A DNA stretch of 35,238 bases from the NCBI RefSeq assembly GCF_001437155.1, contig NZ_JQAR01000024.1, forward strand, positions 1 to 35,238. The letters are read 5' to 3'. A program made the position numbers and the translations under genes. Shown one piece after another: positions 1-35,238 of the stretch; positions within the stretch are counted from its first letter, which is position 1, and the number at the start of each line of letters is the position of its first letter. The notes under the pieces are model-generated. The model worked only from the letters and a program-made list of their open reading frames with translations. It did no database searches and had not been told where the DNA came from. Source of the stretch: Liquorilactobacillus mali (GTDB lineage Bacteria > Bacillota > Bacilli > Lactobacillales > Lactobacillaceae).

Positions 1-43
1 AAAAAAGTACCTCACAATCATTAGACTCTTTGTCTAACAATTA

Positions 44-110
44 TGAAGCACTTCAAAGGTTAAATTTTGACTTGGCTCTTCTACTTATTCCGGATAACCA
101 CGTTCCTTAA
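44..110 (-). repeat. Dispersed repeat copy R1 (reverse, partial)
   Basis: Read on the minus strand, this stretch carries GGAACGTGGTTATCCGG followed by AGAGCCAAGTCAAAATTTAA. It resembles the 3' half of the repeat at 9450-9610, 13366-13522 and 17126-17300. The hairpin arms have decayed and pair only in part. It lies just downstream of the adhesin gene, where it could once have been a terminator. The remaining bases 1-157 show no gene. Confidence 0.5.
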
Positions 111-157
111 ACCAGCATGGCACTCAACTCTAATAAAAAATTATTTTCATATTGGCA

Positions 158-2398
158 TCATCGCCTGCTAAAATTGACAGAATACGCTAGAACTGCAAGA
201 ATCTTAGCAACTTCATGTCCGGTTCCTGCACCGCCACCGCCAACTTTGGGAATCAGCGTATGATTGACATCAACTGCACTACTTGAAGAACTAAAAAACT
301 GATTGAGTAATGAATTATGATTCTGACTCATGTTATCCCTGAAACTGTAGTTACTTCCCTGCGTATAATAATCTTCGATTGCCGGTTTAACAAAATTTTG
401 AGATTTTGTTTTCTTTGAGACATACACCTTAATATCTTTCTGGTTTCCATTCGAATTGTTATAAATTCCATTCCAATTATTTTGCAGCTGATAACCATAT
501 TTTTGCATGGTGGAGGCCACAACATTGATTGGATAAAAGCCATCTTGTTTCGGTAATATATCAGTCTTTACAATTTTACCTGTATCCTGATTAATAAAAT
601 AAACGTAACTTACTGTTTCGTTCTCAATTTGTTGTTCTTCAATTGAACTCACTTCATCTCCATCATTTTCATCTGAGCCTTCAATATCATCCATCATTGG
701 AATTTGCGGATATACTTTTTGATCTGATTCTGAACTTGATTCCGAGCTCGATTCTGAACTTGAATCAGGATCAGGCACCGGATTAAGATTTATTTCAATT
801 GGCAATAAGTTGACCTCATAAACTGTAGTCTGTCCATCTTGATCAAATTTAATGTCATCCGTTGGTAGGGTGCTGGACTTAACAAAGTATCACTGATTTT
901 CAATTAATGCTATATCATCTGTTAATTTATAGCTTGAAGTTGTCCCAAACTTACCACTAAGTTGTTTTTCAAGAATCACATTACCAGTCGAATTATCAAT
1001 AAACCGTATTATAATCTGCTCATTTTTGGGCACATACTTAATAACGTAGTCTGTATCGCTGCTGTTCTGACTTATATTGTCAGTCTCTGGAATCGTTGCC
1101 TGATCCGCAGTATATCCCTTAATTTCTGGTGAAACAACTTCGCTAAAAGTGGTTCCATTCTCTGGTGTCCATGTGCTCGTTGTTTCACCTGTCACTTCAT
1201 CTTTTATAACTTCATTAGTAAATACCAATTTTTGAATGCTATCGGCTGCTGCTTTTTCTCCATCCTCATACTCATAACTGATCTTTTGCTGCACAGTTTT
1301 CTCTGCATTCGTCTTAGTTGTTTTGTGTTTCAAATACACCGAAAAGGTCTGATCTTTTGTATCATCAACATCAAAACGAGAGGAACTTGTCAAATCTGTC
1401 TTAGTAGTATCAACTTCATATCCTTCATTCTTATAATCCTCTATCTTTGCATCGGGATATTCGATTATTGAATTAGAATTTCCGCTAATACTACTTGAAT
1501 CTAGTGTTTTACCTGTATTTTCATCAATATAATTGATTGTCGCATTTTGTGAAGCCACATACTTCATATAATCAAATCTAAATGTTTGTTCAGCTGAAAA
1601 TGCGCCCGTTGATGCAGCAATTGAGAATGAATACTGTGGATTTTGGGAATTTATCTTGCTAGCTAAGCTCTCACTGAAAGTTGTGTTGTCTAGCACAACG
1701 CTGAGTATTTTGGTTGCTGCATCGTACTTTATATCCAGATCGTGCAGTTGACCGTTCTCAAAACTTGAGCCCATTTCTTGCACAGATTGCTGATCAATTG
1801 TTCCTCTTCCAGTTGAATCCGTTGATACAAACGCTCCATATGGTGTTGACAATCCTTCATCTGAATCACCATCTACCCCACCATAATTCGCATACGTGTC
1901 AAGTTTCCAACCAAATACGCTTGGAACACCATATATTCCAACATTTCCTCCATAAATATTATTACTGCTACTATATTGGCTCCTATCGCCTTGGTAAAAG
2001 GCAAAGCCAATGCCATCAGCGACCTTGTTCGTTGCTGTACTCTTTCCTACATTGATTGCACCTTTTATTTCAAAAGAGTTGTTTAAATTAATTAATCCCT
2101 TGAAAGAGATATTGCCTGCTTGGCTTGTAGTTGTAGTAAAAATCTGGATACCAGTCGAACTATCATAATTATTAACCGCATTCCCATTTTGTGTGAAGTA
2201 ATTCAGAAAATCATCTTTTGAAATCGTCGTATACGCATCAGTACTAGATTGATCCGCTGCCGAATTTGTTTCCTCTGTACTTATTTCAGGAGTAGCTGCA
2301 TGAATATTAGAAGTAATAGGAACAGAAATTAGAGCCCCTGTAACTAAACTCGTGAAAACCAAAGTATTTTTCTTCCTTATTCTAGCTTTTTTCCTCAT
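158..2398 (-). pseudogene. L-type lectin / MucBP surface adhesin, interrupted by an in-frame TGA
   Basis: The frame runs over 746 codons from ATG 2398 (GGGGGGA ribosome site) to the stop at 158, with a single TGA at 892-890 (codon 503). The next codons read YFVKSSTLPTDD in the same frame with no other lesion, so a one-base change (for example GGA to TGA) explains it. Domains: a basic signal peptide (about 1-35, ending SNIHA-A), an L-type lectin-like beta sandwich (about 55-280, with DGIGFAFYQGD), then MucBP/Mub-like units (ATINYIDENTG, a B2-like unit with SYEYEDGEKA, IIIRFIDNSTG). After the stop come an SSSES-rich linker and another MucBP-like stretch. The C-terminus (LIPKVGGGG, short hydrophobic run, SRR) looks like a weak sorting signal. 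The family binds mucin or glycans at the cell surface. Without readthrough the product would be about 502 residues and secreted but unanchored. An assembly error is possible. Confidence 0.8.
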
Positions 2399-2432
2399 GC
2401 ATTTTCCCCCCACTCCAGTAGTAGCAGTTTTC

Positions 2433-3830
2433 TTAATTTGTTTTACTTGATCGATACTTCCGTTGCTTTATTTCCACTATTTTCTCACCCAATTCAGCCC
2501 AATCAAGTGGCGTTGGCGGCTTTAGCCAAATAACTTGGTTGAGCAGATGATACTCAATATACTGATCACTTAGATATAAATCCGTTTCACTCGTCAATAC
2601 ATTTGAGACACTCACATTAATATTCACATAGCTCTTAAAAAGACTTAGAATATAGGAATTAACATATGGTCCACCCGAAAAATCTATACACAGTGATACT
2701 TGATCCCTTTTTGAAAAGGGAATTTTAGAGATAAGCATTGAAGTTATTATGTTAAAGTATGCCCTTTTTTTGTCGGGAAGTACCCAGTGCTGAGCTATTT
2801 CATCGACTACTCTTCTTACTTTGTTATCTAAAAAGGGATAAACATCTGCAAAGTACTGAATGTTTAAACTAAATTGATCCGTCTGGATAAAACAAATCTT
2901 ATCCAAAATCACTTGTGAACTGATCTCATTGCAAAGCTTTGCTACCTCATCTTGATAACTGTCATTCTTGCTAATTAAATCCTTTATATCATCTAAAAAG
3001 ACTAGTGTGATTTTTTTGAAATTTTCGCGTTCTTCCTTCTTGAACGAATTCACCGTTAATTCCTCAACGTTAAATATTCCCGTATAATAATAAAATTGTA
3101 TAACGAATAATGATTCCCTCAACAATTTTTTCCTTGATATTGGTAAGAAACTTAATAATGAAGGTTCAGCCAATTCATTAGCAATAACCAAACTGCTATC
3201 TGAAATAAACTTCTTGTTCCATACTCTCTTCTCTATAATCCAAAGCATTAATTCCGCCTTAAACTTTTGTATATTTGAAATAGTTTGCAAAGCATTAAAA
3301 TTTCTCATACTTAATCGTTCGATTTTCTGGGGAAAAGCACCAAAAAAAACAAAAGAATTATAAATAAAATACCGCAAGCTAGCTTCTTCATCTGCATAAC
3401 GAGTGAGCGAAAATTCCTTATACAATTTATCATACTTATTTTTTTGTTGATAAAAAAACGTTTTTGGCCACGAATACTTTATCTCTATCTTTTGAAAGCT
3501 CGGAAAATCTCCCCCACTAAGAATCTCTACCATTAGAATTCGAATTGGTGATAATTCAAAATAATACTTTTTTGTCATACTCAATGTATGACGCGAAAAG
3601 TTCTTGGCAGGAATAACTGTGTGCGTATTAATAACCATACCCGGATACTCCGTCAACAGCTTAATATCATAATTTAGGCTCTCCAATAGATTAGTAATTT
3701 TGTAACGAGACATATTCATGCTATCTTGCAAACTTCCAAGTTCAATTTCACTGTTGGGATTATCCAAAATAGCTGTAAATAGATTAATTTTGTCACGTTC
3801 AAAATCATTCAAGATATTCAAAAATTCCAT
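2433..3830 (-). CDS. Mga-like virulence/surface-protein transcriptional regulator
   Basis: A 465-residue protein resembling the Mga/AtxA family of PRD-containing regulators. The N-terminus starts MEFLNILNDFERDKINLF and is followed by a helix-turn-helix region near residues 30-60 (LGSLQDSMNMSRYKITNLLESL). The middle is helical and PRD-like; the C-terminus is EIIB-like (SKRDQVSLCIDFSGGPYVNSYI). I chose ATG 3830, not the upstream TTG at 3866, because AAAGG lies about 10 bases before it. It stands 34 bases upstream of the adhesin gene on the same strand, so the two probably share a transcript and the regulator probably controls the adhesin. Mga-family members often sit next to surface proteins and sense sugar-PTS state; whether the PRD histidines are present here I could not settle. 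Confidence 0.75.
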   Translation of the reverse strand: MEFLNILNDFERDKINLFTAILDNPNSEIELGSLQDSMNMSRYKITNLLESLNYDIKLLTEYPGMVINTHTVIPAKNFSRHTLSMTKKYYFELSPIRILMVEILSGGDFPSFQKIEIKYSWPKTFFYQQKNKYDKLYKEFSLTRYADEEASLRYFIYNSFVFFGAFPQKIERLSMRNFNALQTISNIQKFKAELMLWIIEKRVWNKKFISDSSLVIANELAEPSLLSFLPISRKKLLRESLFVIQFYYYTGIFNVEELTVNSFKKEERENFKKITLVFLDDIKDLISKNDSYQDEVAKLCNEISSQVILDKICFIQTDQFSLNIQYFADVYPFLDNKVRRVVDEIAQHWVLPDKKRAYFNIITSMLISKIPFSKRDQVSLCIDFSGGPYVNSYILSLFKSYVNINVSVSNVLTSETDLYLSDQYIEYHLLNQVIWLKPPTPLDWAELGEKIVEIKQRKYRSSKTN

Positions 3831-3881
3831 AATTTGTACACCTTTACTCAAAAAACTAACATTCAATTTTCGTTTTTCTCA

Positions 3882-3890
3882 ATTATATCA
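3882..3890 (-). promoter_or_regulatory. Extended -10 promoter of the regulator-adhesin unit
   Basis: On the minus strand TGATATAAT gives a perfect TATAAT at 3887-3882 with the extended TGn motif. No good -35 box is seen at the proper distance. Transcription would start near 3875, leaving a leader of about 45 bases before ATG 3830. The divergent gap to the arginine promoter (3891-4119) is very AT-rich and shows no gene. Confidence 0.5.
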
Positions 3891-4119
3891 AATTGGTTTC
3901 AAAAGTTATACAAAATTGTTAAAACAATTCTTATTTATCTCGAACATGCAGTAATTATATCGCTCCAAAAGTTTATTCTGGTTTCTTTTTTTTCTTTTTT
4001 TCAAACAATTAAAAACATTCATTACATGTCCGTTGTTAAAAGCTTTATGCACTTTTTTGCTAATAAAAAAATATTTATTCATTATATTAAGAAATAATTG
4101 GTTTTTTATTAAAAAACTA

Positions 4120-4148
4120 TTGAAATGCAAAATAAAATGAGCTATAGT
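4120..4148 (+). promoter_or_regulatory. Promoter of the argCJBDF operon
   Basis: TTGAAA (4120-4125) and TATAGT (4143-4148) are separated by exactly 17 bases, so this is a good sigma-A promoter. Transcription should start near 4155, about 50 bases before argC. The ARG box at 4162-4177 lies just downstream of that start. Confidence 0.7.
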
Positions 4149-4161
4149 TATCATCATCAAA

Positions 4162-4177
4162 ATGAATTGTTATTCAT
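4162..4177. promoter_or_regulatory. ARG box (ArgR operator)
   Basis: ATGAATTGTTATTCAT is a perfect palindrome with 6-base arms around TGTT. It matches the classical ArgR half-sites TGAAT / ATTCA. It lies just after the predicted transcription start of the arginine operon, where bound ArgR would block transcription. A second half-site-like TTTATTCAT occurs near 4074-4082 and could be an upstream auxiliary site. Confidence 0.75.
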
Positions 4178-4205
4178 AAAAAATGAATTAAAAGGGAGTG
4201 ATTTC

Positions 4206-5237
4206 ATGCACGTCGCAATTTTAGGGGCAACCGGATATAGTGGCAATGTTCTCTATAATTTATTGTCACAGCATCCTAATGTTGAAACAATAAATCTATA
4301 TGGTCATGAAGGGGGCAAGAGCTCTCGCTTCCTCGATGATGAAGTTCCAGCTTTTTTTTCAGCTCATATAGCCATCTTGCCGTTCAACCCTAAAGAAATC
4401 ATGGCAAATAATGATTTGCTTTTCTGTGCGACCCCTGCTGGAATTACTAAAGACTTGATGGAACCCTTTATATTAGCGGGTTTCCCAGTAATTGACTTAT
4501 CAGGTGACTTTCGTTTAACAGACCCCGCCACCTATGAGAAGTGGTACCACAAAGAAGCCGCATCTGTGAACTTATTAGAAAAAGCTGCTTATGGTTTAGC
4601 CGAGTTTCCAGAAGAGAAAGCCAGCAAGTATATTGCCAATCCTGGATGTTATGCAACTGCTACGTTGCTTGGGTTAGCACCCCTAGTCATTAAACATATG
4701 ATTCAAAAAGATTCGATTATAGTTGATGCAAAATCAGGTGTTTCGGGTTCGGGGAGAAAGTTAAGCTCAAGTAGCCAATACAATTTTATAAATGAAAATG
4801 TATGGCTATACAAAATGAATAAACACCAGCATATTCCAGAAATTATGCAAAAGTTAAATGAATGGGATTCTCATATTCCAGCTATTCAATTTTCAACAAC
4901 TCTGATTCCTGTGACTCGTGGAATCATGGCAACAATCTATCTTAAACCACTTGAAAAATATACTAATGAACAGTTATTAGAATGTTTTCACCAATTTTAT
5001 GATAATGCACCTTTTGTTCGTTTCAGAGAAAATGATCTGCCAACTATTAAAGAGGTCACCGGCTCTAACTTCTGTGATATTGGAATCAACTACAATCCAA
5101 TCACCAATACGATTACCATTGTTTCTGTAATCGATAATTTGATGAAGGGAGCTGCAGGACAAGCTATCCAAAACTTCAATACCCTTTGTAACTTAGAACC
5201 CACTAGTGGTCTACCATTATTACCAGTTTTTCCTTAG
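4206..5237 (+). CDS. argC: N-acetyl-gamma-glutamyl-phosphate reductase
   Basis: ArgC reduces N-acetylglutamyl phosphate to the semialdehyde with NADPH, the third step of ornithine synthesis. The 343-residue protein opens with the Rossmann motif GATGYSG (residues 7-13), and the catalytic cysteine is Cys148 in NPGCYAT. The start is ATG 4206, preceded by AAAGGGAGTG; a longer reading from 4125 has no ribosome site and would include the promoter -10 box and operator. It is the first gene of argCJBDF, 27 bases before argJ. Length and motifs are normal for the family. Confidence 0.95.
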   Translation: MHVAILGATGYSGNVLYNLLSQHPNVETINLYGHEGGKSSRFLDDEVPAFFSAHIAILPFNPKEIMANNDLLFCATPAGITKDLMEPFILAGFPVIDLSGDFRLTDPATYEKWYHKEAASVNLLEKAAYGLAEFPEEKASKYIANPGCYATATLLGLAPLVIKHMIQKDSIIVDAKSGVSGSGRKLSSSSQYNFINENVWLYKMNKHQHIPEIMQKLNEWDSHIPAIQFSTTLIPVTRGIMATIYLKPLEKYTNEQLLECFHQFYDNAPFVRFRENDLPTIKEVTGSNFCDIGINYNPITNTITIVSVIDNLMKGAAGQAIQNFNTLCNLEPTSGLPLLPVFP

Positions 5238-5264
5238 CACATAAATCTAAAGGGAGTATCAAAA

Positions 5265-6467
5265 ATGACAAATACTAATAATTTTATTGAAACAGATTTT
5301 GCATGGCCAAAGGGGTTCTATAGTGATGCAAAGCATATAGGTCTCAAACATGAGAAATTAGATTTTGGCTGGTTATATTCCAAAACACCTGCTACTGCAG
5401 CTGGAGTCTACACAACTAACAAATTTTGCGCAGCTCCAACAGCCAAAACAAAGGAAATCGTCAGTCAAAGCCATAAGCTTCAAGCAATTATTGCTAATAG
5501 TGCTATTGCGAATTCTTGTACAGGTCTTCAAGGAGAGAAAGATGTCCTCACAGAACAGAGATTAGTTGCTGAAAAATTAAATATTGAGCCCCAACTTGTA
5601 GGTGTTGCTTCAACTGGACTAATAGGGACATGTTTACCAATGAAAAAGATTAAAAAGGGCATTGCTGGACTATCGTTAACTTCCAGTACTGACCTTACAA
5701 AAGCAATTTTGACAACCGATACAAAACAAAAAATTATTAGCATTTCTTTTAAAATACAAGGAATTACTTGTAAAATGTCTGGCTTTGCTAAAGGTTCTGG
5801 GATGATTCACCCCAAAATGGCAACAATGCTTGCCTTTATCACGACAGATGTTGCAGTAAATGATGATACTTTGCAGTCATTGCTTAACGAATTAACTGAT
5901 GTTACCTTCAATCAAATTACAGTTGATGGTGATACTTCAACAAATGATATGGTCCTTACATTAGCCAATGGAATGGCGGATAATGAGACACTAACTAAGG
6001 AAAGTCCAGATTATCAGACATTCAAAGAAGCACTCCACTTTGTTTTACAGAAATTAGCGCAAAAGATCGCTGCTGATGGTGAAGGAGCAACCAAATTAGT
6101 TGAAGCAAATGTTTTGGAAGCACAAAGCAAAATGGATGCACAAGCAATTTCTAAAGCAATTGTTGGTTCAAACCTTGTTAAAGCAGCACTTTTTGGAGCA
6201 GATCCTAATTGGGGAAGAATTATCAGTACCATTGGAGCAACTCCAGCAACATACAATCCCGAGACAATCGATATTAAAATCAATGACTTCTTAGTCGTTA
6301 AGCGAAGTCTAGCCGTCGATTTCAATAAAGAAGAAGTCAGCGATAGCCTCAAACAAGATGTGATCACTTTAACTGTTGACTTACATGATGGTCAATACGA
6401 TGGGCAAGCATGGGGCTGTGACTTAACTTACGAATATGTAAAAATCAATGCAACATACAGTAGCTGA
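5265..6467 (+). CDS. argJ: Ornithine acetyltransferase / N-acetylglutamate synthase
   Basis: ArgJ moves the acetyl group from N-acetylornithine to glutamate, closing the cyclic acetyl pathway; bifunctional members also make N-acetylglutamate from acetyl-CoA. The 400-residue precursor cleaves itself, and the site KMATML is present: the new N-terminal nucleophile would be Thr187. ANSAIANSCTG (residues 77-87) is the family's ANSGNANACTG-like motif. The ribosome site is AAAGGGAGTATC. No argA or argE lies in the operon, which fits a recycling pathway. Whether this enzyme is mono- or bifunctional cannot be read from the sequence. Confidence 0.95.
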   Translation: MTNTNNFIETDFAWPKGFYSDAKHIGLKHEKLDFGWLYSKTPATAAGVYTTNKFCAAPTAKTKEIVSQSHKLQAIIANSAIANSCTGLQGEKDVLTEQRLVAEKLNIEPQLVGVASTGLIGTCLPMKKIKKGIAGLSLTSSTDLTKAILTTDTKQKIISISFKIQGITCKMSGFAKGSGMIHPKMATMLAFITTDVAVNDDTLQSLLNELTDVTFNQITVDGDTSTNDMVLTLANGMADNETLTKESPDYQTFKEALHFVLQKLAQKIAADGEGATKLVEANVLEAQSKMDAQAISKAIVGSNLVKAALFGADPNWGRIISTIGATPATYNPETIDIKINDFLVVKRSLAVDFNKEEVSDSLKQDVITLTVDLHDGQYDGQAWGCDLTYEYVKINATYSS

Positions 6468-6490
6468 TCATTAGGAAAGGAGGTTTCAAG

Positions 6491-7255
6491 ATGGAGAACT
6501 TAATTGTAATTAAAATTGGTGGAAATTCAATTGAAACATTGACCCCAAGTTTTTTCTCACAAATTCGTCAATGGATGCTGGTAAAAAAACGTATTTTAAT
6601 AATTCACGGCGGCGGCAGCAAAATTTCAGAATTATCTGACACGCTTAAGATTCCTGTTAAAAAGGTTGACGGTATGCGAGTCACAGATACAGCAACACTT
6701 GAATTGACACGAATGGTATTACTAGGTCAAACACAGCCACAATTATTAATGAAATTAACGAAAGCCGAAATTCCTGCAATCGGTTTGAACGCAGCAGATG
6801 AATCCATCTTGAATGGATCCTTTCTTAACAAAAAAAAATACGGCTTAGTTGGTAAAATCGATAGAGTTGATGACACATTACTCGGTGAGATTTTGGACAA
6901 GCACATCGCAGTTTTGGCCCCAATGGTTTTAACAGATGAGCAACAATGGCTGAACGTCAATGCAGATACTGCAGCTTCAAAGATAGCGGGTCTTCTAAAA
7001 GCAGAGAAACTGTATCTGATGACAGATGTTCCTGGAGTTCTCCATGAGGGAGAAATCGTCCGAAGTCTCTCACCTAGCACTGCGGCAAAGTTACAAGAAC
7101 AAAAAATTATAACCATGGGAATGCAGCCAAAGATAAAAGCAGCTTTTAGTGCATTAAGTCTTGGTGTCCCAAGTGTTCAGATTACTAACCAACTTACTAC
7201 TTTAGGAACGACTATTATTCAGGAAGGAGCTAATGAAAATGCAATCTATTTTTAA
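6491..7255 (+). CDS. argB: N-acetylglutamate kinase
   Basis: ArgB phosphorylates N-acetylglutamate, the second step of the pathway. The 254-residue amino-acid-kinase fold shows KIGGNS (residues 8-13), the glycine loop HGGGSK (39-44) and a C-terminal TDVPGV nucleotide-site stretch. It is of the short type. Arginine-inhibited hexameric enzymes usually carry an extra N-terminal helix, which is absent here, so weak feedback inhibition is possible but not shown. A very strong AAAGGAGG ribosome site precedes it. Its last 23 bases overlap argD, suggesting translational coupling. Confidence 0.94.
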   Translation: MENLIVIKIGGNSIETLTPSFFSQIRQWMLVKKRILIIHGGGSKISELSDTLKIPVKKVDGMRVTDTATLELTRMVLLGQTQPQLLMKLTKAEIPAIGLNAADESILNGSFLNKKKYGLVGKIDRVDDTLLGEILDKHIAVLAPMVLTDEQQWLNVNADTAASKIAGLLKAEKLYLMTDVPGVLHEGEIVRSLSPSTAAKLQEQKIITMGMQPKIKAAFSALSLGVPSVQITNQLTTLGTTIIQEGANENAIYF

Positions 7256-8390
7256 AACATACAACAGATTTCCATTTGAAATAGTTAAAGGTGAAGGCGT
7301 CACTTTATTTGACGAAACGGGGAAAAAATATCTAGATTTAACCAGTGGAATTGGGGTTTGCAACTTGGGATACAGTTCGAAAAAAGTCAAGGATGCAGTG
7401 AGTGCACAATTAGACAAAATCTGGCACACTTCAAACCTCTACGAAAGTCAGTTGCAAGAAAACGTCGCGGAATTGCTAATTAAAGGTACCGATAAAAAAG
7501 TATATTTCTGTAATTCCGGAACAGAAGCTAATGAGGCAGCATTGAAATTAGCTCGTAAAGCAACCGGGAAAAGTAAAATGATGGCTTTTGACCACTCCTT
7601 CCATGGTAGAAGTTATGGCTCGCTTTCACTAACTGGCAACGATAAAATAAAAGAAGGATTTGGCCCATTCTTATCTGATATTGAATTTGAAACATACAAT
7701 GATTTTGATTCGATCGAAAAAATCGATAATTCATTTGCTGCTGTTATCTTGGAAGTAATTCAGGGAGAAGGCGGCATCGTAGTTGGAGATTATGACTGGC
7801 TGCAAGCTGTCGCAGCCAAATGCAAAGAAACTAATGTATTGCTAATTATTGATGAGGTTCAAACAGGGATGGGAAGAACCGGTAAACTCTTTGCCTATGA
7901 AAACTATGACTTAGATCCCGACATTATAACTGTTGCAAAAGGCCTTGCAAATGGTATTCCAGTCGGTGCAATGATTGGGAAAGCCGAGTTAGCAGATTCT
8001 TTCGGTCCTGGATCTCATGGTTCAACTTTTGGCGGCAATCCACTTGCAATGAGTGCTGCAAGTGCTGTATTAGAAACACTAGATGATACCTTTTTAGACG
8101 ATGTCCAACAAAAAGCTAGTTTTCTCTGGTACTTCCTTGAAAAAGAAATTTCTTCATTAGAAGGTGTTGACTCAATTTCTGGCAAGGGTTTAATGATTGG
8201 TATCCATATTAACTCTTCTATTCCTGTTAATCAGGTAATCACTGAATTACACAAAGTTGGTGTGCTAACTCTTTCATCTAGAGGTAACACTCTTCGTCTT
8301 CTTCCACCGTTGACAATTATGAGTTCTGAATTATTGGAAGGTGTCAAAAAAATAAAAGAAGTCCTACAAAATGTGACCGTGAGCTTATAG
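7233..8390 (+). CDS. argD: Acetylornithine aminotransferase
   Basis: A PLP-dependent class III aminotransferase that converts N-acetylglutamate semialdehyde to N-acetylornithine with glutamate as amino donor. The 385-residue protein has NSGTEANE (residues 94-101) for the cofactor phosphate, IDEVQTG (206-212) with the pyridine-binding Asp, and the Schiff-base Lys236 in VAKGLANG. Two in-frame ATGs (7233 and 7239) share the AGGAG site inside the end of argB; spacing does not decide between them. It is the fourth gene of the operon, 10 bases before argF. Confidence 0.94.
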
Positions 8391-8400
8391 GAGGTGCAAT

Positions 8401-9420
8401 ATGAATCACTTTTTTGGTAAATCTTTCCTCAAAGAAAACGATTTTTCTGCTAAGGAACTTAATTTCTTAATTGATTTTGCAATTCACTTAAAAGAATTAA
8501 AGAAGCAAAATATTTCCCATCAGTACCTCGCTGGAAAAAATATTGCACTTTTGTTTGAAAAAGCATCTACGAGAACTCGTTCAGCATTCACTGTTGCTGC
8601 AACAGATTTAGGTGCGCATCCTGAATTCTTGGGTAAAAACGACATTCAGTTTGGAAATAAAGAATCCGTTGCGGACACTGCGATCGTACTTGGCAGTATG
8701 TTCGATGGAATTGAATTTCGTGGCTTTTCACAGGAAACTGCAACAGAATTGGCAGCAAAGAGTGGCGTTCCGGTCTGGAATGGCTTGACGGATGATTGGC
8801 ATCCAACACAAATGATAGCCGATTTCATGACGCTCAAGGAACATTTTGGTAAGCTTAAAGGGCTGACACTTACTTATGTAGGAGATGGGCGTAACAATAT
8901 GGCCAATAGTCTCTTGATGACGGGTGCAATCCTTGGCGTGAATATTCACATTGGCTCACCTGTATCTCTTCAACCTTCAAAAGAGGTTCAAAATCTAGCA
9001 TTTGAAGAAGCAAAAAAAAGCGGTGCAGAACTGCTGATAACTGATGATGTTCAAAAAGCAGCAGCGAATGCCGATGCTCTTTATACGGATGTTTGGGTAT
9101 CGATGGGCGAAGATGTCGACTACGGTGAAAGAATTAAACTGCTTCTTCCCTATCAGATAAATGGTGAATTGGTAGAAAAGACTGGTAAAGAGGATACAAT
9201 CATCCTGCATTGCTTGCCTGCATTTCACGATAAGAAGACGACTATTGGAAAAAAGTTAGCGGACCAATACAATTTGGAGTCGCTTGAGATCACAGATGAG
9301 GTCTTCAAGAGCAGTAATTCGGTTGTATTCCAAGAAGCAGCTAACCGTATGCATGCAATCAAATCAATTATGGCTGCAACATTAGGACATCCGTTCATTC
9401 CTGAAGAATGCTTTGAATAA
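8401..9420 (+). CDS. argF: Ornithine carbamoyltransferase (anabolic)
   Basis: Joins carbamoyl phosphate and ornithine to give citrulline. The 339-residue protein has the carbamoyl-phosphate motif STRTR (residues 56-60), HPTQ (134-137), an SMG loop (234-236) and HCLP (270-273) with the catalytic Cys. The ribosome site is AGGAGGTGCAAT. Its place at the end of argCJBD points to the biosynthetic enzyme and not the arginine-deiminase arcB, although the proteins are hard to tell apart by sequence alone. The operon ends in the strong hairpin at 9574-9608. Confidence 0.93.
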
Positions 9421-9449
9421 AGTTATTATTAGACGTATCTGTATAATTC

Positions 9450-9610
9450 AGCAGGTAAACCAGTAAAATTTAAGTATAAATACAAAATTACGGGCATAGA
9501 AAATACTATGTGAGTAATGCAAGATTAGGCGAAAAATTTTAGCTCATGGAACACGTTTACCCAGAATTAATAGAAGGAGCTAGGTCAAAATTTATGACCT
9601 AGCTCCTTTG
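9450..9610 (+). repeat. Dispersed repeat copy R2
   Basis: Full-length-looking copy. It holds GTAAAATTT near 9462, GAGTAATGCAAGATTAGGCG near 9512, ATGGAACACGTTTACCCAGA near 9546, and the terminal hairpin GGAGCTAGGTCA / TGACCTAGCTCC. The same blocks occur in the same order at 13366-13522 and 17126-17300. It fills the gap between argF and the convergent oxidoreductase gene; nothing else is seen between 9421 and 9686. Confidence 0.7.
9574..9608. terminator. Terminator hairpin between argF and the FAD oxidoreductase
   Basis: A perfect 14-base inverted repeat (9574-9587 with 9595-9608) around a 7-base loop. It is the 3' end of repeat R2. The genes on both sides converge on it, so it may end both transcripts, though the T-tracts are short. 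Confidence 0.65.
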
Positions 9611-9686
9611 CTAATTATTATATAAATACCAGAAAAACTACATTTTATACATACAGTTTTCTATTAATCACAACAACGACCACTTT

Positions 9687-11054
9687 TTAAATCTTGCGTC
9701 CAGGATTCAAAATATTATTGGGATCGAATGCTTGTTTAACCTTGCGTTGTAAGTCAACAACTTCTTGTCCTAATTGTGAAACAATCCATCCATATTTTAG
9801 ATCACCAATCCCATGTTCTGCTGAGATTGTTCCACCTAATGATTGTGCAAAAGCAAAAATCTTCTCAATTGCGCTTTTTACATCTTCTGGAATTGTATCC
9901 AAATCTCTAGAAATTGCAATATTTGGATGGAAATTACCGTCACCTGCATGACCACCTAAGAATGCCTTTACTGGTGATGTAAAATTAAGATTGTCTACAA
10001 ACTCCGCAAGTTCAGGCAGCTTAGAAAGTGGTACTGCAACATCTTCGACCACTAGTCTCCCGTAAGCTGCCTCTGCTTTGTAATAATCCTGTCGTATTTT
10101 AACAATCTGTTTTGCATATTCAGGATCATCTGTTACTGAAACATGCAAAGCGTCATTTTGTTCTAGTGTCTTCTTAAGTGCCTCTAAAGCCCCAACTGGG
10201 GTTACATCCAATTGAAAAATCAACAAAGCTTCCGCGCCTTCTTTGCCCATATCTGTTCCCTCGAGGGCATCAAGAGCTTCTATTGAAGTTTTATTTAATG
10301 CTTCCATCATTGATGGGTTTAGACCACTAGCTGATATCTTCTCAACTGCGATACTTAATGCCTTCATATCGGCAAATGTTGCCAATCCTGTTGTTGAATT
10401 ACCAAAAGGAATAGGCAGGATTCTAACTGTCGCTTCCACCACAACACCAAGAGTTCCCTCCGAACCAACAAATAAATCTGTCAGGTCATATCCCGCATTA
10501 TTTTTAAAGCAGCGTCCACCTGTTTCTACTACTGTTCCATCAGCCAGTACAACCTTCAGTCCCAATACTGATTGTTTTGTCGTTCCGTACTTTAAGGAAC
10601 TCATGCCACCAGCATTAGTTGCAATGTTTCCACCAACTGTACTTATTGGTTTTGAACCAGGATCTGGTGCAAAAAAGTATCCTTGTTTGCGGACTTCTTT
10701 ATCTAAAGTTCCATTCAGAACTCCGGCTTCTACCACGGCTGTCTGATCTGCTGTATTAATTTCGATAATTTTGTCCAACTTTGCCAAGTTCAAGACAATT
10801 CCGCCATTTTCACCAGCTGAACCATTAACAATGGAAGTTCCACCACCATAGACTGTAACCGCAATTTTTTCACGATTAGCAAATTTAACTGTCTCCTGTA
10901 CATCTGCAATACTCCTAGCATTTATCAATACAGCCGGTTTACTTCCTGTGATTATCTCTTGCGTAAATTTATTCTGACCGTAGCTCTCTAGTATCTTCTC
11001 ATCACTTACTATTTCTCCAGTAGGTAATTGTAATTTTCTTATATCAAATGTCAT
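9687..11054 (-). CDS. FAD-linked 2-hydroxyacid oxidoreductase (GlcD / D-lactate dehydrogenase-like)
   Basis: A 455-residue flavoenzyme of the VAO/PCMH superfamily that oxidises 2-hydroxy acids to 2-oxo acids. The FAD domain (about 35-215) has GGGTS (70-74), DPGS (131-134) and GGNIATNAGG (141-150). The C-terminal domain has EDVAVP (337-342), the metal/substrate motif GGHAGDGNFHPN (367-378) and AEHGIG (412-417). All key motifs are intact. Relatives include glycolate oxidase GlcD, D-lactate dehydrogenase and D-2-hydroxyglutarate dehydrogenase; the substrate cannot be decided by reading. The gene stands alone behind a T-box leader, with GGAAGGA just before ATG. If the specifier is indeed Asp, one possible role is to supply oxaloacetate (from malate) or another 2-oxo acid for aspartate synthesis; that is inference. 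Confidence 0.88.
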   Translation of the reverse strand: MTFDIRKLQLPTGEIVSDEKILESYGQNKFTQEIITGSKPAVLINARSIADVQETVKFANREKIAVTVYGGGTSIVNGSAGENGGIVLNLAKLDKIIEINTADQTAVVEAGVLNGTLDKEVRKQGYFFAPDPGSKPISTVGGNIATNAGGMSSLKYGTTKQSVLGLKVVLADGTVVETGGRCFKNNAGYDLTDLFVGSEGTLGVVVEATVRILPIPFGNSTTGLATFADMKALSIAVEKISASGLNPSMMEALNKTSIEALDALEGTDMGKEGAEALLIFQLDVTPVGALEALKKTLEQNDALHVSVTDDPEYAKQIVKIRQDYYKAEAAYGRLVVEDVAVPLSKLPELAEFVDNLNFTSPVKAFLGGHAGDGNFHPNIAISRDLDTIPEDVKSAIEKIFAFAQSLGGTISAEHGIGDLKYGWIVSQLGQEVVDLQRKVKQAFDPNNILNPGRKI

Positions 11055-11076
11055 ATTTTAACTTCCTTCCTATAAT

Positions 11077-11308
11077 AAAAAGAGTCGTCCTTCTCACATG
11101 AAGGACGACTCTTGCCGCGGTACCACCTTGATAAACTTAAGTTGTTAAGTCCACTCTAATGCGGTAACGGGCATTTCCGTAATCAGTTTAACTTCGCTTA
11201 CTAATTCATCATCTTAAATAAAGACCATCTTCAACCAATCTTTCAACTATCTCCCAGCAAAACAACAGCTCTCTTAATTCAAGACTAATTTACTCATCTT
11301 TTGATTTT
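11077..11308 (-). ncRNA. T-box riboswitch leader, specifier reads GAU (Asp)
   Basis: Minus-strand leader of the FAD oxidoreductase. Stem I: AGTA (11294-11291) opposite GAA (11232-11230) forms the loop-E pair, flanked by a 10-bp helix of 11290-11281 with 11242-11233 in which every position pairs if G-U is allowed. The AGAGAG motif is at 11274-11269. The triplet after GAA is GAT (11229-11227), the specifier position. The antiterminator box AGGTGGTACCGCGG is at 11128-11115. The competing terminator has 12-bp arms (11111-11100 with 11093-11082) followed by T5. T-box RNAs bind uncharged tRNA and read through when that amino acid is scarce. The T-box call is firm; the Asp reading depends on loop alignment. 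Confidence 0.92.
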
Positions 11309-11314
11309 AATGTA

Positions 11315-11343
11315 ATTATGGATTTTTAATTTTTGAAAGTCAA
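11315..11343 (-). promoter_or_regulatory. Promoter of the T-box transcript
   Basis: TTGACT (11343-11338) and CATAAT (11320-11315) on the minus strand are 17 bases apart. Transcription would begin near 11308, exactly where the T-box leader starts. The region 11344-11465 upstream shows nothing further. Confidence 0.7.
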
Positions 11344-11465
11344 GAGGGTTTTATAAAAAATATGTTTTGGATCAGGTTAAGAAATTCGGTTTATAGAATT
11401 CATTTGTAAACAATCGAATAAGAAAACTAAAGTTCAAATATTCTTTGCTATGTTTTTTATTATTT

Positions 11466-11936
11466 TCATAGATCATAATTTTCTTTTATCCAGTTACCCG
11501 CAAATGCAATCATTTCTTCAGTTTGTCTGTTAAGCAGTTCCGGCAACTCATCGAAGGGAAAGTATTCAAGCTCCAATGTTTCATCGGTTTGATTCTCTAG
11601 CAGTCCTCCTCCAATAGGTTTAACCAAAAATAACTGTGTAATTGTCTGGGTAACATCACCATTTGGGTATTCCACCGTTCCGCGGTCAAAAGTTTTTAAC
11701 AGCAACTCCACTTTTACATCCAACCCACTGTCTTCTTTAACCTCTCGAACACAAGCCTGTGCATATGTTTCACCATATTCAAGAAAGCCACCTGGCAAAC
11801 TCCAGTTATGCGTATCTGCCCTGAGATTCAAGAGAACTTCGTGCTTATCATTAAGCACAATGCCTGCAGCTGTATTCAAAATAATTGGTGTATGTCCGAC
11901 TAAACCTCTGATCATTTTAATGTAATCTTTACTCAT
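11466..11936 (-). CDS. NUDIX hydrolase
   Basis: A 156-residue hydrolase of nucleoside-diphosphate-linked compounds. The NUDIX box spans residues 50-72: GFLEYGE, then REVKEDSGL. The consensus REUxEExGU is kept except that the second Glu of EE is Asp, a conservative change that should still bind metal. The N-terminal extension HTPIILNTAAGIVLND is common in lactobacillar ADP-ribose-pyrophosphatase-like NUDIX proteins, but the substrate is unknown. AAGGAGG precedes the ATG. It lies 28 bases after the MFS gene on the same strand and is probably co-transcribed. Confidence 0.88.
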   Translation of the reverse strand: MSKDYIKMIRGLVGHTPIILNTAAGIVLNDKHEVLLNLRADTHNWSLPGGFLEYGETYAQACVREVKEDSGLDVKVELLLKTFDRGTVEYPNGDVTQTITQLFLVKPIGGGLLENQTDETLELEYFPFDELPELLNRQTEEMIAFAGNWIKENYDL

Positions 11937-11964
11937 TATTTTTTCCTCCTTGATAAAAAGGCAA

Positions 11965-13221
11965 CTACTCCTTTGTATCTTGTGTGAGTGGCACCTCCTT
12001 TAAACGGAACATGAAAAAGCCCCCTAAAAGAAACAACAGTGCTAAACTGGCGATACCCAACTGAGAATGTCCAGTCACCTGAGTCGTTATAGAAAATAAA
12101 ACTGGACCTAAAACGGTCGAAAATTTGCCAAAAATATTATAGAAACCGAAAAATTCATTTGCCTGTTTTTTTGGAATGATACGTGCAAAGTACGCACGAC
12201 TGAGTGCCTGAATTCCTCCTTGAGAAGATCCTACCAGAAGACCTAGAATCCAAAAATCAAGAACCGTTTTCATGAAAAGGGCATAAAAACAGATGCAAAA
12301 ATAAATAATAATGGCTACTAGCAACATTATTCTCGTTCCATATTTTTGAGCTAACCAGCCATAAACCAATGTACAAGGAAAAGCCACAATATTCAGCACC
12401 AGCAATACAAGCAGCAATGTACTTGTCTTTACTCCCATGTCAACTCCAAAGGCAGTTGCCATAGTCACGATTGTGTCAACACCATCTATAAAGAAAAAAT
12501 AGGCAATCATGAAACCGGTTACTTGTTTATAGTTACGAATTTTCTTCAATGTTGCCAACATCCTATGGTAGCTTTCCTTTAGAGGTGAACGAGGTTTAAC
12601 TAACCCATACTGCTGATCGACATTACGCAACATTGGGATAGAAAATCCCAGCCACCAAAGTGTTGTCATCATAAAAACTAATCTGATTGTCTGAGTGGAA
12701 GAAATTAAACCAAAAGTAGAAGTATTAATTAGCAGCATCGCAACCATGAAAAGCAGTGCACTTCCAATGTAACCAATTCCAAAACCATATGATGAGACTA
12801 AATTATTCCGTTCATTTTTAGTTACATCTGTGATAAATGCATCGTAGAATAAATTCGCTGCTTGATATCCAATATGTGAAAAAGTATACACAACAAGCAA
12901 CAACTGCCATTGATCTGTAGGAACAAAAAACAATGCCCCTGTCATTATAACACCCATAAATAATGAATATCGAAAAAAGCGCTTTTTATTCCCAAGGTAA
13001 TCACCTAATGTACCTAGAAAAGGTGCAAGTATCGAGATAATCAGAGTAGAAAACGAGCTTACGTACCCCCAATATGCCGTGGTATCGCTTGCCGGTACAT
13101 GAGCATTACCTGCAACAAATTTGAAGTAGACCGGTAAAATTGCAGTTACAATAATCAACGAGTAGGCTGAATTAGCACAATCGTATAAAATCCAGCTTTT
13201 TTCTTCCTTAGTAAATTTCAA
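11965..13221 (-). CDS. MFS transporter, UMF1/Atg22-like family
   Basis: A 418-residue membrane protein with about 12 hydrophobic segments. The N-terminal signature WILYDCANSAYS (residues 10-21) is typical of the Atg22/UMF1 branch of the major facilitator superfamily. A loop GDYLGNKKRFFRYS (residues 72-85) corresponds to the MFS motif A region. The substrate is unknown; the yeast relative exports amino acids from the vacuole. It begins with TTG (13221), supported by GGGAGG seven to eight bases upstream. It is first in a two-gene unit with the NUDIX hydrolase. Confidence 0.82.
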   Translation of the reverse strand: MKFTKEEKSWILYDCANSAYSLIIVTAILPVYFKFVAGNAHVPASDTTAYWGYVSSFSTLIISILAPFLGTLGDYLGNKKRFFRYSLFMGVIMTGALFFVPTDQWQLLLVVYTFSHIGYQAANLFYDAFITDVTKNERNNLVSSYGFGIGYIGSALLFMVAMLLINTSTFGLISSTQTIRLVFMMTTLWWLGFSIPMLRNVDQQYGLVKPRSPLKESYHRMLATLKKIRNYKQVTGFMIAYFFFIDGVDTIVTMATAFGVDMGVKTSTLLLVLLVLNIVAFPCTLVYGWLAQKYGTRIMLLVAIIIYFCICFYALFMKTVLDFWILGLLVGSSQGGIQALSRAYFARIIPKKQANEFFGFYNIFGKFSTVLGPVLFSITTQVTGHSQLGIASLALLFLLGGFFMFRLKEVPLTQDTKE

Positions 13222-13365
13222 AAGATTCCTCCCTTCTAGATAACTAACCTGATTCTACATAAAAAATGGACACTAAGTGTTTTATTCTTGTAAAAAGTAC
13301 GTCAAACTTATGTAAAAACTCAGCAACAGGTTGCGCTACCATAATTAAAAATGAGAGTGTAACAT

Positions 13366-13522
13366 GTGCCGGTAAATTTTGCGTACTAACACAAAAGATG
13401 AACATGTAAAGTCCTTACAATGAGTTATCCAAAGTTAGATGAAGGATTTTTACTTATGAAACATATTTATCTGAAAAGAAATAAAAGAGCTAGATCAAAA
13501 TTTAATTTTTGACCCAGCTCCC
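13366..13522 (+). repeat. Dispersed repeat copy R3 with imperfect terminal hairpin
   Basis: Blocks CCGGTAAATTTT, GAGTTATCCAAAGTTAGATG, ATGAAACATATTTATCTG and the hairpin GAGCTAGATCAAAA (13487-13500) with TTTTGACCCAGCTC (13507-13520) follow the order seen in R2 and R4. The stem has two A-C mismatches. On the minus strand it is followed by TTTTATTT, so it could end the small-gene transcript coming from 13594. No gene is seen in 13222-13593. Confidence 0.65.
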
Positions 13523-13593
13523 TTCTTTTATTTTGAAGTACTCGTGACGCAATGCAATATCTAATTATATCTTTTCAATTAATGGGATAATTC

Positions 13594-13740
13594 TTACTTC
13601 CCATGAATCTTTTCTTGTAACTTATCACCTAAATCATCAATCTTCTTAGAAGCAAAAATAGTCCCGCCAACTAAAATACCGCCGACAATCAAACCAACTG
13701 CAAGTACGAACTTAAATAATCCCTTAATTAAATCCATCAT
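13594..13740 (-). CDS. Small membrane protein A (48 aa), unknown function
   Basis: The frame encodes 48 residues: MMDLIKGLFKFVLAVGLIVG, then GILVGGTIFASKK, then a charged tail DDLGDKLQEKIHGK. It has one glycine-rich membrane segment (about 8-32) and a helical, charged C-terminus. Its start overlaps the stop of the upstream small gene as ATGA, and GGAGG lies five bases before the first ATG and eight before the second, so it is translationally coupled. I do not recognise the family. Confidence 0.65.
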   Translation of the reverse strand: MMDLIKGLFKFVLAVGLIVGGILVGGTIFASKKIDDLGDKLQEKIHGK

Positions 13741-13874
13741 TTCTGCCTCCCATTATTGACTTTTGCACCTCTTGCTACTTGAATTTCTTTGTAAATTGCC
13801 ATTAATAACTGGGCTAGAGCCAAAATCAGCGATAGCTTCGACCAGAAACCTATTCCAGAACCTAGTTTTTTCAC
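13737..13874 (-). CDS. Small membrane protein B (45 aa), unknown function
   Basis: A short protein starting VKKLGSGIGFWSKLSLILA and ending VARGAKVNNGRQK. It has one membrane segment (about 11-30) and a basic C-terminus. An ATG at 13922 in the same frame overlaps a TATAAT at 13926-13921, which would put it at or before the transcription start. I therefore prefer GTG 13874, which follows GGGGGTGAAG. Its TGA overlaps the ATG of the next small gene. Two consecutive tiny membrane proteins suggest a two-part peptide system or membrane-stress proteins; no function is claimed. Confidence 0.6.
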   Translation of the reverse strand: MKKLGSGIGFWSKLSLILALAQLLMAIYKEIQVARGAKVNNGRQK

Positions 13875-13920
13875 ACCTTCACCCCCATACAAAGAAAAGC
13901 CTTTGCAATCCTTTAAGTAC

Positions 13921-13926
13921 ATTATA
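13921..13926 (-). promoter_or_regulatory. -10 box of the small membrane gene pair
   Basis: A perfect TATAAT on the minus strand. No clear -35 sits at 17 bases. Its position argues against an ATG start at 13922 for the gene below it. Confidence 0.4.
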
Positions 13927-13963
13927 GAGTAAAATAGTGTTCAAAATCTATTGATAAGGCTTA

Positions 13964-14956
13964 CTATTGTATGCTTTCTGTTTTTGTATCAGATTCCGAA
14001 GTAATTCCAATATCTTGGTTCAATACAAGGCCCTTGAGTACTTGGGTAAAAGAATTGTCATCATTAAGTGCTGGAACCATCTTAAACTCCACACCACCAC
14101 TTTGCATAAAGTATTCTTTATTCTCAATCTCAAGTTCATGAAGTGTTTCAAGACAGTCTGAAACAAAGCTTGGAGCAACCACTAATACACGTTTAACTCC
14201 TTCTTTAGGCAATTTTCTCAATGTATCATCTGTTGCAGGTGTTAACCACTTGTCCGGTCCAAATCTGGACTGGAACGTTTCAGTATATGAGATGTTTCCC
14301 AATTTTTCTATTATCAGTTTAGTTGTTAACTTACACCGTTCAGCATACGGATCACCCTTCTCAACATAACTCACAGGAATTCCATGATAAGAAAACAGTA
14401 ATTTGTCTGGTTGAAATTCATCAATCGCCCTTTTTATTTTGTCTGCCAGTGCATCGATATACGGAGCAAAATCACAAAAGTCTGTGACTATCTTTAGACT
14501 AGGGATCTTTATTCTCCCCATATAAAAGCGATTAATATCATCTAACACTGAGCCAACTGTTGTTGTGGAATATTGCGGATATAACGGAATAATCGTCAAT
14601 TTGTCGACTTCCAATTGTTCCATCTCAAGAAGCACCTGTGCAATTTCGGGTTCACTATAACTCATAGCATAACGGACAATATAGTCTGGTAGTTCTTCTT
14701 GCAGCATCTCTGTTTGCCGTTGTGTGTAATAAAGCAAAGGTGAGCCATGTTCGTCCGACCATATTGCCTGATATAATTTAGCGGACTTCTCAGGTCTATG
14801 TGGTAAGATTGCCAAGTTTAAGATTGGATTCCATTTCCATGCTGGCATATCAATCACACGCGGATCACTTAAAAATTTTTTTAAGTAAACACGTACATCA
14901 GCCGGAGTAGGAGTTTTTGGAGTTCCTAAGTTAATTAATAAAACACCTTTTTTCAT
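13964..14956 (-). CDS. hemH: Ferrochelatase (probably coproporphyrin III ferrochelatase)
   Basis: Inserts Fe(II) into a porphyrin. In Gram-positive bacteria the substrate is usually coproporphyrin III (CpfC). The 330-residue protein keeps the metal-site His191 in LLFSYHGIP and the conserved Glu270 in DCLETLHELEIE, plus PLYPQYS (residues 124-130). ATG 14956 is chosen because AAGGGTGAG precedes it. No other haem gene is nearby; many lactobacilli carry only this gene and rely on outside haem or porphyrin, so its role may be scavenging or iron handling. It lies divergent from the VIT metal transporters. Confidence 0.92.
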   Translation of the reverse strand: MKKGVLLINLGTPKTPTPADVRVYLKKFLSDPRVIDMPAWKWNPILNLAILPHRPEKSAKLYQAIWSDEHGSPLLYYTQRQTEMLQEELPDYIVRYAMSYSEPEIAQVLLEMEQLEVDKLTIIPLYPQYSTTTVGSVLDDINRFYMGRIKIPSLKIVTDFCDFAPYIDALADKIKRAIDEFQPDKLLFSYHGIPVSYVEKGDPYAERCKLTTKLIIEKLGNISYTETFQSRFGPDKWLTPATDDTLRKLPKEGVKRVLVVAPSFVSDCLETLHELEIENKEYFMQSGGVEFKMVPALNDDNSFTQVLKGLVLNQDIGITSESDTKTESIQ

Positions 14957-15036
14957 TTTTCTCACCCTTCTTAAGCTGTCTTTCATAAAAAAACTAAAGA
15001 ATAGTTAATTGATAAACATTCTCAATTATTTTTTTA

Positions 15037-15064
15037 ATTCTAGCATAAGTACTAACTGATTAAA
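15037..15064 (-). promoter_or_regulatory. Promoter of hemH (extended -10)
   Basis: On the minus strand TTTAAT (15064-15059), a 16-base spacer and TAGAAT (15042-15037) preceded by TGC form an extended -10 promoter. The leader to ATG 14956 is about 75 bases and holds an imperfect AGAAT/ATTCT repeat near 15002-15026. Confidence 0.5.
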
Positions 15065-15115
15065 AGTAAAAATTTATGATTACTTCTTTTCTCATCAACA
15101 TTCATTTGTTATCAA

Positions 15116-15144
15116 TTTACATTTTTCAAGATGTATACTATAAT
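15116..15144 (+). promoter_or_regulatory. Promoter of the VIT transporter pair
   Basis: TTTACA (15116-15121) and TATAAT (15139-15144) are separated by 17 bases. Transcription should begin near 15151, inside the palindrome at 15149-15175. Confidence 0.75.
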
Positions 15145-15148
15145 AATT

Positions 15149-15175
15149 ACTAGTTTAGAATTATTCTAAACTAGT
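15149..15175. promoter_or_regulatory. Perfect 13-1-13 palindrome, likely metal-regulator operator
   Basis: Arms ACTAGTTTAGAAT and ATTCTAAACTAGT are exact complements around one T. The core TTAGAAT-T-ATTCTAA has the 7-1-7 layout of Fur/PerR-family boxes (PerR consensus TTATAATNATTATAA), differing by one base in each arm. It covers the predicted transcription start of the VIT genes, as expected for a repressor site. As RNA it would also form a hairpin just before the ribosome site. Confidence 0.65.
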
Positions 15176-15189
15176 CGGAGGGATTAATA

Positions 15190-15870
15190 ATGAAGAAGAA
15201 GAGGAGTCTCGCACAAAAAATTAACGTTATGCGGGCCGCTGTTATGGGGGCCAATGATGGTATTTTGTCCGTCGCTGGTATTGTTATTGGGGTGGCCGGA
15301 GCAACTGACAACAACTATGCTATTTTCCTAGCTGGTATCGCTGGTATGCTGGCTGGTACTGTCTCAATGGCTATGGGTGAATATGTATCCGTAAATGCAC
15401 AGAAGGATGCACAAAAAAAAGCAATTATTCAACAAAAATCTGCACTTTCGCTAAACTATAGTGGAGAAGTAGCATATGTCAAAAATAAATATATGTCGAA
15501 GGGGATTCAGCCTGAACTTGCTTCTAGAGCAGCTTCCGAAATGATGAAAAAAAATGCATTGTTAACATCTGTCCGTGAGCGTTTTGGCTTTGATATTAAT
15601 GAATTTACGAGTCCATATGCTGCAGCATTGTCATCAATGATATCTTTTCCCTTAGGTTCAATTTTGCCTTTATTAGCAATTACATTATTGCCAGAGTCAA
15701 TAAAGGTGTTTGCAACTTTTATCTCTGTTGTGATCGCACTTGCCATTACAGGATTTATTGCTGCTGTTCTCGGAAATTCAAATCGTAGAAACAGCGTTAT
15801 GCGTAATACTGTTTCTGGCATATTAACAATGCTTGTGACATATGGCATTGGTATCCTGATAGGAAGGTGA
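15190..15870 (+). CDS. VIT/CCC1-family Fe2+/Mn2+ transporter (first copy)
   Basis: A 226-residue protein of the vacuolar iron transporter family. Bacterial members usually export iron or manganese from the cytoplasm. The family signature GANDGILSVAG (residues 20-30) lies in the first membrane helix. MAMGEYVSVNAQKD ends the second helix and starts the cytoplasmic metal-binding loop. Three more helices follow from about residue 150. The ribosome site CGGAGGGATT precedes ATG by five bases. It is followed after 6 bases by a paralogue. Neighbours (CzrA-like ArsR, MntH, ferrochelatase) support a metal role. Confidence 0.87.
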   Translation: MKKKRSLAQKINVMRAAVMGANDGILSVAGIVIGVAGATDNNYAIFLAGIAGMLAGTVSMAMGEYVSVNAQKDAQKKAIIQQKSALSLNYSGEVAYVKNKYMSKGIQPELASRAASEMMKKNALLTSVRERFGFDINEFTSPYAAALSSMISFPLGSILPLLAITLLPESIKVFATFISVVIALAITGFIAAVLGNSNRRNSVMRNTVSGILTMLVTYGIGILIGR

Positions 15871-15876
15871 TTTTAG

Positions 15877-16623
15877 ATGAGCCCAGATATTTTGAAAAAA
15901 AATAAGAGCATTAGTAAGAATTTTAATAAGAATATTGAGAAGAGCACCAGTAAATCAAAGATGACAATTGATGAAAAGTTAAACACTCTGCGTGCCGGAG
16001 TTCTTGGATCAAATGATGGAATTCTAACCGTTGTTGGAGTTTTGTTTAGTGTCGCAGTTGCAACAACAAATCAATTTACAATTTTTATTGCTGGCCTTGC
16101 TGATTTAATTGCATGTGCTTTTTCAATGGCAGCTGGTGAATACGCATCAGTAAGTACACAAAAGGATACTGAAAAGTCTGTAGTTTCAAAGGAAAAACTG
16201 TTACTACGCAACGATTTTGATACCGAAAAAAGACGTATTGCCTTATTCTACGAAGAAAAAGGTGTTACATCTGCAACTGCATCAGAGATTGCTGAAGATT
16301 TGATAGCTAAAAAGCCGCTTGAAACACTAGTTGATATTAAATATAACCTAAAGCTGGGCCATTATATGAACCCTTGGGCAGCTGCTTTTTCATCACTATT
16401 TTCAGCAACAGCAGGTGGAATTTTCCCATTAGCCGCAATGACATTATGCCCAACTGCTCTTCAATGGCCAGCAACCATCCTTGCCGTTTGTGTCTCAGTC
16501 TCCTTAACTGGATACCTGAGTGCCAAGTTAGGCAATGGTCTAGTTAAAATTGCGATTATGCGTAATCTTCTTGTCGGTATTTTGACAATGATCATTCACT
16601 ATAGCATCGGGATTTTACTATAG
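15877..16623 (+). CDS. VIT/CCC1-family Fe2+/Mn2+ transporter (second copy)
   Basis: A 248-residue paralogue of the preceding gene with a longer, lysine- and serine-rich N-terminus (residues 1-30). It shows GSNDGILTVVG (44-54) and MAAGEYASVSTQKD before the cytoplasmic loop. Its ribosome site AGGAAGGTGA lies inside the end of the first copy, so the two are coupled. The pair may form hetero-oligomers or have different metal preferences; the sequences differ clearly, so this is an old duplication. Confidence 0.87.
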   Translation: MSPDILKKNKSISKNFNKNIEKSTSKSKMTIDEKLNTLRAGVLGSNDGILTVVGVLFSVAVATTNQFTIFIAGLADLIACAFSMAAGEYASVSTQKDTEKSVVSKEKLLLRNDFDTEKRRIALFYEEKGVTSATASEIAEDLIAKKPLETLVDIKYNLKLGHYMNPWAAAFSSLFSATAGGIFPLAAMTLCPTALQWPATILAVCVSVSLTGYLSAKLGNGLVKIAIMRNLLVGILTMIIHYSIGILL

Positions 16624-16683
16624 ACTTTCATGCTTATTTTTTAGTTATTCCGTTTCCTAGGCATAGTAACGTAGTTTATCATA

Positions 16684-16703
16684 TAATGAAGATATCTTAA
16701 TTA
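16684..16703. promoter_or_regulatory. Imperfect 10+10 palindrome over the arsR promoter
   Basis: TAATGAAGATATCTTAATTA pairs at 9 of 10 positions and overlaps a TATAAT at 16682-16687. ArsR-family repressors bind such inverted repeats over their own promoter, so autoregulation is likely. No good -35 is seen. Confidence 0.5.
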
Positions 16704-16732
16704 TCATAAAATTCTAAGAGGAGCTGCGTTAG

Positions 16733-17074
16733 ATGAAGCCAGAAAACAAAGTAAAAATTCAGCTACTTGATTCCGATCATCTCGTGGAGTCACAAAAAAT
16801 ATTCAAAATACTTGGTAACCCTATACGGCTTCAACTATTGACGATTTTAGAACAACAGTCTCTTAATGTCAGCGATTTAGTTGAATTACTAAATATGGAA
16901 CAGCCTGTCGTCTCCCACCAGCTGGCAGTGCTGCGCAAGTATCAGCTGGTGACTGCAACTAGGAAGGGTAAGTCAAATTATTATCGGCTTGATGACCCAC
17001 ATATTCTTGATGTAATTAATGAAACACTTGCACATGCAGATCATGTTATTCGTGGGGAAAGGCATGGTGAGTAA
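16733..17074 (+). CDS. ArsR/SmtB-family metal-sensing repressor, CzrA-type alpha-5 site
   Basis: A 113-residue winged-helix repressor. The recognition helix is in [15 protein letters not shown] (residues 59-73). The C-terminal helix has Asp88, His90, His101 and His104, that is D-x-H-x10-H-x2-H. This matches the alpha-5 ligand set of the Zn/Co sensor CzrA (Asp84, His86, His97, His100). The alpha-3 CVC arsenic site is absent. It therefore probably senses zinc or cobalt, or a similar ion. It follows the two VIT genes on the same strand behind its own putative promoter (110-base gap), and no cation-diffusion exporter is beside it, so the VIT genes are candidate targets. Confidence 0.85.
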
Positions 17075-17125
17075 ACTGTTTCTTTCTTCAAAAGTTATTT
17101 TTACTGTATAAACATCAGAAAAGTT

Positions 17126-17300
17126 ATGACATAAGTCGGTAAAATTTGGACACTAGTATGCATTTGTGAACGTAGCAAGTACCTCATCAATAAGTAATTC
17201 GAAACTAGACAAAGAATCTTGACTTATGAAACACATTTATCCAGACAAAGACAGAGGGGCTAGGTCAAAGCTCAACTTTGACCTAGCCCCTCTGTCTTTA
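17126..17300 (+). repeat. Dispersed repeat copy R4 (best preserved hairpin)
   Basis: The copy has CGGTAAAATTT near 17135, AAGTAATTCGAAACTAGAC near 17192, ATGAAACACATTTATCCAG near 17226 and then the long terminal hairpin. The order of blocks is the same as in R2 and R3. It fills the gap between arsR and the convergent universal stress protein gene. Confidence 0.7.
17247..17299. terminator. 24-bp perfect inverted repeat, bidirectional terminator
   Basis: Positions 17247-17270 and 17276-17299 are exact complements around the loop CTCAA. The stem contains GGGGCTAGGTCAAAG. It ends the arsR transcript on one side and the mntH-usp transcript on the other. Confidence 0.7.
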
Positions 17301-17325
17301 AATTCCCCTCAAATAATTACGATTT

Positions 17326-17754
17326 CTATCTGACTACTAAAACTGATATTGGTGCATTTTTAGCCATATATGCTGCTTGACTACCAAAACGCCCCTTAAT
17401 GCCCTTCTTCGATTCTGAACCAATTATTAATAAATCAGGATTTGCCTTAGGAATAACCTTCTTAACAATTGATTCGCCCGCGTCACCTTCTGCAATAATC
17501 GTTCTAACATCCTTGACCCCCCTGTCAAGTGCCTTATCACGATATTCCAAAATATGTTTTTCTAATGCGGATCTCTCACCATGAATAAAATCTTTATCCA
17601 TTGCTTGAAAAATACTTAATTCATCACTTTCAAGTACAGATGTGATTATAAGTTCTGCTTTTTCTGCAATTGCTCTTTCTATCGCATAGTCAAACGCTAA
17701 AAGTGCATCTGCTGAGTCATCAACCCCAACTAATATTTTTTCTATTTTTTTCAT
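17326..17754 (-). CDS. Universal stress protein, UspA family
   Basis: A 142-residue cytosolic protein of the UspA fold. It starts MKKIEKILVGVDDSADALLA, the normal family N-terminus, which is why ATG 17754 is preferred over the ATG at 17784. The C-terminus IIGSESKKGIKGRFGSQA followed by APISVLVVR is the usual glycine-rich nucleotide loop and last strand, but the loop is one residue short of the strict ATP-binding pattern. It starts about 40 bases after mntH on the same strand and is likely co-transcribed with it. Confidence 0.87.
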   Translation of the reverse strand: MKKIEKILVGVDDSADALLAFDYAIERAIAEKAELIITSVLESDELSIFQAMDKDFIHGERSALEKHILEYRDKALDRGVKDVRTIIAEGDAGESIVKKVIPKANPDLLIIGSESKKGIKGRFGSQAAYMAKNAPISVLVVR

Positions 17755-17793
17755 CTCGCCACTACCTTTCATGACAATTACCAAACAATCTTG

Positions 17794-19368
17794 TTATTCT
17801 CCCTCAAGATTTGCTTTTGCAGCAAATTCCTTATTTCCCTTGTAGAGATCATAAACCGTCCATGACAGCAACACTAATATTCCAGCAATCAATGCATATG
17901 CAATGCAATTGGCGATTGTTAATTGGGTTGCCGAAGCATTATCACCAAAGAAATTTTTTACTTGTCCGGGTAAACCAATGATGTTAAGAAACGTTAATCC
18001 TAATACAGAGATCCATCCCAGAGCTTTAATCAAAGTTGTATTCTTAAATCTCTTACCCATCTCGGCATTACTATCGGTTAACATCAATAACGGTAACATT
18101 GAGAATGGTAAGGCAAAGGCAAGGAAGACCTGCGAATTGTTCATTAATGTATTCAAGGCCTCATGTTCAGCAATCTCACTCTTACCACTTGTCAAGATAA
18201 CACAAATCAAAACAGGAACAACTGAGATAAGACGTGTAACTAATCTACGCAACCATAATGGCATTCTTAAATGAACAAAGCCTTCCATGATAACCTGTCC
18301 AGTTAATGTTCCCGTAATTGTTGAATTTTGACCTGAAGCTAACAGGGCAACCGCAAACAGAACCGATAAAACTCCTGAGCGAGCTACCTCAGCCAACAGT
18401 CCATTACTTAGAGTTGAAGTATCAGAAAGAGCTTGAAAAAGTCCAAAGAATGAAGGATCCTTTACAGCACCCGTCTTAAATACGGCAACACCCATGATGA
18501 GAAGGAGTGAATTAACAATAAAAGCAAGAGATAATTGAATATTTGAATCCCATGCAGAAAACCTAACAGCTTGTGCAATCTCTTCGTTATTCTCATGATC
18601 AATTTTTCTTGTTTGTGAAACAGCTGAATGCAGATATAGATTATGTGGCATAACAGTTGCTCCAATAATGCCAAGTGCTCCAGTTAATGGTGTCTGTCCA
18701 CCAACGCTGGGTGAAGTAGCAAATGTCTTTGTTGTTGGTATAAAGCCTTTAAAAATATCACCCCATGATGGGTTTGAAAGTGCTACTTGATAAACAAAAA
18801 CAAATAAAATAACAAAAATCAAACATACAACAATTGCTTCAATCTTTCTAAAACCAATCTTAGTCAAAAGTAATAATAACAAAACATCAAAAACAGTAAT
18901 AAATACAGCTATAACTAATGGTATATGGAATAGAAGATATAAGGCAATCGCAGCACCAATAACTTCGGCTATATCAGTTGCCATAATAGCTAACTCTGTT
19001 AAGAGCCATAAAACAATCCCTAATGACTTACTTGTACGTGCACGAATTGCTTGTGCCAAATCCATCTGGCTCACAATTCCAAGTTTGGCAGCCATGTATT
19101 GCAGTAACATCGCGATCAAACTTGAGATTAAGATAACGGAAATTAATAAATACTGAAAATTTTGTCCACCAGTAATAGATGTTGACCAGTTACCCGGATC
19201 CATGTATCCAACAGCAACTAATGCTCCAGGACCAGAGTATGCAAACAATGTCCTAATGAACCCCTTACCTTTTGGTACTTCAACAGTACTATTTATTTCT
19301 TCGAGCGAGGGGCCATTAGCATATTCAACTAATTTATGCTTTTTCCCATGAGTATTGTTATTGCTCAA
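17794..19368 (-). CDS. mntH: Nramp-family Mn2+/H+ symporter
   Basis: Imports manganese with protons. The 524-residue protein has about 11 membrane helices and both metal-site motifs: DPGN (residues 57-60, in GYMDPGNWSTS) in helix 1 and MPHN (in VMPHNLYLHSA) in helix 6. The hydrophilic N-terminus of about 40 residues is typical of lactobacillar MntH. Lactobacilli use large amounts of Mn2+ against oxidative stress. A stress protein follows in the same transcript. MntR control is possible (see the upstream site). Confidence 0.95.
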   Translation of the reverse strand: MSNNNTHGKKHKLVEYANGPSLEEINSTVEVPKGKGFIRTLFAYSGPGALVAVGYMDPGNWSTSITGGQNFQYLLISVILISSLIAMLLQYMAAKLGIVSQMDLAQAIRARTSKSLGIVLWLLTELAIMATDIAEVIGAAIALYLLFHIPLVIAVFITVFDVLLLLLLTKIGFRKIEAIVVCLIFVILFVFVYQVALSNPSWGDIFKGFIPTTKTFATSPSVGGQTPLTGALGIIGATVMPHNLYLHSAVSQTRKIDHENNEEIAQAVRFSAWDSNIQLSLAFIVNSLLLIMGVAVFKTGAVKDPSFFGLFQALSDTSTLSNGLLAEVARSGVLSVLFAVALLASGQNSTITGTLTGQVIMEGFVHLRMPLWLRRLVTRLISVVPVLICVILTSGKSEIAEHEALNTLMNNSQVFLAFALPFSMLPLLMLTDSNAEMGKRFKNTTLIKALGWISVLGLTFLNIIGLPGQVKNFFGDNASATQLTIANCIAYALIAGILVLLSWTVYDLYKGNKEFAAKANLEGE

Positions 19369-19410
19369 ATTAACTTACCACCTTTCAATTATTAAGTAGA
19401 ACCAAAGTGT

Positions 19411-19462
19411 ATTATACACCCTAGTTCGCTTAATTTGAACTTTTTTTTAGGCTAACCATAAA
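19411..19462 (-). promoter_or_regulatory. mntH promoter with possible MntR site
   Basis: On the minus strand TATAAT (19416-19411) has a weak TTCAAA 17 bases upstream. The -10 lies in a perfect 13-base palindrome GTGTATTATACAC (19407-19419). Further upstream, TTTAGGCTAACCATAAA (plus strand, about 19446-19462) resembles an MntR/DtxR box TTTAGG-N4-CCTAAA with one extra base. Either could be the manganese operator. The rest of 19369-19581 shows nothing. Confidence 0.4.
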
Positions 19463-19581
19463 AAATATTTCTCAATGGTGACTTTTTCTACCAACGTCTA
19501 CTTAAAATTATAAAAAATGCAGATTTATATATAAGAACTCGGCAATAAGTTCATATAACTTAACAAAATAAGCGTACTATC

Positions 19582-20592
19582 TTATTTTTCAATATTCTTG
19601 GTATCCAGCATACTAATTACAATTCTACTTTTATTTCTTACCCCAGCCCAGTTATCAACCACGTATTTAACTTTATCCAAAGGAAAAATTCTCACTGAAA
19701 ATGCACCATTGATGTTCCAATCCGTTAATAAGTGCTGCCACATTTTTTCTTTTTCTTCAAGTTTTATATTTACTGAGTCAATCCCCATTAATCGGATACC
19801 GCGTAAAATAAAGGGAAACATATTAGTCTTTAATTGATTACCAGCGATATTCCCGCATACTGTAACTACCCCTTTGTAACCAACCCAAGGTAGTACAGCC
19901 TCCAAAACAGTTCCTCCGACACAATCCACCACATAATCAAATTTTTGATGTGCAATAAGTTTCTTGGTTTTAAGATCATCACGTAAATATACATTCTTAA
20001 ATTCGTTGCAATAATTATGTCGCTGGTCTTTATTTCTAACAAGAACTGAAATATTTCTCATTTTCAACTTCTTTAAAATGGCAACAACAATACTTCCCAC
20101 ACCGCCAGTAACACCTGTAACAAGTATTTCCGAATCTCTCTTGGCCCCAAATGAAACTATTTCATTTACCGAAAGTGCGGCTGTCAGTCCAGCGGTGCCG
20201 AGTGCCATAACATATTCTAGTGGCACATTTTTGCCTAATCTTATTAACCATTCCGCAGGCACCCTTGCATATTCGGCTAAACCGCCGGTGTGTGAGACAC
20301 CTACATCATAGCCAGTGCACAACACCTTTTCACCTGTAGTGAATCGAGGATTGCTTGTCTCAATAACTGTTCCACAGAAATCCACTCCCGGAATCATGGG
20401 ATACTTTCTAATTACACCTGAATTATCCTGAAAAGCCAAGACATCCTTGTAATTCAACGAAGAATACGCAATCTTTACGACTACATCCCCCTCAGATAAA
20501 TCAGTAAGAGTTATATTTTCCAGCTCCGACTGCACTTTTTGCATATCCTCACTCTTATTAACTATCAGTGCTTTAAATAACTTATCTACCAT
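19582..20592 (-). CDS. YhdH/YhfP-family NADPH-dependent oxidoreductase (acryloyl-CoA reductase-like)
   Basis: A 336-residue zinc-free medium-chain dehydrogenase/reductase. The N-terminal GroES-like domain has SSLNYKDVLAF and PMIPGVDFCGTV. The Rossmann domain has GVTGGVGSI for NADPH. The YhdH/AcuI subgroup reduces acryloyl-CoA or related activated double bonds; the true substrate here is unknown. GGGGGGA precedes the ATG by about eight bases. It follows the uracil-DNA-glycosylase-like gene by 30 bases on the same strand. Confidence 0.85.
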   Translation of the reverse strand: MVDKLFKALIVNKSEDMQKVQSELENITLTDLSEGDVVVKIAYSSLNYKDVLAFQDNSGVIRKYPMIPGVDFCGTVIETSNPRFTTGEKVLCTGYDVGVSHTGGLAEYARVPAEWLIRLGKNVPLEYVMALGTAGLTAALSVNEIVSFGAKRDSEILVTGVTGGVGSIVVAILKKLKMRNISVLVRNKDQRHNYCNEFKNVYLRDDLKTKKLIAHQKFDYVVDCVGGTVLEAVLPWVGYKGVVTVCGNIAGNQLKTNMFPFILRGIRLMGIDSVNIKLEEKEKMWQHLLTDWNINGAFSVRIFPLDKVKYVVDNWAGVRNKSRIVISMLDTKNIEK

Positions 20593-20622
20593 TATTCAAA
20601 TCCCCCCTGAGATAGTTCTGCT

Positions 20623-21195
20623 CTACACTTGGATGATTTCTGCGATTTGTTTTTGTAATTTTGGAATAACATCTATTAAGAACCAAGGATTTTTCTTTAA
20701 CCAAATATTATTACGTGGCGACGGATGGATAATAGGAAAAAAATCAGGTAAATATTCTGCAAAGTTTTGAACCGTACTTGTTATTGTTGTCTTGGGAGCT
20801 AGGTTTAAATAATATCGCTGCGCGTAAGCACCTATCAGAATTGTCAGTTGAATATTCGGCATTTGTGCTCGTAATTTAGGATGCCATTTCTCTGCAATTC
20901 CCCTTCTTGGTGGCTTATCACCAGATTTAGCCTTTCCAGGATAATAAAAATCCATTGGGATAACTGCAATTTCCCCGGAATCATAAAATATTGACTTATC
21001 AACTCCCAACCACTCACGTAGCCGATCTCCAGAAGCATCGTTCCACATGATGCCGGTATCTTGAACCTTTTTCCCTGGTGCCTGACCGATAATTAGTACC
21101 TTAGCCGATTGTGGTACTGAAAAAATTGGATATAGTCCCGCAGCAGTATATCTCTTGTTCTGCTCATCATGAACAATATCATCATATATACTCAT
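20623..21195 (-). CDS. Uracil-DNA glycosylase family protein
   Basis: A 190-residue protein of the UDG superfamily. Motif A is GQAPG (residues 37-41), closer to the family 4 type GEAPG than to the family 1 GQDPYH. Motif B is HPSPRN (157-162). Members remove uracil or act on other damaged bases; activity of this subgroup is uncertain. I prefer ATG 21195 (MSIYDDIVHDE), preceded by GCGGGAAATACAA, over the ATG at 21216. Confidence 0.85.
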   Translation of the reverse strand: MSIYDDIVHDEQNKRYTAAGLYPIFSVPQSAKVLIIGQAPGKKVQDTGIMWNDASGDRLREWLGVDKSIFYDSGEIAVIPMDFYYPGKAKSGDKPPRRGIAEKWHPKLRAQMPNIQLTILIGAYAQRYYLNLAPKTTITSTVQNFAEYLPDFFPIIHPSPRNNIWLKKNPWFLIDVIPKLQKQIAEIIQV

Positions 21196-21311
21196 TTGTA
21201 TTTCCCGCTCTCTCAATTTCTATATCTTAATTATACAATAGATTGCAAAATACCTTATACGATACAACTCATTATTGTACTTTGTTTTTCTCATTAAAAT
21301 AACAGTTAGAT

Positions 21312-21385
21312 ACTCTTTGATATGAATCAATTTATATAGTCAAAAAGGCCAGGTCAAAATTTATTTTTCGCCCTAACCCCTCCAC
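21312..21385 (+). repeat. Dispersed repeat copy R5 (decayed)
   Basis: TTTGATATGAATCAATTTATATAG aligns loosely with the ATGAAACACATTTATCCAG block and is followed by GGCCAGGTCAAAATTT and CGCCCTAACC, the decayed stem. It lies between two minus-strand genes. Nothing else is seen in 21196-21459. Confidence 0.45.
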
Positions 21386-21459
21386 TTGTTCCAAATAATC
21401 CTATTTCAGAAACCTCCATTACCATTACCAAAAAATACTTAACTATTCGTGACAGTATT

Positions 21460-22308
21460 TCAGTTTTTCTTTAACTTTGTCATGTCTATAAAATCAGTTT
21501 GTCCAATTGGAATTTCCTTTACAATTTTGGGACTCCAAAGCAAAAGCTGATTTTCAATACCAACTTCACATGCTGCAGAAAGGGTAATAATATTATACCC
21601 AACTGCATCACTAACATAATGTATTTTATGATTACGACAATCAATATGATAAGCTGTCGACTCTGCAACACCATTTAGTATGTTATCCGTCGTGTAAGTT
21701 GTTGCAAAGTGAATATGACCTGCAAATATTCCCTTAACATTCCCGTTACTGCAGACTTCCAATAAGTCATCACCATTTTGTAAAACGCTAAAACGCATGT
21801 AATGTAATGATGCACCAGCTATCGGATGATGCATAAAGATCAATGCAGGTCTTTCCTGGCTTTGAAGCAAACTTTCTTTTAGCCACTTCAGTTGTTTCTC
21901 ATCGAGATATCCTTGTTCTATATTTCCAAATGTAGTATCTAGAAAATAACTATCTACACCAGAAAAAGTCTTCTTATAATAATACTTATCTTGTGGTTTC
22001 TCTCGCAAAAAGCCCTCATAAAAAGCCTCGGTTCTATCATGATTACCTAAGATAACTTGAATAGGAATTCCAAGCTGTTGTTCTTTTTCTGCTAGAATTT
22101 CTTTCAGATGGACATAATCACTTGCTACTCCTTCATGAATAAGATCCCCAGTTAAAACAATAAATTCAGGTTTCACAGCTATTTTTTTTATATCATCAAA
22201 CACCATGTTTAATTTAACATATGGATCCAATTGCTGGTTGAAAGACGGTTGGTCACCAGCTGGACTCAAGTGTATATCTGAAATTTGGATAATTGTTATA
22301 TCATTCAT
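21460..22308 (-). CDS. Calcineurin-like metallophosphoesterase (CpdA/GpdQ class)
   Basis: A 282-residue dinuclear-metal phosphodiesterase. All five metal-site blocks are present: SDIHL (Asp11, His13), TGDLIHEG (Asp55), GNHD (residues 88-91), MHHP (159-162) and GHIH (197-200). The class III phosphodiesterases of this type cleave cyclic nucleotides (CpdA) or glycerophosphodiesters (GpdQ). It is the last gene of a CUT1 ABC-transporter operon, 14 bases after the ATPase, and the block also contains glycerol/dihydroxyacetone genes. That context favours a glycerophosphodiester or similar imported phosphodiester as substrate. There is no signal peptide, so it acts in the cytoplasm. Confidence 0.85.
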   Translation of the reverse strand: MNDITIIQISDIHLSPAGDQPSFNQQLDPYVKLNMVFDDIKKIAVKPEFIVLTGDLIHEGVASDYVHLKEILAEKEQQLGIPIQVILGNHDRTEAFYEGFLREKPQDKYYYKKTFSGVDSYFLDTTFGNIEQGYLDEKQLKWLKESLLQSQERPALIFMHHPIAGASLHYMRFSVLQNGDDLLEVCSNGNVKGIFAGHIHFATTYTTDNILNGVAESTAYHIDCRNHKIHYVSDAVGYNIITLSAACEVGIENQLLLWSPKIVKEIPIGQTDFIDMTKLKKN

Positions 22309-22322
22309 TTTAAACTCCCTCT

Positions 22323-23411
22323 TCAGTTTTCGAGATTCTTTTTACTCTCATAATCAAATAATAAAATTTTCTCTGCAACAAACGAAAAATAGACTTTATC
22401 ACCACTGACAAAAACATTATTGGTGATGATTGTTTTGATGGACTGATTTTCTTTGATATTCAGCGTCAACTGCTGATAACGCCCATAATCAACAATCGTT
22501 TCAACCTGTGCAGGTAAATCCAATAAATCTGTCCGTTCTTTTTTTACAATTACGTGTTCTGGTCTAATTCCTAACCAAAGTTGATTGCTTGTTAATTTCA
22601 AATTTTTCAACCGTTCTGTATTCGAAAGTATAACTTCTTCATTGAAAAGCAACTTTCCTTGATCATAGGTAACTTCTAGTGTATTAATTCTCGGAGTACC
22701 AATAAATTGTGCCACAAAAAGATTTGTCGGGTGATTGTAAATGTTATCAGGTGTGTCTATCATTTGAATAATCCCATCATTGATAATTGCAATCCTATCT
22801 CCTAAGGCCATTGCCTCTAACTGATCATGTGTTACATAAACAATTGTCTGATGATTTTTTTCATGCAATGCCTGAATTTCATCACGTGCCTTTTCACGTA
22901 ACTGTACATCAATATTTGAAAGAGGTTCATCCAAAAGAAATATCTTGCTATGCTTAACCATCCCTCTTCCGAGTGCCACTCGCTGTTTTTGTCCTCCAGA
23001 AAGCTGACCAGGCAAGCGATCACGATATGCTGTTAAATTAAGGGTTTCAAGAATTTCTTCCAGTCTTTTCTGCCGCTCTTCTTTCTTTACTTTGTGTACT
23101 TTTAATGAATATTCTAAATTTTGATAGACTGTCATGTTGGGATACAATGCATAATCTTGAAAAACCATCGCAATATTGCGCTCAAGGCTTGAAATTTTTT
23201 GTGAATTTCGACCGTCAATCAGAATTTCTCCAGTGCTCGGAACTTCTAGTCCTGCAATCATCCGCAAAGTGGTTGACTTACCACAGCCTGATGGACCTAG
23301 CATTACTAGAAATTCCCCTTCTTTAACCTGCAAATTCATTTTACGTATTATATTAGTTTTTTTGTAATTTTTTGTAACATCCTTTAATTCTAAAACTACC
23401 TTATCACTCAT
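22323..23411 (-). CDS. ABC transporter ATP-binding protein, UgpC/MsmK type
   Basis: A 362-residue ATPase that drives a CUT1-type importer. The Walker A GPSGCGKST is at residues 39-47; it is followed by Q-loop VFQDYALYP, signature LSGGQKQRVALGR, Walker B FLLDEPLSN and the switch THDQ. A C-terminal TOBE domain (IRPEHVIV) follows. It lies 11 bases after the second permease and before the metallophosphoesterase. The second, plus-strand system in this window has its own ATPase. Confidence 0.92.
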   Translation of the reverse strand: MSDKVVLELKDVTKNYKKTNIIRKMNLQVKEGEFLVMLGPSGCGKSTTLRMIAGLEVPSTGEILIDGRNSQKISSLERNIAMVFQDYALYPNMTVYQNLEYSLKVHKVKKEERQKRLEEILETLNLTAYRDRLPGQLSGGQKQRVALGRGMVKHSKIFLLDEPLSNIDVQLREKARDEIQALHEKNHQTIVYVTHDQLEAMALGDRIAIINDGIIQMIDTPDNIYNHPTNLFVAQFIGTPRINTLEVTYDQGKLLFNEEVILSNTERLKNLKLTSNQLWLGIRPEHVIVKKERTDLLDLPAQVETIVDYGRYQQLTLNIKENQSIKTIITNNVFVSGDKVYFSFVAEKILLFDYESKKNLEN

Positions 23412-23422
23412 AATTAACCACC

Positions 23423-24241
23423 TTATTTTAGTCCTGAACTGCTGATACTATTTAAAATGTAACGTTGAAAAATCAAATAAATCAGCAATGGCACAATAAT
23501 CATAATAGTTGACAATGCCATAGCTAGAGGAAAGTTAGTCCCACCTTCACTAGAAATATAGTTTTGTAGCGCTAATGGCAGTGTAAAACTATTCTTGTCT
23601 TTCAAAATTAATGTTGGCCAAACATACTCATTCCACGAATTAATAAAGAAAATTGCTCCGATACTAATAATATTCGGCCGTAAAATAGGAACCACAATGT
23701 CCTTCAAAATCTTGTATGCCGGAATATCATCAATCCTCACAGACTCTATCAAACTATTCGGAATTTTATCCATTGCTTTAAGGAAGAGCATAATACCTGT
23801 TGCATCACAAAGTTGTGGCAATGCTACACCCAGAGCAGTATTCAATAAATTAAGTTTAGAAATTACTAAAAAGTTTGGAATCATTACTACTGTAAATGGG
23901 ACAAAAATCGTAGAGATAAAAGCAAAATAGATTAGCTTTTTCCCTTTGAATGAAAAATATTTAAATGCATATGCTGATAACAAACCAGTGACAATTTTCC
24001 CAATTGTTACAATTGTTGCCATAAAAAATGTATTCCAAATTATTCTTAAAAGACTGATTTGTTTATCCAAAGTTAAATAGTTGTTGAGAGTTGGATGTGC
24101 CGGAATAATCTGCAACATAGAATGATAAGAATCTTGTAATGTCTTAAAAGAATTAGAAATCATGAAAAGAACTGGTAGCAATAAAACTAAACAGATTACT
24201 ATCAATAGAAAATGCCAACCACTCTCTTTGAGTTTATTCAT
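23423..24241 (-). CDS. CUT1 ABC transporter permease, UgpE type
   Basis: A 272-residue inner-membrane permease with six helices. The EAA-like cytoplasmic loop is in SLIESVRIDDIPAYKILKDI, followed by VPILRP. I chose ATG 24241 (MNKLKESGW), which follows GGGAG by 11 bases, over a TTG at 24265. It overlaps the end of the first permease by eight bases. It forms the channel with the partner permease just upstream. Confidence 0.88.
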   Translation of the reverse strand: MNKLKESGWHFLLIVICLVLLLPVLFMISNSFKTLQDSYHSMLQIIPAHPTLNNYLTLDKQISLLRIIWNTFFMATIVTIGKIVTGLLSAYAFKYFSFKGKKLIYFAFISTIFVPFTVVMIPNFLVISKLNLLNTALGVALPQLCDATGIMLFLKAMDKIPNSLIESVRIDDIPAYKILKDIVVPILRPNIISIGAIFFINSWNEYVWPTLILKDKNSFTLPLALQNYISSEGGTNFPLAMALSTIMIIVPLLIYLIFQRYILNSISSSGLK

Positions 24242-25124
24242 ATCTGCTCGTTCTCCCTTCAACAAATTTTATCTCCAAATAAAGAAGTACCAGAAAGATA
24301 ACAAATGTAACTATAGCTAATGCTGATGCATTCCCTGTTTTGTAGAGAACGAAAGCATTCAAATAAGTATGATACAGAGCATTTGATGATCCATAGTATG
24401 GTCCTCCTTGAGTAATAACACTGATTGGTGTAAAAACATATTGTAGTCCCTGAACAATTGTCAGAATTAACACATAGAAGGCAATACTCTTATTCAATGG
24501 AAAAACAATGTCCCAAATCATTCTCCATTTGGGAATACTATCCATCTTAGTTGCATCAATAATGTTTTGTGGTACACTCCCGAGGCCTGTCAGTAATAGG
24601 ACAAAATTGTAGCCAAAGACTTTCCAATTAGTTATCAAACAAATTACTACGACTGCCATTGCTCCTGAATTAGTCCAGTTAGGTAAAGTGAGACCCAAAT
24701 TTCTCATGAAAAAAGCAACTGGTCCTGAGACTGGATTCATAATCCAAGAAAAGAGCATTGCTCCTACTACCAATGAAAATAAACTAGGAATAAAAAAGAT
24801 TATTTTATAGGCAGTTTGCATTTTACTAATGAAAAATTTAACTATTATTGAAATGAAATATGGAACTAAAAAATTTAAGACAAGCAATAATAGAATATAG
24901 AATACTGTATTTAAAATAATTTTCCGATTAACAGGGTCTGTAAAAATACTGAGATAATTTTCTAACCCTACAAAATCTTTTGTTGGTGCAATTAAGTTCC
25001 AATTAAAGAAACTGAGATAGAACGTATATATTATCGGAGCAATAATAAAAACCAACAGTATGAGCGCTGTTGGAAAAAGATAAGCAATTGTTAAAACCTT
25101 ATTTTTTTTATTTCTGTTGTTCAT
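24234..25124 (-). CDS. CUT1 ABC transporter permease, UgpA type
   Basis: A 296-residue permease with six helices. The EAA loop reads NIIDATKMDSIPKWRMIWDI, followed by VFPLNK. Its ATG lies inside the end of the binding-protein gene (17-base overlap) behind AGGAG, so translation of the two is coupled. Because the upstream gene is frameshifted, coupling to this permease could be weakened in this strain. Confidence 0.88.
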   Translation of the reverse strand: MNNRNKKNKVLTIAYLFPTALILLVFIIAPIIYTFYLSFFNWNLIAPTKDFVGLENYLSIFTDPVNRKIILNTVFYILLLLVLNFLVPYFISIIVKFFISKMQTAYKIIFFIPSLFSLVVGAMLFSWIMNPVSGPVAFFMRNLGLTLPNWTNSGAMAVVVICLITNWKVFGYNFVLLLTGLGSVPQNIIDATKMDSIPKWRMIWDIVFPLNKSIAFYVLILTIVQGLQYVFTPISVITQGGPYYGSSNALYHTYLNAFVLYKTGNASALAIVTFVIFLVLLYLEIKFVEGRTSRYE

Positions 25125-26393
25125 TGATCTTCTCCTGTGTGCTTTTCAATGTTTCTTGCACATTGCTGCCAGACAAAATTTTGTCACGTGCATCAATCAT
25201 TGCTTGTTCTGCCTGTAACCCATTCTTAGGAAATGATGTCCATGAAACTGCCGTCTTGATTTGACTAGCGGCTGGTTTCAACATTGGATTTTCACTTAAA
25301 TAACTTTTGAATGCTTTTGAACTTAATGCACTTTGAGTAGGTGGAAGATACCCTGTTCCCTTACTCCAAGTTACCAAAGAACTATTCTTATACAGATATT
25401 TTTCAAAAGTCCAAGCAGCCTTTTGCTTTTCCGTACTTTGTGCAGTAATAGCAAGCATCGATCCTCCAACTGGAACAGTTGCCTTATGTCCCTTAAAGTG
25501 AGGTGAGGTAATTGCCTCTACATCAAAATTAGCACTTTGTTTAATGTGAGATGCCTGTGCAACAGTAGTGTACGCAATTGCAACTTTACCATTTACAAAA
25601 TCATCAACGCCCTGTGCCCAAGGAGTGTGCAATGCTGTCTTATCCTTAACGACCATGTCTTGATAGAATTGATAGGCCTTTACGCCTGCAGCACTAGCAA
25701 AAACTGCTTTCCCATTCTTTTTGATTTTTGCTCCGTTACTTAACTGTAAAGCCTGTTGAGCCCATGTATCCGCGGGTTCTTGAATGTAAAGACCATAGTT
25801 TCCGCTTGCTTCTTTAATTTTCTTAGCTGCAGCACTGACACCCTCCCAAGTTGAAAGGCTGCTGGCCTTTATACCATATTTATCAAGCATTGTTTTGTTG
25901 TAATACAAAATTGGTGTACTTAATGAATAAGGCAATCCAACCAATTTTCCATTGCTATCTTTAGCAAAAGACAAAGTCCGAGTGGTAAAATTCTTGCTAA
26001 TAAAGGTTTTACTGCTATCAAACTTGCTCTGCGCATCAGTAGGTGTTAAATACTTAAAATTATCAGCAAAATAATTCATATATGCCCAACCGACTTGAAC
26101 AACATCCGGCACTTTACCTGATGCTTGTGCAGATTGTAAATTCTGCATTAGTCCCTGATACATATTGGGATTATATTTTGCTGTCACCTTTATGTATTTA
26201 TGCGTTTTATTAAACTTCTTTACAAGCGCATCTACGGAAGCCCCCCCTGGGTCTGTGCATTAACATGCCAATAGGAAATATGTACAACCTTTTTTGAGGC
26301 TGCTTTCCCACTTGAACAACCAGCAAATAATACTGCCACCATCATTAAAACTAATATTCCAACCGTTCTCTTGAACAAAGTTAAAAACTTCAA
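25108..26393 (-). pseudogene. CUT1 ABC transporter lipoprotein binding protein, frameshifted at a G7 run
   Basis: The gene starts at TTG 26393 behind AAGGGAGAG. It has a lipoprotein signal MKFLTLFKRTVGILV with lipobox LFAGC, then SYWHVNAQTQGG. Here the frame breaks: seven C (plus strand 26241-26247) give GG-LP-stop. One more G restores GGASVDALVKKFNKTHKYI and the rest of the protein, ending at 25108. The restored product is about 428 residues, normal for the family. It is the only solute-binding component of this operon. The lesion could be a real mutation, slipped-strand phase variation or a homopolymer sequencing error. As read, only about 55 residues would be made. Confidence 0.85.
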
Positions 26394-26490
26394 GTAAATC
26401 TCTCCCTTCTTTACTAGTCAATGATAATCCTGGTTTGTATTCTTTCTGTTTGAAAAAGGTAATGCTAATGTAAAAAATAAGTAAAGTACT

Positions 26491-26502
26491 TACGAATTCG
26501 TA
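26491..26502. promoter_or_regulatory. Palindrome upstream of the ABC operon
   Basis: TACGAATTCGTA is a perfect 12-base palindrome about 100 bases upstream of the binding-protein start, flanked by GTAAA/TTTAC arms further out. It could be an operator for a sugar-type regulator. I find no convincing promoter pair, so this is tentative. Confidence 0.3.
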
Positions 26503-26594
26503 TTTACAATTCACTATTGATATTAAATTAGCGTCAATTAAGTGTAATGACATCTAAATTATTTATAATTTAACAGCCTTTTTAGCAGACAAAT

Positions 26595-26618
26595 AAAAAA
26601 GCCCTCAAATGAGAGCCA
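26595..26618 (-). terminator. Rho-independent terminator after glpF
   Basis: On the minus strand GGCTCTC-ATTT-GAGGGC forms a six- to seven-base stem with one G-U pair, followed by T6. It ends the dhaKLM-glpF transcript. Confidence 0.75.
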
Positions 26619-26657
26619 CCTTCTAAATTAATTATATTTCTGAATAAAAACCATTCA

Positions 26658-27362
26658 TTAAACCATTGATACTAATCCAGCCGCTAAAATTCCACCTAAG
26701 ATTGGCCCAACCATCGGAACCCATGCATATGCCCAATTAGGGTTTGTTTTGTTCGGTACTGGTAAAATAGTATATGCCAATCTTGGACCCCAATCACGTG
26801 CAGGATTAAGGGCAAAACCAGTTGTCCCACCTAGTGCCTGACCGACGACAGTAATTAGTAACCCTACTATTAAAGGCTTGAGGCCTTGAGTAAAGTTGCC
26901 TAGATTTAATAAAGTAAAAATGAAGATAAATGTTGCGATAACTTCACTTAAAAAGTTGAAAACTGGACTATTAATTGCGGGTGCAGTGGCAAAAATACCA
27001 ACAGTGTTCCCTTCTTCAACTGTCTTAGAATCTTTGAAGTGAGGGTAATATTGCAATATAATAATGGCTGCTCCTACGAAGGCACCTATAAATTGGCCTA
27101 ATAAATACGGCAGGACTTCGTTCCAAGGGAAAAATCCAAATACTGCGAACCCAATCGTTACTGCTGGATTAAGATGACCTAATGAGCCGAACATTCCGGC
27201 AACATACACCCCAAAAGCTACTGCTAACCCCCATGCAATCGAGATGTACCACCAATCTTGCCCATTTGCATACGACTTTTTTAAATTTACCCCCGCTCCA
27301 CATCCGACACCAAAAACAATTAAAACGGCTGTTCCAAATAATTCCCCTAAAAAACCACTCAT
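26658..27362 (-). CDS. glpF: Glycerol uptake facilitator (aquaglyceroporin)
   Basis: A 234-residue MIP-family channel that lets glycerol (and possibly dihydroxyacetone) diffuse into the cell. The two half-helix motifs are LNPAVT (residues 64-69) and LNPARD near 188; the Asp after NPAR is typical of glycerol facilitators rather than water channels. There are six membrane helices. It starts 12 bases after dhaM with AAGGGGGA. It is the last gene of dhaKLM-glpF, so its expression is tied to dihydroxyacetone phosphorylation. Confidence 0.92.
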   Translation of the reverse strand: MSGFLGELFGTAVLIVFGVGCGAGVNLKKSYANGQDWWYISIAWGLAVAFGVYVAGMFGSLGHLNPAVTIGFAVFGFFPWNEVLPYLLGQFIGAFVGAAIIILQYYPHFKDSKTVEEGNTVGIFATAPAINSPVFNFLSEVIATFIFIFTLLNLGNFTQGLKPLIVGLLITVVGQALGGTTGFALNPARDWGPRLAYTILPVPNKTNPNWAYAWVPMVGPILGGILAAGLVSMV

Positions 27363-27374
27363 TATTTTTCCCCC

Positions 27375-27749
27375 TTACTTAATTTTTAATGGTGCTAATT
27401 GCTCTTCAACGTCTGCAAGTGCGACGTCTGCTTCTAATAAAGTTGCTGCTGTATATGCACCCTCAACCAAAGCAACATCATAGATATTAACCTTCTTGTC
27501 GGACATTTCCACAGCTAGTTCCAAATTCATCTTAGAACTACCTAAATCATAAAAGGCTAGCAATTCCTGTGCCTTATTACGCTCAAAAGCATCCATAATT
27601 TTACCTGCACTTGTACCTATTTCATTATCATCAGTTCCTCCAGCAGATGTAATTGATACATCAGCTGCAACCTGTTCCAATAACTCAGGAATTCCCTTGG
27701 CTACTTCTGGAACATGTGAAACAATTACTATTCCAATTTTCTTTGTCAT
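27375..27749 (-). CDS. dhaM: Dihydroxyacetone kinase phosphotransfer subunit DhaM
   Basis: A 124-residue EIIA-Man-like protein that takes phosphate from the PTS protein HPr and passes it to ADP bound on DhaL. The phosphorylated histidine is His12 in VIVSHVPEVAKG. It is the short single-domain form seen in lactic acid bacteria. Its ATG overlaps the dhaL stop as ATGA with GGAGG just before it. Presence of DhaM means the kinase uses phosphoenolpyruvate, not free ATP, as phosphate source. Confidence 0.92.
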   Translation of the reverse strand: MTKKIGIVIVSHVPEVAKGIPELLEQVAADVSITSAGGTDDNEIGTSAGKIMDAFERNKAQELLAFYDLGSSKMNLELAVEMSDKKVNIYDVALVEGAYTAATLLEADVALADVEEQLAPLKIK

Positions 27750-28330
27750 CTAATACCTCCTGCTTCGATGAAACATTCAAATAAATACTGGCTTGAAACA
27801 GCTCCTGGATCCAAATGGCCAACCGAACGTTCGCCTAAATATGAAGCTCTTCCTTTTTTAGCCACCAGATCTTTAGTCCCATCAGCCGCTTCTTTGATTT
27901 TTTCAACTGATAAGCTATCAGTTTCTAGTGAAGTAACAACTGGTGCCCATACATCAACCATTGTCTTATCACCGGTTGTCGCACCACCACGTTTCTTGAT
28001 TCCCTCTAATGCCAGTTTAAATAACTCTGCTGGTGCTTGTGTTTTTTCACAATTTTTAGCCATTTCTAGGAATGCTGTCCCATATAACGGACCCGCAGCC
28101 CCACCAACTTTACTAATCAAGGCCATCGCAACAGTCTTTAGAATTGTCTTTAAGTCTGGGTCGGAAAGCTTATCCAGACTATCTTCAACTCCCTGCATCC
28201 CCCTCATCATGTTATTGCCATGATCTCCATCGCCTATTGGAGTATCAAGCTCGCTTAAATATGCTTTCTGTTCACTAATTTTTGAGTAAAATAACTTCAT
28301 CCATTTGTCTACTATCTCAGCTGTTATCAT
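27746..28330 (-). CDS. dhaL: Dihydroxyacetone kinase ADP-binding subunit DhaL
   Basis: A 194-residue subunit holding ADP as a tightly bound cofactor. The Mg/ADP motif DTPIGDGDHGNN supplies Asp29, Asp34 and Asp36. GGAAGPLYGTAF and GRASYLGERSVGHLDPGA are the further nucleotide-site blocks. ATG 28330 is chosen because AGAAGGAGAG precedes it. A reading from 28363 would overlap dhaK and lacks such a site. It lies 13 bases after dhaK. Confidence 0.93.
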   Translation of the reverse strand: MITAEIVDKWMKLFYSKISEQKAYLSELDTPIGDGDHGNNMMRGMQGVEDSLDKLSDPDLKTILKTVAMALISKVGGAAGPLYGTAFLEMAKNCEKTQAPAELFKLALEGIKKRGGATTGDKTMVDVWAPVVTSLETDSLSVEKIKEAADGTKDLVAKKGRASYLGERSVGHLDPGAVSSQYLFECFIEAGGIR

Positions 28331-28343
28331 TTTTTCTCTCCTT

Positions 28344-29339
28344 CTACCATGCAATTGTTTCAACTGGGTAATTCAAATAATCCAGCCATTTTTCATCAAT
28401 CAAATCAAAAATTGTTAAAGATATGCCAGCCATGTCAATTGAAGTCATATAATTTCCAACCTTCATAAAAGCGGGTTTAATCTTCCTTGTAGCAAGTTCA
28501 TCTAACAAGTCATGGCTAAACACATATTGTTCCATTAACGGAGTAGCACCCATACCATTAACCAAAATAGCATACCTGTGAGTTGCATCTAACTTTAGTT
28601 CACTATCGATTTTAGAAACTAGTTCTCCAGCAAGTTCATGGGAGGTCTTAATCTTTTCTCGTCGATAGCCTGGTTCACTGTGAATTCCGACCCCATACTC
28701 GATCTCATCATCGGCAAGCTCGAATCCAGGTTTCCCTACCTCAGGTACGGTAGCCGCTGATAAAGCAACTGCAATCGTACCAATATGCGGTAATGCCTTA
28801 TTTGCTAATTTTTCAATTTCTTCTAGGGAAGCCCCCTGATCTGCTGCAGCACCAACTAGTTTATGCATAAGTACCGTCCCAGCGACTCCGCGTCTTCCCT
28901 GTGTATACAAGCTATTCTCAACCGCAATATCATCATCAACTATTATTGATTTAACAGGAATATCATCTAATTCCGCCATGTCACTCGCCATATCGAAATT
29001 CATAACATCCCCAGAATAATTTTTAATAACTAAAAAAACTCCTTTACCAGTATTTACAGCCTTGATTGCCTCATAGATTTGATCCGGTGTCGGTGAGGTA
29101 AATACTTGACCTGCAACAGCTGCACTTAGCATTCCCTTGCCTACAAAGCCAGGATGAGCAGGTTCATGTCCACTCCCGCCTCCACTCACGATTCCAACTT
29201 TTCCATCCATTGAAGATTTATTGCTTCTCACAACGGCCTCAGTTTCAGGTATTCGCTCTACATATTGTGGATATGCCCGAACCAATCCATCGATCATTTC
29301 CGGGACGACATCTCCAGGACTATTAATTATCTTTTTCAT
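28344..29339 (-). CDS. dhaK: Dihydroxyacetone kinase substrate-binding subunit DhaK
   Basis: A 331-residue subunit that binds dihydroxyacetone as a hemiaminal and makes dihydroxyacetone phosphate, which enters glycolysis. The binding histidine is His220 in GVGIHSEPG; GGGSGHEPAHPG is at residues 53-64. ATG 29339 follows AAGGGAAGT. It is first in dhaKLM-glpF. No glycerol dehydrogenase or DhaS/DhaQ-like regulator is next to it, so the oxidation step and specific control lie elsewhere. Confidence 0.93.
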   Translation of the reverse strand: MKKIINSPGDVVPEMIDGLVRAYPQYVERIPETEAVVRSNKSSMDGKVGIVSGGGSGHEPAHPGFVGKGMLSAAVAGQVFTSPTPDQIYEAIKAVNTGKGVFLVIKNYSGDVMNFDMASDMAELDDIPVKSIIVDDDIAVENSLYTQGRRGVAGTVLMHKLVGAAADQGASLEEIEKLANKALPHIGTIAVALSAATVPEVGKPGFELADDEIEYGVGIHSEPGYRREKIKTSHELAGELVSKIDSELKLDATHRYAILVNGMGATPLMEQYVFSHDLLDELATRKIKPAFMKVGNYMTSIDMAGISLTIFDLIDEKWLDYLNYPVETIAW

Positions 29340-29372
29340 CCAATTACTTCCCTTCAAGATAGTTTCATGTAA

Positions 29373-29387
29373 TTAATGCGCTTACAA
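29373..29387 (-). promoter_or_regulatory. Candidate cre (CcpA) site upstream of dhaK
   Basis: TTGTAAGCGCATTAA on the minus strand fits the relaxed cre consensus WTGNAANCGNWNNCW with one mismatch. It lies about 35 bases before dhaK. TATAAT-like boxes occur upstream at about 29433-29447, without a clear -35. Carbon-catabolite control of glycerol use would be expected. Confidence 0.4.
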
Positions 29388-29507
29388 AAAAACATTGCTA
29401 CAACTCTTACACCTTCATTTTTACCATAAAAATTATAAAAATTATAGTGAAAAGGCTTACTAAAAATAACAGATCGACAAAACAGGAAATTATAAAAAAA
29501 GCAATTA

Positions 29508-29856
29508 TTTATTAAAATTGAGATTTGGACAGACATTGTGTGCCTTTTTGCTACATCAGAAAGCATAATTTTGAGAAAGCAATAAAAAAGTTTGAAAGGG
29601 AAGTTGCTATTGTCCATCATAGTTTTGAATTGGATCCAATCCCGCAGTTCTTGTAATTGAAGAGTTTACCAAAAAAGGTATCATATCGTTAAAACAAGCC
29701 CATGAACTGAATAGCCGCTTACCCAAATTGACAAAATATTCTGGGCTTGACTATCACATGGATAATATCAGAGTCGTTAATACTTTTAATACACATCGTA
29801 TTGCCCACTTTGCCGAAGAAAAAGGAGATTCATGTTCAATTGATGATCGTGTATAA
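29508..29856 (+). pseudogene. Remnant of a FrnE-like DsbA-family oxidoreductase
   Basis: Three plus-strand frames join into one recognisable protein. IKIEIWTDIVC (29511-29543) leads into the CPFC site, where one base is missing. The next frame gives FCYIRKHNFEKAIKKF, then EREVAIVHHSFELDP, up to about 29638. A further shift gives VLVIEEFTKKGIISLKQAHE and GLDYHMDNIRVVNTFNTHR, then HFAEEKG, stopping at 29856. This is the N-terminal half of FrnE/2-hydroxychromene-2-carboxylate-isomerase-like DsbA proteins. The start codon and the C-terminal half are missing. A small minus-strand reading frame over the same bases is an artefact. Confidence 0.8.
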
Positions 29857-29865
29857 TTGTCGGCT

Positions 29866-29977
29866 TCACATTTCTATCTAAGGATCTGCAAATTTTAAAT
29901 ATAACTCTTAGAACACAGCCATACGTAACAACTAGAAGAGCTAGGTCAAAATTCAATTGTTGACCCAGCTTTTTTTG
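29866..29977 (+). repeat. Dispersed repeat copy R6
   Basis: A partial copy directly after the FrnE remnant. TTAGAACACAGCCATACG aligns loosely with the ATGGAACACGTTTACCC block, and the terminal hairpin is well preserved. Confidence 0.55.
29939..29977 (+). terminator. Rho-independent terminator in repeat R6
   Basis: AGCTAGGTCAA (29939-29949) pairs with TTGACCCAGCT (29960-29970) with one mismatch, followed by T7. It is the most classical terminator of the repeat family and would have ended the lost FrnE-like gene. Confidence 0.7.
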
Positions 29978-30053
29978 CATCATACAAGAATCACCGAATC
30001 TTGTTCATGCCTGTCTTCTTTAACTAATTTCTGTTTAAACTTCTATAAAATAC

Positions 30054-30084
30054 AAAAGAATTACATTTATCACATAATTCTTTT
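30054..30084. promoter_or_regulatory. Inverted repeat upstream of the second ABC operon
   Basis: AAAAGAATTA (30054-30063) and TAATTCTTTT (30075-30084) are exact complements with 11 bases between them. It lies about 57 bases before the ATPase start and just after a TATAAA. It is AT-only apart from one G-C pair, so an operator is likelier than a terminator. Confidence 0.35.
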
Positions 30085-30140
30085 ACAAGCGACAACTACA
30101 CTTGAGTTGTTTCAAATCAAAAATACTAAGGAGTAAGGCA

Positions 30141-31259
30141 ATGTCTATTGAATTAATTAATATTTCAAAAACATATAATGGTTCAGACTTTATACTTTCA
30201 GATATTTCCGTCAAAATTGAAACGGGGGAATTCTTCGCTATTGTAGGTCCGTCAGGCTGTGGTAAAAGTACGCTTTTACGTATGATTGCAGGATTAATTC
30301 CCATTTCAAATGGGCAGTTAAAAATCGATGGTAAAGATGTTACCAACCTTCCTCCACAGGAACGAGCATTGACCATGGTTTTTCAAAATTATGCGCTTTT
30401 TCCTTTTCTAAATGTTAAGGATAACGTGGCTTTTGGCCTAAAGGCGCGCAAGATGGCGAACTCTGAAATAAATACTCGTGTTAATCATGCTCTTGAATTA
30501 GTCAATTTAACCGATTTTATTGACCGTAAACCTGGCGAACTCTCGGGTGGACAAAGACAGCGTGTAGCACTCGCCCGTGCGATTGCCAGTGATGCCAAAA
30601 TCTGTCTCATGGATGAACCGCTCTCAAATTTAGATGCGCAATTGCGCAATAAAATGCGTTCTGAAATTCGTGAATTACAGCAAAAACTTGGCCTTACACT
30701 CATTTATGTCACCCATGATCAAGTTGAGGCGATGACAATGGCTGATAGAATTATGGTACTTAATGATGCCCAAACTCAACAGATCGATTCAGCCTCAAAT
30801 ATTTATGACACCCCATCAAATACTTTCGTTGCGAGTTTCTTTGGTACCCCACAAATGAATCTGATTCCTATAACTTTAAAGGAAAATAACCAACTTTCTG
30901 CTATAGAAATTAGTTTGAAGTTTTCTATAATCAAAAGTCTAAAGGCCGGAAATTATTTGATTGGTGTACGACCAAACGCACTCTCAATTGATCTAGAAAG
31001 CAATGAAACGAATGCGGTGGTAACCAATATTGAATATTTGGGAACACACTCAATTGTGCATGCGCAATTAGATAATTCACAGGAAATTCGGATTGAGACA
31101 AGCAGTAAACGTAATTTATCGGTGGATGAACGAATCTCCGTAAGTGTCACAGGAAGCCATTACGTTTTTAGTGAAGATGGTCAAAAGCTTTTGAATACGA
31201 ATGGAGGGTATACAGATGGAAACTCAAGCAAAGAACCCCAACTTCAATATAGTATCTAA
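30141..31259 (+). CDS. ugpC: ABC transporter ATP-binding protein, UgpC type (second system)
   Basis: A 372-residue ATPase of the CUT1 importers. Walker A GPSGCGKST is at residues 36-44, with Q-loop VFQNYALFP, signature LSGGQRQRVALAR, Walker B CLMDEPLSN and THDQ. The TOBE part has VRPNALSID. ATG 30141 (MSIELINIS) follows AAGGAG; the in-frame ATG at 30102 has no ribosome site. It is first in ATPase-permease-permease-binding protein, an order seen in glycerol-3-phosphate importers of lactobacilli. The gene symbol is by family and context. Confidence 0.85.
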   Translation: MSIELINISKTYNGSDFILSDISVKIETGEFFAIVGPSGCGKSTLLRMIAGLIPISNGQLKIDGKDVTNLPPQERALTMVFQNYALFPFLNVKDNVAFGLKARKMANSEINTRVNHALELVNLTDFIDRKPGELSGGQRQRVALARAIASDAKICLMDEPLSNLDAQLRNKMRSEIRELQQKLGLTLIYVTHDQVEAMTMADRIMVLNDAQTQQIDSASNIYDTPSNTFVASFFGTPQMNLIPITLKENNQLSAIEISLKFSIIKSLKAGNYLIGVRPNALSIDLESNETNAVVTNIEYLGTHSIVHAQLDNSQEIRIETSSKRNLSVDERISVSVTGSHYVFSEDGQKLLNTNGGYTDGNSSKEPQLQYSI

Positions 31260-32166
31260 AAAAAAGAAAAGTGTAGATCTTTCGCTGGGATACAATCCTT
31301 ACGCGAAGGATAAGCGTTATGCAGTGTTATTTTTAGGCCCCTCACTTTTAATTTTAGCTATTTTTGTGTTTTATCCGATGTTGCGCACTATTTACCTAAG
31401 TCTTTTTTTAACAAACAACCTTGGGAAACCAACAGTCTTCATTGGACTAAAAAATTACTTCTCATTACTTTCTTCAAGTTCTTATATCAACAGTTTGATT
31501 GCAACACTTATCTACGTTATTGCAGTCTCGATCTTCACAATTGCAATCGGTCTTATTTTGGCTCAGACAGCCACAAAAAAAATAGCTGGTATTAACTTCT
31601 TCAGAACCGTCTTCTCAGCAACAATGGGTGTTTCCGTATCAGTTGCTGCAATTTTTTGGTTATTTATCTTCAATCCATCTGTTGGTTTATTAAGCCAATT
31701 GTTCACTGCACTCAATCTGACCCCTATTAATTGGTTGACTGAACCTGGTTGGGCGATGACCGCTGTCGTAATTTCAACAGTATGGATGAATCTTGGTTTT
31801 ACCTTCCTGATATTCTTTGGGGCACTCCAGTCTGTACCTTATACACTTTATGAAGCCGCACAAATAGAAGGTGTTTCTAAGTCTTATCAATTCTTTCATA
31901 TTACGTTGCCAATGATTTCACCAACTATCTTCTTTGTTTCAATCATCACATTAATTGAATCATTCAAAAGTTTTGGTTTAATTGACTTGATGACTGCTGG
32001 TGGACCAAATAATGCTACAAATCTGCTTGTATATCGGATATACCAAGATGCCTTTTTAAACGGCAATTATGGTCTAGCCAGCACTGAATCTGTAATTCTG
32101 GCAATCATTATTGCAATTTTCACATTCATTCAATTCAAAGTTCTTGAAAAGCGAGTGACTTACTAA
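31216..32166 (+). CDS. ugpA: CUT1 ABC transporter permease, UgpA type (second system)
   Basis: A 316-residue permease with six helices after a 30-residue polar N-terminus. The EAA loop is in TLYEAAQIEGVSKSYQFFHI followed by TLPMISP. ATG 31216 is preceded by GGAGGG and overlaps the ATPase gene by 44 bases. An overlapping start also joins it to the next permease (shared A at 32166), so the operon is tightly coupled. Confidence 0.86.
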   Translation: METQAKNPNFNIVSKKKKSVDLSLGYNPYAKDKRYAVLFLGPSLLILAIFVFYPMLRTIYLSLFLTNNLGKPTVFIGLKNYFSLLSSSSYINSLIATLIYVIAVSIFTIAIGLILAQTATKKIAGINFFRTVFSATMGVSVSVAAIFWLFIFNPSVGLLSQLFTALNLTPINWLTEPGWAMTAVVISTVWMNLGFTFLIFFGALQSVPYTLYEAAQIEGVSKSYQFFHITLPMISPTIFFVSIITLIESFKSFGLIDLMTAGGPNNATNLLVYRIYQDAFLNGNYGLASTESVILAIIIAIFTFIQFKVLEKRVTY

Positions 32167-32996
32167 TGACACAATATAAAAAAAGAGAAAAAATTCAACG
32201 TGTGTTTCATTACTCATTACTAGTCATCCTAACAATTTTTATCATCATTCCTTTTTTGTTAGGATTCTGGACCAGTCTACTACCAACCGCGGACATCTCT
32301 AAGGGAGCTCTTTGGAGCAGCCATATTTCATTAGACAACTACGTTACTGCGATAACCCAGACACCTATTATTCGCTATCTCTTCAATAGTCTCCTGATTT
32401 CTTTGTTAACAATGTTCGCTCAAATCATTTTCTGCTCAATGAGTGCTTATTCCTTTGTATTTCTGAAGTTCAAAGGACGCGATATGTTATTCTACGTATT
32501 CCTCGCAACAATGATGCTACCCTTTGAAGCTGAAGTAATTCCAAATTTCACAACGGTTCGTGATCTAGGTTTACTCAACCATTATGCCGTCATGATCATT
32601 CCGTTCCTAACTTCTGCTTTTGGTACTTTTATGCTGCGTCAGGCCTTCCTACAAATTCCAGCAGAATTGAAAGAAGCTGGGGATATAGAAGGGCTATCAC
32701 ACTGGCAATACTACTATAAGGTTGTAATGCCCTACTCAAGAATCAGCGTTTATACACTGGCAGCATACAGCTTTCTTTCAAGCTGGAACCAATATTTATG
32801 GCCAATGCTCACTACCTTCAGCGACAATTTTCGACCTGTTCAAGATGGGCTTAGACAATTACAGTCACAGGAAACATTCAACAACTGGGGAATGATTCAA
32901 GCAAGTGCAGCAATCATCATAATCCCTACTCTAATCGCTTTATTCTTTGGCCAGCATTATTTCAAATCCGGACTTAATGAAGGTGCTATCAAATGA
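32166..32996 (+). CDS. ugpE: CUT1 ABC transporter permease, UgpE type (second system)
   Basis: A 276-residue permease with six helices. The EAA loop reads ELKEAGDIEGLSHWQYYYKV, followed by VMPYSR. The final part SSWNQYLWPML is typical of the family. Its ATG overlaps the stop of the previous permease, and its stop overlaps the start of the binding protein (ATGA). Confidence 0.86.
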   Translation: MTQYKKREKIQRVFHYSLLVILTIFIIIPFLLGFWTSLLPTADISKGALWSSHISLDNYVTAITQTPIIRYLFNSLLISLLTMFAQIIFCSMSAYSFVFLKFKGRDMLFYVFLATMMLPFEAEVIPNFTTVRDLGLLNHYAVMIIPFLTSAFGTFMLRQAFLQIPAELKEAGDIEGLSHWQYYYKVVMPYSRISVYTLAAYSFLSSWNQYLWPMLTTFSDNFRPVQDGLRQLQSQETFNNWGMIQASAAIIIIPTLIALFFGQHYFKSGLNEGAIK

Positions 32997-34342
32997 AAAG
33001 AAAAAAAACAATGTTTACTGTTTTAATTATTATCTTCCTTGCAATAATTGGTTTTGCTTTTTTGCAAAAAAGCAGTGCAAAAGCTGACTCACGCATTAAA
33101 ATTGTTTTCTGGCATGAAATGACTGGGCCTGGACAAGTACAACTAAATAAATTTGTTAAAGAATTCAACAACTCACAAAACAAGTATGTGGTCGTTCCAC
33201 AATTTGAAGGAAATTATAACGAGGCCGTGCAAAAAATATTGAATACCCATGGAACTGATGCCTCTCCAGCAGTATTTCAATCAATGGATGTTTCAACGAG
33301 CCAGATTTATAATTCTGGTTATACTACTCCAGTCCAGAAATTTATTGATAAGGAGGGGTATGATATGAGTAAGATTTCAGCTGTAGCCCGCGCATTTTAT
33401 TCCAAAAATGGTACACAACTCTCAATGCCCTTCAATACTTCACAACCAGTCCTATACTATAACGCAACGCTTTTGAAAAAATATGGGATAACTCCTCCCC
33501 CAGTCGACCCAAGTTACAGTGACATTACTAGAGTAGCCACCGAGCTTTATCAGAAGTCTGGCAAAAAAGTTAAGGGACTGAGTGTTGAAATTTATGGTTG
33601 GCTTTTTGAACAGTTTTTAGCTAACGGTGGTGAGTCGCTGGCTAATAACAATGATGGCCATTCAGGAGTCCCAACTTCCGTTAATTTTTCAGGAACAGTC
33701 GCAACGAAAACGATGAAATGGCTGCAAGAGAATATTAAAGGTGGTGCATTCATGAACTTTGGTGCCGGTTCAAGTGCCTCGGCCAACGAAATGGCCGCAT
33801 TTCTTTCAGGCAAACTTGGAATGTTCCTGCAATCTTCTGCTGATATTAGTCAATTAACAGCAGGTACGAAAGACAAGCTAGGTATCACATATTATCCACA
33901 CCCAGATGGACAAAAGTCTAATGGTGTTTCAATTGGAGGTGCTTCACTCTGGATTTCAAATGATAAATCCAGTGAAGTGCAACAGGGTTCGTGGGAATTT
34001 ATCAAGTTTTTGATGACTGCTAAAAATCAGGCTGCATGGCAAGTTGCCACTGGGTATCTTGCTTTAAATGAGGATTCGCAAGAAGAACCTGCACTAAAGA
34101 AATTATATAAGAGTCAACCAGAAGCAAAAATTCCTGGGCAACAGTTGAGACGTACAAAACCAAATAATACAAACTCTGGAATTTTCATGCAGGGATTGAT
34201 TCAAGAACGTACACTAACTCAAACTGCGATGGAACAAATTTATAACGGCAGCAACATTAAAAATTCACTCGTTGAAGCTGAAAAAGCAATGAATAGCTAT
34301 ATAACCTCTAATAATCTGGCGAATAAGGTTAGCCAAAAGTAA
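32993..34342 (+). CDS. ugpB: UgpB-like ABC transporter substrate-binding protein
   Basis: A 449-residue extracellular binding protein. IVFWHEMTGPGQVQLNKFV, then FNNSQNKYVVVPQFEGNYNEAV, resembles the N-terminal lobe of UgpB, which binds sn-glycerol-3-phosphate or glycerophosphocholine. The N-terminus MKRKKTMFTVLIIIFLAIIG is a signal sequence or anchor, but there is no lipobox cysteine. The possible cleavage site is SAKA-DS. Most Gram-positive binding proteins are lipoproteins, so this one may stay anchored by an uncleaved helix or be secreted. The sequence between 34343 and the IS (34490) shows no gene. Confidence 0.82.
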   Translation: MKRKKTMFTVLIIIFLAIIGFAFLQKSSAKADSRIKIVFWHEMTGPGQVQLNKFVKEFNNSQNKYVVVPQFEGNYNEAVQKILNTHGTDASPAVFQSMDVSTSQIYNSGYTTPVQKFIDKEGYDMSKISAVARAFYSKNGTQLSMPFNTSQPVLYYNATLLKKYGITPPPVDPSYSDITRVATELYQKSGKKVKGLSVEIYGWLFEQFLANGGESLANNNDGHSGVPTSVNFSGTVATKTMKWLQENIKGGAFMNFGAGSSASANEMAAFLSGKLGMFLQSSADISQLTAGTKDKLGITYYPHPDGQKSNGVSIGGASLWISNDKSSEVQQGSWEFIKFLMTAKNQAAWQVATGYLALNEDSQEEPALKKLYKSQPEAKIPGQQLRRTKPNNTNSGIFMQGLIQERTLTQTAMEQIYNGSNIKNSLVEAEKAMNSYITSNNLANKVSQK

Positions 34343-34602
34343 GGTTAGTCTTTGCCAAAAACTAATTATTAGCCACTTAAAATCTGATTGGTTCTCTATG
34401 AAGATTCTTGTAACTAGACTCAAAGATAAAATCTTATCAAGTACGAGAATTAGAAAAATATACACATGTTATCATTTGCAAATCATTACCAGTAATTATC
34501 CACCAGCATAGCTGGTGGCTTTTTATTAGCCCTAGAAGGGCTCGACCCCACACAAAAAGCCCCTTCAAGGAGCCCAACAAAAAACTACCAATCGCTATAG
34601 CT

Positions 34603-35043
34603 TTAATTATTTTTTTGTTTGAATGGATCAATGTATTCTCTTTTACTAATTGTATCCCGCAGTTGATCTTCTGATTCTTGTTCTCGAATATATTTTTCTA
34701 TTGTTTTTTGATTTAGTCCAACTGTACTTGCGAAGTATCCTCTTGCCCAAAAACTCCTATTTCCATAATTGTATTTCAAATTTGCATGACGTTCATGGAT
34801 AATTACTGCACTTCTTCCTTTCAAATATCCCATGAAGCTTGAAACACTTATTTTTGGTAGTATTTTTACAAGCATATGAATATGATCTGGCATTGCATGG
34901 GCTTCGATTATCTCCACTTCTTTTAGCTCACATAACCTTCTAAGTTTTCCATATATAACCTTTCTTCGGTATTTCGGTGCGAATACTATATGATACTTAC
35001 AATTCCATCTCGTATGTGCTAAGCTATTATCATCTTTTGACAA
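34603..35043 (-). CDS. tnpA: IS200/IS605-family Y1 transposase TnpA
   Basis: A 146-residue HUH single-strand transposase. WNCKYHIVFAPKYRR opens the fold. The metal-binding pair is His-Ile-His in MPDHIHMLV. The catalytic tyrosine is in TVGLNQKTIEKYIREQE. All parts are intact and the length is normal. It starts with TTG at 35043, behind GGAAG that is locked in a long hairpin (35047-35111). No tnpB or RNA-guided nuclease gene is present, so this is a tnpA-only element. Confidence 0.93.
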   Translation of the reverse strand: MSKDDNSLAHTRWNCKYHIVFAPKYRRKVIYGKLRRLCELKEVEIIEAHAMPDHIHMLVKILPKISVSSFMGYLKGRSAVIIHERHANLKYNYGNRSFWARGYFASTVGLNQKTIEKYIREQESEDQLRDTISKREYIDPFKQKNN

Positions 35044-35046
35044 TGC

Positions 35047-35111
35047 AAAAACTTCCTTTCGTATATGTTTTGGTTGGTAGCCGAAAACTATTATATCGAA
35101 AGGAAGTTTTT
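35047..35111 (-). promoter_or_regulatory. Leader hairpin hiding the tnpA ribosome site
   Basis: Positions 35047-35061 and 35097-35111 are 15-base exact complements. The arm next to the start codon contains the ribosome site AAAGGAAG. When folded as RNA it would block translation, as known for IS200, where SD sequestration keeps transposition low. Confidence 0.75.
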
Positions 35112-35179
35112 CTCGCTAAAGCTCTTTTGACCCCCACAAGTAAAACTTGTGGTTTATTTAACGAACTAATACAAAAAAA

Positions 35180-35238
35180 GGACGAGGCTGTGACATAACT
35201 AGCCTCTGTATAAGCAAATAGGACGAGAAACCGAATTT
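35180..35238. repeat. Partial intergenic hairpin repeat at the window edge
   Basis: GAGGCT (35184-35189) pairs with AGCCTC (35201-35206) around TGTGACATAACT. It is followed by AGGACGAGAAACCGAATTT, which looks like the first arm of a second hairpin cut by the window end. GAGGCTGTGACATAACTAG-like units are familiar in lactobacillar intergenic DNA. It lies just outside the left end of the IS. Confidence 0.4.

Follow-up and report, generated by a model that had tools for sequence, protein, structure and literature searches.

The window, by which we mean the whole 35,238-nucleotide stretch of Liquorilactobacillus mali DNA that was analysed, carries on its minus strand a T-box leader followed by a single gene for a predicted FAD-dependent D-2-hydroxyacid dehydrogenase of the GlcD/LDHD type (455 aa; 9687-11054, minus strand), assigned from Pfam domains, solved chains and catalytic residues. 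A promoter-like pair, matching at 10 of 12 positions (11315-11343, minus strand), comprises a -35 element TTGACT at 11343-11338 and, 17 nucleotides further on, a -10 element CATAAT at 11320-11315; in the promoter scan overall, such sites were no commoner than in shuffled sequences. A ribosome-binding site, GGAAGGAAG, lies at 11062-11070 on the same strand, between the leader and the gene. As the sequence-only reading of this DNA had described, the gene stands alone: a terminator-like inverted repeat (9608-9574), which was found by terminator scan and reads on both strands, separates it from a convergent gene. Across this repeat lie argC-, argJ-, argB-, argD- and argF-like genes (4125-9420, plus strand; named by eye), for which no link to the T-box was found; the connection once drawn between this arginine operon and the leader comes down to convergence across a terminator-like repeat. 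Elsewhere in the window, an ORF at 34603-35043 (minus strand) resembles by eye an IS200/IS605-type transposase.

The leader RNA (11098-11314, minus strand) matches the Rfam T-box model RF00230 over model positions 1-219 (window 11314-11098; 91.2 bits, E 1.3e-20), and a whole-genome search returned the same score of 91.2 bits. The gathering score of this model is 93, which places the leader 1.8 bits under it, so that a default cmscan came back empty whereas the scan by E-value was unambiguous. The leaders of four relatives exceed the gathering score. In its own genome we counted 33 T-boxes with E < 1e-6, nine of them at or over the gathering score, while the 34th match (E 6.8) is noise. The T-box is therefore real and far above chance, and the full-length Infernal match bears out the earlier description of a complete one.

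All the expected elements were located on the minus strand. The basal helix of stem I is formed by AAAGA (11297-11301) pairing with UCUUU (11224-11220), the latter placed by helix-anchored reading, and the loop E (S-turn) motif by AGUA (11291-11294) and its GAA partner (11230-11232), both seen in the sequence and in the Rfam alignment, which enclose the specifier codon. The T-box sequence AGGUGGUACCGCGG (11115-11128), likewise supported by sequence and Rfam alignment, forms the antiterminator with its UGGU bulge for the tRNA 3' end and is followed by an intrinsic terminator of 14 pairs and a T run (11080-11113; -25.9 kcal/mol, z -4.8, equalled by 0 of 200 shuffles). The promoter, the loop E pair and the antiterminator box thus lie where they had been reported, and so does the terminator, whose stem had been given as 12 bp. 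Stem I folded alone showed no excess stability (z -0.05). The variable base of the UGGN motif is U, as expected for a tRNA ending in A. As a clue to specificity this base proved uninformative, since U also occurs in the T-box of hisS-aspS (L022) and in the Trp T-boxes L017 and L018.

The same reading had placed an Asp codon, GAU, at the specifier position. As read from the sequence, the specifier is AUG (Met; 11226-11228, minus strand), and the earlier call was a misreading by one base: GAU occupies 11229-11227, a frame one base 5' of the specifier register, in which neither GAU nor GAC is found. The order in the leader is GAA-G-AUG-G, followed by the basal helix of stem I, and it is because this series precedes the helix strand UCUUU (11224-11220) that the codon is read as AUG. 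The Rfam columns, the stem I helix and the relatives all give this result. In the leaders of the same genome, the Rfam specifier columns show CUC for leuS, UAC for tyrS, CAC for hisZ and AUG for metQ, while those of ileS and valS are gapped at these columns and the codon is not shown there. A helix-anchored automatic caller was right for 12 of the 20 T-boxes of this genome whose target has a known amino acid (its first form, before tightening, for 11 of 21), and for 9 of 9 where its anchor was an exact AGUA lying 2-3 nt off a helix with at least 4 pairs, a criterion set after seeing the result. These nine precede leuS, tyrS, hisZ, pheS, hisS-aspS, trpS, metQ, metA and cystathionine lyase; in the eight misses the caller had used a different motif or a helix at a distance of 1 nt. 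By hand count, the GAU register, that is the three bases right after GAA, fits only two of the nine (leuS and pheS). Among the target names, leuS, tyrS, pheS and hisS pass NCBIfam cut-offs, aspS after hisS was recognised by eye, metQ, metA and cystathionine lyase are best matches below cut-off, and hisZ and trpS were named by eye, with no match at the strict 1e-100 limit.

Orthologous leaders carry the most weight. Five genomes of the genus (that of the window included) have GAA-G-AUG in the leader directly before the gene, and it recurs in a metQNI-aminotransferase-glcD operon; GAA-U-AUG is found in the leader of Lentilactobacillus diolivorans and in two metQNI operons of another genus. The base before AUG hence varies among relatives and AUG is constant, which speaks against GAU. 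Our reading of the specifier accordingly rests on the AGUA-anchored cases, on the Rfam columns and above all on the relatives. Furthermore, the window leader shares the loop GAAGAUGGUCUU with those of a metA-like gene (L016) and a cystathionine-lyase-like gene (L027), and the Asp-reading T-box of the same genome, before hisS-aspS, carries GAC. Since a shift of one base turned Met into Asp, the stem I helix should serve as the reference when T-box specifiers are read. The window RNA is, in sum, an ordinary, well-made Met T-box.

We then followed the gene through 397 Lactobacillaceae genomes, which yielded 19 members at 66% identity or more (the window included; one fragment, L142, was dropped), a further 8 orthologues at 54-56% identity, all from a single other genus (g19), and numerous paralogues at greater distance. 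In a tree of 36 proteins, the 19 members group with the 8 g19 orthologues in a single clade (support 1.0), outside which fall two paralogues and seven more distant proteins. Met-reading T-boxes stand over 10 of the 19 members, six in leaders of their own and four in operons, and all ten read AUG. The operons have the order T-box-metQ-metN-metI-gene (L150, L154), T-box-metQ-metN-metI-aminotransferase-gene (L156) and T-box-aminotransferase-gene (L157); protein families were scanned for L150, L156 and L157, with L154 judged by likeness, and the MetQ, MetN and MetI models are best matches below their cut-offs, while the aminotransferases pass PRK08068. In Lentilactobacillus (L148, L149, L151-L153) the gene is divergent from cysK-, cystathionine lyase- and cysE-like genes, and some of these loci also contain luxS- and metE-like genes at a greater distance (all by eye). 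The remaining nine members lack a T-box, eight having none and L. ghanensis a leader remnant, according to stretches of 7-9 kb that were read and searched for the core pattern, in part also with Rfam (L127 was judged from L151 instead). The L. ghanensis leader (L120, G225) amounts to a natural deletion, with promoter, start of stem I and terminator kept and the T-box body lost.

Seven of the eight g19 orthologues also have T-boxes: six read UUG (Leu) and one AUG, and the eighth has none (the Rfam model was run on one of these leaders). Since Leu specifiers occur here, the enzyme family is not tied to methionine alone. Downstream sequence was read for two g19 loci, L158 and L159; in both, the gene precedes another aminotransferase gene and an L-2-hydroxyisocaproate-dehydrogenase-like gene, the latter represented in L159 by a 112-aa fragment that matches 1hyh (E 9e-36). 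By contrast with the orthologues, Rfam detected a T-box in 0 of 40 paralogue leaders (44-48% identity, about 700 nt each). These controls are the 39 next matches after the clades plus one from further down, so not all paralogues, and a reach of about 700 nt would miss an operon T-box lying further upstream. A looser core pattern gave one exact match among the 40, on the antisense strand of L201; L143 and L144, which were kept apart from this set, have no T-box core.

The window protein has the Pfam domains FAD_binding_4 and FAD-oxidase_C, and is the only FAD-oxidase_C protein found in its genome. Its nearest solved chains (9qgz, 7qh2, 3pm9 and 8jdc) include glycolate oxidase, LctD and mammalian LDHD, and the closest named relative is a Liquorilactobacillus mali protein at 97% identity, in a search that possibly lacked the window's own genome. 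The best NCBIfam model is the glcD equivalog TIGR00387, which scores 347.2 bits against a cut-off of 567.9, so the protein falls outside that equivalog. As far as the available text of PMC10589216 goes, LDHD needs the Arg, three His and Glu of its active site, and these residues (R, H, H, E, H) are kept in 19 of 19 clade members. With both domains and this catalytic set in place, the enzyme is, on sequence criteria, a D-2-hydroxyacid dehydrogenase of the GlcD/LDHD type within the FAD-dependent VAO/PCMH family.

The pocket, compared by sequence alignment alone, argues against malate and 2-hydroxyglutarate. According to the accessible part of PMC7801405, four residues of D-2-hydroxyglutarate dehydrogenase hold the second carboxylate (K401, T390, Y432 and N443). 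In the window protein the alignment gives Val for K401, Tyr for T390 and Gly for Y432, and N443 is kept; all 19 clade members have Val at the Lys401-type position, which sets them apart from D-2-hydroxyglutarate/malate dehydrogenases to the extent that this partial source defines them. That text also has the N443-type Asn replaced by a hydrophobic residue in GlcD and D-LDH enzymes. The Asn in the window pocket is thus unlike those enzymes as described there, and counts against 2-hydroxy-4-methylthiobutyrate (HMTB), the substrate that we favour below. Overall the pocket would fit a D-2-hydroxyacid with a non-acidic side chain, without naming the substrate. Its signature is fixed within each clade and differs between them (19/19 and 8/8 in g19).

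Reading of the leaders assigned AUG to 15 of the 33 T-boxes in the genome of the window. The automatic caller gave this codon for 8 of the 15 and its first form added L006 and L031; for L014, L021, L024, L028 and L030, AUG was read by eye where the automatic callers gave other codons. The targets of these Met-reading T-boxes include a metQ-like gene, a metA-like gene together with a cystathionine-lyase-like gene, a metE-like gene, two oligopeptide-binding-type proteins and the window gene, as well as an FMN lactate-oxidase-like gene (L024) and an Ldh_2 dehydrogenase gene (L030). Two pairs of Met-reading T-boxes stand in tandem: L021/L027 before a second cystathionine-lyase-like gene (L021 by eye), and L019/L020 before a permease whose best match, below cut-off, is S-methylmethionine permease. 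An OsmC-family protein behind L007 (contig C67, 90878-91133) is an unexpected target, and AUG-reading L031 (contig C12, 122829-123055) precedes an ECF transporter S component of a riboflavin-like family, perhaps an importer of methionine or a precursor. The L006 unit comprises a nitrilase-family gene and then a PRK08068-type aminotransferase gene; this aminotransferase belongs to the same family as those in the operons of the relatives, to which it is 62-66% identical over the first 204 aa. The genome gave no match to acireductone dioxygenase or mtnA, and 2-oxo-4-methylthiobutyrate (KMTB) is therefore unlikely to come from methylthioadenosine, so that the keto acid for the aminotransferase probably comes from elsewhere.

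Some T-boxes of this genome with other specifiers also have targets of interest. Two divergent ketopantoate-reductase-like genes (L011 and L015; contig C14, 20031-20659) each have their own T-box, for which the caller gave GUC (Val) and AUC (Ile), and may encode D-2-hydroxyacid dehydrogenases for branched-chain keto acids. Another AUC (Ile) T-box (L005; contig C67, 82582-82820) precedes a protein of 271 aa that matches no Pfam family at 1e-5, and a SAM-III (SMK box) riboswitch (64 bits; L001, 167-250) lies about 1.2 kb before the leuS T-box.

The Ldh_2 dehydrogenase has 14 members at 62-100% identity in 151 genomes (its own included). Eight have their own Met-reading leader T-box. In a ninth, the gene comes after an aminotransferase gene of the family found in the L006 unit, behind a T-box whose loop is GAAGAUGGUCUU; of this T-box the stretch read (L241) holds part of stem I only. 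The other five of the 14 have no T-box, and one of these carries two in-frame stops. The AUG specifiers of the Ldh_2 leaders were read by eye, with Rfam run on L237 and L248; for L248 the Rfam columns give UGA, and AUG comes from the fixed 2-nt distance to the helix. A strict regular expression for the T-box core missed five of the eight (L235, L236, L237, L238 and L248), whose cores were later seen by eye. The T-box of the FMN lactate-oxidase-like gene L024 was likewise read as AUG by eye; before the one close relative of this gene, L206 (81% identical), none was seen. The Met regulon of this genome thus appears to include three 2-hydroxyacid oxidoreductases that are unrelated to one another.

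In architecture, in its AUG specifier loop and in its use of a transcriptional terminator, the leader is of one kind with other Met-specific T-boxes of the Lactobacillaceae, such as those of metA, metQNI, metE-like and cystathionine lyase genes, but it differs from them in its target, a 2-hydroxyacid oxidoreductase rather than a biosynthesis, transport or synthetase gene. The enzyme in turn shares with LDHD (8jdc and relatives), by sequence, both domains, the His/His/Glu metal ligands and the active-site Arg and His. The two are nevertheless distant (188 bits), with pocket residues I, Y, V and N against V, W, S and I in LDHD, and the window enzyme is bacterial and T-box controlled. With D-2-hydroxyglutarate dehydrogenase, as far as PMC7801405 was available, it has family, catalytic residues and the N443-type Asn in common but not Lys401, Thr390 or Tyr432. 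GlcD supplies the best NCBIfam model, though the score lies far under its cut-off. The nitrilase-aminotransferase unit resembles the B. subtilis pair mtnU-mtnE (ykrU-ykrV) of the methionine salvage pathway, except that the genome studied here has no match to mtnA or acireductone dioxygenase. In the searchable literature, including the accessible parts of PMC2494555, PMC3766115 and PMC6004538, we found no T-box regulon with a 2-hydroxyacid dehydrogenase as target; central older papers lie outside this scope and could mention one. It is thus the target, not the RNA, that is without precedent in this partly accessible literature, which does not amount to proof of novelty.

We consider it probable that this Met T-box controls an FAD-dependent dehydrogenase that oxidises D-HMTB to KMTB, which is then transaminated to methionine. 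When methionine runs short, uncharged tRNA-Met would pair with the leader twice, at the stem I AUG and at the UGGU of the antiterminator; this would keep the terminator (11113-11080) from forming and allow readthrough into the single flavoenzyme gene. The flavoenzyme would oxidise D-HMTB, its most plausible substrate, to KMTB, which would be converted into methionine by an aminotransferase likewise placed under a Met-reading T-box. The window enzyme probably also accepts related 2-hydroxy acids. Direct support comes from the T-box, its AUG specifier, the enzyme family with its intact catalytic residues, and the methionine-type operons of the relatives. From these we infer a response of the leader to tRNA-Met, as well as the substrate, reaction direction and electron acceptor of the enzyme, HMTB salvage being drawn from the regulon and the operons only. 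The earlier proposal that the flavoenzyme serves amino-acid supply therefore keeps its general part, T-box control and the probable provision of a 2-oxo acid for transamination, and loses its attribution to aspartate, oxaloacetate and malate.

Other explanations share parts of this picture. The strongest of them, which we nonetheless regard as unlikely, accepts the Met T-box but gives the enzyme the main job of oxidising D-lactate or another common D-2-hydroxyacid, with the methionine link reflecting redox or general stress. Lactate is abundant in lactobacilli, and the GlcD/LDHD family membership, with the sub-cut-off match to the glcD equivalog model (347 of 568 bits), would suit such a role; yet it leaves unaccounted for the linkage to metQNI-type genes and a transaminase, the absence of T-boxes before all 40 sampled paralogues, and a second unrelated family of hydroxyacid dehydrogenases in the same regulon. 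We give somewhat less credence still to a general salvage of 2-hydroxyacids, the analogues of Leu, Ile, Val and Met, in which the T-box picks whichever amino acid is limiting in a lineage. The UUG (Leu) specifiers of six of the eight g19 orthologues, with an aminotransferase and an L-2-hydroxyisocaproate-dehydrogenase-like gene downstream in two loci, accord with it, as does the one g19 member that keeps AUG while its pocket residues are the same as those of its Leu relatives. Mouse LDHD is broad, being active on hydrophobic D-2-hydroxyacids and inactive on D-malate and D-2-hydroxyglutarate, in the part of PMC10589216 available. Against such general salvage stand a pocket signature that is fixed in each clade and differs between the two, and the constancy of AUG in all ten T-boxes of the close clade.

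An Asp (GAU) T-box, with an enzyme making oxaloacetate from malate for aspartate, seems very improbable to us. GAU does directly follow GAA, and that register could arise if a U-G pair lengthened the helix, as seen for L156; the same register, however, would give UAU (Tyr) for two metQNI operons and GAU for a third, with AUG constant throughout, and it suits few of the anchored known specifiers (2 of 9), while the genome's own hisS-aspS T-box reads GAC. The methionine-type operons of the relatives likewise tell against a role in aspartate supply, and the pocket, with three of the four second-carboxylate residues lost, appears unsuited to a dicarboxylate as judged from the portion of PMC7801405 at hand. 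Least credible of all is a functionless relic, with the gene constitutive or silent. Such decay could be read into a score just under the Rfam gathering threshold, and into the L. ghanensis leader (L120), which is without a T-box body but keeps promoter and terminator; however, four further genomes of the genus and Lentilactobacillus diolivorans have the elements conserved.

Beyond the single locus, we tentatively extend D-HMTB oxidation under Met T-box control to a wider scheme, for and against which we hold the case to be nearly balanced. In this scheme, the Lactobacillaceae would possess a regulon for the salvage of methionine hydroxy analogue, in which the FAD enzyme handles the D form, the Ldh_2 and perhaps the FMN enzyme the L form, and a shared aminotransferase takes KMTB, joined in some species by a MetQNI importer, all jointly switched on by T-boxes responding to tRNA-Met. 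In another genus, the same FAD enzyme would have been re-wired to leucine through a change of AUG to UUG, together with an L-2-hydroxyisocaproate-dehydrogenase-like gene.

Lactic acid bacteria have long been known, from old nutrition work, to grow on hydroxy analogues of amino acids. If our interpretation is true, it would supply genes and a regulatory logic for the use of 2-hydroxy acids as amino-acid sources in these bacteria, and enzymes that annotations otherwise label glycolate or lactate oxidases would gain a substrate. It would also bear on what becomes of methionine hydroxy analogue, which is used as a feed additive, among lactobacilli.
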